Both the position numbers and the translations under genes were made by a program. From assembly GCA_944324315.1 (NCBI GenBank), contig CALUVW010000015.1, positions 1 through 50,038 of the forward strand: DNA of 50,038 nucleotides, read 5' to 3'. The notes beneath the pieces were generated by a model. That model ran no database searches and had not been told where the DNA came from. It was given only the letters and a program-made list of their open reading frames with translations. Below, piece by piece: positions 1 to 50,038 of the stretch (its first letter is position 1; the number at the start of each line of letters is the position of its first letter). This DNA is from Candidatus Gastranaerophilales bacterium. GTDB lineage: Bacteria > Cyanobacteriota > Vampirovibrionia > Gastranaerophilales > Gastranaerophilaceae.

Positions 1-17
1 TCAGACAGGGAGAGACA

Positions 18-1178
18 ATGAAAAAAAATATTATAATATTTTTGTCTATAATTATAGCCGCTATACTTATAAGATTTGGATTTTCAAAGTTCTCAAGCAT
101 TATGCAAAATAAGTCTATGATGAATAAACCTGCCCCGAGTGTTACGGTGCAGACAATTGAAAATCAAAGTGTTATAAGAAGTTTTGAGGCTCCCGGCAGG
201 GTTGTGTCAGTTTACAGAGTTGACGTGCTTGCGCGTATCTCCGGATATTTGCAAAAAAGCTATTTTAAAGAAGGGGATACGGTTAAAAAAGATCAGGTAT
301 TATTTTTGATTGAGCCGACAGAATATTCAAACGCTGCAAATGTTGCAGGTGCAAATGTAAAAAATCTTAAGGCACAGCTTGTTTATGCTGAAAAACAGCT
401 TGCGCGCGCTGCAGAACTTGTAAAAAAGGATTATATTGCTAAAGCGCAGTATGATCAGATGTTATCCAACAGGGATGCTCTAAAAGCCCAGCTTGCATCT
501 GCCCAGGCATCATATAACGATGCAAACAGAAATTTGAGCTACACAAGAGTTAAATCTCCCGTGGACGGCAAAGTCGGGATAATAAATGTTACTGTAGGGA
601 ACTATGTTTCACCGACTTCAGGAGCTTTGACGACAATTAACAGCACAAATCCGATATATGTAACTTTCCCGCTTGATTCAAATGATTTTCAGGCACTTTC
701 AAGTGCAGATATGTCTAATAACAAAAACAGAAAAGTCGAACTTCTTTTAAGCGGAGGAGCAAAATATCCATCAAACGGTGTTCAGGATTTTCAAGATAAC
801 AAAGTTGATCCTTCTACAGGTACGGTTACAATGAGGGCAACATTCCAAAATCCTGACAATCAGCTTATACATGGCGAATTTGTTACGGTCAAACTATATT
901 CCAATAATCCTGTTGATGTTCCAGTTGCACCAGTTACGGCTGTTCTTGAAAATCAGGCAGGAAAATATGTTTACAAACTTGATGAAAATGAACTTCCGCA
1001 GTTAACCTATGTAAAAACAGGCGAACAGCACGGCGAAAACTGGATTATCACGGAAGGTTTGCAAAAAGGCGACAGAATTGTTACCGAAGGTCTGCAAAAG
1101 GTAATTCCCGGTAAACCAGTCAAAATAGTAACAGAAGAAGAAATGCAAAAAATCAAAACAGAAAAAGTAACGAAATAG
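18..1178 (+). CDS. RND efflux periplasmic adaptor (HlyD/AcrA family)
   Basis: This is the membrane-fusion subunit that links an inner-membrane RND pump to TolC. One N-terminal hydrophobic segment (about residues 4-21) acts as signal or anchor. It is followed by the lipoyl half-motif (about 65-100, GYLQKSYFKEGDTVKKDQVL), an alpha-helical hairpin rich in Ala, Gln and Lys (about 105-175), the second lipoyl half (SPVDGKVGIINVTVGNYV) and the beta-barrel and membrane-proximal domains. At 386 residues it has the usual length for AcrA/MexA. The start follows a good ribosome site (GGGAGAG). It is the first gene of a pump operon with the AcrB-like and TolC-like genes. The substrate cannot be told from sequence. 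Confidence 0.93.
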   Translation: MKKNIIIFLSIIIAAILIRFGFSKFSSIMQNKSMMNKPAPSVTVQTIENQSVIRSFEAPGRVVSVYRVDVLARISGYLQKSYFKEGDTVKKDQVLFLIEPTEYSNAANVAGANVKNLKAQLVYAEKQLARAAELVKKDYIAKAQYDQMLSNRDALKAQLASAQASYNDANRNLSYTRVKSPVDGKVGIINVTVGNYVSPTSGALTTINSTNPIYVTFPLDSNDFQALSSADMSNNKNRKVELLLSGGAKYPSNGVQDFQDNKVDPSTGTVTMRATFQNPDNQLIHGEFVTVKLYSNNPVDVPVAPVTAVLENQAGKYVYKLDENELPQLTYVKTGEQHGENWIITEGLQKGDRIVTEGLQKVIPGKPVKIVTEEEMQKIKTEKVTK

Positions 1179-1278
1179 AGGATCAGAAGTCAGGATGACA
1201 GGAAGGCAGGCTTATTTTAATATGTGCGAAGCACCTATAACAGCTTGACCTCCTGCCCTCTATCCCTCTGAGCTTCCA
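1179..1278. repeat. Palindromic intergenic element, family B copy 1
   Basis: An imperfect inverted repeat begins directly after the stop codon of the adaptor gene. The left arm is built of repeated GGAAG/CAGGATGAC-like units (about 1179-1211). The right arm is their reverse complement (about 1243-1278, TGACCTCCTGCCCTCTATCC). Two related copies lie in the ribosomal operon at 15932 and 16698. The transcript would fold into a long degenerate hairpin between two co-transcribed genes. No T-run follows it, so it does not look like a classical terminator. Confidence 0.7.
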
Positions 1279-1290
1279 AATAAAAGGGAT

Positions 1291-4200
1291 ATGATGCAAA
1301 ACGAAAACAAAGGAAATTTATTTATAAAACGCCCCAAACTGGCTATTGTAATATCTCTGGCAATAATGATTGCGGGTGCATTAATGATGCTTATGCTTCC
1401 TCTGGAAGAATATCCGTCAATTACTCCGCCGCAGGTTGTTGTAACAGCAACTTATGCCGGAGCAAGCGCTGATGTTATAGAAGATACTATTGCGGCGCCT
1501 GTTGAAGCACAGTTAAACGGTGTTGAAGATATGATTTATATGTCTTCTACTTCCCAGAATGGACAGTATCAGCTTACGTTGTATTTTGAAATCGGGTCGG
1601 ATCCTGATATGGCAGTTGTAAACGTTCAAAACCAGCTTCAACTTGTTACCCCGCGTCTGCCGGAGGAGGTTAGAAGATACGGGCTTTCCGTAAAAAAATC
1701 AACGGGCGGTCCCGGTTTAATGATGATTTCCGTAAATTCTCCGACACATACTTATGACTCTCTGTATGTTGCAAACTACGCATCAATATATATTAAAGAC
1801 GAACTTGCACGTATTAAAGGTGTAGGTAAAGTTGCGGTATTCGGCTCATCAGATTACTCTATGAGAATATGGCTTGATGCTTCCAAAATGGCCAGTCTCG
1901 GAGTTTCCGTATCAGAAGTTAACAGCGCAATTCAGGCTCAAAACACTCAGGTGCCCGCAGGGGATTTAGGTGTTGAACCTATGAAAAATAAACAGCTCAT
2001 CAAACTAACAATGAGGACTAAAGGTCGTTTGAAAGATGTTAAAGAGTTTGAGGATATTATTGTACGTTCAAAACCTGACGGTTCGCAGATTAAGCTTAAA
2101 GATATAGCAAGAGTCGAACTCGGTGCCGAAAGTTATTCATACTTTTCAAGAATAGGCGGGAGAGATTCTGCAATCATTTCAATCAGTCAGCTTCCTGAAG
2201 CCAACGCAATCGATCTTTCCAACAAAATCCGAGCTAAAATGGCGGAACTCAGCAAAAGTTTTCCTCAGGGGATTGAATACAAAATCCAGCGTGATGAAAC
2301 GGAATTCGTAAGAGAATCAATTAAAGAAGTTATAAATGCAATCGGGCTTGCGATTATCCTTGTAGGTATTGTAACTTATATGTTTCTCGGAAGTGCAAGA
2401 GCCGCGCTTATTCCATTCTGTGCGATCCCTGTTTCTTTAATCGGCGTGTTTATATTCATGAATATTTTAGGTTTTTCTATAAATCTGCTGATTTTATTCG
2501 GGCTTGTACTTGCTGTAGGTCTTGTTGTAGACGATGCGATTGTTGTACTTGAAAATACACAGAGACATATTCAGGAAGGCAAAACACCTGTCGATGCAAC
2601 GGAAGTTACGATGGAAGAAGTATTCGGAGCCGTTCTTGCAACCTCTCTTGTTTTGATGGCTGTATTTGTGCCCGTTTCGTTTATGGCAGGGATTACAGGG
2701 CAGATGTTCAGACAGTTTGCGCTGTGTATTGCATCTTCAATCGGTTTGTCCACACTTGTTGCGCTTACTCTTGCTCCTGCACTCTGTGCAATGATTTTGA
2801 AATCAGGTGAAGAAAAAGCGGATTTCGAATTTATTCAGAAATTTGACGACTGGTTTAACGGTATCAGGGACAAGTATCTTGAAGGTGTTAAAATTTTTAT
2901 AAATTCGCCTAAACTTACAGCAATTTTATATCTCGGCATAATTATTTTTACGGCGGGAATGTTTTATCTTATCCCGAAAGGCTTTTTGCCGACAGAAGAT
3001 AAAGGCGCTGTATTTTCTCAAATTCAGCTTCCTGACGGCTCATCAGCATCCAGAACCGAAATGGTCGCAGAAGAAGTTGAAAAAAGAATTTTAGCTATCC
3101 CCGGTGTTGACACAACAATTAACCTTGTCGGATATTCAGGTGAAAATACCGCACTTATCGTTGCGCAATTGAAAAACTGGTCGGAACGTAAAAGTAAAGA
3201 TCAGTCAATGCAGAGTATTCTGGCGAAAATTAAAAAAGAATTTGCGAATTATCCGTCTGCAACAATTGCATCATTTTCACCGCCTTCAATTTCAGGTTTA
3301 GGTATGTTCGGCGGTTTTGAATACCAGCTTCTCGATAAAGGGGACAGAACACCTCAGGAGCTTTATCAGGAAGCACAGAAACTGATTGCGGAAGCCAATA
3401 AAAGCTCTGATTTCCAGATGGTTTATACCTCATTTACGGCAGATTTACCGCAGCTTTTAATAAAAGTTGACGAGAAAAAAGCTCTGGCGCAGGGTGTTGA
3501 TATATCCGAAATTTACAGTGCTTTATCAGGTTATTTCGGAAAATCTTACGTTAACGACTTTAACAAATACGGACGTGTTTACCGTGTCTATTTACAGGCT
3601 GATTCGGAATTCAGAGAAAAACCTTCCGATATTGATAAAATTTACGTAAAAAATAAATCGGGCACAATGGTTCCGATTTCATCCGTTGTTACAATAAGCA
3701 ATATTGTAGGGCCTTACAGCCAGCTGAGATTTAATATGTACCCGTCAATATTGATTAACGGACAGGCCAGAAACGGTGTAAGTTCAGGGCAGGCAATGAG
3801 CACTATGGAAAAAATCTCCGATCAGGTTCTGCCCAAAGACATGGGTTACGCATGGTCAGGCAGTTCTTTGCAGGAAAAAGAATCAAGCGGACAAATAGGG
3901 CCTATCCTTGCAATGTCGCTGGTTTTCATATATCTGTTTCTTGTTGGTTTGTATGAAAGCTGGATGCTTCCGATTGCTGTACTTTTGATTTCTCCCGTTG
4001 CACTTGTAGGCGCATTATTCTTCCAGTATGTTTCAGGGTATTCGCTCGATATATATTCTCAAATCGGGCTTGTTATGTTAATAGGTTTATCTACCAAACA
4101 GGCAATTTTGATTATAGAATTTGCAAAAGACGCCCACCAGTCCGGAATGAGTATAGTTGATTCTGCTATGCAGGCTGCAAAATTAAGATTTAGAGCGGTT

Positions 4201-4422
4201 ATGATGACAAATATAGCTTTTATCTTAGGTCTTTTGCCTCTGGTATTTGCAAAGGGCGCAGGTGCTGCCAGCCGAAATTCCGTAGGGATGACAGTATTTG
4301 GCGGAATGATGGCGGTTGCATTTATAGGGACTTTTCTTGTTCCGGCATTTTTCGTTATGGTTGAAAACTTTAAAGCTTCCATATCTAAAAAAGCTAAAGA
4401 ATTCAAAAAAAGGAATAGTTAA
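1291..4422 (+). CDS. RND multidrug efflux pump, HAE1 family (AcrB/MexB-like)
   Basis: This is a proton-driven inner-membrane exporter of 1043 residues, the full AcrB length. It shows the first membrane helix (about 14-32), the porter-domain start (PLEEYPSITPPQVVVTATYA), the TM4 proton-relay pair in GLVVDDAIVVLENTQ, and the TM10 lysine in GLSTKQAILIIEF. Helices TM2-6 and TM8-12 are clear. Two ATGs stand in tandem at 1291 and 1294 behind AAAAGGG; either could serve. Its stop TAA is immediately followed by the tolC ATG, so the three genes form one operon. It should work as a trimer with the adaptor upstream and the outer-membrane channel downstream. Confidence 0.95.
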   Translation: MMQNENKGNLFIKRPKLAIVISLAIMIAGALMMLMLPLEEYPSITPPQVVVTATYAGASADVIEDTIAAPVEAQLNGVEDMIYMSSTSQNGQYQLTLYFEIGSDPDMAVVNVQNQLQLVTPRLPEEVRRYGLSVKKSTGGPGLMMISVNSPTHTYDSLYVANYASIYIKDELARIKGVGKVAVFGSSDYSMRIWLDASKMASLGVSVSEVNSAIQAQNTQVPAGDLGVEPMKNKQLIKLTMRTKGRLKDVKEFEDIIVRSKPDGSQIKLKDIARVELGAESYSYFSRIGGRDSAIISISQLPEANAIDLSNKIRAKMAELSKSFPQGIEYKIQRDETEFVRESIKEVINAIGLAIILVGIVTYMFLGSARAALIPFCAIPVSLIGVFIFMNILGFSINLLILFGLVLAVGLVVDDAIVVLENTQRHIQEGKTPVDATEVTMEEVFGAVLATSLVLMAVFVPVSFMAGITGQMFRQFALCIASSIGLSTLVALTLAPALCAMILKSGEEKADFEFIQKFDDWFNGIRDKYLEGVKIFINSPKLTAILYLGIIIFTAGMFYLIPKGFLPTEDKGAVFSQIQLPDGSSASRTEMVAEEVEKRILAIPGVDTTINLVGYSGENTALIVAQLKNWSERKSKDQSMQSILAKIKKEFANYPSATIASFSPPSISGLGMFGGFEYQLLDKGDRTPQELYQEAQKLIAEANKSSDFQMVYTSFTADLPQLLIKVDEKKALAQGVDISEIYSALSGYFGKSYVNDFNKYGRVYRVYLQADSEFREKPSDIDKIYVKNKSGTMVPISSVVTISNIVGPYSQLRFNMYPSILINGQARNGVSSGQAMSTMEKISDQVLPKDMGYAWSGSSLQEKESSGQIGPILAMSLVFIYLFLVGLYESWMLPIAVLLISPVALVGALFFQYVSGYSLDIYSQIGLVMLIGLSTKQAILIIEFAKDAHQSGMSIVDSAMQAAKLRFRAVMMTNIAFILGLLPLVFAKGAGAASRNSVGMTVFGGMMAVAFIGTFLVPAFFVMVENFKASISKKAKEFKKRNS

Positions 4423-5841
4423 ATGTTCAAAAAAATAATAATATTATGTTTAATATTGAATTTTACGGGCCTGAATGCTTTTTCAGCAGACGACATAGGA
4501 AACACGGTCAATGAAAAAGAATACCCCGCGGCTGATGCCGTTTTGCCTAAAAAGACAGGTGATGCAGACTTTATTATTGAAGGTTCTGTTGAAAAAAATA
4601 TTGACATGACACTTGACAAATGTATTGAATTAGCATTGGGTAATAACCCTCAGATTAACGCGGCTTTTCATGATATTCTTGCATCAGATGCAAGAATAAA
4701 ACAGGTTTGGTCAAACTATTTTCCGCAATTGAGCTGGCAGACAGGTTATACAAGAATACGTCAGTTACAATTGTCAGATGCTTTGGGGAGAAATCTTACA
4801 TTTAATTATTATATTCTAGGTCAGGTCACATTACAGCAGATGCTTTACGACTTTGGAGTAACTCAAAATCAGGCAACAATCAAACGTCTGGATTATGAAG
4901 CCTACAAAACAACCCTTGGCGCCACCATTAACGATATAATTTATCAAACAAAAGATGCTTATTATAATCTTCTCTATGCTTTCGAAAATAAAAGAGTTGC
5001 AGAAGATACCGTTAATAAGTTTGAAATGTTTTACAATCAAGCAAAAGCATTTTATGAAATCGGCATGAACCCGAAAGTCGATGTTACAATTGCGGAAGTT
5101 AATCTTAGTAATGCTAAGCTACAGCTTATTCAAGCAGATAATGCAGTTAATTTGGCTGTTGCAAAATTAAATAATGTCATGGGAGTTCCATTTATTGATA
5201 AATATAATGTGCAGGAACGCTTAAAATACCAACCTGTTGATATTACCTTTAATCAGTCAATAGAAATTGCAAGAGAGGCACGGCCTGAATTAAAGTTAGC
5301 TGAGTTAAAAGTTGAAAGCGCAAACCAAACTCTTAAACTTGTTAAAAAATCTTATTTCCCGACTCTTTCTGTAGAAGGACAGTTTCAGGTTGGCGGTAAG
5401 CACTGGACATCAAACCATGGTTATAATATTGGTGGATATTTGAACTTCCCGACTGTCAATGGAATGTTGATTAAAAATGAAATTAAAGAAGCAAGATATC
5501 TCTATGATAAAGAAATTGCAAATGCTAAAAATACACAAAATCAAATATATCTAGAAATCCAAAATGCATATCTTCTGCTTGAAGAAAAGAAAAACCAGAT
5601 GCCTGTTGCAATGCTCGGGGTAAAACAGGCAAAAGAAAACTATGAACTCTCTTATGGCAGGTACCGGGTAGGAGAAGCAGATCCAACAGAACTTAAAGAC
5701 GCCCAGATAAATTATCAGGAAGCACAATTGAGTTACTACAATGCGTTATACCAATATAATTCTGCAAAAGCAGCTCTCGAAAAAGCTATCGGGAAAAATT
5801 TAGCTGCAAATACAAGCGATATAGTTGAATTGGGAAAATAA
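4423..5841 (+). CDS. tolC: TolC-like outer-membrane efflux channel
   Basis: This 472-residue outer-membrane factor completes the pump. A signal peptide (about residues 1-22, ending LNAFSA) is followed by two TolC/OEP repeats of long amphipathic helices with beta-strand pieces. The first begins DMTLDKCIELALGNNPQI. The second includes FNQSIEIAREARPELKLAELK and the conserved GRYRVGEADPTELKDAQ near the C-terminus. The ribosome site AAAGGAA lies inside the end of the pump gene, which suggests translational coupling. No lipobox cysteine is seen, so it is probably not lipid-anchored. The symbol is used in the family sense only. Confidence 0.92.
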   Translation: MFKKIIILCLILNFTGLNAFSADDIGNTVNEKEYPAADAVLPKKTGDADFIIEGSVEKNIDMTLDKCIELALGNNPQINAAFHDILASDARIKQVWSNYFPQLSWQTGYTRIRQLQLSDALGRNLTFNYYILGQVTLQQMLYDFGVTQNQATIKRLDYEAYKTTLGATINDIIYQTKDAYYNLLYAFENKRVAEDTVNKFEMFYNQAKAFYEIGMNPKVDVTIAEVNLSNAKLQLIQADNAVNLAVAKLNNVMGVPFIDKYNVQERLKYQPVDITFNQSIEIAREARPELKLAELKVESANQTLKLVKKSYFPTLSVEGQFQVGGKHWTSNHGYNIGGYLNFPTVNGMLIKNEIKEARYLYDKEIANAKNTQNQIYLEIQNAYLLLEEKKNQMPVAMLGVKQAKENYELSYGRYRVGEADPTELKDAQINYQEAQLSYYNALYQYNSAKAALEKAIGKNLAANTSDIVELGK

Positions 5842-5883
5842 TATTTGTTTAATAAAACTTAACAAATTCAAAATAAAAGGCAA

Positions 5884-5940
5884 TTTTCTCTCAATTATAT
5901 ACTTTATATATATGTAAGAGATAAATAAAGAGAGAGAAAA
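5884..5940 (+). promoter_or_regulatory. Possible leader hairpin covering a ribosome site
   Basis: TTTTCTCTC (5884-5892) is the exact reverse complement of GAGAGAAAA (5932-5940), and the latter is part of the purine-rich ribosome site of the gene at 5945. Pairing would close a loop of about 39 nt and mask the site. Whether it forms in vivo is inference. Confidence 0.3.
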
Positions 5941-5944
5941 GAAG

Positions 5945-6226
5945 ATGTTACCGACTACAGGCGAATTAAATAACAATACTGGCGGAAATGGACAATTTGG
6001 TTCACTGTTGAGAAAAAAAAGAGCCGCTTTAACTCATGAATTTAATATTGAGGATTATAATTATCTTGAAAAAAAAGATAGAAGAATGCGTTTTAATAAC
6101 TCAAAAGATCCGATATATTTTGTATTTGACTGTATTGAAAACAGACCTATAAAGACTCTTGCTAAAGAGTTTGTAAGAGATTCGTTTTTCGATATTGCAA
6201 ATTTTGTATCAAAAGTCGTTAGATAA
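5945..6226 (+). CDS. Small hypothetical protein, 93 aa
   Basis: I do not recognise this family. The product is short, charged and soluble-looking, with a Gly/Asn-rich start (LNNNTGGNGQFGSLLRKKRA) and a more compact C-terminal half that contains two likely helices (PIKTLAKEFVRDSFF and DIANFVSKVVR). It has no signal peptide and no cysteine except one in FDCIEN. The ATG follows GAGAGAGAAAAGAAG, a long purine-rich ribosome site. It stands alone between the efflux operon and a clear terminator at 6260, so it is probably monocistronic. The reading frame has normal codon use and its own ribosome site and terminator, which argue that it is real. Confidence 0.7.
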   Translation: MLPTTGELNNNTGGNGQFGSLLRKKRAALTHEFNIEDYNYLEKKDRRMRFNNSKDPIYFVFDCIENRPIKTLAKEFVRDSFFDIANFVSKVVR

Positions 6227-6259
6227 TCAATAGGAAATTAGGAAAAAGGAATATTTAAT

Positions 6260-6289
6260 AAAGATGGTTTTAACCATCTTTTTTTATTT
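6260..6289 (+). terminator. Rho-independent terminator
   Basis: A perfect AAGATGGTT/AACCATCTT stem with a minimal TT loop is followed by seven T. It ends the transcript of the small gene at 5945-6226 and insulates the riboswitch that follows. Confidence 0.88.
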
Positions 6290-6372
6290 TATTAATAAAT
6301 TTATTTTGTAAATTTGTTTAATATTTATCTCAAAAAAATTGACTTAAAAATCTGCTTATTTTACTCTTTTGA

Positions 6373-6514
6373 ATAAGAGGGAATGGAGTGAATATCTCCA
6401 GCTGTGCCGCAACCGTAAAAGCCGGAATACTCGGAAAAACTTATTTCCTGCGAGCATTAGGAGTAAGATATATTTTTCTCAGTTGTCCTCTTATGAATTA
6501 AAATAGCAAGAGGA
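6373..6514 (+). promoter_or_regulatory. Cobalamin riboswitch upstream of an unknown cluster
   Basis: The cobalamin aptamer core is visible in order: GAATGGAGTGAATATCTCC, then CTGTGCCGCAACCGTAAAAG, then the box GCCGGAATACTCGG. A closing stem pairs TAAGAGG (6374-6380) with CCTCTTA (6487-6493). The same segment, TCCTCTT (6486-6492), is also perfectly complementary to AAGAGGA (6508-6514). AAGAGGA is the ribosome site of the gene at 6522 and is followed by six T. The two pairings exclude each other. If ligand stabilises the closing stem, the ribosome site or terminator hairpin opens, which predicts a B12-ON switch. That direction is inference; most known cobalamin riboswitches are OFF. Confidence 0.85.
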
Positions 6515-6521
6515 TTTTTTA

Positions 6522-7229
6522 ATGTCGCTTACGGCAGTACAAACAAACAGTACAAAGGTAGGAACTTGTCCGCATGGATTGCCTTTAGGGGCATGCCCTA
6601 TATGTAACGGCATGGGCGGAGGCGGCATGAAAAAAGCTGACTTTTCAGCTAAACCCGGAGAAATGAGCTGGAACGAATGTGCAGCAATAGGGGCTTTCTT
6701 AAAAGCTCAACAACAGGCAAAACTTCAACGGGAACAAGATGCGCAGAATTTTGCTCTAAGGGTTCAGGCATTTCAAAATGCATTGATAAATTCAAGCCAG
6801 AAACTTGCAAATATTGCACAATTTTTTACTAACAACACACCGGCAATAATTGCAAAACCTGTAAACTTTGTATTAAATACTGTTGTCGGAGGTATGTTAA
6901 GAACAATCGCAAACATCCCTGCAACTATCTCAAATGCAATACAAACAATTCAGCAAAAATTATCGGATATTTCAGATAAATTAACTGCAATGTTTGGAGA
7001 AATAAAAGCCTCAATTGAAAAGAAAATATCAGAAGCATTTAAAGATTTGAAAAAGAAAGTTAAATCATTGTTCTCTATATTTCAGCCTATGGATACTGAT
7101 AACGATGATAAGCAGATTGATGAAACCAAAAAAGCTTTTGAATTAAGAACATTTATACATGAACTTTACAAAAAGCTGACCGAAAATGAAAAGGATTTAA
7201 AAGAAAATGACAATCAGCCCGCTTCGTGA
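6522..7229 (+). CDS. Hypothetical protein with CPHG-CPIC zinc-type motif
   Basis: The N-terminus carries TCPHGLPLGACPICNGMGGG, so Cys16, His18, Cys25 and Cys28 are spaced like a small zinc site. I recognise this signature as recurrent in Gastranaerophilales proteins but know of no assigned function. The rest of the 235 residues is predicted to be mostly amphipathic helix (repeated QKL, TISNAIQTIQQKLSDISDKL). No signal peptide or certain membrane segment is seen; a weakly hydrophobic stretch lies at about residues 112-130. The ATG follows AAGAGGA, which the riboswitch can mask. It overlaps the next gene by 23 bases, so the two are co-translated and probably work together. Confidence 0.8.
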   Translation: MSLTAVQTNSTKVGTCPHGLPLGACPICNGMGGGGMKKADFSAKPGEMSWNECAAIGAFLKAQQQAKLQREQDAQNFALRVQAFQNALINSSQKLANIAQFFTNNTPAIIAKPVNFVLNTVVGGMLRTIANIPATISNAIQTIQQKLSDISDKLTAMFGEIKASIEKKISEAFKDLKKKVKSLFSIFQPMDTDNDDKQIDETKKAFELRTFIHELYKKLTENEKDLKENDNQPAS

Positions 7230-8679
7230 CAGCGAAACATTAAGACAACAAAAGAATTTAACAAATTCACAAAGGCGTGCAAACTCTGAAACAAAAGAAG
7301 GCGTTCTTGTTAATAATTTTATAAAAGACGAAACCGGCACTAACCTTGAAAATACCTGTGATACGCTTGTTATATCAGAGAGTGTAAAAATGCCTTCGAG
7401 GCTTTATGAAAAGACTCCTTATAAATCAAATATATTACCAATAAGCGCTATAACAATCGGAGTTATGGGAACAATTGCTCTTATGTCTGCTTTTGTAAGA
7501 CGTAACACAAGAATTAATTTGAAAATTTCAAATGAAAAGCGGCTTCCGGCGACAACAAGAAATGTTGCAATTAACGAAGAAACTCATCAGGCGCTGTATC
7601 AAATGATTCAAAGTCCGACAAGAAAAACTATCCACGCAGGAATTGGTGTATTAACTCTCACAGCTATGGCTTTTATGGGTAAAACATTTTTAGACGGTTT
7701 TAAAGAAGTTTGGGTAAAAAAACGTGAGGCTGATATTCAAAAAGATATGCAGGAACAACTTATTAATATAGAAACGCAGTCTTTTGCGGGTAAAATTCAG
7801 ATAACAAGGAGTATGCTTTCCGAAAAAGCCGGCGAATTTAGTAGATATCTATCTGATGAAAAAGATAAAATTCTTCCAAACTTCGGCAAACATCTGCAAT
7901 TTACAGGTAAAACAAAAAATAAAAGAAATCAGGAAAGTAATTTGAATTACTTTATGCTCGGTGCAGTAACAGTTGCCGGAATAGTCGGACTTGGCTATTT
8001 ATCTTTAAAAAATTTAAGTAAAAGTAAAAAATATCTTGAAAAAGCTGTAGAAAATACTGAAAACAAAATCACGGATATTGTTAAAAATTCATCAACTGCT
8101 ACCATAGAAAATGATAAAAAATTACTTGAAGCATATTTACAGTCAATAGATGCCCAAGAAGATACAATAAAAAAATATCTTGGAAATCTTAACTGGGATA
8201 AAAATGAACTTAATGAGTTTATACAAAAACTGGTAAAAAAATCCAAAACATCGACAACAAAAGTAAACGAAACAATAGGCGGTGACGGAACGCCAAAACC
8301 GACATTCTATTCCCATGTAGATGATTATAGAGCATTTTTCTACAACTGGCTTTTAGATACGGATAACAAGCAGTTTAAACAGTTGTTCTTTGGTATAACA
8401 GGACTGACAGCTATGAGTTATGGCGGTAAACTTGCAGGGGAAGCGATAAAGGAAGTTCAGGTAAAAAAATTAAACGCCAAAACGGAAGTTGAACTGCAAA
8501 ACCGACTTGTATCAACAGAATTGCGCAATTTTAAATCAAAAAAAGACGCCGCAATACAGCCGCTTGTAGATGAGTTTTATAAACAGGTCGATAAGGGAAA
8601 GCCAAAAGAAGAACTGAAAGTTATGGCAGATAATATATTATTCGAAATCAAAAACGGACCTCCGTTTGTGTATTCATAA
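7207..8679 (+). CDS. Multi-pass membrane protein of unknown function with internal duplication
   Basis: The family is not recognised. The 490-residue product has four hydrophobic segments (about 76-96, 141-165, 247-267 and 393-413) separated by long charged helical stretches. An internal duplication is visible: LTAMAFMGKTF...FKEVWVKKREA at about 147-175 matches LTAMSYGGKL...IKEVQVKKLNA at about 400-425. In both copies a helical tail containing an IE/TE...F pattern follows. The start lies inside the preceding gene (23-base overlap) behind AAAGGATTTAAAAGAAA. It is under the same cobalamin riboswitch. A B12-responsive envelope function is possible, but it resembles no known B12 transporter (no BtuC, BtuB or ECF signature). 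Confidence 0.8.
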   Translation: MTISPLRDSETLRQQKNLTNSQRRANSETKEGVLVNNFIKDETGTNLENTCDTLVISESVKMPSRLYEKTPYKSNILPISAITIGVMGTIALMSAFVRRNTRINLKISNEKRLPATTRNVAINEETHQALYQMIQSPTRKTIHAGIGVLTLTAMAFMGKTFLDGFKEVWVKKREADIQKDMQEQLINIETQSFAGKIQITRSMLSEKAGEFSRYLSDEKDKILPNFGKHLQFTGKTKNKRNQESNLNYFMLGAVTVAGIVGLGYLSLKNLSKSKKYLEKAVENTENKITDIVKNSSTATIENDKKLLEAYLQSIDAQEDTIKKYLGNLNWDKNELNEFIQKLVKKSKTSTTKVNETIGGDGTPKPTFYSHVDDYRAFFYNWLLDTDNKQFKQLFFGITGLTAMSYGGKLAGEAIKEVQVKKLNAKTEVELQNRLVSTELRNFKSKKDAAIQPLVDEFYKQVDKGKPKEELKVMADNILFEIKNGPPFVYS

Positions 8680-8692
8680 AAAGGAGTAATAA

Positions 8693-9196
8693 ATGACTTT
8701 AAGATGCATAGATGCAAAGATGCAAAGTCCTTATATATATAATACTAGTAATATACCTTGTTACTCATCTTGCCGTCTTCCACAAGGCAGCAGAAATTAT
8801 GCACTCTTTGACCAGAATAAAGTAGACTGCTTTGTTTCGCAAAAAGAAAATGCCCTGCCTTACCTTGCAGATATTTTAATTCATTCAAACAACGAGGCAG
8901 AGATTACAGAAACTTTGTACATTATTGACAGAATGGCAGATGAAGGCGTAAAAGGGATTGATAAAATGTATCCCGTTCTATCACGTTTCAACAATACAAC
9001 ATCCCCTAACATTCAGACATTTTTAGCAGGAATTTACAGAAAAACACAGGTTCCTGACGCCTTTGGTCCTCTTGTAAAAATGTTAATCCAAAATTCACTG
9101 CGCCCGCAAACATCTAATTTTGATCCTAATGAAGAAATCGGAGGAGCAATACTGGCTTACATTTCAGACCGTTTCAGAAACAAGCCGCAAAGATGA
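8693..9196 (+). CDS. Hypothetical helical protein, 167 aa
   Basis: The family is not recognised. After a tyrosine- and cysteine-containing N-terminus (about 1-35) the chain looks like consecutive short helices (ENALPYLADILIHS, EAEITETLYIIDRMADEGVKG, NIQTFLAGIYRK, FGPLVKMLIQNSL). That pattern is typical of HEAT- or armadillo-like alpha solenoids, but this is only a resemblance. It lies 13 bases after the membrane-protein gene with its own AAAAGGAG ribosome site, so it is the third member of the riboswitch-led cluster. No membrane segment or signal peptide is seen. Confidence 0.75.
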   Translation: MTLRCIDAKMQSPYIYNTSNIPCYSSCRLPQGSRNYALFDQNKVDCFVSQKENALPYLADILIHSNNEAEITETLYIIDRMADEGVKGIDKMYPVLSRFNNTTSPNIQTFLAGIYRKTQVPDAFGPLVKMLIQNSLRPQTSNFDPNEEIGGAILAYISDRFRNKPQR

Positions 9197-9266
9197 CATG
9201 TTACAATTTCTTAACATGATGTGTAACATGATTAAAGTTTTAAAACCCATGTGTCGATAACATGAT
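9197..9266 (+). promoter_or_regulatory. Repeated TAACATGAT sites and a CATGTTAC/GTAACATG hairpin
   Basis: TAACATGAT occurs three times (9212, 9224 and 9258) in the 108 bases before the gene at 9305. CATGTTAC (9197-9204) can also pair with GTAACATG (9223-9230). They could be operator sites for a regulator or a hairpin that ends the riboswitch transcript. No T-run follows, so a regulator site seems more likely. This is inference from repetition only. Confidence 0.35.
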
Positions 9267-9304
9267 TACAAGTACTAAATAAAACGAAAGGAAGATCGAC
9301 AACA

Positions 9305-10459
9305 ATGGGAATGGCAGCATCACAAGCTAGATTTCTAGGTTTGACAGCCAGGAAAACCAATGTTGAATTTGAAGGTCAACAGATTAACCAACAAAGAACA
9401 ACATTGTCTAACCAGTCTGCTAACTACTACAACGATTTGTTGGGTATGTCAGTACCGGTTCCGCCGTCTGTCGATGATTACACAAAGACTGTGTATACTT
9501 TCGAGGATGGAGCTTTAACAAACCAGATTACCGCAATGATTGCTCAGGGGGACGGAACTTATACGGTAAGTTATCTGAGACAATGGAAGGATGATTTTGC
9601 AGTTGTTTCTGCAACAACAAGTATTGTTAATACTCCGGATAAAGAAAACGGTCCGTTCTATGTCGGCTCTACAAAATTAAGGGATATGTCGGATGCAATT
9701 ACTTATGACATAGATGGTACTACAGCTTATTATAATTCTGAAGATCAAAAATATTATACAGATCCGAATTTTACTGCAGGAACTGAAGTTGATACAACAG
9801 ATAAAACGGTTAAACTAAACAGTGAAGATGAATACTTAAAAACTCTTTCTCCTGATCAAATTGTAAATCTGCAGAAAGAAGAAGAACAATATTTATCTCT
9901 GCTTGAAGAAAAATACGGTACGGGTAACTATCTTGTAAGATACGTTAAAGACACTACAACAGGAGAATACAATCCGTATTTTTATAAACTTTCGGATTTA
10001 CAGACAGCTAACTATGATAATAACGGTAACTCTCAATCAAATATTAACTGTTATAAAATAGGAAGCGAAACAAAATCCGAAGAAGTGAAAGCCTCCACCG
10101 GCTGCAAGATAGAAAAAGACAGTTCAGGTCGTTATATTAATATAACAATACCTCAGTATGATGAGTCAGGCAATCCGATTGCAGATACAGGTGTAACTTA
10201 TGCACTCACAACATCTACAGTTACCGATCAGGATGCATACGATGATGCTATGAACCAGTATGAGTTTGAAAAATATGAATATGATCAAACAATACAAGAA
10301 ATTAACGCAAAAATAGAAATAGTTCAGGCTCAGGACAAAAACCTTGAACTGAGACTAAAACAACTCGATACAGAACAAGATGCTATTTCAACAGAAATGG
10401 ACGCTGTTCAAAAAGTTATTGAAAAAAACACAGAATCAACATTCAAAACATTCGGGTAG
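9305..10459 (+). CDS. MGMAASQAR-type protein with terminal helices and variable middle
   Basis: The N-terminus (MGMAASQARFLGLTARKTNV) is predicted helix and matches the product of 23810-25495. The C-terminus of both is a coiled coil ending in KNTESTFKTFG or KNIEKSFKRYNA. Between them lies a divergent, Thr/Asp/Asn/Tyr-rich region (about residues 60-310) that looks like a beta-rich domain. Two conserved terminal helices around a variable centre is the architecture of flagellin and hook-associated proteins, but no flagellin motif is present and no flagellar gene is nearby. No Sec signal peptide is seen, so export by a type III-like or unknown route is possible. I recognise the start as common in Gastranaerophilales, function unknown. 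The ribosome site is GAAAGGAAG. Confidence 0.8.
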   Translation: MGMAASQARFLGLTARKTNVEFEGQQINQQRTTLSNQSANYYNDLLGMSVPVPPSVDDYTKTVYTFEDGALTNQITAMIAQGDGTYTVSYLRQWKDDFAVVSATTSIVNTPDKENGPFYVGSTKLRDMSDAITYDIDGTTAYYNSEDQKYYTDPNFTAGTEVDTTDKTVKLNSEDEYLKTLSPDQIVNLQKEEEQYLSLLEEKYGTGNYLVRYVKDTTTGEYNPYFYKLSDLQTANYDNNGNSQSNINCYKIGSETKSEEVKASTGCKIEKDSSGRYINITIPQYDESGNPIADTGVTYALTTSTVTDQDAYDDAMNQYEFEKYEYDQTIQEINAKIEIVQAQDKNLELRLKQLDTEQDAISTEMDAVQKVIEKNTESTFKTFG

Positions 10460-10559
10460 GAACGTAGCCGTTCCAACCGCCACATAAGGCTTTGTGAAAT
10501 TTTTCAAAGTCTGAACTAAAAATAAAAATTTTCCTTTCCCTTTTTCCTATTGATTTTCC

Positions 10560-10590
10560 AACGACAAGCACAAAGTTTGTCGTTTTTTTT
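10560..10590 (+). terminator. Rho-independent terminator
   Basis: AACGACAA pairs with TTGTCGTT across a short loop and is followed by eight T. It lies 100 bases after the stop of the gene at 9305-10459 and is its likely end. Confidence 0.8.
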
Positions 10591-10660
10591 AGCGTGCCGC
10601 TGCACCGCTCTTACAGAGTTTTGTAAAAACTTTCAAGGTCAAACCTAAAGATTTATTATT

Positions 10661-10690
10661 GTTATCCTGAACTTGTTTCAGTATCTCATA
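10661..10690. repeat. Dispersed CTGAACTTGTTTCAG repeat (family C), copy
   Basis: ATCCTGAACTTGTTTCAGTA is one half of the inverted pair seen complete at 12299-12360 and inside 30835-31056. Related fragments lie at 32004, 45585 and 47893. The type is widespread in unrelated bacterial genomes as a non-coding dispersed repeat. Confidence 0.65.
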
Positions 10691-10780
10691 CCTGTTTGCT
10701 AATTTGACCAGAATAATATATAAGTCAGATGCTAGAAATTTAAACAAAATTTTAAAGATTTTTATGTTAAAATACTTTAT

Positions 10781-11635
10781 ATGAGTTTTTATGAAAAATA
10801 TTTGAAAATTTTGGGGCTTGTAAAAGAGGAGATAGAGCAGGTTTCAAAAGGTGTAAACTCTGATATTGATGTTGAAGAACCTTTAAAAACAAAGATTTTG
10901 ACTTTGTTAAATGCCCCTTCAAAGCATATCAGACCGCTTGTATCATTTTTATTTTTAAAAGCATCCGGTGTAGATATTGATGAAAAACAGATTTTACTCC
11001 AAACTACCATTGAGATTATACATAATGCGTCATTAATACATGATGATGTAATTGATGAAAGCACAATAAGAAGGAATACCCCAACTTTAAACAATGATTT
11101 TGGGAACAAACTGGCCGTAATTTCAGGAGATTATCTGCTTTCAATTGCGTTAAAAAATCTTGTAAAACTTAATTCTTTTCCGCTTATTGAGATGTTTTCA
11201 GAAACTCTGGCTTCAATGGCGAACGGTGAAATAAATCAACAGTTTTACAAATATAAAATTCCGACACTTGATGAATATTTGAAAAAGACTGAACAAAAAA
11301 CCTCAAAACTTTTTGAAACCGCAATTTGCGGCAGTTTGTTAATTGCAAACTCTTCAAGGGACGGTCAAAAATTTGCAAGAAATTTTGGCACGGCTTTTCA
11401 GATAAGAGATGATATTCTTAATATAAAAACGACTAAATCTGATATAAAAGAAGGGATATATACGGCACCGGTAATTTTTTCAGGCAGTATTGAAAATTGT
11501 GAAAACGGGATTGAAAAAACTCGTATTTTGTTAAATAATTACATTGATAAAGCTTCTAAAGAAATACAATCTCTGGAAGATAATAAATATAAAAATGCAT
11601 TGAAAGAGCTTTTAGGACTAATTGCAAATGAATAA
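10781..11635 (+). CDS. Polyprenyl diphosphate synthase (IspA/IspB family), short
   Basis: This trans-isoprenyl diphosphate synthase makes linear prenyl diphosphates from IPP and an allylic primer for carrier lipids or quinones. The first aspartate-rich motif is intact (LIHDDVIDESTIRRNTPT, about residues 86-103), as is GDYLLSIAL. The second motif reads RDDILN, with Asn in place of the last Asp, and the following loop is shortened. At 284 residues it is about 30-40 shorter than typical family members. No ribosome site precedes the ATG; TGTTAAAAT ends seven bases upstream, so the mRNA may be leaderless. It overlaps the signal peptidase gene by 8 bases. Chain length cannot be judged from this. 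Confidence 0.88.
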   Translation: MSFYEKYLKILGLVKEEIEQVSKGVNSDIDVEEPLKTKILTLLNAPSKHIRPLVSFLFLKASGVDIDEKQILLQTTIEIIHNASLIHDDVIDESTIRRNTPTLNNDFGNKLAVISGDYLLSIALKNLVKLNSFPLIEMFSETLASMANGEINQQFYKYKIPTLDEYLKKTEQKTSKLFETAICGSLLIANSSRDGQKFARNFGTAFQIRDDILNIKTTKSDIKEGIYTAPVIFSGSIENCENGIEKTRILLNNYIDKASKEIQSLEDNKYKNALKELLGLIANE

Positions 11636-12275
11636 AATAAAAGAATTGATAAAAAAAATCAAAGATAATTATCTGAAGATTAATCCAATGGTCAGAGAGA
11701 CAATAGAAACAGTTGTATTTGTTGTCGTAATGGTTATTATAATAAGATTTTTCATAGGAGAAATACGTTGGATACCTTCAGCTTCAATGCATCCAACCTT
11801 ATTAGAAGGTGATAGAATTGTAGTAGAGAGATTTTCTCGTTTTTATACAACACCTGAACGCGGAGATATAATGGTATTTTATCCTCCTTTTGAAAAATTG
11901 CCGAATACTCCTTGGAGAGTATTTTCGCGCCTGACAGGTTTTTTCTGTAAAGATGTTGCGTATATTAAACGTGTTATCGGAATGCCGGGGGACAAATTTG
12001 AGTTAAAAACTGATAAAAACGGAAAAAGTACGGTCTATATAAATGATAAACCGCTTGATGAACATTATATTCAATCAGAATATTACGAAAAACCGTGTAC
12101 AAAGGATATGATTTGCGGGCCTGTGATAATTCCTGAGCATCAATATCTAATGATGGGCGATAATAGAGGAAACTCCTATGACAGCCGGTGGTGGGGCTTT
12201 TTACCCGAGGACAGATTTGTCGGTCGTGCTGTATTTTTATTTTGGCCGTTTAACAGAGTAAAAGTATTTAAGTAA
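11628..12275 (+). CDS. lepB: Signal peptidase I
   Basis: This membrane serine protease removes Sec and Tat signal peptides outside the inner membrane. One N-terminal membrane helix (about 26-43) precedes the catalytic serine in IPSASMHPTL (Ser53) and the catalytic lysine in YIKRVIGMPGD (Lys114). The conserved MMGDNRGNSYDSRWWGF and the C-terminal hydrophobic strand are present. I chose ATG 11628 over the in-frame TTG at 11622 because AGGA lies about ten bases upstream and because ATGAATAA overlaps the stop of the previous gene, a usual coupling arrangement. At 215 residues it is a single-helix, Gram-positive or cyanobacterial-like form. Confidence 0.95.
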   Translation: MNKIKELIKKIKDNYLKINPMVRETIETVVFVVVMVIIIRFFIGEIRWIPSASMHPTLLEGDRIVVERFSRFYTTPERGDIMVFYPPFEKLPNTPWRVFSRLTGFFCKDVAYIKRVIGMPGDKFELKTDKNGKSTVYINDKPLDEHYIQSEYYEKPCTKDMICGPVIIPEHQYLMMGDNRGNSYDSRWWGFLPEDRFVGRAVFLFWPFNRVKVFK

Positions 12276-12298
12276 CATGGCCTAAAATGTTATCTATA

Positions 12299-12360
12299 TG
12301 TCATTCCGAATTTGTTTCAGAATCTTTTTGAGAACCTGAAATAAATTCAAAATGACAAAA
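12299..12360. repeat. Dispersed family C repeat, complete inverted pair
   Basis: GTCATTCCGAATTTGTTTCAG and AACCTGAAATAAATTCAAAATGAC face each other and can form a hairpin just after the signal peptidase gene. It may also slow the convergent transcript, but no T-run is present. It is the same family as the copies at 10661, 30880-31013, 32004, 45585 and 47893. Confidence 0.7.
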
Positions 12361-12399
12361 TTTTTATGCGATGAGTTTTATTAAAAATTTATTTACAAC

Positions 12400-12786
12400 C
12401 TACATCAACATATGATAATACTTCATATAATCAGCCATAATTTGCGAGCTCGTTGCATTTGCAACAGTTGCTTTTATATCTTGCTGTTTGTCATTTTCGG
12501 TTGACTGCTGGATTTTGTTAGTCTCTTTGTTATCCGGCTGGTTTTGCTGAATTTTTTCTTGCTGTTGTAATTCATTTACATATTGTTCTACAGCAAGTTG
12601 AATTTCCTGCAATCTTGCTCTGTCGCCGGCGTAAGAACCCGTTGATTCAATACCGTTTTCGGCAAACTCTTTAAGAATTTCAGACCATTCATTATAATTT
12701 GTGACAGATGTTCCTTGCGCCTGCGCAGCTGCCTGCGCTTTTCTTAATTCATCTTCTGAGTCTATACCGTCTACTCTTATTGCCAT
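12400..12786 (-). CDS. Hypothetical glutamine-rich protein, 128 aa
   Basis: The family is not recognised. The N-terminal half is helical and Ala/Gln-rich (DELRKAQAAAQAQGTSVTNY, then EWSEILKEFAENGIES). A Gln/Asn/Asp-rich low-complexity stretch follows (about 75-105), and the tail ends in a tyrosine/methionine-rich MADYMKYYHMLM. There is no signal peptide or membrane segment. A strong ribosome site, AAGGAGATAGCTT, precedes the ATG, which supports the frame. It stands alone between the signal peptidase gene (convergent) and an XRE regulator on the same strand. Low-complexity composition makes homology calls unreliable. Confidence 0.7.
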   Translation of the reverse strand: MAIRVDGIDSEDELRKAQAAAQAQGTSVTNYNEWSEILKEFAENGIESTGSYAGDRARLQEIQLAVEQYVNELQQQEKIQQNQPDNKETNKIQQSTENDKQQDIKATVANATSSQIMADYMKYYHMLM

Positions 12787-12810
12787 AAGCTATCTCCTTG
12801 TGTTGCCTGT

Positions 12811-12827
12811 CTCCCTTTATAAGGGAG
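12811..12827. repeat. Short palindrome CTCCCTTTATAAGGGAG
   Basis: A compact palindrome with 7-base arms (CTCCCTT/AAGGGAG) lies 25 bases upstream of the 12786 start codon, on its mRNA leader side. The same core in the form CCCTTATTAGGG/CCCTAATAAGGG recurs at 47930-48014, so it may be a dispersed element. Confidence 0.5.
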
Positions 12828-12945
12828 AGGATCTTTTGCGGCGGAGGGATTTTATTAACCGACAAATTGTAAACCTCCATATATATTAAGTATATTATTC
12901 CCGCAGGATTTCAGAAAATAAAAAATCCGTAAAAAAAGTTAACAA

Positions 12946-13164
12946 TTATAACTTAAAATTCAATAATTCGGAAATGGTCATATTTAAGGCTTCGGCTATT
13001 TGTAAAAGATTGGTATATCTTATATCAGCGTTACCTCGTTCAATTTCGCTGATAGTTCTTCTTGATACCATTGATTTTTCTTCCAGATCTTCCTGACTCA
13101 GACCGTTTTTAAGCCTTTCATACCTTATTTTTTGTCCCAGCTGGAGCAGTCTTTCATCTTTCAT
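12946..13164 (-). CDS. XRE-family helix-turn-helix regulator, 72 aa
   Basis: This is a minimal single-domain Cro/CI-type DNA-binding protein. The helix-turn-helix is clear at about residues 20-45 (LSQEDLEEKSMVSRRTISEIERGNADI), followed by the usual last helices (YTNLLQIAEALNMTISELL). No sensor or oligomerisation domain is attached. AGGA lies about eight bases before the ATG. It is divergent from a pilin-like gene across 102 bases that contain a 22-base palindrome at 13206-13227. An identical arrangement, another XRE gene divergent from another pilin-like gene, is found at 44488-45584. Control of the neighbouring pilin and of itself is a reasonable inference. Confidence 0.88.
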   Translation of the reverse strand: MKDERLLQLGQKIRYERLKNGLSQEDLEEKSMVSRRTISEIERGNADIRYTNLLQIAEALNMTISELLNFKL

Positions 13165-13205
13165 ATAAAAATCCTATACTATTGACAAATATATAAAAAT
13201 GTTAA

Positions 13206-13227
13206 ATAATGTGTATATAGACATTAT
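13206..13227. promoter_or_regulatory. Palindromic candidate operator
   Basis: ATAATGT (13206-13212) and ACATTAT (13221-13227) are perfect 7-base inverted arms around GTATATAG. The right arm overlaps TATAAT (13225-13230), a likely -10 box for the pilin-like gene. The site lies between the divergent XRE regulator and that gene. Repressor binding is inferred from position and symmetry. Confidence 0.5.
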
Positions 13228-13266
13228 AATGTTCAAATACGCATAAATATTCATAAGGAGCGAGAT

Positions 13267-13989
13267 ATGAAAAGAGGTTTTACATTAGCGGAAGTTTTGA
13301 TAACGTTGGGGATTATTGGTGTTGTAGCCGCTATGACAATGCCATCATTAATTGCGAATTACAAAGTGAAACAGACTGTTACTCAGTTAAAAAAAATAAA
13401 TTCTACTTTGCAAAATGCATTTATGTATATGAGAACAACTGAATTTAGCGGAGCAGATGTAAATAATTGGGAATTCATGAGTGAAGATGAATTTAACAGA
13501 AAATTTGCTCAAAATTTAAAAGTGGTGGAAGTTTGCGATAAAGGCAATTCTGATAAGTGTTTTAATGATATAGAATATACAAATTTGAATGGCTCTCCAA
13601 ATGAACTTAAATTTAAAAAAATGCCCGGTATGGTTCTGGGTGATGGTACAGTTTTGGCTACAAGCTGGTTAGTTGATACAAGTCCAACGCATGCTGCCCT
13701 TTATGACAATTACGGACAAATATTTGTAGATATTAATGGACCTAAAGCTCCAAATGTATTAGGGAAAGATGTGTTTTCATTTATTATAGAGAAGGATAAA
13801 CTTGTAGCACGCGGCACACAAACCGATAATTCAAAGTATTCATCATTAAACGGTGCCTCTTACTGTTCTGTGGAAAGCGGAGTCGGGCACAACGGACTTG
13901 GATGTACGGCGTGGGTTATCTATAATGAAAACATGGATTATTTGAAATGCGAGGGGTTGGACTGGCATGACAAAACACATTGCGATTGA
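13267..13989 (+). CDS. Type IV pilin-like protein (prepilin N-terminus)
   Basis: The start MKRGFTLAEVLITLGIIGVV is a class III prepilin signal: a short basic leader, Gly before Phe at the cleavage site, Glu at +5 and a long hydrophobic helix. The 240-residue product has a globular C-terminal domain with cysteines (about residues 90-100 and 200-240) and the segment IFVDINGPKAPNVLGKDVFSF. That segment recurs in the two other pilin-like genes at 44823 and 47954 (DING..GPN..G.D.F.F). AAGGAG stands seven bases before the ATG. It may be a minor pilin, a pseudopilin or another surface protein processed by PilD. It is divergent from an XRE regulator. Confidence 0.85.
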   Translation: MKRGFTLAEVLITLGIIGVVAAMTMPSLIANYKVKQTVTQLKKINSTLQNAFMYMRTTEFSGADVNNWEFMSEDEFNRKFAQNLKVVEVCDKGNSDKCFNDIEYTNLNGSPNELKFKKMPGMVLGDGTVLATSWLVDTSPTHAALYDNYGQIFVDINGPKAPNVLGKDVFSFIIEKDKLVARGTQTDNSKYSSLNGASYCSVESGVGHNGLGCTAWVIYNENMDYLKCEGLDWHDKTHCD

Positions 13990-14166
13990 TTTTGTTTAAT
14001 TAAAAATTAGAGTAATTAAAAATGTTAAGAAAAATTTACAAAACTCTGAAAAGTTGCAAAAATAATATATTTTGAACACCGTGGCAAATATTGAAACTGT
14101 GCCTTTATTAAAAAAACAGCTTAATTTCTCTTGCTTTTGTTTTTAAACAAAAACATGTCAAACCGC

Positions 14167-14194
14167 TTGCAAATGAATATTTTCCAAGTATGAT
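14167..14194 (+). promoter_or_regulatory. Probable sigma-70 promoter of the infA-ribosomal operon
   Basis: TTGCAA (14167-14172) and TATGAT (14189-14194) are separated by 16 bases. Transcription would begin just before a small hairpin, ACGCCTAAAATAGGTGT (14201-14217), 30 bases ahead of the infA start codon. Confidence 0.55.
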
Positions 14195-14246
14195 AATTAT
14201 AACGCCTAAAATAGGTGTATCATGTACAGCCGAAAAAGAGGAATAT

Positions 14247-14462
14247 ATGTCAAAAGACGTAATAGAACTAGAAGGTACAATACTTGAAGCTATGCCTAAC
14301 GCAATGTTTCGTGTAAAGCTTGAAAATGACCACGAAATTCTTGCGCATATCTCGGGTAAAATCAGAAAGAATTTCATAAGAATTTTGCCGGGCGACAAAG
14401 TTAAAGTTGAAATGACACCTTACGATTTATCAAGAGGCCGCATTACCTTCAGACTAAAATAG
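14247..14462 (+). CDS. infA: Translation initiation factor IF-1
   Basis: IF-1 binds the 30S A site and assists IF-2 and IF-3 during initiation. The 71-residue product is a single S1/OB-fold domain with the family's typical sequence ([20 protein letters not shown], then [19 protein letters not shown] and [14 protein letters not shown]). The frame is open further upstream to an ATG at 14190, but ATG 14247 follows AAAGAGGA and gives exactly the normal IF-1 N-terminus, so it is chosen. infA then rpmJ, rpsM, rpsK, rpsD, rpoA, rplQ is the usual bacterial order. Here secY, adk and map are not in front of it; a promoter is. Confidence 0.97.
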
Positions 14463-14493
14463 AAATGTACAATAAAAATAAAGGAAAGAAAAA

Positions 14494-14607
14494 ATGAAAG
14501 TCAGATCATCAGTAAAACCAATGTGCGATAAATGCAAATGTATTAAAAGAAAAGGCAGAATCGCAGTAATTTGTGAAAACCCTAAACATAAACAAAGACA
14601 GGGCTGA
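14494..14607 (+). CDS. rpmJ: 50S ribosomal protein L36
   Basis: This 37-residue protein begins [20 protein letters not shown] and ends NPKHKQRQG. It carries the C-x2-C-x12-C-x4-H zinc pattern of the zinc-binding form of L36 (Cys11, Cys14, Cys27, His32). It sits 31 bases after infA behind AAGGAAAG and is followed by TGA, which also shows that TGA is read as stop here. It is in the conserved position between infA and rpsM. Confidence 0.95.
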
Positions 14608-14925
14608 TTTTTGCGTAGAGTGGGTGAACGCAAGTGAACGAACTCGAAAAAGCGCGAAACGGAATGAGCGAAAATTTTATGTAATAAAATGAAGCGAATG
14701 GCAGTGTAGCGTGAAGCAATAAATCAGAGCAATTGTGAACAAGTCGAATTGACGGACGTAATCAGTCAATGGTGAGGAAGTATTTAAGCCTCATACACAA
14801 AAAAATCTAACAACAAGCGGGGCGGAATAAGGGAACCGTGTTAAAAGATGAAAGGCATCGCAATAATAAAAGAGGCGCCGAGTAAAAGATAACAAACCCT
14901 GACCCGCACCAAAATCCAAGAAAAG
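14608..14925. repeat. Long structured spacer between rpmJ and rpsM
   Basis: This 331-base gap is unusual inside a ribosomal operon. It contains several potential stems: CTGATTTTTGC (14604-14614) with GCAATAAATCAG (about 14717-14728), ATTTTAT/ATAAAAT, TTGAC/GTCAA and TGAGG/CCTCA. It ends in ACCAAAATCCAAGA, which resembles the ends of family A elements at 15311 and 17785 (TAATCCAAGA). It is probably one or two diverged elements of that family. A ribosomal-protein binding leader is the alternative. No credible gene is seen. Confidence 0.55.
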
Positions 14926-14938
14926 GAGAAAATTAAAA

Positions 14939-15310
14939 ATGGCAAGACTATCAGGGGTAGATTTACCTCGTAACAAAAGAATGGAAGTAGCATTAACCTA
15001 TATTTACGGAATAGGACCTACAAGAGCAAAAAAAATTCTTGAAGCTACTAAAATCTCACCGGATTTGAGAACAGACGATTTAACAGATGAAGATATTAAA
15101 CTATTAAGAAACGAATTGGCTAACTACCACATCGAAGGTGACCTGCGCCGTGAAGTTTCATTACACATCAAACGTCTTCAGGAAATCGGTTCTTACAGAG
15201 GGTTAAGACATAAGCGCAACCTCCCATGCCGCGGTCAAAGAACAAAAACAAACGCAAGAACAAGACGCGGTAAAAAAGGCTTAGCAATCACTAAGAAGAA
15301 AACAGTATAG
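14939..15310 (+). CDS. rpsM: 30S ribosomal protein S13
   Basis: This protein of the 30S head contacts the 50S subunit and the P-site tRNA. The 123 residues show the family start ([20 protein letters not shown]), the helix-hairpin-helix [14 protein letters not shown] and the basic tail [20 protein letters not shown]. Length and sequence are ordinary. The ATG follows AAAAGGAGAAAATTAAAA. Its stop codon TAG is also the first part of a repeat element that recurs after rpoA (see 15311-15499). Confidence 0.98.
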
Positions 15311-15499
15311 CGGATTTTGGTAAGTGCGCCGTGTGAGCTTAAGCGAGCCGTTAAATACGAATTAAATTGGTATAATTTCAACAGCGAGCGACAACAAAGC
15401 GAATCCGGCACGTCCTAACGAGAAACTTAATGTAACGGAATAAATTTGTAAAATTTATGTAGTGGAATGAAAAGTTTCGAGTTGCCAATAATCCAAGAC
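15311..15499. repeat. Palindromic spacer element, family A copy 1 (rpsM-rpsK)
   Basis: This element is about 190 bp and closely matches the rpoA-rplQ spacer at 17785-17977. Identity begins at ATAGCGGATTTTGG, which includes the rpsM stop codon, and ends at TAATCCAAGACA. Its ends are inverted (GGATTTTGG against CCAATAATCC), and inside lie GAAACTT/AAGTTTC and ATAAATTT/AAATTTAT stems. The central region (about 15353-15390) differs most between copies. It looks like a small non-coding mobile or processed element tolerated within the operon. Confidence 0.75.
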
Positions 15500-15544
15500 A
15501 AAATGAAAATTCAAAATAACAAAAAAAATAAAGGAAAGTAGAAA

Positions 15545-15931
15545 ATGGCAAGACCAGTAAAAACTAAGAAAAAAGAAAAAAAGAACGTATTGCAGGGTGT
15601 TGTACACATTCAATCAACATTTAACAATACAATCGTAACTTCAACAGATACTCAGGGTAATGCTATTGCCTGGGCAACAGCAGGTGCAACAGGTTTTAAA
15701 GGCGCAAGAAAAGGAACTCCTTTTGCAGCTCAATCTGCAGCTGAACTTGTAGCTAAAAAATCAATCGACCAGGGTATGAAAAAAGTTGAAGTTCACATCA
15801 AAGGACCGGGTTCAGGCAGAGAAACTGCAATCCGCGCAATTCAAGCTGCAGGTTTAGAAATTACATTGATTAAAGATGTAACACCTATCCCGCACAATGG
15901 ATGCCGCCCGCCGAAAAAACGTAGAGTATAA
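15545..15931 (+). CDS. rpsK: 30S ribosomal protein S11
   Basis: This protein of the 30S platform lies near the mRNA exit. The 128 residues include the conserved [20 protein letters not shown], the SAAELVAKK region and the C-terminal signature [17 protein letters not shown]. Length is normal. The ribosome site is AAAGGAAAG. It is separated from rpsM by a 234-base spacer with a family A element and from rpsD by a family B hairpin, whereas in most bacteria these genes are nearly contiguous. Confidence 0.98.
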
Positions 15932-16020
15932 CAGAAGTCAGGATGACCGGATGGCAGGAAGGCACAAGCCCTTTAACGAAAATTAGCCTGACATCTTGAC
16001 CTCCGGACTTCCTGACCTCA
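15932..16020. repeat. Palindromic intergenic element, family B copy 2 (rpsK-rpsD)
   Basis: The left arm GAAGTCAGGATGACCGGATG runs on with further GGCAGGAAGGCA units, and the right arm around 15986-16020 is its degenerate reverse complement. The element starts one base after the rpsK stop. A separate stem, GCAGGG (16025-16032 region) with CCCTGC (about 16070-16077), follows before rpsD. The arms themselves are made of imperfect units of 8 to 11 bases. Confidence 0.7.
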
Positions 16021-16094
16021 TAGCAACGCAGGGGCTTGCTTTATAAGCCAAAAAGTAAACCATAGACGCCCTGCAAAAGTAAAGGAGAAAAATA

Positions 16095-16697
16095 ATGGCT
16101 AGATACACAGGACCATCAAACAAATTATTCAGAAATAAAAAAGTTAAAGATTTGTCTAACAGAAAATTAACTTCTTCTATGAGACAAACTGCTTCAGGAC
16201 AGCACGGTGCAGTGAGAAAAAAACTTTCTGAATACGCAATTCACTTAGCAGAAAAACAAAAAATCAGATTTACTTACTTGGTAAGTGAAAAACAGTTTGC
16301 AAAATACTACAAAGAAGCAGCAAGAAGAAAAGGCGTAACAGGTACAATCCTTTTACAAATCCTTGAATCAAGATTAGACAACGTTCTATACAGAGCAGGA
16401 TTGGGTATCACACGTAAACAAACAAGACAAATCGTTAACCACGGTCATATTCTTGTAAACGGTAAAAAGGTTGATATTCCGTCATACCTGGTAAAAGCAG
16501 GCGATGTAATCACTGTTAAGTCAAAAAGCAATGCATTTTTGAAAAGTGTAACAGAAATGATTGATATGGCTTGTGCACCTGCATGGATGACAATTGACAA
16601 AGAAGCTCTAAAAATCACTTTCGACAGAATTCCTGAAAGAGAAGAATTAGATCCTGAATTCAAAGAACAACTTGTAATCGAGTACTACTCTAAATAA
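16095..16697 (+). CDS. rpsD: 30S ribosomal protein S4
   Basis: S4 starts assembly of the 30S subunit by binding the 5' domain of 16S rRNA, and it helps mRNA unwinding. The 200 residues include the S4 domain (LESRLDNVLYRAGLGITRKQ, then RQIVNHGHILVNGKKVDIPS) and the family C-terminus PEREELDPEFKEQLVIEYYS. The N-terminal zinc-type cysteines found in some S4 forms are absent (it begins MARYTGPSNKLFRNKKVKDL), so this is the cysteine-free form. The ribosome site is AAAGGAGAAA. Confidence 0.98.
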   Translation: MARYTGPSNKLFRNKKVKDLSNRKLTSSMRQTASGQHGAVRKKLSEYAIHLAEKQKIRFTYLVSEKQFAKYYKEAARRKGVTGTILLQILESRLDNVLYRAGLGITRKQTRQIVNHGHILVNGKKVDIPSYLVKAGDVITVKSKSNAFLKSVTEMIDMACAPAWMTIDKEALKITFDRIPEREELDPEFKEQLVIEYYSK

Positions 16698-16780
16698 TGG
16701 AAGATAGGAGGATAAGAAGTTAGGAAGATAGGCTTTTATAAAACAGCATACCCTCTTACTATCTTACCTTCCTACCCTCA
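16698..16780. repeat. Palindromic intergenic element, family B copy 3 (rpsD-rpoA)
   Basis: GGAAGATAGGAGGATAAGAA and the following TTAGGAAGATAGG form the left arm. The right arm (about 16750-16780, TCTTACCTTCCTACCCTC) is complementary. It is more AT-rich than copies 1 and 2, but the pattern of repeated GGAAG-like units and the position right after a stop codon are the same. Confidence 0.65.
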
Positions 16781-16815
16781 AAGATTAGTTAACAACAACT
16801 AGGAGATTTAAAAAT

Positions 16816-17784
16816 ATGGAATTAAAAATTAAATGTGTTAATACAACAACAAGTTCTGACGGCTCACAATACGGTAAATTCGTAATTGAACCGTTAGAAA
16901 AAGGGTTTGGTACAACAATCGGAAACTCATTAAGAAGAGTTCTTCTTTCAAGTCTTGAAGGTACAGCTGTTACAGCTGCAAGAATAGAAGGTATTACTCA
17001 TGAATACACAGCTATTCCGGGTGTCTTGGAAGATGTAATCGATGTTATGCTTAACCTTAAAGGATTGGTTGTAAAAACTGATTCCAAAGAACCTCAAACA
17101 TTAAGAATTGATGTTGATCGTCCTGGAACGGTACTTGCAAGTGATATTCAGCTTCCTGCAGGAGTAAAAGTTGTTAACCCTGACTGGTTAATTTGTACAG
17201 TTGCGGATGGTGGCAGCTTCCATGCAGAAATTACTGTCGAAACAGGTAAAGGTTACGTTGCCCATGATGTTCCGAGAGATTCTAAAGGTGTATCAATTGA
17301 TGTTCTTCCTATAGATGCAACATTTATGCCTATTAAACGTGTAAGCTATAATGTAGAAAGCACTCGTGTAGGAGATTCTATTGATTTTGACAAATTGACT
17401 CTTGAAATTTGGTCAAACGGTTCTATAGATGTAACTAACGCTTTAAGCCAGGCTTCAAATCTTCTAATTGATCATTTCATGCAAATTGCATCAATCACAG
17501 GCCAGCCTGTTATTACTCCTTCAATGGCTGTTGAAGAAGAAGTTGAAGATGATTCAAATGCTCCTACAATGACTATTGAAGAATTGGAACTTTCAGTTAG
17601 AGCATACAACTGCTTGAAACGTGCAAGCATTAATTCAATGGCTGAATTATTGAAAAAATCAGAACATGATTTATTAAATATAAAAAACTTCGGTAAGAAA
17701 TCTTCTGACGAAGTAATCGAAAGACTTCACCACTTCGGTCTGGATCTGGCTCCAAACCCGGAAACCGAAGAAGAAGTAGGATAG
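16816..17784 (+). CDS. rpoA: RNA polymerase alpha subunit
   Basis: The alpha subunit dimerises to nucleate RNA polymerase assembly, and its C-terminal domain binds UP elements and activators. The 322 residues show the N-terminal domain signatures (FVIEPLEKGFGTTIGNSLRR, VLLSSLEGTAVTAARIEGIT), a short acidic linker (EEEVEDDSNAPTMT, about 245-258) and the helical C-terminal domain (ELELSVRAYNCLKRASINSM, then LLNIKNFGKKSSDEVIERL). The ribosome site is TAGGAG. Its stop codon TAG lies within the first bases of the family A element that follows. Confidence 0.98.
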   Translation: MELKIKCVNTTTSSDGSQYGKFVIEPLEKGFGTTIGNSLRRVLLSSLEGTAVTAARIEGITHEYTAIPGVLEDVIDVMLNLKGLVVKTDSKEPQTLRIDVDRPGTVLASDIQLPAGVKVVNPDWLICTVADGGSFHAEITVETGKGYVAHDVPRDSKGVSIDVLPIDATFMPIKRVSYNVESTRVGDSIDFDKLTLEIWSNGSIDVTNALSQASNLLIDHFMQIASITGQPVITPSMAVEEEVEDDSNAPTMTIEELELSVRAYNCLKRASINSMAELLKKSEHDLLNIKNFGKKSSDEVIERLHHFGLDLAPNPETEEEVG

Positions 17785-17977
17785 CGGATTTTGGCATGTG
17801 CACCGCGTGAGCTAGGGCGAGCCGCTGAATTTAAAACTAGAAATCTCGTAAATACGAAAACAGCGAGCAACAACAAAGTGAACCAGGCACATCCTAACAA
17901 GAAACTTGATGTAACGAATAAATTTGTAAAATTTATGTAGTGAAATGAAAAGTTTCGAGTTGCCAGTAATCCAAGAC
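17785..17977. repeat. Palindromic spacer element, family A copy 2 (rpoA-rplQ)
   Basis: This is the second copy of the element described at 15311-15499, in the same orientation and at the same position relative to the upstream stop codon (ATAGCGGATTTTGG shared). GTGAGC...GCGAGCC, ACAACAAAG, GAAACTTGATGTAACG and TAAATTTGTAAAATTTATGT are kept. The inner stem ATGTGC/GCACAT is better paired here than in copy 1. Conservation of whole segments over two loci argues for recent spread or selection. Confidence 0.75.
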
Positions 17978-18014
17978 AGGATAAATAATTTACAAAAAAT
18001 AAAGGATACAAAAA

Positions 18015-18443
18015 ATGAGACACCAAACTAAAAAACATACGCTCGGAAAGGCAAAGGATCAAAGAGATGCTTTGTTACGCTCCTTAGCGACAGAACTTTT
18101 TGTACATGGTGAAATCAAAACAACTATGGCAAGAGCAAAAGCTTTGAAGCCGTACGCTGAAGAAATTATCACCCTTGCAAAAAGAGGCGACTTACACGCT
18201 CGCCGTCAAGCTGCTAAATTCATTTTTGACAAAGAAACAGGTAAATTTATGGATTTAGCAACAGGAGAAGTTTTTGAAGCTCCTTCAGCTGATAAAAAAT
18301 TAGCAGAAGAAACAGTTCTTAGAAAACTTTTCGTAGTAATAGGCAAAAAATATTCTGACCGTCAAGGCGGTTACACAAGAATATTCAGATTGCCTCCAAG
18401 ACGCGGTGACGCATCAGAAATGGCTTTAATCCAGTTGGTATAA
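18015..18443 (+). CDS. rplQ: 50S ribosomal protein L17
   Basis: This 142-residue large-subunit protein lies near the tunnel exit. It begins MRHQTKKHTLGKAKDQRDAL and carries the family motifs HGEIKTTMARAKALKPYAEE and YTRIFRLPPRRGDASEMALI. An insertion of about 20 residues (FIFDKETGKFMDLATGEVFE and beyond) lengthens it compared with the 116-127 residues usual in bacteria. The ribosome site is AAAGGATA. truA follows after six bases. Confidence 0.97.
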   Translation: MRHQTKKHTLGKAKDQRDALLRSLATELFVHGEIKTTMARAKALKPYAEEIITLAKRGDLHARRQAAKFIFDKETGKFMDLATGEVFEAPSADKKLAEETVLRKLFVVIGKKYSDRQGGYTRIFRLPPRRGDASEMALIQLV

Positions 18444-18449
18444 GCTAAA

Positions 18450-19223
18450 ATGCGTTACGCCGTTCAAGTTCAGTATATCGGGAAAAACTATGCCGGAAGC
18501 CAGATACAGTTTAGAAATGGCAAAGAAATAGAAACTCCTACTATACAGGGAGAACTTGAAAAAGCAATTAGTACATTGATAAAATGCGATAAAAATATCG
18601 CAGATAATAATCGGCGTTATAAGACAGTCTTTTCCGGACGCACAGACAGAGGCGTAAATTCTATCGGACAGGTTGTTCATTTTGACACAGATGAACCTAT
18701 TGTTGCTTCAAAGTTCATCTACCAGTTAAATGAAATCCTTCCGAAAGATATTTCTGTCAGCGGCTTGAAAGAAGTTGATAAAAATTTTCACGCTCAAAAA
18801 TCAGCCAGAAGCAGATATTACAGATATATTTTTATTAACCGTAAATGTAAAAATGCCTTTGACGGAGATTTGATGAGAGTAAAATTTGACATCAACATTG
18901 AAAGAATGCAAAAAGCCTTGAATTATCTTCTAGGCGAGCATGATTTCTCAAGCTTTAAAAGTTCCGGAACGCTAAACCCGAGCACAGTCTGTTTTATTAA
19001 ATCAGCCGAATGTAAAAAAGACGGCGATAAAGTGATTATTGATATTGTTGGAAACAGATTTCTTTATAATATGGTAAGAACAATCGTCGGTACCCTTCTT
19101 GAAATAGAAGGGCATAATCGTTCCGCCGAGTATATGAAGCAGGTTCTCGAAGCCCGCGACAGACGCAAAGCAGGACAAACTGTCAGTCCGTACGGATTGA
19201 CCCTAATTGAAGTAACATATTAA
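18450..19223 (+). CDS. truA: tRNA pseudouridine(38-40) synthase
   Basis: TruA isomerises uridines 38-40 in the anticodon stem-loop. The catalytic aspartate is in [20 protein letters not shown] (about residues 54-73), and the second family motif [20 protein letters not shown] is intact. At 257 residues the length is normal. It starts six bases after rplQ without an obvious ribosome site, so it is probably translationally coupled. Its place between rplQ and rplM-rpsI is shared with many bacteria, cyanobacteria included. Confidence 0.97.
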
Positions 19224-19255
19224 CCCTGAAAAGGGATAAACAACGGAGACTAAGC

Positions 19256-19693
19256 ATGAAAACATATTCAGCAAAACCTCTAGAAGTAGAAAGAAAATGG
19301 TATCTGATTGATGCAGAAGGAGAAATCCTCGGCAGATTAGCTACCAGAGTCGCTAATATTTTAAGAGGAAAAAATAAACCTGAATACACACCGAACGTTG
19401 ATACAGGTGATTTCGTAATCGTTATCAACGCTGACAAAGTTCTGGTATCAGGTAAAAAAGAAACAGATAAAATTTACTATCACCATACCGGTTATCCGGG
19501 AGGTTTAAAGAGTGCAAGCGTAAAAGAATTACGTGAAAAAGATGCAAGACTTTTAATTGAAAAAGCAGTTAAAGGAATGCTTCAGCACAATACTTTAGGC
19601 GATACACAATTCACTAAATTAAAAGTATACAACGGACCTGAACATCCGCACGCAGCACAAAAACCAATCGTATTAGAGAAGGAGGCTAAATAA
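19256..19693 (+). CDS. rplM: 50S ribosomal protein L13
   Basis: This 145-residue early-assembly protein of the large subunit shows [20 protein letters not shown] near the start, [11 protein letters not shown] and [20 protein letters not shown] in the usual order. GGAG stands about nine bases before the ATG. Its stop overlaps the rpsI start by one base, the standard rplM-rpsI coupling. Confidence 0.98.
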
Positions 19694-20088
19694 TGGCTGA
19701 TAAAGAAATTATGGCAACAGGCCGCAGAAAAACCTCTATTGCGGTTGTAAAACTTGTTAAAGGAAAAGGCAGAATTTTCGTTAACGGAAAAACCTTGAAA
19801 AACTATATCGGCAACAGACCTGCTATTGAAATGTTAGTTTACAGACCTTTAGTTTTAACAGATAATCAGGAAAAATATGATGTTAAAGTTAAAGCTGTAG
19901 GCGGCGGTGTAGTTGCTCAATGCGGAGCAATCAGACATGGTATTTCAAGAGCATTGGTTAAAGCTAATGAAGAATACAGAAACGTTTTACGTTTGGAAGG
20001 ACTTTTAACCCGCGACCCGCGTGTTAAAGAACGTAAAAAGTACGGACGCAAACGTGCAAGAAAACGCTTCCAGTTCTCAAAACGTTAA
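19693..20088 (+). CDS. rpsI: 30S ribosomal protein S9
   Basis: S9 has a C-terminal tail that reaches the P-site tRNA. The 131 residues include ATGRRKTSIAVVKLVKGKGR, the GGGVVAQCGAIRHGISRAL region and the conserved end GRKRARKRFQFSKR. A strong GAGAAGGAGG ribosome site lies inside the end of rplM. A terminator 22 bases after the stop closes the ribosomal operon. Confidence 0.98.
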   Translation: MADKEIMATGRRKTSIAVVKLVKGKGRIFVNGKTLKNYIGNRPAIEMLVYRPLVLTDNQEKYDVKVKAVGGGVVAQCGAIRHGISRALVKANEEYRNVLRLEGLLTRDPRVKERKKYGRKRARKRFQFSKR

Positions 20089-20109
20089 TATTCAAAACAT
20101 TATCAAAAA

Positions 20110-20136
20110 AAACCGGCATTTTTGCCGGTTTTTTTA
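20110..20136 (+). terminator. Rho-independent terminator of the ribosomal operon
   Basis: AAACCGGCA pairs with TGCCGGTTT over a short T loop and is followed by seven T. It separates rpsI from the nrdD riboswitch transcript. Confidence 0.92.
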
Positions 20137-20164
20137 TCTGTATTTAGATCATACTTTATATTTA

Positions 20165-20193
20165 TTGACAAAGTTCATACAATATTATAAAAT
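20165..20193 (+). promoter_or_regulatory. Promoter of the nrdD-nrdG operon
   Basis: TTGACA (20165-20170) and TAAAAT (20188-20193) are spaced by 17 bases. The predicted start point lies just before the cobalamin riboswitch. Confidence 0.7.
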
Positions 20194-20199
20194 TTAAGT

Positions 20200-20341
20200 A
20201 CTACTGTAAGGAAAGCATGGGTGAAATTCCCACACTGGACCGCAGCCGTGTCATATTTACAAAGTTTGTAAATTGACCTCTTTAAAGAAAAGAGATAGTC
20301 GGAATGCTTGCAGAAGTTGATGTTACCACGGAAATCTGGGA
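20200..20341 (+). promoter_or_regulatory. Cobalamin riboswitch of nrdD
   Basis: The aptamer core reads GGAAAGCATGGGTGAAATTC, then CCACACTGGACCGCAGCCGT, then AGTCGGAATGCTTGC. AAGCAT pairs with ATGCTT as the P2 stem, and the GGGTGAA and CCGCAGCCGT boxes match the consensus. Downstream, AAATCT-GGG-AGATTT (20332-20346) can fold with the GGGAG ribosome site in its loop and stem, so translational control is likely. Repression by B12 of a B12-independent ribonucleotide reductase is the known logic for class I and class III enzymes in species that also have the class II enzyme. Confidence 0.92.
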
Positions 20342-20352
20342 GATTTTTTATT

Positions 20353-22203
20353 ATGAACAATACAATTTTGAATGACAACAAAGTTGTCAATTTGGACACC
20401 GCCAAACGTGCGTTTATGTCAAATCCTGTTGCATCTGACAAAGATGTAAACATTAATCTTGTTGAAGGGTATTTAAAAAAACTTGATTGGAAAGTTAATG
20501 AAAATTCAAATATGGCTTATTCAATTCAAGGATTGAATAATTATATTTCGTCCGAAATAAGCAAGCAGTACTGGCTGAATAAAATCTATCCTGTAGAGAT
20601 TAAAAATGCTCACCTTAATGGGGATATTCATATTCATGACTTGAATATAATTTCAGTTTATTGTGTCGGATGGGATTTAAAAGATTTGTTGAGTGAAGGT
20701 TTTACAGGTGTAAGAGGAAAAATAGAAAGTGCGCCTGCAAAACATTTTAGAACTGCTTTAGGACAAATTGTGAATTTTATGTATACTATGCAGGGCGAAG
20801 CTGCTGGGGCTCAGGCTTTTTCTAATTTTGATACACTTCTTGCTCCTTTTATAAGTTATGATAATCTTGATTACAAGCAGGTAAAACAGGCATTACAGGA
20901 ATTTATTTTTAATATGAATGTCCCTACCCGTGTAGGATTTCAGACTCCTTTTACAAATATTACAATGGATTTAAACGTTCCTTCATATTATGCTGAACAG
21001 CCGGTTATAATAGGCGGAGAGCTTCAGGAGCGTACTTATAAAGAGTTTCAAAAAGAAATGGATATGCTTAATAAAGCTTTTTTTGAAGTGATGATGGAAG
21101 GCGACAATGCAGGACGTGTATTTACATTTCCAATTCCAACATATAATATTACAAAAGATTTTGACTGGGATAATGAAAATATCAACGGACTCTGGGAAAT
21201 GGCTGCAAAATATGGCATTCCTTATTTTTCCAACTTTATTAATTCGGATATGTCACCTGAGGATGCCCGTTCTATGTGCTGTCGTTTGAGAATTGACAAC
21301 AGAGAACTTGAATACAGAGGCGGAGGTCTTTTTGGCTCAAATCCTCTGACTGGTTCTGTCGGGGTTGTTACAATTAATCTTCCTAAAATTGCAGAGATTT
21401 CGAAAACTAAAGGAGAATTTCTTGAAAGGCTTGCACAAAAGATGGAACTTGCAAAAGAAAGTCTTGAGATTAAACGTAAGCTGCTGGAAGATTTGACAGA
21501 TAAAGATTTGTACCCTTATACAAAATTTTATTTAAGAGATATTAAAGCCCGCTTTGGTGTTTACTGGAAAAATCACTTCTCTACAATCGGATTAATCGGT
21601 ATGAATGAAGCTTGTTTAAATCTTCTTGGTTCTGATATCGGAAGTTTTAGAGGGAAACAATTTGCTCTTGAGGTTATGGATTATATGAGAGCAAAAATCG
21701 TTGAATTTCAAAAACAAACAGGCAACAACTATAACCTTGAGGCAACGCCAGGGGAAGGATCATCCTACAGGCTGGCAAAACTTGATAAAGAAAAATACCC
21801 GTATTATACAAATTCTACCCAGTTACCAGTTAATTATACGGATGATATTTTTGAAGTTCTTGATCATCAGGATGATTTGCAAACCAAATATACAGGCGGG
21901 ACGGTTGTTCATATTTATGCAGGAGAAAGAATACAAAGTACTGAAACAATGAAAAGTCTAGTTAAAAAGGTTTGCAATAATTATCATCTACCATATTTTA
22001 CATTTTCGCCGACATTCAGTACCTGCCCTAACCACGGGTATATCTCAGGTGAACATTTTACCTGTCCTGAATGCGGTGAAAGTTGCGAAGTTTATTCCCG
22101 TGTTGTAGGTTATATAAGACCTGTTCAACAATGGAATAAAGGTAAAAAACAAGAGTTTGCAGATAGAAAAGAATTTAAAATTGAGGAATGTCAATGCAAA
22201 TAG
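20353..22203 (+). CDS. nrdD: Anaerobic (class III) ribonucleoside-triphosphate reductase
   Basis: This glycyl-radical enzyme reduces ribonucleotides without oxygen. The radical glycine is Gly586 in SRVVGYIRPVQQWNKGK near the C-terminus. The preceding zinc site shows CPNH and CPECGESC, and the catalytic cysteine region is SMCCRLRIDNRELEYRGGG. I see no N-terminal ATP-cone; the 616-residue chain starts directly with the fold, like the Thermotoga form. The frame is open to 20308, but that ATG lies inside the riboswitch. ATG 20353 follows GGGAG and is chosen. It overlaps nrdG by ten bases. Regulation is by the cobalamin riboswitch upstream. Confidence 0.95.
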   Translation: MNNTILNDNKVVNLDTAKRAFMSNPVASDKDVNINLVEGYLKKLDWKVNENSNMAYSIQGLNNYISSEISKQYWLNKIYPVEIKNAHLNGDIHIHDLNIISVYCVGWDLKDLLSEGFTGVRGKIESAPAKHFRTALGQIVNFMYTMQGEAAGAQAFSNFDTLLAPFISYDNLDYKQVKQALQEFIFNMNVPTRVGFQTPFTNITMDLNVPSYYAEQPVIIGGELQERTYKEFQKEMDMLNKAFFEVMMEGDNAGRVFTFPIPTYNITKDFDWDNENINGLWEMAAKYGIPYFSNFINSDMSPEDARSMCCRLRIDNRELEYRGGGLFGSNPLTGSVGVVTINLPKIAEISKTKGEFLERLAQKMELAKESLEIKRKLLEDLTDKDLYPYTKFYLRDIKARFGVYWKNHFSTIGLIGMNEACLNLLGSDIGSFRGKQFALEVMDYMRAKIVEFQKQTGNNYNLEATPGEGSSYRLAKLDKEKYPYYTNSTQLPVNYTDDIFEVLDHQDDLQTKYTGGTVVHIYAGERIQSTETMKSLVKKVCNNYHLPYFTFSPTFSTCPNHGYISGEHFTCPECGESCEVYSRVVGYIRPVQQWNKGKKQEFADRKEFKIEECQCK

Positions 22204-22877
22204 GTGGAGTGCAAAAAACTTCTCTGCTTGATTACCCTGATAAAATAAGTGCAATTGTTTTTACTAAAGGGTGTAATTTGAGATGCGGATACTGCCACAA
22301 TCCCGAATTAATTGTAATGACAAAGGAGCCGGTATGGACTACTGCCGGCTTCTTTGAATTTCTTAATTCAAGAAAGGGGAAACTTGACGGAGTAGTAATA
22401 ACAGGAGGAGAACCTTGCCTGCAGTCAGGTTTAATTGATTTTATAAAACGAATAAAAGAGATTGGTTTTCTTGTAAAGCTTGATACAAACGGAACATTCC
22501 CTGAAACTTTGCGGTTGGCTTTGCCGTATCTGGATTATATTGCGATGGATATTAAGGCTCCTCCTGATAAATATTCAGAAATAACACGTGTAAATATTAA
22601 TATTAAAGATATAGAAAAAAGTATAAATCTAATTATGAGTAGTAATATTGATTACGAGTTCCGCACAACCGTTGTAAAAGAGCAGTTAACTTTTGAAGAT
22701 TTTGACAAAATCGGAGATTTTATAATAGGTGCTGAAAAATATTATCTTCAAAAATTTGTTCCGTCAAAAACTCTTGATAAAAATCTAATGACAGCCTCAA
22801 CGTATAGTGATTCTGATTTTGAATATATCTTAAATATATTACGTCCAAAAATAAAAAACGTCTTTTATAGACGTTAA
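22194..22877 (+). CDS. nrdG: Anaerobic ribonucleotide reductase activating protein (radical SAM)
   Basis: This enzyme uses a 4Fe-4S cluster and S-adenosylmethionine to install the glycyl radical on NrdD. The cluster motif is GCNLRCGYCHNPEL with Cys27, Cys31 and Cys34. GGEPCLQSG follows as the SAM-binding GGE motif, and DTNGTFPETLR is typical. At 227 residues it is longer than the 155-residue E. coli NrdG and resembles the NrdG2 or PflA-like form. I prefer ATG 22194 over ATG 22188, because GAGGA ends directly before the latter and six bases before the former. It is coupled to nrdD by overlap. Confidence 0.93.
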   Translation: MQIGGVQKTSLLDYPDKISAIVFTKGCNLRCGYCHNPELIVMTKEPVWTTAGFFEFLNSRKGKLDGVVITGGEPCLQSGLIDFIKRIKEIGFLVKLDTNGTFPETLRLALPYLDYIAMDIKAPPDKYSEITRVNINIKDIEKSINLIMSSNIDYEFRTTVVKEQLTFEDFDKIGDFIIGAEKYYLQKFVPSKTLDKNLMTASTYSDSDFEYILNILRPKIKNVFYRR

Positions 22878-22885
22878 ATTTTATT
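22857..22885 (+). terminator. Weak terminator-like hairpin at the nrdG stop
   Basis: AACGTC (22857-22862) pairs with GACGTT (22870-22875). The latter runs into the nrdG stop codon, and AAATTTTATT follows. The stem is short and the T-run poor, so termination here is uncertain. Confidence 0.35.
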
Positions 22886-22943
22886 AAAATAAATCACTTT
22901 CATATTTGCGTATTTTGATGAACTAGAGTACAATTAATATATT

Positions 22944-23780
22944 ATGGTAAAGGAAGAAGAACAATTATATTCTGACATCCCCCCAACGAAGTTGAGAAAT
23001 AAGGTGGAAAAGTTTAAACCCGCTAAAACAAGCAAATTTTGGCTCTGGGTTGCGAGCATGTTTTTCTTTAATATGCTTCAAAATCGTTTTTATGCCTTTC
23101 GATACAGAGGTGCAGAAAATTATTTTGACGGAGATACAAAAATCCCGACTATTCTTTTTGCTCCGCATTGTAACTGGTGGGATGGTATAGTTTTTTACAA
23201 TATAACACATAGAATTTTTCATAAAGAAATTCGTTTAATGGTTGAAGAACTTAACAGATTTCCGCTTTTAAGACGCGGTGGTGCATATTCGGTTAATAAA
23301 AAATCTCCGCAATCTGCAATGAAAGCATTACAATATTCTGTAGATGTAGTCGGGGATTTAAGAAATATGCTTTGCATTTTTCCTCAGGGAATAATCAGAC
23401 CACCGCATTACAGACCGATTGAATTTCAAACAGGTTTGGCTTATATTGCGGAAAATGCGGTAAAAAGATACGGTAAAGTAAATCTTATTCCTCTTTCAAT
23501 TGATTATTGCTTTTTCAGGGATAACAGACCTGAAGTTATTGTAGAATTTGGCAAACGCATAGAACTTGTTAAAGGCAATGAGCTTGATAAACTCAGTAGA
23601 AAAGAATTGACTCATTATCTTGAACGAGCTTTGCAGGATGTTTGTGACAGCCAGTTTAAAGAAATTTCTCAGGGTGATATTACGAAATATAATATACTTT
23701 TTAAACAGCATTTAAAATGGTATAGACGAATTGAACAGCGTTTGAAAAGAATTGATCTTCCGCCTGTTTCAGATGTTTAA
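22944..23780 (+). CDS. Lysophospholipid acyltransferase, PlsC-like
   Basis: It is a member of the 1-acylglycerol-3-phosphate acyltransferase family, which adds the second acyl chain in phospholipid synthesis or modifies related lipids. The catalytic H-x4-D motif is visible in APHCNWWDGIVFYN (about residues 73-86). The second motif reads CIFPQGIIRPP, with Gln instead of the usual Glu of FPEG. The N-terminus has one hydrophobic stretch (FWLWVASMFFFNML, about 32-45). There is no ribosome site; TACAAT ends nine bases before the ATG with TTTGCG 18 bases further up, so the transcript may be leaderless. The exact acyl acceptor is unknown. Confidence 0.85.
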   Translation: MVKEEEQLYSDIPPTKLRNKVEKFKPAKTSKFWLWVASMFFFNMLQNRFYAFRYRGAENYFDGDTKIPTILFAPHCNWWDGIVFYNITHRIFHKEIRLMVEELNRFPLLRRGGAYSVNKKSPQSAMKALQYSVDVVGDLRNMLCIFPQGIIRPPHYRPIEFQTGLAYIAENAVKRYGKVNLIPLSIDYCFFRDNRPEVIVEFGKRIELVKGNELDKLSRKELTHYLERALQDVCDSQFKEISQGDITKYNILFKQHLKWYRRIEQRLKRIDLPPVSDV

Positions 23781-23785
23781 TAATC

Positions 23786-23811
23786 AAAAAGCCTGAATTT
23801 TCAGGCTTTTT
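23786..23811. terminator. Bidirectional terminator
   Basis: AAAAAGCCTGAA and TTCAGGCTTTTT form a perfect stem between the convergent acyltransferase and MGMAAGQAR genes. It has T-runs on both strands and ends right at the stop codon of the minus-strand gene. Confidence 0.9.
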
Positions 23812-25495
23812 ATGCGTTATATCTTTTAAATGATTTTTCAATATTTTTGGATATTGTATTTTTTACGGTATCATATTCTGTTGTAAGTGAAGAAATTTCT
23901 GTATCAAGATTTTTCATTTTTAAATCTATTTCTTCTTCTTTCGCATTAAGTTTTGTTTTTTCTGTTGAATATTTTGCTTCAGCCTGAGCTATTGCAGTGT
24001 CGTCGGAAATTTCTTTTATATATGTATCTGTGGCGTAATTCCCCTGATAATAATACCCGTCATCTTTAACTTTAGTTACATATAGCATTCCGCTTTGAAG
24101 CATTTGTTGAAGATAATCGCTGTCATTTATATTGTCATTTTCTGTCCAGCCGTTCGCACAAATCTGGTTGAACAATGCATCATAGAATGTTGACTGAGCT
24201 AAATCATCACTGGAGACAGAAGTTCCTGTATTGATTGTATAAGTATATGAATATTTTAATTCATTGTCTGTAACAAGTCTGTTATCAGTGTCTTTACCAC
24301 GTTTTCCAAGTGATACAGAGTATTTTTCTTCTCCTTCGGAATTTGTTTTTGACCATCCATCCATAGCCTTAACAAACAAAGTTAAGAAAGCTTGTGCAAT
24401 ATTGTTGAGGTTAATTGCACCGGCACTGTTTCTGCCGCGCATCTTTCTCTTTTTATTTTTACTGTATACGAAACCAACGTAATCTACACTGTTTCTTACA
24501 GACGCATCTCTGTTGGTGTCGGTTTCATTATAGGCGCTGCCTTCAGAACTTATTTTGTCGTATAACGTGTCATTCTCACCGAGAGAATCGCCAAAATCTG
24601 CAAATAATATTTGTTCAATTTGATCTCTTGCCATTGCAAAAGCTTCTTCTGTTGCATCATCCACAATAAGAGCTGAGCCGAGAGATTCTTCTATCCAATT
24701 AAGGAAGTTTGGGATTACGTTTTTATTGATATATTCAATTTGGTTCGATGGTATACGTTCATCATCAGCACTTGTAAATCTTATAATTACTTGATCTTCT
24801 GTATCTGTACTCAATAAATCTGCAATATTTAGGTCCTCAGATTGTGTGTAGTTTTCATACCAATTAAGATTAGGGCTATTTTCTCCTGTAATTATTGCGA
24901 TGTCGCCTCCGTTAGAGGTCGTTTCATCTACCTTTAAAGTATATAGTGATGTAGTACTATTATTCAAATAGCTGATTAAGTCATTTATATCTCCGGTTGT
25001 AGTAGAGTTTGCAACAGTAATATCTCCGCCGAAACCGGCAGTCTGATTGTATGGTAAGCCCTGAATTTTTTCTGCTAAAGTTTCAGTTATTAAGCCGTTA
25101 TTATATAAACCTTCAATAAATTTATTACGTGTTGAATCTGATGGTAATGTTCCGAGACCTTCCTGCGGTATGCCGGCTGCTCGTGCAGCAGCAGCATATT
25201 TGCTGTCTAAAGTTACTCTGCCTGCAGAATCTGTTATTGTAACAGGCATGTAGTCATTAAGCGCAGATGGCGTCATTAAAATATTATAAGATAAAGGTGT
25301 GGTTGAATCACCTGTACCATAATAATCATAGACTAATTTTGTTTGATTGAGAGAATTTTCATATTCATTTGAAAGATCTGCAAGCTGTCGTGACAATGCT
25401 ATCTTTTGATGAGAAAGACGCATTGATTGATATTCACAGTCAGATTTTCTCGCTGTGATACTCAATAATCTCGCTTGTCCGGCAGCTAATCCCAT
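23810..25495 (-). CDS. MGMAAGQAR-type protein, large paralogue of 9305-10459
   Basis: It has the same layout as the product of 9305-10459: an N-terminal helix pair (MGLAAGQARLLSITARKSDC, then QSMRLSHQKIALSRQLADLS), a long variable middle and a C-terminal coiled coil (about 510-561, LDTEISSLTTEYDTVKNTIS). The middle (about 75-500) is rich in Asp, Asn, Ser and Thr and contains a repeated ENDT/NDSD type of acidic turn. At 561 residues it is 177 longer than its paralogue. There is no Sec signal. The leader before the ATG, AAAGGAAAATC, resembles that of the paralogue (AAAGGAAGATC), with an unusually long gap to the start. Function is unknown; an exported filament or surface protein is one guess. 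Confidence 0.8.
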   Translation of the reverse strand: MGLAAGQARLLSITARKSDCEYQSMRLSHQKIALSRQLADLSNEYENSLNQTKLVYDYYGTGDSTTPLSYNILMTPSALNDYMPVTITDSAGRVTLDSKYAAAARAAGIPQEGLGTLPSDSTRNKFIEGLYNNGLITETLAEKIQGLPYNQTAGFGGDITVANSTTTGDINDLISYLNNSTTSLYTLKVDETTSNGGDIAIITGENSPNLNWYENYTQSEDLNIADLLSTDTEDQVIIRFTSADDERIPSNQIEYINKNVIPNFLNWIEESLGSALIVDDATEEAFAMARDQIEQILFADFGDSLGENDTLYDKISSEGSAYNETDTNRDASVRNSVDYVGFVYSKNKKRKMRGRNSAGAINLNNIAQAFLTLFVKAMDGWSKTNSEGEEKYSVSLGKRGKDTDNRLVTDNELKYSYTYTINTGTSVSSDDLAQSTFYDALFNQICANGWTENDNINDSDYLQQMLQSGMLYVTKVKDDGYYYQGNYATDTYIKEISDDTAIAQAEAKYSTEKTKLNAKEEEIDLKMKNLDTEISSLTTEYDTVKNTISKNIEKSFKRYNA

Positions 25496-25868
25496 TTTTT
25501 AAGATTTTCCTTTCAAACTTAGTAACTTTCATGTCGTATAACGGCTTTTTTTATTAGAAACTTTAAAAAGTGTGAGATTTTTGTAACAATTGTTAATAAA
25601 TCAATGTCTTAATAAAATGCTGAAAAAATAAACTTTCTGGATATAGGAAAAACGTGAAATCCTCCTCCCTTATTTATCTATTAAGTTATGTAAATTTGCT
25701 ATTTTTGTAATACTTAGGATTGATGAGATTTATGGAAAAAGTGGTATAATATAATTAGAAAGGTAAGTTGATTAAAAATTTGAAATTTTCGCTGCGCGTG
25801 CGAAAAACCTTATCGGTCGCATATTTTGTCAAATAAACAAAATAGCAGAAAGAAGGTAATATTAATAA
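25496..25868. other. Divergent intergenic region, 373 bp
   Basis: It lies between the minus-strand MGMAAGQAR gene and the plus-strand ATPase gene. A TATAAT (25745-25750) with TTGATG 19 bases upstream is a possible promoter for the ATPase. A GC-rich patch, CGCTGCGCGTGCGAAA (about 25789-25804), lies in its leader. I see no gene and no clear repeat. Confidence 0.5.
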
Positions 25869-27500
25869 ATGAGCAACCTACAATTTCAAAACGATTTGGA
25901 TCGCTTAACAGAAGTTCTTCCGGAAAAAGTAAAAAAGCATATTAATTACGAAAAAATGGAAGATGTTATAGAAATTGTTTTGGATATCGGCAGAACCCCT
26001 GAAATTCGTCACGCCGGCGGTAAAATTGAGTACTTGGGAGATGAATTTGTCACAGAAGACGACATTAATTATATAACAAGCCGTATTCAAGAATTCACAT
26101 CTGATAATCGTTCAGGAATTCCGGGAACTCTGCATCGAATCAGCGCAATAAGGAACAGACAGGGCAAAATTATCGGTCTGACCTGCCGTATCGGAAGAGT
26201 TGTGACAGGTACAATCGCCTGCATAAAAGATATTTGTATGATGAACAAAAGTATTTTGTTTCTCGGGCGTCCAGGGGTTGGTAAAACTACTAAGCTGCGT
26301 GAAATCTCCCGTCTTGTTGCAGATGAACTCGGAAAACGCGTTGTAATTGTCGACACTTCAAATGAAATTGCTGGCGACGGGGATACTCCACATCCGGCTA
26401 TCGGGCATGCAAGAAGAATGCAGGTTACACAGCCGCAATATCAAAAAGATATTATGATTGAAGCTGTTGAAAACCATACTCCTGAAGTTATTGTTGTTGA
26501 TGAAATAGGTACGGAAGAAGAAGCGCAGGCGGCACGTACAATAGCAGAACGTGGAGTTATGCTTATTGCAACAGCACACGGAAACAGCCTTGAAAATTTA
26601 ATCAAAAACCCGACTCTATCAGATTTGGTCGGCGGTATTCAGTCTGTAACTCTCGGCGACGATGAGGCAAAACGAAGAGCTTCTCAAAAAACTGTTCTTG
26701 AAAGGGAAAAACAGCCGACTTTTGATGTTGTTATTGAAATTCTCGACAGAAACACCCTTGCTGTCTATAAAAATACCGCAGAAGCTGTGGATTATATACT
26801 TCGCGGCTGGCCTATAAGACCTGAAATACGTAAAGTTGACAAATCTTACGAAAATGAACTGCCGCCCCAGGAAATTTCGCCCAAAACAGAACCGACTTTG
26901 AGTGACATACCTAAAGAAATTAATAGACTTGATAAAAGTATTCCAGAACATAATACAGATAGTTTAAAATTCAGTTTTTCACGCCAAAAATATGTTGATG
27001 AAGTTAAAGGATTTAAAAAAATATATTTGTATGCGGTTTCAAGAACGATTGTTGAAAAAGTTATTGAACGTCTGAATTTGAACGCAGAAATCACACGCAA
27101 CCTTGATGAAGCAGATATTGTTATTGCTCATAAAAACTTTATTAAAGGTGGTGCAAAGGTTTTAAGTACTGCAAACGATTACAGACTCCAGATATTTTAT
27201 GTAAAAACTAACTCTATGGCACAAATCCAAAAGGTTTTGAAAGAAGCTCTGCAGATAACAGAAGCTTCGGAAACGCTGTGCGGATATTATGATGATGCTG
27301 AACGTGCGCTTGATGAAGCAAAAGCTGCTATTAATAAAATTCTTGCAGGCGCAGAGCATGTAGAACTTACGCCGCAAAATCAGCATATAAGAAAATTACA
27401 GCATGAACTTGTTGAACAACATAACATGACAAGTACTTCTGTAGGAGAAGGTGATAACAGACATTTGAGAATAGTTGGCGGTAAAGAGTTTAGGCAGTAA
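25869..27500 (+). CDS. AAA ATPase with C-terminal R3H domain (Ycf45/SpoIIIAA-like)
   Basis: This 543-residue protein is recognisable as the cyanobacterial/plastid Ycf45-type P-loop ATPase. The N-terminal domain leads into Walker A (FLGRPGVGKTTKLREIS, about residues 131-147) and Walker B (EVIVVDEIGTEEEA, about 205-218). A second alpha/beta region spans about 365-450. The C-terminus carries the R3H signature (IRKLQHELVEQHNMTSTSV, Arg-x3-His), which binds single-stranded nucleic acid. The biochemical role is not established; a nucleic-acid remodelling function is inferred. It supports a cyanobacteria-related origin for this genome. The ribosome site AGAAGG is about 12 bases from the ATG. Confidence 0.9.
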   Translation: MSNLQFQNDLDRLTEVLPEKVKKHINYEKMEDVIEIVLDIGRTPEIRHAGGKIEYLGDEFVTEDDINYITSRIQEFTSDNRSGIPGTLHRISAIRNRQGKIIGLTCRIGRVVTGTIACIKDICMMNKSILFLGRPGVGKTTKLREISRLVADELGKRVVIVDTSNEIAGDGDTPHPAIGHARRMQVTQPQYQKDIMIEAVENHTPEVIVVDEIGTEEEAQAARTIAERGVMLIATAHGNSLENLIKNPTLSDLVGGIQSVTLGDDEAKRRASQKTVLEREKQPTFDVVIEILDRNTLAVYKNTAEAVDYILRGWPIRPEIRKVDKSYENELPPQEISPKTEPTLSDIPKEINRLDKSIPEHNTDSLKFSFSRQKYVDEVKGFKKIYLYAVSRTIVEKVIERLNLNAEITRNLDEADIVIAHKNFIKGGAKVLSTANDYRLQIFYVKTNSMAQIQKVLKEALQITEASETLCGYYDDAERALDEAKAAINKILAGAEHVELTPQNQHIRKLQHELVEQHNMTSTSVGEGDNRHLRIVGGKEFRQ

Positions 27501-27620
27501 TTATTTTTTAGGTGTTTTGGTTATAAAACCTGATTCTTTATCCTGTTTATGTATATTATATAAATAGTAAATTGTTCCATAAATAGCAGCTATCAGTACT
27601 ATTGCTTGTCCAAGATCCAT
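27501..27620 (-). CDS. Small membrane protein, 39 aa
   Basis: A tiny frame begins MDLGQAIVLIAAIYGTIYYL and ends in a basic tail. It has one membrane helix (about residues 5-22) and a strong ribosome site, AAAAAAGGAGAATAAT, in front of the ATG. Its stop codon abuts the stop of the convergent ATPase gene. Together with the 70-residue membrane protein just upstream on the same strand it may form a small two-gene unit. Function is unknown. Confidence 0.65.
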   Translation of the reverse strand: MDLGQAIVLIAAIYGTIYYLYNIHKQDKESGFITKTPKK

Positions 27621-27651
27621 ATTATTCTCCTTTTTTGATTTCGTTTACAAT

Positions 27652-27864
27652 TTACATTAATTCTGTTCTTCGCATCATATAAGCATTAAGAAAAACTATA
27701 GCCATTAACGCTCCTAATACCATGAAGCAATATACCCATAAATTTTTTGTTTCAATTACGGCAAACCCGATAGCTCCGCCGCCGGTTATGAACATTGCAC
27801 CCCATAGGTGGTTCATTTCGTTTCTTAAACAGTTTGCTTTTTCTCTCAAATAGTTATCACTCAT
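27652..27864 (-). CDS. Small two-helix membrane protein, 70 aa
   Basis: After a short charged helix (LREKANCLRNEMNHLW) come two membrane segments (about residues 20-37 and 42-60) and a basic end, MMRRTELM. No family is recognised. The start is notable: there is no ribosome site, and a consensus-like promoter (TTGCCC, 17 bases, TATAAT) ends six bases before the ATG. The mRNA should therefore begin at or next to the start codon. The 39-residue membrane protein follows 31 bases downstream, with its own ribosome site. Confidence 0.72.
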   Translation of the reverse strand: MSDNYLREKANCLRNEMNHLWGAMFITGGGAIGFAVIETKNLWVYCFMVLGALMAIVFLNAYMMRRTELM

Positions 27865-27870
27865 AAAATG

Positions 27871-27899
27871 ATTATATCATTTTTTTATTCTCAGGGCAA
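27871..27899 (-). promoter_or_regulatory. Promoter giving a probably leaderless mRNA
   Basis: On the minus strand TTGCCC (27899-27894) and TATAAT (27876-27871) are spaced by 17 bases, and the ATG begins only six bases after TATAAT. Transcription normally starts about seven bases after the -10 box, so little or no 5' leader is left. Confidence 0.7.
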
Positions 27900-27903
27900 T
27901 AAA

Positions 27904-27948
27904 ACAGAGAGTTGAAATTTCAATTTCAACTCTCTGTTGTTTTTTTAT
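27904..27948. terminator. Strong hairpin terminator after ppdK
   Basis: ACAGAGAGTTGAAA pairs perfectly with TTTCAACTCTCTGT across a very short loop. On the minus strand TTTTATT follows and would end the ppdK transcript coming from the right. The plus strand has TTTTTTT after GTTG. Confidence 0.82.
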
Positions 27949-28064
27949 TTCCACGTTCGTTTTACAAATTAACGTAAAGTAGAATGTATCGGGTTAAGCG
28001 GCACCTCTCCTCAGTAAGTTTTGTAAGTTCATACAACCCACTGATTGGGAAAGGGACTTTGTCC

Positions 28065-30743
28065 CTATTTGCAGCCGAGAGGACCTTCTTCCTCTTTGCT
28101 GTGTTTGAACTCGATAACAGCTTGAGCTGCTGCAAGTCTTGCCTGCGGAACTCTGAACGGTGAGCAGGATACGTAGTTCAAGCCAATTCTATGGCAGAAC
28201 TTAACTGATGCCGGATCTCCGCCGTGTTCTCCGCAGATACCGCGTTTCAGGTGCGGTCTGACTTTTAATGCTTTATCGAGAGCGATTTTCATTAATTGTC
28301 CAACACCTTCCTGATCAAGTGTTGCAAACGGGTTTGCAGGAAGAATTTTTTGTTCTACATAGTTTTGTAAGAACTTGCCTTCTGCATCATCTCTTGAATA
28401 ACCGAATGTCATCTGGGTTAAGTCATTTGTTCCGAATGAGAAGAATTCAGCGTATTCAGCAATTTGATCAGCTGTTAGTGCTGCACGCGGGATTTCAATC
28501 ATTGTTCCGAACATATAATCAACCATTACGCCTTTTTCATTCATTACTTCTTTAGCTACACGTTCAAGGACTTCTTTTACGGTTTTAAGTTCGTTAACGT
28601 GGCCTACAAGCGGAATCATTACTTCAGGTTTAACGTCAATTCCTTCTTTTTTCAAATCACATGCTGCATAGAAGATTGCTCTAACCTGCATTTCATTGAT
28701 TTCAGGATAAGTTAAACCTAAACGGCAGCCTCTTAAGCCCATCATCGGGTTAGATTCAGACATTGCTTCAACGATGTTGAGAAGTTTTTCGTCTTCTTTG
28801 TAATCTTCGCCTTTTGCTTTTTTAGTTGCAACTTTTGCAATTAATTCTTCTTTATCAGGCAAGAATTCGTGAAGCGGCGGGTCAAGAAGTCTGATTGTCA
28901 TTGATTTTTCGCCTAATGCTTTAAACATAGCGTAGAAATCGCTGTATTGCATTGGTAAAAGATGATCAAGAGCTTCTTTTCTTGCTTCCGGTGTCCCTGC
29001 AATAATCATTTTCTGTACCCATGGAAGTCTGTCAGGATCCATGAACATGTGTTCTGTTCTGCAAAGACCAACACCTTCTGCTCCAAGTTCAAGTGCTTTT
29101 GCAACGTCTGCAGGTGTATCTGCGTTAGCTCTTACACTCATTAACTTAACTTCATCAACCCATTTAAATAGTTTTTGGAAGTTTTCATCCATTTTAGGCG
29201 GAATTAAATGTACCGCGTCTGCCATAACTTCGCCGGTACCGCCATCAAGTGATATAATATCATCTTTGTGGTAAACAGTTCCGTCAGAAGCTGTCAATGT
29301 TTCGTTTTTCAGATCGATTGATAAATCTTCGCAGCCTGCAACGCATGGTTTTCCCATACCTTTTGCAACAACTGCAGCGTGTGATGTCATACCGCCTCTG
29401 AGAGTCAAAACACCCTGAGATTGAATCATACCGTGAATATCATCAGGGCAAGTTTCAATTCTGACTAAGATAACTTTTTCACCTGCTTTGCCGCGTTCTG
29501 CTGCTTCTTCCGTATCAAATACGATTTTACCTACAGCTGCACCCGGAGATGCTGCAAGGCCTTGAGCAATTTTATGTGCTTCTTTTTTAGCTGCAGGGTC
29601 AAAGTCAGGAAGCAATACCTGATAAAGCTGATTTGCATCTACAAGTTCAATTGCTCTTTCCTTGTCAATAATGCCTTCTTCGCACATTTCAACTGCAATT
29701 CTTACGGATGCTTTAGCTGTTCTTTTACCGTTACGGGTTTGAAGGATATATAATTTACCTCTTTCGATTGTAAATTCCATATCCTGAACATCTTTGTAGC
29801 CTCTTTCAAGTTTTTTTGCAATATCAACATATTGTCTGTATAAATCTGGCATTTCATGTTCAAGTTCTGCAATCGGTTTAGGTGTTCTGATACCTGCAAC
29901 AACGTCTTCACCCTGAGCGTTTGTTAAGTATTCACCGTAGAATTTGTTTTCGCCTGTAGAAGGGTTTCTTGTGAAAGAAACACCTGTTGCACAGTCGTCG
30001 CCCATATTTCCGAATACCATTGTTTGAACGTTTACTGCAGTACCGTAGTTGTGGTCGATTTTATAATGGTTTCTGTATGCAACAGCACGCGGAATATTCC
30101 ATGATCTGAATACTGCTTCAATTGCTTCTTCCAATTGAACGTATGGATCTTGCGGGAATTCTTTGCCTGTTTCTCTTTTGATTAATTCTTTATAAGGTTC
30201 AATTAAAGATTTCCAATCTTCTGCTGTCAAATCAGTATCTGATTTGTAACCTTTTTCTTCTTTAATTTTATCTAAATAATCTTCAAATTTTTGTCTGTCG
30301 ATTTCCCAGGCAACTGAGCCGAACATTGTTAAAAATCTTCTGTAAGAATCGTAACAAAATCTAGGGTTGTTAGTAAGCTTAATCATGCCTTCAACAGTTT
30401 TGTCATTTAACCCCAAATTCAAAATAGTTTCCATCATACCGGGCATTGAAAGTCTTGCGCCTGACCTAACGGAAACTAAAAGCGGATTTTCAGCATCGCC
30501 GAATTTTTTACCTGCCTGTGTTTCTACAACAGCTAATGCTGTCTTTACTTCATCCATTAATCCTGCCGGCATTTTGTTCCCGTGGTTAATGTAATCCATA
30601 CAGGTTTCTGTAGTGATAGTCAACCCCGGAGGAACAGGTAGTCCCAAATTGGTCATTTCAGCTAGGTTGGCACCTTTGCCGCCAAGAAGATTACGCATGT
30701 CTGCGTTGCCTTCTTTGAACAACCATACGCGTTTTTCAGTCAT
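28065..30743 (-). CDS. ppdK: Pyruvate, phosphate dikinase
   Basis: It interconverts pyruvate, ATP and phosphate with phosphoenolpyruvate, AMP and pyrophosphate, and serves glycolysis or gluconeogenesis in anaerobes. The 892 residues cover all three domains: the nucleotide-binding part (LLGGKGANLAEMTNLGLPVP at the start), the phosphohistidine domain (GGMTSHAAVVAKGMGKPCVA, His at about 453) and the PEP-binding barrel (GVGLCRTEHMFMDPDRLPWV, GLRGCRLGLTYPEINEMQVR, and CGEHGGDPASVKF near the end with the catalytic Cys). The ribosome site is AAAGGAGATGAACT. It is a single-gene unit ended by the hairpin at 27904. Confidence 0.98.
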   Translation of the reverse strand: MTEKRVWLFKEGNADMRNLLGGKGANLAEMTNLGLPVPPGLTITTETCMDYINHGNKMPAGLMDEVKTALAVVETQAGKKFGDAENPLLVSVRSGARLSMPGMMETILNLGLNDKTVEGMIKLTNNPRFCYDSYRRFLTMFGSVAWEIDRQKFEDYLDKIKEEKGYKSDTDLTAEDWKSLIEPYKELIKRETGKEFPQDPYVQLEEAIEAVFRSWNIPRAVAYRNHYKIDHNYGTAVNVQTMVFGNMGDDCATGVSFTRNPSTGENKFYGEYLTNAQGEDVVAGIRTPKPIAELEHEMPDLYRQYVDIAKKLERGYKDVQDMEFTIERGKLYILQTRNGKRTAKASVRIAVEMCEEGIIDKERAIELVDANQLYQVLLPDFDPAAKKEAHKIAQGLAASPGAAVGKIVFDTEEAAERGKAGEKVILVRIETCPDDIHGMIQSQGVLTLRGGMTSHAAVVAKGMGKPCVAGCEDLSIDLKNETLTASDGTVYHKDDIISLDGGTGEVMADAVHLIPPKMDENFQKLFKWVDEVKLMSVRANADTPADVAKALELGAEGVGLCRTEHMFMDPDRLPWVQKMIIAGTPEARKEALDHLLPMQYSDFYAMFKALGEKSMTIRLLDPPLHEFLPDKEELIAKVATKKAKGEDYKEDEKLLNIVEAMSESNPMMGLRGCRLGLTYPEINEMQVRAIFYAACDLKKEGIDVKPEVMIPLVGHVNELKTVKEVLERVAKEVMNEKGVMVDYMFGTMIEIPRAALTADQIAEYAEFFSFGTNDLTQMTFGYSRDDAEGKFLQNYVEQKILPANPFATLDQEGVGQLMKIALDKALKVRPHLKRGICGEHGGDPASVKFCHRIGLNYVSCSPFRVPQARLAAAQAVIEFKHSKEEEGPLGCK

Positions 30744-30834
30744 AGTTCATCTCCTTTCTTATTGTATAATAAACACTTAATATCTTGATATAACTATAAC
30801 ATGAAAATAGCAAATGCAACAGTTTTTTATTTTG
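30744..30834. other. Upstream region of ppdK
   Basis: These 91 bases carry the ppdK ribosome site and a minus-strand TATACA -10 candidate (about 30762-30770) without a good -35 box. Beyond it lies the inverted-repeat element at 30835. Confidence 0.4.
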
Positions 30835-31056
30835 GGACTTAATATCGCAGTTTACAGAAAACAATATCTAAATTGTCGCCCTGAACTCGTTTCAGGGTCT
30901 AATTAGGTGAGATGCTGCACTTCGTAAGGACAGTCTCACTCAAAATTTTTAAGATCCTGAAATAAATTCAGGATGACAAAAATTTTGGTTCGCTTTGTCA
31001 AACAAGTTCAGCATGACGTTTTGTCCATTATTGGTGTAAACTGCGATATTAAGTCC
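30835..31056. mobile_element. 222-bp element with perfect 22-bp inverted ends
   Basis: The ends are exact reverse complements of each other: GGACTTAATATCGCAGTTTA plus CA at 30835-30856, and TG plus TAAACTGCGATATTAAGTCC at 31035-31056. The inside holds family C repeat halves (CCCTGAACTCGTTTCAGG, TCCTGAAATAAATTCAGGATG, CAAGTTCAGCATGACG) and AGTCTCACT/AGGTGAGA-like pieces, and no reading frame. It resembles a non-autonomous miniature inverted-repeat element, possibly formed by nested insertion. Its right end is two bases from the stop codon of the next gene (31058). I saw no target-site duplication with certainty. Confidence 0.65.
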
Positions 31057-31057
31057 T

Positions 31058-31315
31058 TTATTTTTTGAAATAATCGCAGATTAAAGTTTTTTTGTGCGGA
31101 AGAAAATTTCTCAAATTTATTACAATTTTGTTCTTTTTTGAATCTTCAAGTTCTTTTTTTAGGATTGCTTTTTCTAAAACGACTTTGTTGTATAAATCAG
31201 AGCACACAGTACTTTTATCAATGTGCTCTTTTAATTTTGCCAATTGAATTTCTTTTGTCTTTATGGCTTTAATCAGTTCTTTTTTCACGTTAAACGACCT
31301 CTCGAACTCTACCAT
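31058..31315 (-). CDS. Small coiled-coil protein, about 76-85 aa
   Basis: No family is recognised. The product is a charged helix, mostly Lys, Glu and Leu (KTKEIQLAKLKEHIDKSTVC, then EKAILKKELEDSKKNK), followed by a short basic end (NFLPHKKTLICDYFKK). The ATG at 31315 has no ribosome site. An in-frame GTG at 31288 follows GAGAGG at nine bases, so the shorter 76-residue form is quite possible. Its stop lies two bases from the perfect inverted-repeat end of the 222-bp element, so the natural C-terminus may have been changed by that insertion. Confidence 0.55.
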   Translation of the reverse strand: MVEFERSFNVKKELIKAIKTKEIQLAKLKEHIDKSTVCSDLYNKVVLEKAILKKELEDSKKNKIVINLRNFLPHKKTLICDYFKK

Positions 31316-31363
31316 ACCAGAATAAGACTAATTTAAAATTTTTAAATCGTTTTTTTAGTTGAT

Positions 31364-31918
31364 TTAAACTTGAACAGGCAATAAATCATACTCATAGCCT
31401 ATTTTTAATGCTTTTATATTAAGCGGTAATAAATTTTTTCTGTGCGGTGGTATTACATTATCCAAAGCATGATTCAGATGTTCCAGAGAAATTATTTTAC
31501 CGGCTTTTGCCAGTATGCCGAGAGCAAGTATGTTTGCCATTTTAACATTTCCTAAATCTTCCGCAAGTTTTGTGATGGGTGCGAAAAGATAATTAATATC
31601 AGTACGTGTTTTAATTTCTTTTATAAGGGTGGAATTTGCTATCATCCAGCCGCCTTTTTTTATTTTTGACAAGAATCTGTCAAATGATGCTTGATTTAGT
31701 GCAATTAAAAAATCAGTATCAGATTTGTTAACTTCACTTACTTCTTCATCATTCATTACTATTTCGCAATTTACTGTTCCGCCGCGCATTTCTGCACCGT
31801 ACGACGGGTACCAGGTTACATGTTTCCCTGCGAGCATAAACGCATTAGCCAGTACTTCGCCTGCCAATAATACGCCTTGTCCGCCAAATCCTGCTATTAT
31901 AAAATTTTTCTCACTCAT
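31364..31918 (-). CDS. korC: 2-oxoacid:ferredoxin oxidoreductase, gamma subunit
   Basis: This is the gamma subunit of the ferredoxin-linked 2-oxoacid oxidoreductase, most likely the 2-oxoglutarate type by gene order (D-A-B-C, as in oorDABC of Campylobacter and Helicobacter). The family start IIAGFGGQGVLLAGEVLANA, then WYPSYGAEMRGGTVNCEIVM and DFLIALNQASFDRFL are clear. The frame is open to 31960, but ATG 31918 follows GTGGAGAAAAA and gives the usual N-terminus, so 184 residues are annotated. It is 129 bases after korB, a gap holding a family C repeat copy. Confidence 0.93.
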   Translation of the reverse strand: MSEKNFIIAGFGGQGVLLAGEVLANAFMLAGKHVTWYPSYGAEMRGGTVNCEIVMNDEEVSEVNKSDTDFLIALNQASFDRFLSKIKKGGWMIANSTLIKEIKTRTDINYLFAPITKLAEDLGNVKMANILALGILAKAGKIISLEHLNHALDNVIPPHRKNLLPLNIKALKIGYEYDLLPVQV

Positions 31919-32003
31919 TTTTTCTCCACAGCTTACGATTATCGTATTGCCGCCTTTCATATATTATTAGTATTATCTTAACATTTACCGTGTAAACATT
32001 AAC

Positions 32004-32037
32004 TGTTGTCATGCTGAACTAGTTTCAGCATCTTTTA
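32004..32037. repeat. Family C repeat fragment between korB and korC
   Basis: GTCATGCTGAACTAGTTTCAG is one half of the dispersed family C repeat (others at 10661, 12299, inside 30835-31056, 45585 and 47893). It lies within the korDABC operon and can form a CTGAAC...GTTTCAG hairpin. Confidence 0.6.
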
Positions 32038-32047
32038 TCACCTCGAA

Positions 32048-32812
32048 TCAGTTTTGCTTTATTAATTCTGATGTTTGGTCTTTATAAATCCCCGGTTTAA
32101 ATACGGGCATCATTTCATTTCTTACTCTTTCATGTGCCTTTTGTGGGGACATTTTCCAGTTTGTCGGACAGGTTGAAAGAATTTCAACAAATCCAAATCC
32201 CAAACCATGAATTTGTACTTCAAAAGCTTTTTTGATTGCCTGCTTAGCTTTTCTGATATTTGCAACAGTATCAAGAGAAACTCTTGCCGAAAATGCTGTC
32301 CCGTCACAAAGCGCAATATGTTCTGCAATTTTTATCGGATATCCGTAGTAATCAATATTTCTTCCGGTTGGAGATGTAGTTGTTACCTGCCCGAGTAAAG
32401 TTGTAGGGCCTAATTGTCCGCCTGTCATGCCGTAAGTTGTGTTGTTTATACATATTGCGGTCAGATTTTCACCTCTTAAAGCGGCATGCATACTTTCTGC
32501 AAGTCCGATTGATGCAAAGTCGCCATCGCCCTGATAAGTGAAAACAATTTTATCCGGTCTGGCTCGTTTTATGCCTGTAGCTTCTGCCAATGCTCTTCCA
32601 TGCGGAGCTTCAAGCGAATCAACATTTATATAATCATATATTGTTACAGAACAGCCTATTGATGCCGTAAGGATTGTATTTTCTCTGATTCCGAGTTCAT
32701 CAAGAACTTCTGCAACAAGCCTTACTGCAACCCCGTGGTCGCAGCCCGGACAGAATGAATATTTTATGTCTTTTTTAAGAGATTCCGGTAATTTAAATAC
32801 TTGTGTTGCCAT
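32048..32812 (-). CDS. korB: 2-oxoacid:ferredoxin oxidoreductase, beta subunit
   Basis: This subunit binds thiamine diphosphate. The 254 residues show FCPGCDHGVAVRLVAEVLDE, then the cofactor motif from GDGDFASIGL to INNTTYGMTGGQLGPTT. The cysteine in FCPGC, and probably another in GCSVTIY, may ligate a cluster. Length is typical for KorB/OorB. The start overlaps the korA stop by one base (TAATG). Pyruvate, 2-oxoisovalerate or 2-oxoglutarate could be the substrate; the separate four-subunit order and the short KorA favour 2-oxoglutarate. Confidence 0.94.
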   Translation of the reverse strand: MATQVFKLPESLKKDIKYSFCPGCDHGVAVRLVAEVLDELGIRENTILTASIGCSVTIYDYINVDSLEAPHGRALAEATGIKRARPDKIVFTYQGDGDFASIGLAESMHAALRGENLTAICINNTTYGMTGGQLGPTTLLGQVTTTSPTGRNIDYYGYPIKIAEHIALCDGTAFSARVSLDTVANIRKAKQAIKKAFEVQIHGLGFGFVEILSTCPTNWKMSPQKAHERVRNEMMPVFKPGIYKDQTSELIKQN

Positions 32813-33876
32813 TATAATAATTCCTCAATTTTTTCTACAATTTCAGCTGCGGAAGGCGGAACTCCCACTCCTTTATGTACAAGTTCAACAGGACATACTC
32901 CGTTAACCGCAAGTTTTACATCATTTACCATCTGTCCCATATTGACTTCAACTGTTATGAATTTTTTTGCTGTTTTAGAAAGTTCATTCAGTCTTTTTGA
33001 CGGGAACGGGTACAAAGTAACCGGTCTGAAAAATCCGGCTTTAATTCCTTTTTCTCGCAATTGTTTCATTGCTGTTTTTACGTTTCTTGATGTGCTGCCG
33101 AAACTTACGAGAATAATATCAGCGTCATCAGTGTTAACTTCTTCCCATTCAACTTCATTTTCTTCTATTGCTTTATATTTTTTGAATAATCTTTCAAGAA
33201 ATACGCATTGGTTATCCGCAAGCGGGGCATAAGAACGTATAATTCGGGCTTCTCTTCCTTTTGCACCGGTTAGAGCCCAATCAGATGTATCAATTTCCGG
33301 ATACGGATAATCATAAAACTCAACCGGCTCCATCATCTGTCCTAAAAGCCCGTCAGCGAGTAATACTGTCGGATTTCTGTATTTTTGTGCAAGGTAAAAT
33401 GCTTTGTATGTCAAATCTACACATTCCTGAACTGTTGACGGTGCAAGTACAATAAGATGATAATCACCGTTTCCGCCGCCTTTTGTTGCCTGATAATAAT
33501 CACCCTGCGACGGATAAATATTACCAAGCCCCGGTCCGCCTCTCATTACGCTTACAAGAACAACAGGTAATTCATCTGCTGTTGCGTAAGACAAACCTTC
33601 CTGCATTAAAGAAACAGCGCATGAAGAAGATGATGTCATGGCTTTAACACCTGTTGATACAGCACCTATAGTCATATTAATTGCGGCAAGCTCGCTTTCT
33701 GCAGAAACATATCCTCTTTTCAGCTCCTGCATTTTCCCGCTCATGAATTCTCCTATTTCGCTCTGCGGGGTAATCGGGTATCCGAAATAACACTGGCAGC
33801 CTGCTAGTACAGCTGCGTTAGCTATTGCATAATTCCCTTTTGTTAAAACTTTTTTATTTGTCAAGCATTCTACCAT
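32812..33876 (-). CDS. korA: 2-oxoacid:ferredoxin oxidoreductase, alpha subunit
   Basis: The alpha subunit carries the pyrimidine-binding and C-terminal domains. The 354 residues include GCQCYFGYPITPQSEIGEFM, the AESELAAINMTIGAVSTGVK region, SSSSCAVSLMQEGLSYA and PGLGNIYPSQGDYYQATKGG. The longer frame starts with a TTG at 33882; ATG 33876 with AGAGGA six bases upstream is preferred. It follows korD by 37 bases and overlaps korB by one base. The enzyme would oxidatively decarboxylate a 2-oxoacid to its CoA ester while reducing ferredoxin, or run in reverse. Confidence 0.94.
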   Translation of the reverse strand: MVECLTNKKVLTKGNYAIANAAVLAGCQCYFGYPITPQSEIGEFMSGKMQELKRGYVSAESELAAINMTIGAVSTGVKAMTSSSSCAVSLMQEGLSYATADELPVVLVSVMRGGPGLGNIYPSQGDYYQATKGGGNGDYHLIVLAPSTVQECVDLTYKAFYLAQKYRNPTVLLADGLLGQMMEPVEFYDYPYPEIDTSDWALTGAKGREARIIRSYAPLADNQCVFLERLFKKYKAIEENEVEWEEVNTDDADIILVSFGSTSRNVKTAMKQLREKGIKAGFFRPVTLYPFPSKRLNELSKTAKKFITVEVNMGQMVNDVKLAVNGVCPVELVHKGVGVPPSAAEIVEKIEELL

Positions 33877-33913
33877 TTTCAATCCTCTTTGACATTATTT
33901 ATTTAACTTAATT

Positions 33914-34126
33914 CTAATCTTTATAAACTCCGGTTATTGCTAAATCCGGACATCTGACAGCACACATAGCACATCCAAGGCATTCATGGTTCGGATCGTC
34001 AAATTCTACTGTATGATTGCCGAGACTGTTTGTTTTCTCACTTATTTTAAGCAATTTTTTAGGGCACTCCTGTATACATAAATAGCATGCCTTACATTTT
34101 TCTGTGTCTATTACTATATGATTCAT
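33914..34126 (-). CDS. korD: Ferredoxin-type delta subunit, two 4Fe-4S clusters
   Basis: The 70-residue protein has two complete cluster motifs, CKACYLCIQECPKKLL and CLGCAMCAVRCPDLAI (C-x2-C-x2-C-x3-C-P), as expected for the electron-transfer subunit of a 2-oxoacid oxidoreductase. Two ATGs stand in tandem; the second (34126) is five bases from AGAGG and is preferred over 34129. It is the first gene of the korDABC operon. A TATAAT (34164-34159 on the minus strand) lies about 33 bases upstream. Confidence 0.93.
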   Translation of the reverse strand: MNHIVIDTEKCKACYLCIQECPKKLLKISEKTNSLGNHTVEFDDPNHECLGCAMCAVRCPDLAITGVYKD

Positions 34127-34223
34127 CATAACCTCTAATTTTTACGTGTCTAAGCAATATTATATCACTTAAAAAGAAAAGAGATACTATATCTTTACAA
34201 TTGTAATAATAAACGTTAACAGT

Positions 34224-34252
34224 TTGATAGTTTGTTATTATTCTGCTAATAT
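34224..34252 (+). promoter_or_regulatory. Promoter of the giant coiled-coil gene
   Basis: TTGATA (34224-34229) and TAATAT (34247-34252) are spaced by 17 bases, 42 bases before the start codon, with the ribosome site AGGAAAGAG in between. It lies back to back with the korD promoter. Confidence 0.6.
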
Positions 34253-34294
34253 AAATTATAAATAAAAAGAGGGATATTTTAGGAAAGAGACAAA

Positions 34295-37200
34295 ATGGCG
34301 CTAAATGTAGATGAAATTGCTGAAATTCTCAATACTATGCGTATTGAAAATGAACATAATGTTGAAAATTTTGAAAAGGTTTTGACCGGAATAAATAATA
34401 AACTTGAAATGATGTCAGAAGACAATGAGGAAACTGATTTAATTAAAGTTTATATTTCAGAACTTAAAAATTCTGTAGAAAATAAATATAGTACAACAGT
34501 TCAGAAATTTGACAATCTTGAAGAATTATTTAAAAATATTATTTCTTCTAATAATACACTTGCCAAAACATCTGAATTAAGGGACTTCTTTCAAGTTATA
34601 AATGCTAATTTTAATGCTTTTTCATCTGAAAGTGAAAATAATAAGAATGCTCTTAAAAATATAGATGATAAAATAAATAAACTCGGAGAAAGCATCCCTG
34701 ATAAAGAGGAAATACCTTCTTTGATTAATGAACTTTCTCTTGATTTTTCAGATTTAAGTTCAAATATAGAAAAAACTTATGAAAATATTGAAAATTCCCT
34801 TTCTCAAGCGATTGAAGATATAAGAAAAATTGATTTTTCTGACAGTATAAATTCTTTGTCTGACCAAATTCGTGAGTTGTCATCTAATGTGGACGCGGTG
34901 CCTTCAAGAATTTCTTTTGGAGCTCTGGAAGATAAAATGTCCTCATTTAATACTGTTATGGAGGCTTTGAGAAAAGAATTTGCAGAAACATCTTTGCAAA
35001 ATAAAGATTTAATTTCTGATAATTTTAAAAAACTGGAATCCGAATTTGAAAGCATTGTTACCGAGTCGGATTTTTCCGGGTTTAAGTCTGATCTGGCTGA
35101 CTTTGTTCAAAAGATTATAGACAATTCAGCAGCCCTAAATTCGGAACTTTCTTACAGTACAGAAAGAATTGAAAATATATTATCTACTGTAAAAGCTCTT
35201 GATTTTAGAGACGATTTTGAAAATATTATTATTAGAATTAACGATATAAAAGAAACATTTGAAGATGGCTCTAAAATTAATTATTCAAATCTGTCATCAG
35301 AGATTACTGCTCTATCAGATAAAATATCAAACAGTTTTAATAATCTTGATACAGGTAGGCAGGAAATATATTCCGATTTAAAAAATGAACTGAGTTCAAT
35401 TCTTTCTAACCTTCAAAAAGTTCTTGAAATTAACCCTCAAAAATTTGTTGATGAACTTTCTCAAAATCTTATGGCTTTAAGAAGCGGTATAGGAAGCGAT
35501 ATAGAAGCTGATTACGGTGATTTAAAAGCGTCTCTAGCTTCTGTAATTTCTTCTTTGCAGTCTGTTAAAGATGAAATCATAGAGAAATATAGCTCGGATA
35601 GTTCTTATACAAATAATACATTAAATGGTGTTTTAGAAAGGATTAATGTTCAGACTTCAAAGCTTGTAGATTTAGAGAAAATTTTGTCTGAAAATAGTAA
35701 GGCTGATACTGCTGATATTAAAGAAACACTTGATAAAGTTTATAATGATATATCCGCAGTGATTGCAAATATTAATGACAATTCAAACTCAAATTACGAA
35801 GCAACAAAAGAGTATATTGAAGAATTAACATCGAGCGTAAATTCTCTCCGTGAGGATTTCAATGAAAAATCAGAACAAAATGCGGATAAAATTATATTTG
35901 GTTTAAATACAGTATCGTCTGATGTTACTTTACTAAGAGATGAGTTGCGTCAGACAGTTTCTGCAAATCTGGAAAATTCTTCAAAAATTCTGGATAATGT
36001 TTCTGCTCTTTCCACAAAGATTTCAGAAGTTGAAAACTCTTTGACAGGTAGTGCAAAATTAAATTTTGAAACTTTAAAGTCTCTTCTGGACTCTCTTTCA
36101 GAAAAGTTGTCAGAAGATATGGAAAAACAATCTGACTTATTTTCACAGACAAATGCAGTCGGGACTGTTCAAAAATTAGAGGCTATACAAAATCTTTCAA
36201 ATGATATAAAAAATTTAGAATCTGTTTTTAATGCGAATAATGAGGTGTTTAAATCAGCGGTAAAAGAGGATATATCAACTCTTAAAGACTATTTAAACGA
36301 GATTAACGCTTCTATAGATAAGTCTCGAACTGATACCGAAAATAAACTTATTTCCAAGTTAGATGCTCTTGATGTTTTAAATCATGCATTTGAAACATCA
36401 GTAGCTTCTATAAGTGCTGAAATTCAGAATGTATATAATACTGTTAATAGTCTGGATTTATCAGAGTATAGTGATGAAATCAAAGAAGAAACAGAAAAGT
36501 TAAATTTTTCTCTTGGAGCTGTTTTGACTGCTATTAATTCTGTTAATTCGCAGAATAATGAATTTGCAGTTGCAATAAATGAATTAAAAGCCGATTGTCC
36601 TTCAAAATTTGATGTTACAAGTTTATCTGATAAGTTAGATAAATACCATGATGCTTTTTCCGAAATAAGAGATGTCGTAAATGCCTCTGCAGAAGATTTA
36701 TCAGAAAAATACGGCAGTATTTTTGAAAATATTGAAAATTCGTTTTCAAAAGTAGTTTCGCAAAGTGATTTTTCTCTGTTTAAAGCTGATTTTACTGATT
36801 TTATCAGGAAAATTTTGGATAATTCAACTATATTGAACAGTGATTCAGCTATAAACAGAGAAAAAATTGTTGAAATTTCTGAAAAGTTGACAGCAATAGA
36901 ATCCGTGGACTATTCGTACAATTTGGAAGAATTGGCTTCCAAGATTGATGAATTATCCGAATTATTTGACAACAAATCGCAAAGTACAATTGACGCTATA
37001 AATGTAAAATTGGATGCGGTAAAAGATTTTATATCTGATAATGATAAATCTTCTTTAGTAATTGAAAAAATTAATGAATATTCTGAAATATTGTCATCTC
37101 TGAAGGATTTTATTTCTGTTTTAGATAATGAGAATACATCATTATTGAAAGATTTCAGTTCTCAAATTGAAGTAAAATTGCAAAAAATAGCATCTGTTGA

Positions 37201-40200
37201 TGATTTTACTAATTTAAAAACGGATTTTGACGAGTTTATCCAGAAAATTCTTGATAACATAAATATCCTGCATGTAAATTCTGAAGCCGGTAAAGAGCAA
37301 ATTTCTCAAATTTTAGAGAGATTGAATACTATCAATTATTCGGACACATTAGAAAAAGTAGACGGAAGTATAAATGAAATTAAAGAAGTTTTTGAAAATA
37401 ATTCAAAAATGAATTATGAAAATATTGTCAATACTATTAATGATTTGAAGAACGAAATAAATTCCGTAATAAACTCTTGTGATGCAAAAAACAGCACAAG
37501 TCTTGAAAAACTTGGTTCAGATTTATCAGATGTATCTGTAAATATAAGTTTTTTACGGGATTTGGCTATTCAAAAAACATCTGATATTTTGGATAATATA
37601 ACAAACGAACTTAATCAAACGGCAGAAAAAGTTGAGAGCAGTATCAATGCAAATTCCAAATTAAATTTTGATGATGTTAAAATTTCTCTGGCCGGTATTT
37701 TGAATGAGATCGTCGGAATTAAAGATGATTTTTCTCAAAAGAATGATGCTAATGTCTTTAATATTTCAACTGGTTTTGATAAAGTAAAATCTTCTCTTGA
37801 AAATATTTTAGATGCAGTTAATTCAATCGGGGAAAATTTCAAAGATAAAGGTTTGGAAAGTTCTCAGAATATAATTGAGAATATCCATGAATTATCACTG
37901 AATATTGATGAGTTGAAAAGTGAATTACAAAATTTATCTAACGAGTATTTGACTCAGGTTAATGCCGCAATTCATGATATTTCCGATAAAGTAGACGGTT
38001 TATCGGAAAAATTTGCAGGAGAAGTTAAAGAGGATATCTCTTCTTTAAAAAGCCTGTTTGTTTCATTGTCAAATGAAATACAAACTTCGAAAGATGATTT
38101 TGAAAATTTGATTACTGAAAACGATTCTAAAAATGTTCAAGATTTCAAAAATTGTCTTTTCAATACGAATAATGATTTGAAATTATATATTGAAGAAATT
38201 TCTGCAAGTTTAAAAGAATATATATCAGAACTGGACGTTGCAGCTAATTCTTCACTTATTCAAACAGATAATAAATTATCCGGCAAACTTCTTGAACTTG
38301 AGGCATCACTTGTACATAGTTCTGAAGATTATGAAAATAAACTTGTATTATTAAATGAAAAACTTTCGGAATTTGTTCATATTGTGGAGAACAGCAATTC
38401 TGATACTGAGGCAAAAATAGCATCTTCGCTGGATGAAATTACAGATGTCAAAGGTGAACTTTCTTTAATCAGCGATGCCTTAAAATCCGTTAAATTAGCT
38501 GCTGATGAAAAATTTACCGAGACAATTTCTGTTCTTGATACAGGTTTGGAAACTCTTATAAATAAGATTGCAGGTTTGAATGAGCCTTTAATTAACGGGG
38601 TTGAAAGCACTGTTAAAGAAACTATTTCTGCTCTGGAAGATAGATTTAGCTCGATAATTTCTCTAATTACAGAATTAAAAGAGTCCGGTTATTCTGATAC
38701 AGCGAATTTTCTTGCCGGTTTGGAAGAAAAAATTTCCGGTTTAAAAGAAGAAATCGGACTTATTAATACAGATATTACAGATGCTTTTGCAAGTAAATCC
38801 GAAGAAATTATAAGAGCTTTTGAACCTGTTAAAATTTCTCTGGAAGAATTTTCGTCATTTGATTATGAAAAAATTATTTCAGAGATAAAAGCTCAACTTG
38901 AAAAATCTTTTATGGATTTTTCTGTTGATGTGAATACTGAATTTGTTTCTGCATCTGATTCTATATCACGCTTAGAACAGGCTTATAAAGAAACGTTTAA
39001 TAAGATATCAACAATAGAAGATTTTGTAAGCGAAAAAATAGAAGCAGATATTGAACTTTTAAAAGTTAATATTGAACAGAATACAAGAGATGTCAAAACA
39101 ATATTTGACGAAAAATTTGAAGAATGTATTGATGATTTAAAAACATATCTTGATGTAGCATTACATAATGCAAAAGATTTTGAAAAAATAAACGATATAT
39201 CTGATAAACTTAATTCTGTTTTAGCTGTACAAGAAAGTATTCAGGAAAATACAAATGTAATTTCTGCAAATATCGGTTCATTGGGTGATGAACTTAAAAA
39301 TTACGTGCAATCTGCCTGTGAAAATACAATTGATAAGTATAGTCCCGCTGACACGAGAGAAGTTTTAGATACATTAAACCAAAAAATTGATGTAATTGTT
39401 GCATCAGATAATCATGAAGCTATAGTAGATGCGATTGATGAATTGCACGAAAAACTTGATATTCTCTCAAGCAATGAGAATAAAGAAATTCTAAAAGCTA
39501 TATCTGAATATAATCAAAAGGCACAAAGCAACAATGAAATCATAAATGATTCCTTTGCAGAAATTAACAGCAAGCTTGATATAATCGCGACTGAACCTAC
39601 TTTAGATGTATTGACAAGTAAAATAGACGGTATTTCAGAGCAAACAGAAGAAAGTACCGGAACTATTAAAAATATTGTCAATGATGCAGGGGCTAAAGTC
39701 ACTGAAATGCTTGCTTCACTTCATGAAAAAGTTGATATCCTGGCAATGGATGAAAATGGCCTGAACTTAGAGGACGAGATAGAAGATATTAAGGATTTAA
39801 TATTTGAACAGCGTAAGTATTTTGAAGCTGCGTCAGATGAAAAAGCTGCTGCTATTGATAAGTACCTGAGGGATTTGCTTTTAAAACTTGATAATGTTGA
39901 TCTTGAGAAAAATGCCGAAGATATTAAAGAATCAATCATGAATGCACTTGTATCTCTTGTAGATCAAATTTCGTTTGTTGAAGAAACAGAAGAGATTAAA
40001 GATTTTGTAGAAGAAAAAACTGATGAAATTAATCAAAATCTTATAGAAGTGCAAAATCAGCTTAAACAAATCGCAAGTTCCAGTGATGATTTCGGTTACT
40101 CTTATACATTACAGGATGTTGAATCGGATATTGCAAAACTCAGACTTGCTATCAACAATATGTCAGGAAATGACTTTGAAAGTTTTTCCGATGATATTAA

Positions 40201-40855
40201 AAAAATTGTAAGCTCTGTAGAAGGTTTGGAATCTACACTTACGCAAGAACAAATAGTCGATTTAAAAGGAGATATCGAAAAATTAAATGACGATATTTTA
40301 AGTATAAGTTCAAGGACAAATAAACTTCTTTTAACATCTGATGAATCATATAAGGCCTTAAATGACGGCTTAAATAATTTCAGCAATATTATATACAAAC
40401 TTGAAGATCGTATAAGCAGTCTTGATAAGTCTGATATAAGTGAAAATCTGGAAAGAAAAATTGATTCTATTCATTCTATGGCTGTTGCTTCTGCCAATGC
40501 GGATAAAGTTTTCCATCAGGTAATGATGTATCTCGGGGAATGGATTGATTCAACAACTGAAAATATTTCAAGTATAACAGACAAAACAGCAGAAATTGTA
40601 AAGATTAAAGAAAACATAAATGAACTGCGTAGTGCAATTCCTGAAAAATCTGCGCTCTTAGATGAACTTGAAGATAAATTTGAAAAGCAGGAAGAGCGCA
40701 TTGACAGATTAGAAATGAAACTTGACAAAATTTTATCAACACTTGAAGAAAAAGATGATATGATGTTAAATAGAAAAGTGGATAAAATTGAAAAATTAAT
40801 ATCCAGACTTGGTAATAATATAGAAAAGCTGACATCATATGTTGATGAAGAATAA
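34295..40855 (+). CDS. Giant cytoplasmic coiled-coil protein, 2186 aa
   Basis: No enzymatic domain is recognised. Nearly the whole chain is acidic heptad-type helix rich in Ser, Asn, Asp, Glu, Ile and Leu, with very few Pro, Trp or Cys. There is no signal peptide or membrane helix. A repeat of about 80-90 residues can be read three times, beginning near residues 249, 817 and 963 (ESDFSGFKSDLADFVQKIID, QSDFSLFKADFTDFIRKILD, VDDFTNLKTDFDEFIQKILD). Shorter motifs such as SKxNYxNLxSEI and LxSLREDF recur throughout. The C-terminus is a tight coiled coil (about 2105-2186, ERIDRLEMKLDKILSTLEEK). Promoter and AGGAAAGAG ribosome site are good. A scaffold, cytoskeletal or tethering role is a guess. Confidence 0.85.
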   Translation: MALNVDEIAEILNTMRIENEHNVENFEKVLTGINNKLEMMSEDNEETDLIKVYISELKNSVENKYSTTVQKFDNLEELFKNIISSNNTLAKTSELRDFFQVINANFNAFSSESENNKNALKNIDDKINKLGESIPDKEEIPSLINELSLDFSDLSSNIEKTYENIENSLSQAIEDIRKIDFSDSINSLSDQIRELSSNVDAVPSRISFGALEDKMSSFNTVMEALRKEFAETSLQNKDLISDNFKKLESEFESIVTESDFSGFKSDLADFVQKIIDNSAALNSELSYSTERIENILSTVKALDFRDDFENIIIRINDIKETFEDGSKINYSNLSSEITALSDKISNSFNNLDTGRQEIYSDLKNELSSILSNLQKVLEINPQKFVDELSQNLMALRSGIGSDIEADYGDLKASLASVISSLQSVKDEIIEKYSSDSSYTNNTLNGVLERINVQTSKLVDLEKILSENSKADTADIKETLDKVYNDISAVIANINDNSNSNYEATKEYIEELTSSVNSLREDFNEKSEQNADKIIFGLNTVSSDVTLLRDELRQTVSANLENSSKILDNVSALSTKISEVENSLTGSAKLNFETLKSLLDSLSEKLSEDMEKQSDLFSQTNAVGTVQKLEAIQNLSNDIKNLESVFNANNEVFKSAVKEDISTLKDYLNEINASIDKSRTDTENKLISKLDALDVLNHAFETSVASISAEIQNVYNTVNSLDLSEYSDEIKEETEKLNFSLGAVLTAINSVNSQNNEFAVAINELKADCPSKFDVTSLSDKLDKYHDAFSEIRDVVNASAEDLSEKYGSIFENIENSFSKVVSQSDFSLFKADFTDFIRKILDNSTILNSDSAINREKIVEISEKLTAIESVDYSYNLEELASKIDELSELFDNKSQSTIDAINVKLDAVKDFISDNDKSSLVIEKINEYSEILSSLKDFISVLDNENTSLLKDFSSQIEVKLQKIASVDDFTNLKTDFDEFIQKILDNINILHVNSEAGKEQISQILERLNTINYSDTLEKVDGSINEIKEVFENNSKMNYENIVNTINDLKNEINSVINSCDAKNSTSLEKLGSDLSDVSVNISFLRDLAIQKTSDILDNITNELNQTAEKVESSINANSKLNFDDVKISLAGILNEIVGIKDDFSQKNDANVFNISTGFDKVKSSLENILDAVNSIGENFKDKGLESSQNIIENIHELSLNIDELKSELQNLSNEYLTQVNAAIHDISDKVDGLSEKFAGEVKEDISSLKSLFVSLSNEIQTSKDDFENLITENDSKNVQDFKNCLFNTNNDLKLYIEEISASLKEYISELDVAANSSLIQTDNKLSGKLLELEASLVHSSEDYENKLVLLNEKLSEFVHIVENSNSDTEAKIASSLDEITDVKGELSLISDALKSVKLAADEKFTETISVLDTGLETLINKIAGLNEPLINGVESTVKETISALEDRFSSIISLITELKESGYSDTANFLAGLEEKISGLKEEIGLINTDITDAFASKSEEIIRAFEPVKISLEEFSSFDYEKIISEIKAQLEKSFMDFSVDVNTEFVSASDSISRLEQAYKETFNKISTIEDFVSEKIEADIELLKVNIEQNTRDVKTIFDEKFEECIDDLKTYLDVALHNAKDFEKINDISDKLNSVLAVQESIQENTNVISANIGSLGDELKNYVQSACENTIDKYSPADTREVLDTLNQKIDVIVASDNHEAIVDAIDELHEKLDILSSNENKEILKAISEYNQKAQSNNEIINDSFAEINSKLDIIATEPTLDVLTSKIDGISEQTEESTGTIKNIVNDAGAKVTEMLASLHEKVDILAMDENGLNLEDEIEDIKDLIFEQRKYFEAASDEKAAAIDKYLRDLLLKLDNVDLEKNAEDIKESIMNALVSLVDQISFVEETEEIKDFVEEKTDEINQNLIEVQNQLKQIASSSDDFGYSYTLQDVESDIAKLRLAINNMSGNDFESFSDDIKKIVSSVEGLESTLTQEQIVDLKGDIEKLNDDILSISSRTNKLLLTSDESYKALNDGLNNFSNIIYKLEDRISSLDKSDISENLERKIDSIHSMAVASANADKVFHQVMMYLGEWIDSTTENISSITDKTAEIVKIKENINELRSAIPEKSALLDELEDKFEKQEERIDRLEMKLDKILSTLEEKDDMMLNRKVDKIEKLISRLGNNIEKLTSYVDEE

Positions 40856-42224
40856 ATTAATTTCTGATTTAAAAAAGAATATCCCAACTTCTAATGTTTT
40901 AGATACGTTAGAGGAACGTTATGCTTATGCTCAGGATGCAGCAAACATCAGAAGGATTAAAAATTTGCCTGATGCCGTTGTGTTTGCGGAGAATATTGAA
41001 CAGATTCAAAAGGTTGTACAAATTGCAAATAAGTACAAAGTTCCTGTTATATGCAGAGGTGCAGGCACAAATGTAGTGGGAGCATGCGTGGTTGAGCATG
41101 GTGGAATAGTTTTAAATTTTTCTAAGATGAATAAAATTCTTTCAATCAGTAAAGAAAATATGACTGCAGTTGTTGAACCTGGTGTGGTTCTTGGTCATTT
41201 GCAGAGTGAAGCTGAGAAATTAGGACTTTTTTATCCTCCGGATCCTTCAAATCTAGCGGTATCAACAATCGGCGGAAGTATTGCTCAATCATCAGGCGGC
41301 GCAAAATCTTTTAAATACGGTACAACAAAGGATTATGTTATTGATTTAAAAGTCGTTATGGCAAACGGTGAACTATTAAGAACAGGTGCTAATACCATAA
41401 AAAATGCAACAGGCTATAATTTAAGTACTCTTTTTGTAGGCTCGGAAGGTACTTTAGGTATAATTGTTGAAGCAACTTTAAAACTAATCCCGAAACCTCA
41501 GAGTAAAAAAGTTTTGATGGCTTATTTTGATACTGTCAGAGATGCTGTCATGGCTGTAAATGCAATTATTGAACAGAAAATTTATCCTGCCACAATTGAT
41601 TTTATGGATAAAAACGCAATACAAACAGTTGAAAAATTTTACCCTGCCGGACTTTTGATTGATAAGGATGCAGCATTAATTATTGAAATAGACGGCTTTG
41701 AATGTTCAATGCAGTATCAGGAAGATATAATTGTCGGAATTTTAAATACCTGTAATGCTTCAGAAATTCAGGCATCGCATAATAATGAGGAATACAATAA
41801 AATTTGGACGGCAAGACGTTCTTCAATGGGGGCCTGTGCAAAGTTAAAACCAAATGTTACAACTGATGATGTGATTGTGCCGCGGGAAAATTTGGAAGCT
41901 CTTGTTTTGGGTATACGTGAAATTTGTGAAAAATACAACCTTGATGTATGTATGGTCGGACATGTCGGAGACGGCAGTGTTCACCCGCAAATCCCGATAG
42001 ATTATAATGATGAAGATGAATATAGGCGCTATAAACTAGCAAAAAGTGAAATCTATGATTTGACCGCAAAGCTTGACGGAATTTTGTCAGGTGAGCATGG
42101 TATTGGTTCTGAAAAAAGAGAGCATATAAATAAAGTCGTAAATTCTGTGGCGCTTGATTACATGCGTCAAATCAAAAAAACTTTAGATCCCGATAATATT
42201 TTGAACCCTTATAAGATATTTTAA
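40839..42224 (+). CDS. FAD-linked 2-hydroxyacid dehydrogenase (GlcD family)
   Basis: This is a FAD-binding type 4 (PCMH) oxidoreductase of the glycolate/D-lactate dehydrogenase group. Visible are the FAD motifs VPVICRGAGTNVVGACVVEH and PPDPSNLAVSTIGGSIAQSS, the segment NATGYNLSTLFVGSEGTLGI, and in the cap domain VGHVGDGSVHPQIPID and GILSGEHGIGSEKREHI. At 461 residues the length is normal for GlcD. The start lies inside the end of the giant gene: ATG 40839 or ATG 40845, neither with a ribosome site, so translation is probably coupled. The cysteine-rich partner GlcF is not adjacent. The electron acceptor is unknown. Confidence 0.9.
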   Translation: MLMKNKLISDLKKNIPTSNVLDTLEERYAYAQDAANIRRIKNLPDAVVFAENIEQIQKVVQIANKYKVPVICRGAGTNVVGACVVEHGGIVLNFSKMNKILSISKENMTAVVEPGVVLGHLQSEAEKLGLFYPPDPSNLAVSTIGGSIAQSSGGAKSFKYGTTKDYVIDLKVVMANGELLRTGANTIKNATGYNLSTLFVGSEGTLGIIVEATLKLIPKPQSKKVLMAYFDTVRDAVMAVNAIIEQKIYPATIDFMDKNAIQTVEKFYPAGLLIDKDAALIIEIDGFECSMQYQEDIIVGILNTCNASEIQASHNNEEYNKIWTARRSSMGACAKLKPNVTTDDVIVPRENLEALVLGIREICEKYNLDVCMVGHVGDGSVHPQIPIDYNDEDEYRRYKLAKSEIYDLTAKLDGILSGEHGIGSEKREHINKVVNSVALDYMRQIKKTLDPDNILNPYKIF

Positions 42225-42231
42225 AATTAAT

Positions 42232-43041
42232 ATGGATAAAAAAGAACTGATTAATTATATTAAATCTTTAGGTCTGCAGGTTCATACCGGAACAAAAGCT
42301 CGCGGACATCAGGGATTTTTTTTGAAAAATCGTATTGATATTTCAAAAAACATTCCGGAAAATAAAATTATTCCTACTCTTTTGCATGAATTTGCGCATT
42401 ACATTCATTCTAAAATTGAACCTGATATGAATAAAACAGGTGGATCATTGTACCAACTTTTTGGTTGTGAAAATTCTGTTTTTCTTAAAGAACTCATAAA
42501 GGTTACAAATTTTGTTGACGAAAATTCATTATGTGTAAGACTTTATGAACATAAATCACGCGTAAAGGATAAAATCAAAGAGTATGACAAATTTATAAAG
42601 CTTTATTACCCGAAATTTCAGCGCTCAAAAAAGTTTAAAGAATTTGATAAATTTATAAAGAAATCAAACGCACGCTACCTTTTAAAATACGATAGGGTAA
42701 AAGTTATTGAAAGAGGCTTTTTTAAACGAAATATAAAAATTTATTCAATAGATAATATTGAAAAAGATTTTGATATGCCGCAGGCGTTTGCTGCCTATAT
42801 CAGGCTTAAATCATGTACAAGGAAACTTGCACGGATTTCTTCACGCATAAATAAATATAAAAAATACTATGAAACGCCTGCTGAACTTTTTGCAAGATTA
42901 ATTGAAGGGCTATACATTGATAAGGAATGGACAGAGGCTCTGGCTCCTAATGTTGTGAAAAGGTTCTATGAATTGCTGAATGCAGGATATTATATGGAAT
43001 TAAAAACTATACTCTCCCATACATATCTTCATAGCGTATAA
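42232..43041 (+). CDS. HExxH-motif putative zinc metallopeptidase
   Basis: The N-terminal part contains LLHEFAHYIHS with His52, Glu53 and His56, a zinc-peptidase signature. ETPAELFARLIEGLYI (from Glu214) could supply the third ligand, as in ImmA/IrrE-type proteins, although overall similarity to those is not evident. The middle is strongly basic (KIKEYDKFIKLYYPKFQRSK), with a repeated KEYDKFIK/KEFDKFIK unit at about residues 115-145. No signal peptide is present, so it should act in the cytoplasm. It starts eight bases after the FAD dehydrogenase gene without a ribosome site and overlaps the convergent GDP-mannose gene by 35 bases. Confidence 0.72.
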   Translation: MDKKELINYIKSLGLQVHTGTKARGHQGFFLKNRIDISKNIPENKIIPTLLHEFAHYIHSKIEPDMNKTGGSLYQLFGCENSVFLKELIKVTNFVDENSLCVRLYEHKSRVKDKIKEYDKFIKLYYPKFQRSKKFKEFDKFIKKSNARYLLKYDRVKVIERGFFKRNIKIYSIDNIEKDFDMPQAFAAYIRLKSCTRKLARISSRINKYKKYYETPAELFARLIEGLYIDKEWTEALAPNVVKRFYELLNAGYYMELKTILSHTYLHSV

Positions 43042-44395
43042 TATCTTCTTCAATCAGCGGATTTCCTTTTTGGACTTCAATAATTTCAATATCTTCTTTG
43101 AATGGATTTTGAAGAGAGTGAATTGCTTTCAGCGGAATATCAACGCTGTGTCCGGGGGACAATATCATTTCTTTGCCTTCTAGTATAACCTTCGCTGTTC
43201 CTGATAAAACAACCCAGTGTTCGCTTCTGAAATTATGAGACTGAACAGAAAGTTTTTGTCCGGGGTTTACATGAATAATTTTGGTTAAAAATCCATCGCC
43301 CTGGGCAATGACCGTATAAAATCCCCATGGTCTGTAAACTGTTTTGTGTACAAGATGTGTGTTATCATTTTGTTTTTTCAATGTTTCATAAATATCTTTA
43401 ACATCTTGTGTCATATTCTTTTTACAGGCAAGAATTGCATCTTCGGTTTCAACAATTACAGCATCTTCCAGCCCGATTGTTGCAACGAGTTTGGATGATG
43501 CATAAACAAATGAATTTTTTGAACCCTTATCCAGAACATGTCCAACAAAGACATTTCCGTTTTCATCTTTATTGCTTATATCATAAATTGATTTCCATGA
43601 ACCTAAGTCATTCCAATCACTTTCAAGTTTTACAAGAGCAATCTTGTCAGACTTTTCCATAATTGCATAATCAATTGAAATATTTGGCATTTTATCAAAA
43701 TTTACAAACGGAATTTCATTTGTTTGCGAAAAATCAAATTCTTCGGAAATTTTTGCAATTTCAGGAGCATGCTTAACAGTTTCTTCTATAAGTGTTGAAG
43801 CTTTGAACATGAATATTCCGCTATTCCAGAAATAAGTTCCGGCATGCAGATATTTTTTTGCTGTTTCAATATCAGGTTTTTCGACAAATTCTTTTACCTT
43901 AAAACCGTCCTCTAATTTTTCAGATGTATTAATATAACCGTACCCTGTTTCAGGATAGCCTGGTTTAATGCCGAAAGTTACAATGTAACCTTTTTCAGCG
44001 AGTTTTTCTCCTTTTTTTACCGTGGATAAAAATTTGTCGTTATCTTTGATTAAATGGTCGGACGGAACAACTATTATCACAGGGTCAGAATTTGATTTCT
44101 GCATAATAAATTTTGCTGTAAGAACAATTGCAGGTGCAGTATTTTTTGCGACAGGTTCCGACAAAACAACAGGATTTGTTGTCAATTCACCAAGCTGCAT
44201 ACGGACATTTGAAGAATGTTTAACATTTGTTATACTCACAATATTATTTTCGTCCATGCAGTTTTTTAGTCTTTCAAAAGTTGATTGCAAGAGACTTTTA
44301 TCCGAGTTTAAATTCAAAAGCTGTTTTGGATATAACTCTCTTGATAAAGGCCACAATCTGCTGCCTGAACCGCCTGCAAGTATAATTCCGTACAT
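43007..44395 (-). CDS. manC: Mannose-1-phosphate guanylyltransferase / mannose-6-phosphate isomerase
   Basis: This bifunctional enzyme makes GDP-mannose for polysaccharide or glycan synthesis. The N-terminal nucleotidyltransferase shows LAGGSGSRLWPLSRELYPKQ, VVPSDHLI and FVEKPDIETAKKYL. The C-terminal cupin isomerase domain (about residues 345-460) shows RPWGFYTVIAQGDGFLTKII, PGQKLSVQSHNFRSEHWVVL and GHSVDIPLKAIHSLQNP. At 462 residues it has the full two-domain length. AGGAGGACAG precedes the ATG. No other sugar-nucleotide genes are adjacent; it ends inside the HExxH gene on the other strand. Confidence 0.96.
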   Translation of the reverse strand: MYGIILAGGSGSRLWPLSRELYPKQLLNLNSDKSLLQSTFERLKNCMDENNIVSITNVKHSSNVRMQLGELTTNPVVLSEPVAKNTAPAIVLTAKFIMQKSNSDPVIIVVPSDHLIKDNDKFLSTVKKGEKLAEKGYIVTFGIKPGYPETGYGYINTSEKLEDGFKVKEFVEKPDIETAKKYLHAGTYFWNSGIFMFKASTLIEETVKHAPEIAKISEEFDFSQTNEIPFVNFDKMPNISIDYAIMEKSDKIALVKLESDWNDLGSWKSIYDISNKDENGNVFVGHVLDKGSKNSFVYASSKLVATIGLEDAVIVETEDAILACKKNMTQDVKDIYETLKKQNDNTHLVHKTVYRPWGFYTVIAQGDGFLTKIIHVNPGQKLSVQSHNFRSEHWVVLSGTAKVILEGKEMILSPGHSVDIPLKAIHSLQNPFKEDIEIIEVQKGNPLIEEDIIRYEDMYGRV

Positions 44396-44487
44396 CTGTC
44401 CTCCTGATTGTTACGTAATATTATATTATAAATATTAATTATTGTGTAATTGTAATAATAATTTAACAATATTTTGAAGTATATAAA

Positions 44488-44700
44488 TTAATCAAACAAG
44501 TTTTTTACAGGAACTTTAAAATAATCTGCAATTAGAATTAATTTATCAATAGTGATATTCAATTTTGCATTTTCAACTTTTCCAATGTAGGAATTGTCTA
44601 GCCCCAGTTCGAGTGACAATTCCTCTTGAGAGATACCTGATTTATGCCTTAAATTTTTTAAATTTTTACCAAGTTTTTCTTTAATATTTTTATTGATCAT
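44488..44700 (-). CDS. XRE-family helix-turn-helix regulator, 70 aa
   Basis: This is a minimal DNA-binding domain: LGKNLKNLRHKSGISQEELS, then LGLDNSYIGKVENAKLNITI and a last helix, KLILIADYFKVPVKNLFD. The frame is open to 44730, but the start at ATG 44700 gives the usual XRE N-terminus (MINKNIKEKLGKNLKNLRHK). There is no clear ribosome site at either. It is divergent from a pilin-like gene at 44823 across 122 bases with a perfect sigma-70 promoter, repeating the layout at 12946-13989. Confidence 0.85.
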   Translation of the reverse strand: MINKNIKEKLGKNLKNLRHKSGISQEELSLELGLDNSYIGKVENAKLNITIDKLILIADYFKVPVKNLFD

Positions 44701-44739
44701 TTTTCTATTGTGGAGAAAAGCTGAACACAAATTCCACGA

Positions 44740-44768
44740 TTGACAGTCGGGGGTAAATTTGTTATAAT
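44740..44768 (+). promoter_or_regulatory. Consensus sigma-70 promoter with overlapping palindrome
   Basis: TTGACA (44740-44745), a 17-base spacer and TATAAT (44763-44768) form a perfect consensus. CCACGA and TCGGGG flank the -35 box as an imperfect inverted repeat (CCACGATTGACAGTCGGGG), a candidate site for the divergent XRE protein. A promoter this strong usually needs repression. Confidence 0.8.
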
Positions 44769-44822
44769 CATTCTATTGCAAGACTGTTAGTTGAGAAGGG
44801 ATGAAAAGTTAAGGAGATTAAA

Positions 44823-45584
44823 ATGTTGAAAAAATATTTCGCAGATAACAATCTGCCCCGTTTTGTGAAAGGCTTTGAAATTGCTGCATTTACATTGGCA
44901 GAAGTTCTTATCACACTAGGAATTATTGGAGTGGTTGCTGCAATAACAATACCGGTTATCATACAAAAATATAATGAAAAAGTTACTGTCAACAGGGTTA
45001 AAAAAGTTTATTCAGTATTGTCTCAAGCATTTAAAATGGCTGTAGAAGAAAACGGAACACCTGACAATTGGGGCTTGATATCTGGGCATAATGACAGTGT
45101 AACAAAATTAGTGCCGTACCTTCATGTATATAAACACTGTATGGATAGAAACAAGAATTGTTTTCCAATAGTTAAGATTACTTCTTTAGATGGCAGCACT
45201 AATTGGAATTTTAATGATTTTTATAATACTCTTACAGGCGGTTTTATACTTAATGACGGAACTTTTGTTGTTACTTACTATACACACTCAACAGATTGTT
45301 CAAGAGAATATGGCACAAGTAAAATGTTAAAAAACGGCTGCAGTACTATTATTACAGATATTAATGGTGAAAAAGGTCCAAACAGAATAGGCAAAGATAT
45401 ATTTTGTTTCTATTTGACAAAATATGGTATATTTCCAGCAGGAAGCAAAGAAGATACAACATTAAATATGACTACAAAATGTAATATTAATGTAAAAAAT
45501 GGAGAAAACGGTTATGCTTGCAGTGCATGGCTGTTATTAAACGAAAATATGGATTATTTACATAAATCTGATTTAGAATGGTAA
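44823..45584 (+). CDS. Type IV pilin-like protein with long leader
   Basis: The prepilin helix FTLAEVLITLGIIGVVAAIT starts after a leader of 22 residues (MLKKYFADNNLPRFVKGFEI then AA). Here Ala, not Gly, precedes the Phe at the expected cleavage site. The remaining globular part is 230 residues with several cysteines and the shared segment TDINGEKGPNRIGKDIFCFY, seen in the two other pilin-like genes. AAGGAG stands seven bases before the ATG. A consensus promoter and a divergent XRE regulator lie upstream. It may be a minor pilin or pseudopilin; cleavage by a PilD with relaxed specificity would have to be shown. Confidence 0.83.
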   Translation: MLKKYFADNNLPRFVKGFEIAAFTLAEVLITLGIIGVVAAITIPVIIQKYNEKVTVNRVKKVYSVLSQAFKMAVEENGTPDNWGLISGHNDSVTKLVPYLHVYKHCMDRNKNCFPIVKITSLDGSTNWNFNDFYNTLTGGFILNDGTFVVTYYTHSTDCSREYGTSKMLKNGCSTIITDINGEKGPNRIGKDIFCFYLTKYGIFPAGSKEDTTLNMTTKCNINVKNGENGYACSAWLLLNENMDYLHKSDLEW

Positions 45585-45610
45585 GATATCGAAACAAGTT
45601 CGGAATGACA
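45585..45610. repeat. Family C repeat fragment
   Basis: CGAAACAAGTTCGGAATGACA directly follows the pilin stop codon. It is the reverse complement of the GTCATTCCGAATTTGTTTC half at 12299. Confidence 0.6.
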
Positions 45611-45670
45611 TTATGTTTATCTCTTAATAATATTGGTGGTAACATATATATAACTCCTTGACTATATTAC

Positions 45671-45699
45671 TTGAAATATATATTAACTTTTGCTAATAT
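45671..45699 (+). promoter_or_regulatory. Promoter of the lytic transglycosylase gene, leaderless
   Basis: TTGAAA (45671-45676), 17 bases and TAATAT (45694-45699) end nine bases before the ATG at 45709. A second candidate, TTGACT (45658-45663), lies slightly upstream. No ribosome site fits in the remaining leader. Confidence 0.55.
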
Positions 45700-45708
45700 A
45701 TATATATA

Positions 45709-47700
45709 ATGTTTGAGAGGGATTTGAAAAAGAAAGTAATAGCAGGAGCAGTGAGTTTAGGGCTTATTTTTTCTGCTGGTTTTTATTTTTCTGTAATTTA
45801 CCAATCGCCTGAGAGAACGGATGAAATATATTCTGCGGCTCTGGAAGATTTTAATAAAGGTGATTATCAAAATGCATATTATCTTTTTTCAAAAATCACC
45901 ATGTTCTCAAATTTGAAACCGATTGCTATCTATCACCGTGCCGAGTGTGCTAAAATGCTTGGCGATGATAAATCCGAAATAAAGCAGTACGAAATATTAT
46001 TTAATAATTATCCGAAACATAAATTGAGTGTCCGATCAAGGTACCTTGCAGGGCAAAAACTCGTTGAAACAAAACCGCATGTCGCTAAAAAATATTTTGA
46101 AAATATAATACATAATTTCCCTGATACGGATTATGCATTGGCGTCTGAATATTATCTTGGGATTCTTCTTGAAAATAAATATAAGGACAATCAAATTGTG
46201 CCTGTTTCTGTTAAAGATGATGTACAAAATTATTTCAGACATTATTTGAAAAAAGCACCTTCCGGTACGCATGCTCTTAACGTTGTTAATCACTGGCTTG
46301 GATTTGTTCAGGATATCTCAAAGGACGATTATCTTTTAATGGCAAATACATGCTACTTATTTGACGAATACGCAAAAGCAAAAGAACTTATTCAAAAAGC
46401 AGATATTAACGAAAATTGGGCAATGGATGTAAAAATTTCTTATGCTCTAAAAGATTATAAACGTGCAAAGAATTTAACGGAAAATGGTATTGAAAAACGT
46501 TCACAATATGTACCTGATGAACAGATAATTGATGCAATTGACATTTACAATAGCCTTTCGACATCAAAAAGTAAGGCTGTAGAAAGGCTTTTGTCTCTTT
46601 CTAAAGGTAAAGGACGCGATTACCTTTTGAGTTTAAAATGCCAAAATGTTCAACAGAAAGATAAAGCGGCATGCTACAGTAATTTATATCTGCAGTATCC
46701 GGAAGGCAGGTTTTCTGCTGATGCTCTGGCAAATATATTTTTTGCAAAAATAAAAGCGCATGATTATGTTAATGCTAAAAAAATAGGCCTGGATCATCTG
46801 CGGAAATTTCCAGATGCAAATTCTTCCCCTATGGTCATGTTCTGGCTTGGAAAAATTTCTGAAAAAACAAATGACTATGACGGATATACAAGTTTTTATG
46901 AAGGTGTAATAAATAAATATCCGGATTCTTACTATGCATATAGAGCATATTTGAAGTTGAGCCGCATTACAGGTCCTTTAATTACAAGTTATATAAATCC
47001 AAAACCTGTCGTATATCCTTATAAATATTCTCATAATAATATCATAGTAAAACTTGTTGATTTAAAAGATTATGATGTTGTAAATGAGATTGCGGGGAAT
47101 GACGAATTTATAAAAAGCTGGGTGCTTTATAAAAAAGGCGACTATTCACACAGCATGCTTGTAGCCCGTGATGCAATGGAAAAAATAAAGGATAAGCCGG
47201 ACAAATATGATTTAAGATGGCGGCTGATATACCCTGTTTTATACTATGATGATATTCAAAAATATGCATCGGAAACAGGAAATAATCCGCCTTTAATGCT
47301 TGCTCTTACACGGGAAGAAAGTTATTTTGATCCGCTGGCACAGAGTATTGCTGGAGCGAGTGGATTGATGCAGTTAATGCCGTCTACTGCAAATGAAATT
47401 AATATAAAATTTAAACTTGGCATGAATATATCCGAAGCTCTGTTTAATCCATATAAAAATTTAAAATTAGGTAATTACTATTATGAATTTTTGCGAAAAA
47501 ATCTTGAGGGCTATGATATATCATCTGTAGCAGCTTACAACGGCGGTATAGGCTCAATTCAGCGCTGGAAAACAACGCTTCATTATAACGATACAGATGA
47601 ATTTGTTGAACAAATTCCCTATCCGGAAACCCAAAATTATGTAAAAAAAGTATTTAGAAGCTACTGGAACTATATAAGAATATATAACGGAAATGAATAG
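45709..47700 (+). CDS. Soluble lytic murein transglycosylase (Slt70-like)
   Basis: It cleaves the glycan strands of peptidoglycan in the periplasm. The N-terminal hydrophobic segment (about residues 10-28) is a signal or anchor. A long superhelix of TPR-like repeats follows (about 40-510, with IYHRAECAKMLGDDKSEIKQ and the like). The C-terminal catalytic domain has the glutamate in TREESYFDPLAQS (Glu537), then GASGLMQLMPSTANEI and AAYNGGIGSIQRW. At 663 residues it matches Slt70 in size. The start has no ribosome site but a promoter close by, so a leaderless message is likely. It could serve wall turnover or insertion of envelope machines. Confidence 0.92.
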   Translation: MFERDLKKKVIAGAVSLGLIFSAGFYFSVIYQSPERTDEIYSAALEDFNKGDYQNAYYLFSKITMFSNLKPIAIYHRAECAKMLGDDKSEIKQYEILFNNYPKHKLSVRSRYLAGQKLVETKPHVAKKYFENIIHNFPDTDYALASEYYLGILLENKYKDNQIVPVSVKDDVQNYFRHYLKKAPSGTHALNVVNHWLGFVQDISKDDYLLMANTCYLFDEYAKAKELIQKADINENWAMDVKISYALKDYKRAKNLTENGIEKRSQYVPDEQIIDAIDIYNSLSTSKSKAVERLLSLSKGKGRDYLLSLKCQNVQQKDKAACYSNLYLQYPEGRFSADALANIFFAKIKAHDYVNAKKIGLDHLRKFPDANSSPMVMFWLGKISEKTNDYDGYTSFYEGVINKYPDSYYAYRAYLKLSRITGPLITSYINPKPVVYPYKYSHNNIIVKLVDLKDYDVVNEIAGNDEFIKSWVLYKKGDYSHSMLVARDAMEKIKDKPDKYDLRWRLIYPVLYYDDIQKYASETGNNPPLMLALTREESYFDPLAQSIAGASGLMQLMPSTANEINIKFKLGMNISEALFNPYKNLKLGNYYYEFLRKNLEGYDISSVAAYNGGIGSIQRWKTTLHYNDTDEFVEQIPYPETQNYVKKVFRSYWNYIRIYNGNE

Positions 47701-47726
47701 TTATTGTAAATATATTCTTCTCACGC

Positions 47727-47755
47727 TTGAGAAAAATCCAAAATTATGTTAAAAT
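47727..47755 (+). promoter_or_regulatory. Promoter upstream of the G10 tract
   Basis: TTGAGA (47727-47732) and TAAAAT (47750-47755) have a 17-base spacer. They are followed by AGAAAGGA (47775-47782) and ATG 47790, a normal start arrangement. Confidence 0.65.
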
Positions 47756-47789
47756 AAAAAAGTAGTATAAAAAAAGAAAGGAATGATGT

Positions 47790-47846
47790 ATGAAGAGATT
47801 TATTATGCCTGAAACCCTCGGGGGGGGGGCGATTTCGAGCTTTTAG
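47790..47846 (+). CDS. Short frame into the G10 tract, out of phase with the pilin
   Basis: With promoter and ribosome site in front, ATG 47790 opens MKRFIMPETLGGGAISSF and stops at TAG 47844. The run of ten G (47820-47829) lies in the middle. One extra G, or two fewer, would join it without interruption to the pilin-like frame at 47954 and give a protein of about 337 residues (with one extra G). As sequenced, it is either a phase-OFF state, a degraded start, or a homopolymer sequencing error. Confidence 0.5.
   Translation: MKRFIMPETLGGGAISSF
47820..47829. repeat. Homopolymeric G10 tract
   Basis: Ten consecutive G stand out strongly in this AT-rich sequence. The tract lies in the 5' coding part of a pilin-like gene, the typical position of slipped-strand phase-variation tracts in host-associated bacteria. 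Confidence 0.85.
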
Positions 47847-47892
47847 AAAATGATTTATCTAAGAGGTCAAGAAGTCAAGCAAGTTTACAAAA

Positions 47893-47918
47893 TGTCATCC
47901 TTAATTTATTTCAGGCTC
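47893..47918. repeat. Family C repeat inside the pilin leader region
   Basis: GTCATCCTTAATTTATTTCAG belongs to family C. In the joined frame it would be read as NVILNLFQ, so a dispersed non-coding repeat seems to have been inserted into and translated with the pilin leader. Confidence 0.6.
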
Positions 47919-47929
47919 TGTTCTTCCTT

Positions 47930-48014
47930 CCCTTATTAGGGAAGGATAATAGGATGGGTAACTATTTCAGCTTATCCAAGTTGCTACCCACCCCTACCCC
48001 CTCCCTAATAAGGG
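47930..48014. repeat. Inverted repeat CCCTTATTAGGGA / TCCCTAATAAGGG
   Basis: Thirteen-base perfect arms at 47930-47942 and 48002-48014 continue as an imperfect stem (AAGGATAATAGGATGGGTAA against TTGCTACCCACCCCTACCCC). The pilin ATG 47954 and its AAGGA lie in the left arm, so folding would hide that internal start. A related palindrome is at 12811. Confidence 0.65.
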
Positions 48015-48802
48015 CGTGGACACAAGCATTCTCTCTTCGACCTTTACTCAATAAAAGACGCAAAGCAGCTTTTACGTTGTCAGAGGTATTAATAACTCTT
48101 GGAGTCATAGGTGTAGTAGCAGCTTTAACAATGCCTTCATTAATCGCAAATTACCAGAAAAAAGTCTGGGTAAATCAGTTAAAGACAACATATTCAAAAT
48201 TGAACGAAGGTTTCCGACAAATGATGGCAAAAGAAGGTTGTACAGATTTGCAGTGTGTGGGGGTAATTGTAACAATTCCTTCGGGAGCATCGCTTTCTGC
48301 AGAATACAAAAATTTTTTTAAAAGCAAAGTGCTTGAGACATTTAAACTTTCTAATGTCACTAATTTTGATGAATTATCCCTAACCTCAAATACATATCAA
48401 TACACAGTAAAAGCAGGTCAGGTAACAACGCAATTTGCTATGTATATCGATGAAAATCTCAAGCAATCATACTATAGGAATGGCTTCTTTGGTACAACTC
48501 CAGATGGTGCAATTTTATTTTTTGATTTCCCATATGGCAATAATATAAACGAAGGAGCTATGATTATTGCAGACATAAACGGGCAAAAAGGACCTAATAC
48601 ACTAGGTAGAGATATTTTCTGGTTTATGTTAACTGATAAACAAGTCGTAACATACGGAGGTCGTCTTAGTTGGGAATTTTCTAACACTGACGAAACATAC
48701 GATGAATATTCTGAAATTATGAAAAATGCTTGTTTGTACTACGATGTTGGTGTAAGCTGTGCTGGACTAATTGAAAATGACGGCTGGAAAATGAATTATT
48801 AA
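47954..48802 (+). CDS. Type IV pilin-like protein behind a G10 tract
   Basis: The prepilin helix FTLSEVLITLGVIGVVAALT begins at residue 40 after an odd leader rich in Leu, Pro and Arg (PTPTPSLIRAWTQAFSLRPL), with Ala before the Phe. The mature part of about 240 residues shares IADINGQKGPNTLGRDIFWF with the pilin-like genes at 13267 and 44823. The annotated ATG has AAGGA seven bases upstream and may be used. The better-supported start is ATG 47790 with promoter and ribosome site, which the G10 tract puts out of frame. The leader seems assembled from inserted repeats (47893 and 47930). The upstream frame between the tract and 47954 is open. Confidence 0.75.
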   Translation: MGNYFSLSKLLPTPTPSLIRAWTQAFSLRPLLNKRRKAAFTLSEVLITLGVIGVVAALTMPSLIANYQKKVWVNQLKTTYSKLNEGFRQMMAKEGCTDLQCVGVIVTIPSGASLSAEYKNFFKSKVLETFKLSNVTNFDELSLTSNTYQYTVKAGQVTTQFAMYIDENLKQSYYRNGFFGTTPDGAILFFDFPYGNNINEGAMIIADINGQKGPNTLGRDIFWFMLTDKQVVTYGGRLSWEFSNTDETYDEYSEIMKNACLYYDVGVSCAGLIENDGWKMNY

Positions 48803-48810
48803 TTGTTAAT

Positions 48811-48842
48811 AAAAAAAGACCTGCAGTAAGCAGGTCTTTTTA
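48811..48842. terminator. Terminator between convergent genes
   Basis: AAAAGACCTGC and GCAGGTCTTTT form a perfect stem with loop AGTAA, with T-runs on both strands. It ends the pilin gene on the plus strand and can also stop the minus-strand gene at 48865. Confidence 0.9.
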
Positions 48843-48864
48843 CATGCTTTTTCGGGGCATGCTT

Positions 48865-49284
48865 TTATGACATGTTTTTTCTTATATTTTCTTTTTGTTT
48901 GTCAATTTTTTTGATTCTTTTCTCTATAGATTTAATTTGTTTATCCAGAGCTTTTCTTTCTGCTTTAATAGCTTTGTATTGAGCATCTACATCCGCATAT
49001 TTTGATTTGTAGTTTAATAATTCATTTCTTACATCAACTTGAGCATTATCAAGCTGTATGATTGCGTTTTCCATTTTGGAATTTCCTGCAGGCTCATCAA
49101 GTGTTCTTGGAACAGAAGTTGAAACAGACCCTGTTGTAGTAGTAGATGATGTTCTCACAGGTGTTCCGTATACAGTATCATCAAAATTTAACGGTGTAAA
49201 AGCATTTCCGTCTGCAAATGCTGCACAAGAGCATGCTAATAAAATTGATAAAGATACAACACAATTTCTTAAAGTTTTTTTCAT
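48865..49284 (-). CDS. Secreted coiled-coil protein, 139 aa
   Basis: A signal peptide is clear (about residues 1-25, ending CAAFADG); the cysteines inside it (LLACSCAAFA) could form a lipobox, LLAC or LACS-like, so lipid attachment is possible. A Thr/Ser-rich linker follows (about 40-62, RTSSTTTTGSVSTSVPRTLD). The C-terminal half is a highly charged coiled coil (about 72-139, IKAERKALDKQIKSIEKRIK). No family is recognised. A good ribosome site, AAAGGAGAGTTAGC, precedes the ATG. It may be an envelope spacer or structural protein. Confidence 0.75.
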   Translation of the reverse strand: MKKTLRNCVVSLSILLACSCAAFADGNAFTPLNFDDTVYGTPVRTSSTTTTGSVSTSVPRTLDEPAGNSKMENAIIQLDNAQVDVRNELLNYKSKYADVDAQYKAIKAERKALDKQIKSIEKRIKKIDKQKENIRKNMS

Positions 49285-49531
49285 GCTAACTCTCCTTTAT
49301 TATAAATATATTTATTACAAGACAATATTATACTGATAGTATATCCTACGTTATTCAAAAAAAACTCATACAAAAAAATGAAAAATATTATGGAACTTTT
49401 TTGTCATGCAAACGTCTTTGAATGTGGTGTGTTTTATAATTATGAATTTTTGTAAATGGTATAAATGCTTGAAAATAAAGAGTTTCCGACTTAAACAAGA
49501 AAATTCTGTAAAAAAACATGAAAAAAAGTGC
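49285..49531. other. Gene-free stretch before the rRNA promoters
   Basis: It is AT-rich, with no frame that has a ribosome site. It contains the upstream region of the minus-strand secreted protein and A/T tracts that could act as UP elements for the rRNA promoters. Confidence 0.45.
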
Positions 49532-49560
49532 TTGACTTTAAAATTTCTTTTGCATACAAT
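49532..49560 (+). promoter_or_regulatory. rRNA operon promoter P1
   Basis: TTGACT (49532-49537), 17 bases, TACAAT (49555-49560). A/T tracts precede it. It is the first of three candidate promoters upstream of 16S rRNA. Confidence 0.7.
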
Positions 49561-49608
49561 CAAAGACGTGCCCAGTGCACAGCGAACCTTTAAAAATCAA
49601 CTACATCG

Positions 49609-49636
49609 TTGACATAACGTTAAGAAATTTTAAAGA
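49609..49636 (+). promoter_or_regulatory. rRNA operon promoter P2
   Basis: TTGACA (49609-49614), 16 bases, TAAAGA (49631-49636). The -10 match is weaker than in P1 and P3. Confidence 0.45.
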
Positions 49637-49652
49637 ATTTAAAACAAACTAC

Positions 49653-49680
49653 TTGACAATAAAAATTGACGATGTAAGAT
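49653..49680 (+). promoter_or_regulatory. rRNA operon promoter P3
   Basis: TTGACA (49653-49658), 16 bases, TAAGAT (49675-49680). The start point would leave a leader of about 285 bases before 16S rRNA. Confidence 0.65.
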
Positions 49681-49687
49681 AAAAAAT

Positions 49688-49972
49688 GCAGATGACACTA
49701 GCAGTTAATAAATTGAATGCATCTGATTATATAATATAAAGGAAGTAAACCCCGATTTAAAATGTAAATATTTTAAAATTGTGTCTGCGTTAGCAGAGCT
49801 TCAAATGAAGCGGTCGAAAAAGTTTACTCCGTACCTTGACAACAGAATAGCTGAAAAACAATACTTTGTTAATTCTAAAAACGAATGATAAAGGACACGT
49901 TAAGCGTAACGCTTAGCGATAAGTAATGAGCTAGAAACTGCTTCTTTAGAAGCAGATACTAATAACTTTCTG
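49688..49972 (+). other. rRNA operon leader
   Basis: The transcribed leader contains stems suited to rRNA processing: TTAAGCGT/ACGCTTA (about 49899-49914) and CTGCTTCT/AGAAGCAG (49938-49955). A further TTGACA at 49837 lacks a good -10 box. No gene is seen. Confidence 0.55.

Positions 49973-50038: not shown

Follow-up and report, generated by a model that had tools for sequence, protein, structure and literature searches.

The window, by which we mean the whole stretch of 50,038 nucleotides analysed here, comes from a Candidatus Gastranaerophilales genome (1.88 Mb, 49 contigs, 99.54% complete). The locus studied is the leader and coding region of a gene whose product carries a CPHG-x5-CPIC motif (the CPHG gene), together with two genes downstream of it. 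These encode products of 490 and 167 amino acids, and they follow the CPHG gene in 79 of 80 and 78 of 80 loci, respectively. A predicted intrinsic terminator separates the upstream gene(s) from the riboswitch transcript. The coordinates of all features are collected in Table 1.

Table 1. Features of the CPHG locus and of the nrdD leader (window coordinates)
Feature	Position	Strand	Basis
Intrinsic terminator of upstream gene(s), 9-bp stem, 4-nt loop, T tail	6260..6281	+	terminator scan
Promoter-like TTGACT (6339-6344), 17 nt, TACTCT (6362-6367)	6339..6367	+	script search
AdoCbl-II aptamer core (RF01689)	6366..6437	+	42.0 bits vs 36.5
Segment X, putative anti-anti-ribosome-site: AAGAGG (6375-6380) plus G6381	6375..6381	+	sequence, comparison, covariation
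P3	6377-6379:6430-6432	+	Rfam alignment, comparison of leaders
J3/4, GGAAT	6380-6384	+	Rfam alignment, sequence
P4	6385-6388:6396-6399	+	Rfam alignment, sequence
P5 (UGU:GCA), 6403-6405:6409-6411; loop L5 GCC, 6406-6408	6403..6411	+	Rfam alignment
P6	6413-6415:6423-6425	+	Rfam alignment, sequence
J6/3, AAUA	6426-6429	+	Rfam alignment, sequence
Segment Q, CTC, 3′ strand of P3 just past J6/3	6430..6432	+	comparison of leaders
P13 (6440-6447:6460-6467); L13 with GAGCA (6452-6456), kissing partner of L5	6440..6467	+	comparison
Segment R, pairs with 6429-6439 (overlapping Q) with one mismatch in the ligand-free model	6473..6483	+	sequence reading
Segment Y, putative anti-ribosome-site, TCCTCTT	6486..6492	+	sequence, covariation
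Segment Z, AAGAGGA (6508-6514; ribosome site, 3′ arm of hairpin), plus T6 (6515-6520)	6508..6520	+	covariation, T-run count
Regulated gene, 235 aa, N-terminal CPHG-x5-CPIC motif	6522..7229	+	ORF, homologue comparison
Next two genes, same orientation: 490 aa (two TM-like segments) and 167 aa	7207..9196	+	conserved neighbours
Second, sub-threshold cobalamin riboswitch, upstream of nrdD	20187-20345		RF00174, 18.2 bits
nrdD	20497-22173		TIGR02487 match

The aptamer and its P3 helix

A covariance-model scan of the whole window matched positions 6366-6437 to the Rfam family AdoCbl-II (RF01689) at 42.0 bits (E = 8.6e-07), above the gathering score of 36.5 bits. This bears out the claim, made earlier in a sequence-only reading, that a cobalamin riboswitch lies here; cobalamin is its putative ligand. 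RF00174 was tried as a better family for this leader and rejected, with only 24.4 bits against a gate of 31.5. The J3/4 segment contains GGAA (6380-6383), which PMC11260477 describes as a class IIb motif. The UCU at J6/3, which the same article reports as a class IIb trait, is absent from the window, which has AAUA, and the element is therefore not filed as class IIb. Among relatives, G[AG]AAN was found at J3/4 in 90/90 parsed leaders, a count made with a parser that itself demanded that motif.

The CPHG protein is encoded in 98 of the 146 genomes searched, and the leaders of all 98 were collected; relatives found through this protein are labelled, among others, Candidatus Gastranaerophilales, Scatousia and Melainabacteria. 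P3 could be parsed in 90 of these leaders, so that by this strict rule a cobalamin element lies upstream of the gene family in 90 of 98 genomes. Eight leaders were dropped (G092, G093, G095, G098, G105, G107, G108 and G109), of which seven have the aptamer core in looser scans and G105 does not. Closure of P3 directly after J6/3, with X paired to Q, was found across genera, the helix having just 3 bp in the window. From innermost to outermost, its pairs were standard in 90, 89 and 88 of the 90 leaders; among the 44 genus representatives the counts were 44, 44 and 42. The third pair occurs as GC, AT, GT, CG and TA, which are compensatory changes. When four positions were scored in the 44 genus representatives, 153 cells were paired; sliding the partners by 1-3 bases left 34-88, and shuffling them 1000 times gave 129.6 (maximum 141). 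In divergent members P3 extends to 8-10 bp, for example 9 bp in G082 (GTTGAAAAG:CTTTTCAAC), as measured by a scan that misplaced the 5′ anchor in G017, G039, G058 and G077. These comparisons indicate that the ligand-bound partner of segment X is 6430-6432, and not 6486-6492. The pairing of 6375-6380 with 6487-6492 had previously been labelled the aptamer-closing stem; the label was wrong, the aptamer's own partner being 6430-6432. That pairing was also considered as an extension of P3, which is impossible because the same bases are already used.

Comparison of the leaders also supports P13 and an L5-L13 kissing loop. The L13 motif served as anchor in 62 of the 90 leaders, the other 28 having none, and in 61 of these 62 it is enclosed by a stem of 4 bp or more. 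The stem averages 6.3 bp, versus 3.5 bp in shuffled sequences, and shows 55 distinct arm pairs. In a search of 67 nt, made without a chance control, L5 UGCC pairs off with L13 G[AU]GCA in 42/55 leaders, UGGC is accompanied by GC[AU]CA in 4/4, and AGCC by G[AU]GCU in 6/11. The minimum-energy fold of the window prefers 6433-6437:6444-6448 to the P13 listed in Table 1, which thus rests on the comparison.

Switching segments and the predicted sign of the switch

The sequence-only reading had named three segments, here X, Y and Z, and on re-reading the window its letters and coordinates for all three were correct; their pairings are mutually exclusive, as it had stated. Segment X comprises the 5′ strand of P3 (GAG, 6377-6379) and the first bases of J3/4. 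Related leaders were to be compared for compensatory changes in all three segments, and alignment A1 provides this comparison for P3, X:Y and Y:Z. It holds 48 of the 59 listed leaders, the 11 omitted being three empty references and eight leaders with long or unlike platforms. Standard pairs filled 97.2% of the cells in P3, 92.0% in Y:Z and 85.9% in X:Y, the last figure being biased upward because the omitted leaders include several with poor X:Y. For each helix 0/500 column shuffles reached the observed value, a count that is not a probability because the leader sequences are related. By this comparison, the complementarity among the three segments exceeds chance.

Individual positions and leaders add to this picture. 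Five sequences have U-A in place of A-U at the X:Y pair 6376:6491, a position that the clade's 3-bp P3 does not include; the AGGA:TCCT part of X:Y is unavoidable once J3/4 and the ribosome site both contain GGA. Y:Z is kept in 62 of the 90 leaders and the remaining 28 lack it by the rule used, in a listing whose longest-helix rule chose a partner other than TCCT in a number of leaders. Counted from that listing with a register of ±1 allowed, X:Y has at least 6 bp in 46 of the 62 leaders with Y:Z, and it is lost while Y:Z is kept in G050, G055, G067, G068, G079 and G085. Three leaders of the same genus (G010, G012 and G028) lack Y:Z and have their start region directly 3′ of P13. Segment R was found by script, as 6433-6439:6473-6479.

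The position of X in the message depends on the promoter. The promoter-like element of the window is weak taken alone (4 mismatches versus 4.3 in shuffles), and a stricter promoter scan of the window did not report it. Upstream of most leaders, TTGAC(A/T), 17 nt and TAnnnT recur with a mean of 2.94 mismatches versus 4.31 in shuffled sequences (n = 90), and most often 10-14 nt separate the end of the -10 hexamer from the inner P3 base. If the element is right, the RNA would start at ∼6373-6375; the message would then begin with X and have neither P1 nor P2.

Folding of the two states was modelled in the 49 of 90 leaders of the TCCT...GGAT4 form, each RNA starting 6 nt upstream of the inner P3 base. 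Imposing P3 left the ribosome site more paired than imposing X:Y did in 49/49 leaders, and more paired than it was in the free fold in 42/49. The sequence-only reading had named folding of both states as a check on its B12-ON direction, and in this check the P3 (ligand-type) state is the one with the more paired ribosome site, in favour of B12-OFF. In transcripts ending at Y, X:Y had a mean probability of 0.86, exceeding 0.5 in 47/49 leaders and reaching 0.96 in the window. In full-length leaders without ligand, Y:Z dominates the equilibrium in most (mean 0.61 over the 49 leaders), with 0.78 in the window folded together with its untranscribed flank. P3 is unpopulated when the leader is folded with neither ligand nor kissing loop. 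Relative to the free ensemble, the window's aptamer state costs 6.6 kcal/mol, a figure in which the kissing loop and ligand are not yet counted. Since Y:Z is already dominant at equilibrium, switching is probably kinetic in this model, decided between the synthesis of Y and that of Z.

Because X:Y shares bases with P3 and uses the first GGAA bases of J3/4, it is predicted to be an aptamer-breaking, ligand-free pairing, and this makes the predicted direction B12-OFF. We infer, with a probability of roughly 0.85, that the leader is a 5′-terminal riboswitch of the AdoCbl-II type and that B12 binding switches the operon off. When B12 is absent, newly made Y would pair with the 5′-terminal X, and R with Q; this would open the aptamer, so that Z would emerge free and the gene would be on. 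With B12, P3 (X:Q) and the L5-L13 kissing loop would be locked and Y left free to close on Z, so that the ribosome site would be hidden and the gene off, with termination at the T6 tract possible in addition. The two states would therefore exchange Q:X and Y:Z for Q:R and Y:X. The 6366-6437 element can be viewed as a vitamin B12 sensor at the start of the CPHG mRNA in gut relatives of cyanobacteria, most likely an OFF switch.

A B12-ON switch, as the sequence-only reading had it, needs X:Y to be the stem that the ligand stabilises, with the ribosome site freed as a result. X:Y is the longer stem (a 9-bp run in the window) and it covaries, and an activating cobalamin riboswitch exists (PMC10653944). 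However, pairing of X with Y is incompatible with P3, the conserved aptamer helix at 6430-6432, and it uses up J3/4. Y:Z and P13 are not in competition, and other cobalamin riboswitches detected in the order lie before nrdD, genes for TonB receptors and the like, which are typical OFF targets. We consider an ON switch very improbable. Of the earlier interpretation, the cobalamin riboswitch, the exclusive covarying segments and the terminator-like hairpin stand, whereas the comparison places X in P3 and the predicted sign is corrected from ON to OFF. There is likewise only a slim chance that the element is constitutive or degenerate, the Y:Z hairpin forming whatever the ligand state. The equilibrium preference for Y:Z in most leaders, even ligand-free, is what such an element would give, but the aptamer core, P13, L5-L13 and X:Y are conserved and covary across genera.

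Predicted ribosome-site sequestration and possible termination

Segment Z is the ribosome site at normal spacing from the ATG at 6522 and, as had been noted earlier, it also supplies the 3′ strand of a terminator-like hairpin followed by six T. In the window and 80 loci, GG(A)T5+ was found in 63/67 CPHG-gene starts versus 5/450 other ribosome-site-bearing starts. The Y:Z hairpin of the window has a 15-nt loop on a 7-bp stem, 3 pairs of which are G-C. By these features it is a weak terminator, and the terminator scan of the window did not list it. We favour ribosome-site sequestration, with termination possible in addition.

A variant compatible with the OFF reading is that repression acts mainly through transcription termination, the overlap with the ribosome site being incidental. 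The T-run past the ribosome site, which is almost confined to CPHG-gene starts, argues for this variant, as do a long hairpin with T6 in G038 and terminator-like hairpins separate from the ribosome site in G092 and G097, all three recognised by eye. Against it stand the short stem, few G-C pairs and large loop of the window hairpin, and G040 and G077, in which a hairpin is present by eye without a T-run, as fits translation control. We regard predominant termination as possible, at well under even odds.

In a related family of leaders (G089, G095, G099, G104, G108 and G109, or L149, L143, L146, L141, L147 and L145), P13 bears the ribosome site of a tiny ORF of ∼5-8 codons (for example MSGYT, MNIFY, MIITYL, MNIFCLT and MNKIS). 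Terminator-like hairpins come next, scored at -21.9 kcal/mol in G099 and recognised by eye in the others, followed by the CPHG gene, which has a start of its own. G107, of the same genus as G108, has no such tiny ORF. Judged from this arrangement, the riboswitch may control translation of the leader peptide and, through it, an intrinsic terminator. Interplay between a B12 riboswitch and a uORF is known in M. tuberculosis (PMC11260477).

The putatively regulated operon and comparison with known riboswitches

In 41 aligned members of the CPHG family, residues C16, P17, H18, G19, C25, P26, C28 and E160 are invariant and look like a metal site. For the 235-aa product all Pfam matches were sub-cutoff, and NCBIfam gave none. 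An AlphaFold2 model showed four long helices (mean pLDDT 68.8, pTM 0.35), and is too weak for a fold-based search. The CPHG-x5-CPIC family is order-wide (98 genomes), the rest of the protein being helical by the low-confidence model. Elsewhere in the window, two proteins whose N-termini resemble each other (MGMAASQARFLGLTARK... and MGLAAGQARLLSITARK...) are encoded at 9305-10459 and 23810-25495 (minus strand), and the 9305-10459 protein matched no family above cut-off.

The source genome encodes a B12-dependent NrdJ and one B12-binding-domain protein above cut-off. A Pfam search limited to BtuC-, BtuF-, TonB-plug- and ECF-type families and the PduO-type adenosyltransferase gave no match to PF01497, PF07715, PF01923, PF01032 or PF12822 in this genome. 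Since NrdJ is present and the searched B12-uptake families are unmatched, the CPHG operon becomes a candidate for B12 acquisition or handling. That it is, specifically, an unrecognised, B12-repressed cobalamin acquisition or handling system of the Gastranaerophilales is a tentative and rather doubtful proposal. The riboswitch places a conserved, uncharacterised gene family under predicted B12 control in an uncultured gut order.

The best-scoring B12 riboswitch of the source genome is the one predicted to control the CPHG operon, and a search with RF01689 only found one riboswitch in the genome, a count outside which the nrdD-leader element falls. With permissive settings, 20187-20329 matched RF00174 at 18.2 bits (E = 0.036; gate 31.5). 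This second element shares its core with leaders of nrdD-type genes in relatives. Its P6 carries an insertion, and the purine-rich ribosome site GGGAG lies next to L13; relatives show the same arrangement (L150, L152 and L156-L160). Repression by B12 of the B12-independent reductase is the usual regulatory logic. Other cobalamin riboswitches of the order or class (L041, L048, L079, L153, L063 and L065) lie before genes for TonB-dependent receptors and a B12-binding protein and, judged from protein starts, before prpB- and cobT-like genes.

In a search of journal articles outside the subscription literature, we found no paper on B12 riboswitches of Gastranaerophilales. All corrinoid riboswitches known before cobT repress (PMC10653944, introduction). 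The first activating one is that of Alkalihalobacillus halodurans cobT, in which P13 excludes a terminator (PMC10653944), and a B12-ON switch would be unusual but no longer unprecedented. A cobalamin-type aptamer and a kissing loop are common to cobT and the window. In cobT, P13 and the terminator share bases (PMC10653944), whereas in the window P13 (6440-6467) and Y:Z (6486-6514) do not overlap, and the mutual exclusion of P13 and terminator that marks the activating type was not found. In the repressing Priestia megaterium metE riboswitch (PMC10653944), as in the window, the kissing loop and P13 can coexist with the OFF hairpin, with which P13 does not overlap in the model of that paper, and a competing pairing likewise frees the gene without ligand. 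The metE antiterminator uses the 3′ side of P13, whereas that predicted for the window uses the aptamer's own P3 strand.

With AdoCbl-II/class II riboswitches such as env8 and M. tuberculosis ppe2 the element shares the P3-P6 four-way junction, GGAA at J3/4, the L5-L13 kissing loop with a bulge, a compact aptamer and OFF logic, the last being predicted here. It differs from them in lacking UCU at J6/3 and in regulating an unrelated gene, that for the CPHG protein. The same-genus leaders G010, G012 and G028 come close to the env8 layout as presented in PMC10907184. In ppe2 the anti-anti-ribosome-site strand lies in the P6/P7 extension (PMC11260477), whereas in the window this role would fall to the P3/J3-4 strand, at about the point where the RNA begins. 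The layout would thus be compact, one strand of the aptamer doubling as the switching strand.

Follow-up and report, generated by a model that had tools for sequence, protein, structure and literature searches.

What does a cobalamin riboswitch control when the genes behind it resemble none of its usual targets? Described cobalamin riboswitch regulons comprise B12 synthesis, transport of B12 or its precursors, cobalt transport and isozymes of B12-dependent enzymes (PMC3766115), and by homology the three genes considered here, P1, P2 and P3, match none of these categories. They lie in a 50,038-nucleotide stretch of DNA from a Candidatus Gastranaerophilales bacterium, referred to here as the window. 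A preliminary description had proposed an undescribed three-gene cluster under B12 control, with P1 and P2 overlapping by 23 bases. We found the open reading frames where it placed them, all on the forward strand: P1 at 6522-7229 (235 amino acids), P2 at 7207-8679 (490 amino acids) and P3 at 8693-9196 (167 amino acids), with the overlap at 7207-7229. The riboswitch that it set ahead of them is an RF01689 match at 6366-6437, just upstream of the 6522-9196 stretch that it covered. Its central claim is strongly supported, as the riboswitch is conserved before homologues and none of the three proteins has a family match. We conclude that P1, P2 and P3, each from an undescribed protein family, make up a unit that stands under two classes of cobalamin riboswitch across the order.

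Upstream of the trio lie an RND/TolC efflux set and a gene of 93 amino acids. Downstream come a 384-amino-acid protein and, named from sequence and not by family search, a polyprenyl synthase and a signal peptidase. The 384-amino-acid protein (9305-10459, forward strand), which starts MGMAASQARFLGLTARK and has no family match, has homologues that follow the trio in some relatives and lie elsewhere in others. At its far end, the window breaks off 66 bases into a 16S rRNA gene (49973-50038, forward strand).

The aptamer belongs to the AdoCbl-II type (class II cobalamin), scoring 42.0 bits where the gathering score is 36.5, and the source genome has no other RF01689 match. The aptamer and the elements described next are on the forward strand. 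Folding the stretch behind the aptamer yielded two hairpins, P13 and an expression platform; when the whole leader was folded without ligand, a different pairing appeared. P13 (6440-6467) has equivalents in relatives and presents the loop L13, CGAGCAU (6451-6457), which would pair with the L5 loop of the aptamer (GUGCC, 6404-6408) in a putative kissing loop. Pairing between L5 and L13 is a known mechanism of cobalamin riboswitches (PMC9600662). Across leaders the two loops covary, with GTGC accompanied by GCAY, GTAGC by GCTGT and CTGC by GCAG, and their mean complementarity over 62 distinct leader pairs was reached by 0 of 2,000 shuffles, a procedure that leaves relatedness in.

The platform hairpin (6485-6515) reads as a terminator and/or a translational block. 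Its 3' arm (6508-6515) is the Shine-Dalgarno sequence, with a run of U residues between it and the start codon, and the two arms of the hairpin change together across leaders (GTCCTCTT/AAGAGGAT, CCTTAC/GTAAGG and CCTTGTG/CACAAGG). Under one set of criteria, hairpins holding the Shine-Dalgarno sequence were present at 94 of 116 P1 starts compared with 15 of 445 other starts at the same loci; requiring the U run as well left 87 of 116 and 1 of 445, respectively. Judged from these patterns, the predicted switch of the trio looks complete, combining a covarying kissing loop with a terminator-like hairpin that would bury the ribosome-binding site.

Of 146 genomes sampled from the order, 132 contain P1, almost always as a single copy; a 133rd match, in genome G108, is a short fragment interrupted by seven stops. 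An RF01689 match lies upstream of P1 on the same strand at no fewer than 107 of the 132 loci, at distances of 27-352 nt (median 85 nt) among the matches listed. Nine of the remaining P1 loci were rechecked for cobalamin switches under laxer settings. Sub-threshold RF01689 matches were in place at three (L052, L061 and L053), and four (L068, L070, L071 and L050) carry, instead of RF01689, the other class of cobalamin riboswitch, RF00174, above its gathering score; at the other two (L065 and L054) this recheck returned neither model before P1. That one class of B12 switch has taken the place of another before the same gene speaks for selection.

Conservation extends to the gene order but stops at the borders of the trio. 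Across 40 diverse loci, P1 and P2 are adjacent in all 40, P3 comes next in most, and the flanking genes differ; a larger operon around the trio was ruled out on the grounds that these flanks are not conserved. Among 80 further loci of relatives, P1 was present in 79 and P3 in 76. Some of these records bear names such as Fusobacterium, Alphaproteobacteria or Heliobacteriaceae, apparently through misnaming of the assemblies. A P2 profile matched 183 of 289 genomes of the class, all of them within the order except for two marginal hits.

One family of the order (loci L184-L189) has a second gene resembling P1, which seems to lack the CPHG motif. It is followed there by a secreted-looking protein of 270-326 amino acids; this neighbour has no Pfam match where tested, and the second gene therefore offers no clue to function.

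Homology searches gave little to name the proteins by. Against Pfam, NCBIfam and PHROGs, P1, P2 and P3 returned weak coiled-coil-type matches only, below every curated cut-off, and their sequence profiles found nothing significant among solved structures. With these family searches, the profile comparisons and a fold search with the P2 model, we found no remote homology to a known transporter. Operons under cobalamin riboswitches are well known; P1, P2 and P3 themselves are in no described family found here. In open-access texts, where absence is no proof, we found nothing relevant on the trio or on a B12 switch in Gastranaerophilales or Melainabacteria.

P1 carries the CPHG and CPIC motifs noticed previously, and these are invariant in alignments of its family (C16-P-H18-G ... 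C25-P-x-C28, codons 6567-6605, forward strand). Motif spacing makes this N-terminal arrangement a probable metal site. We rejected CPHG as a B12-ligand motif of the DxHxxG kind, whose spacing does not fit. The rest of P1 is helical and amphipathic, with one weakly hydrophobic stretch.

P2 had been presented as a four-helix membrane protein, and part of this description stood. Hydropathy supports two strong membrane segments (residues 79-97 and 249-267) and a weaker one (144-162), but the fourth, a weak segment at about 388-410, is only partly certain, being suggested by its likeness to the repeat at 144-162 and by a low-confidence fold. The protein contains an internal repeat whose first copy (residues 121-205; 7567-7821, forward strand) joins a membrane helix to a long charged helix and whose second spans residues 369-455 (8311-8571, forward strand); comparing the two halves with hhalign gave a probability of 97.7 (E 2.3e-12). 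In the structural model, which has a low pLDDT of 61.7, two very long helices run through residues 139-215 and 388-462, and searching this fold against the PDB produced no usable match. The C terminus, IKNGPPFVYS, is conserved.

P3 is predicted to be an armadillo/HEAT-like alpha solenoid of seven helices (pLDDT 86.3). Compared with armadillo/HEAT proteins, its predicted fold reached Z 10.6-11.5 over 106-128 residues in the top rows, with Foldseek E-values above 0.05, and P3 has no Pfam match. Helical repeats reach Z values of about 11 readily, and the score may reflect shared arrangement alone, with no sequence relation or shared function implied. An export signal was not seen in either P1 or P3.

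The other genes under the same switch indicate when the trio is likely to be expressed. We read 20 other RF01689 loci in the same genomes, and the targets that could be named are nrdD (or nrdD-nrdG), btuB-btuC-btuD-btuF, metE and one B12-binding radical SAM gene. All belong to the usual target classes (PMC3766115) and, with the exception of the radical SAM gene, they are wanted at low B12. By analogy with them, and because of the form of the platform, the trio is probably expressed when B12 is low, under an OFF switch. Several of the other leaders hold the Shine-Dalgarno sequence in a hairpin close behind the aptamer; the long, terminator-like platform of the P1 leaders was not seen in the other RF01689 leaders examined.

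The B12-binding radical SAM protein (L087:2878-4281, forward strand) stands directly behind its AdoCbl-II match; for an OFF switch, it would be an uncommon target. A 541-amino-acid gene behind another RF01689 match (L084:6216-7841, reverse strand) has a MetE-like start and then diverges, the mark of either a MetE-start fusion or a recombined leader, and adjoins a second switch leading nrdD. The window has an NrdD gene of its own (20308-22203, forward strand; PF13597, E 1.9e-205), which has no AdoCbl-II match of its own, unlike nrdD in many relatives, where it lies behind such a switch.

We then surveyed how the order obtains and spends B12. NrdJ, the AdoCbl-dependent ribonucleotide reductase, is present above cut-off in 105 of 146 genomes, or 108 when fragments at contig edges are included, with presence assigned by hand from the match table; radical SAM-type B12-binding domains are common in the order. 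BtuB homologues occur in 9 of 146 genomes and the FecCD permease (BtuC) in the same 9, the permease search being positive in 13 of 14 control genomes. The corrin-ring enzyme CbiC and the MetH cap domain are each found in 3 of 146, and PduO-type adenosyltransferase was not found in any of the 146. A 2013 description of the lineage lists synthesis of vitamins B2, B3, B5, B7, B9 and K and does not mention B12 (PMC3787301).

Within the 1.81 of 1.88 Mb that was read (~96%), the source genome encodes NrdJ and two BtuR/CobA-type adenosyltransferases (PF02572), located about 8 kb apart on contig C6 (L270:522-1100 and L270:9522-10055), and it returned no homologue of BtuB, BtuC, BtuF or SbmA and no CbiC match. 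With two BtuR genes and NrdJ, it has the means to adenosylate corrinoids and to use them, although it seems unable to make them and no known importer for them was found. ECF (CbrT), BtuM or a similar importer may still be present in genomes of the order: a crude motif search for EcfT was without a match but is too weak to count. P2 itself has no Pfam or NCBIfam match.

The trio is absent from 13 of the 146 genomes, with G133 counted as positive since P2 was found there. Some trio-less genomes have NrdJ together with another source of B12, either CbiC (G002, G004 and G019) or Btu (G009 and G011); others have no NrdJ (G016, G020, G086, G108, G114, G140 and G145, the first two being incomplete genomes). 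G101 has NrdJ and lacks the trio, Btu and CbiC. Among NrdJ genomes, 5 of the 6 that lack the trio have Btu or CbiC, versus 3 of the 102 that carry the trio (Fisher p 3e-6), and among genomes without Btu or CbiC, NrdJ is absent from 6 of 7 that lack the trio versus 28 of 127 that have it (p 0.001); both tests treat the genomes as independent, though they are related and the independent changes number perhaps five to seven. Stated the other way, and uncorrected for relatedness, the trio occurs in 99 of 100 NrdJ genomes without Btu or CbiC, with G101 as the exception. Of the 28 genomes that have the trio but none of NrdJ, Btu and CbiC, some encode B12-binding radical SAM proteins, and a few genomes of the order carry both Btu and the trio.

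The switch, its fellow targets and this complementary distribution all agree, and for that reason we favour, at a probability of roughly one half, the reading that the trio is a B12-repressed module for acquiring cobamides. Nearly all genomes with the trio have no Btu importer and are unable to make B12, which suggests that the trio helps to obtain it. When AdoCbl is plentiful, the switch would close the hairpin around the ribosome-binding site, turning the trio off. When AdoCbl is scarce, P1, the translationally coupled P2 and P3 would be made and would raise the entry or retention of cobamides, and the cobamide gained would pass to the two BtuR adenosyltransferases and NrdJ. The membrane core could be P2, which has two membrane-helix-plus-stalk repeats, with P1 as its metal-motif partner and P3 as a protein-binding adaptor. 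Several observations pull the other way: the proteins have no similarity to transporters, membrane segments are few in P2 and the trio lacks an ATPase gene, and there remain G101, the 28 trio genomes without NrdJ, Btu or CbiC, and the few with both Btu and the trio. We hold as tentative, and on balance doubt, the further proposal that throughout the order BtuBCDF has given way to P1-P2-P3 as a new machinery for cobamide uptake, one with no relation to Btu, ECF or BtuM.

The preliminary description had instead assigned the cluster a B12-linked envelope function. Control of the cluster by a B12 riboswitch is strongly supported, but the envelope wording is too loose, since only P2 is clearly a membrane protein, P1 and P3 show no visible export signal and the distribution of the genes suggests B12 acquisition. 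B12 transport had been set aside there as unlike the cluster; the gene distribution points to it.

Other functions have to be weighed against cobamide acquisition. Like nrdD and metE, the trio might stand in for B12-dependent metabolism when AdoCbl is scarce, or it might remodel the envelope of cells starved of B12. Such a role would leave unexplained why genomes do without the trio mainly when they import or make B12 or have no need of it. P1, P2 and P3 also resemble no enzyme in Pfam, NCBIfam, PHROGs or structure-profile searches, and no B12 enzyme pairs with the trio as NrdJ pairs with NrdD. We consider a stand-in role unlikely, even though B12-independent isozymes are among the targets of cobalamin switches, nrdD and metE being the cases here, and the trio persists in the 28 genomes without NrdJ and without Btu or CbiC. 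Alternatively, the three proteins might handle cobamides inside the cell, by storage, remodelling or hand-over at the inner membrane face, and not carry them across. The invariant Cys/His motif of P1, the predicted binding-type solenoid of P3, the export signals not seen and the two BtuR genes of the genome would all suit this role, which nonetheless fails to account for import in genomes without Btu or for the membrane protein P2 that accompanies P1 in 40 of 40 diverse loci; we regard it as improbable. Least credible is a general conserved operon that acquired its switch by chance in an ancestor and has no B12 role, for although a protein-level link to B12 is absent and conservation inside one order could be inheritance, the switch covaries, the platform stays constrained, a second switch class substitutes at the same place and genomes without the trio tend to lack NrdJ or to have another B12 source.

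Many gut bacteria rely on B12 from others, and competition for the vitamin shapes the community. Most genomes of this order have a B12-dependent ribonucleotide reductase, yet neither corrin synthesis nor a known Btu importer. If the trio fills the importer gap, it would be a route of B12 acquisition missed by current annotation; even otherwise, the three undescribed families and their conserved B12 switch offer a concrete way into the B12 physiology of a lineage that is mostly uncultured.

Two known systems provide the closest comparisons. The back-up genes nrdD and metE have the cobalamin switch and low-B12 expression in common with the trio, but they are enzymes with B12-dependent counterparts, whereas P1, P2 and P3 show no enzyme family. 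From the BtuB-BtuCDF import operons the trio differs in its parts, having no sequence similarity to them and no TonB-dependent receptor, FecCD permease, ATPase or binding protein. What it shares with these operons, which 9 of 146 genomes of the order carry, is an OFF-type switch and a likely purpose.
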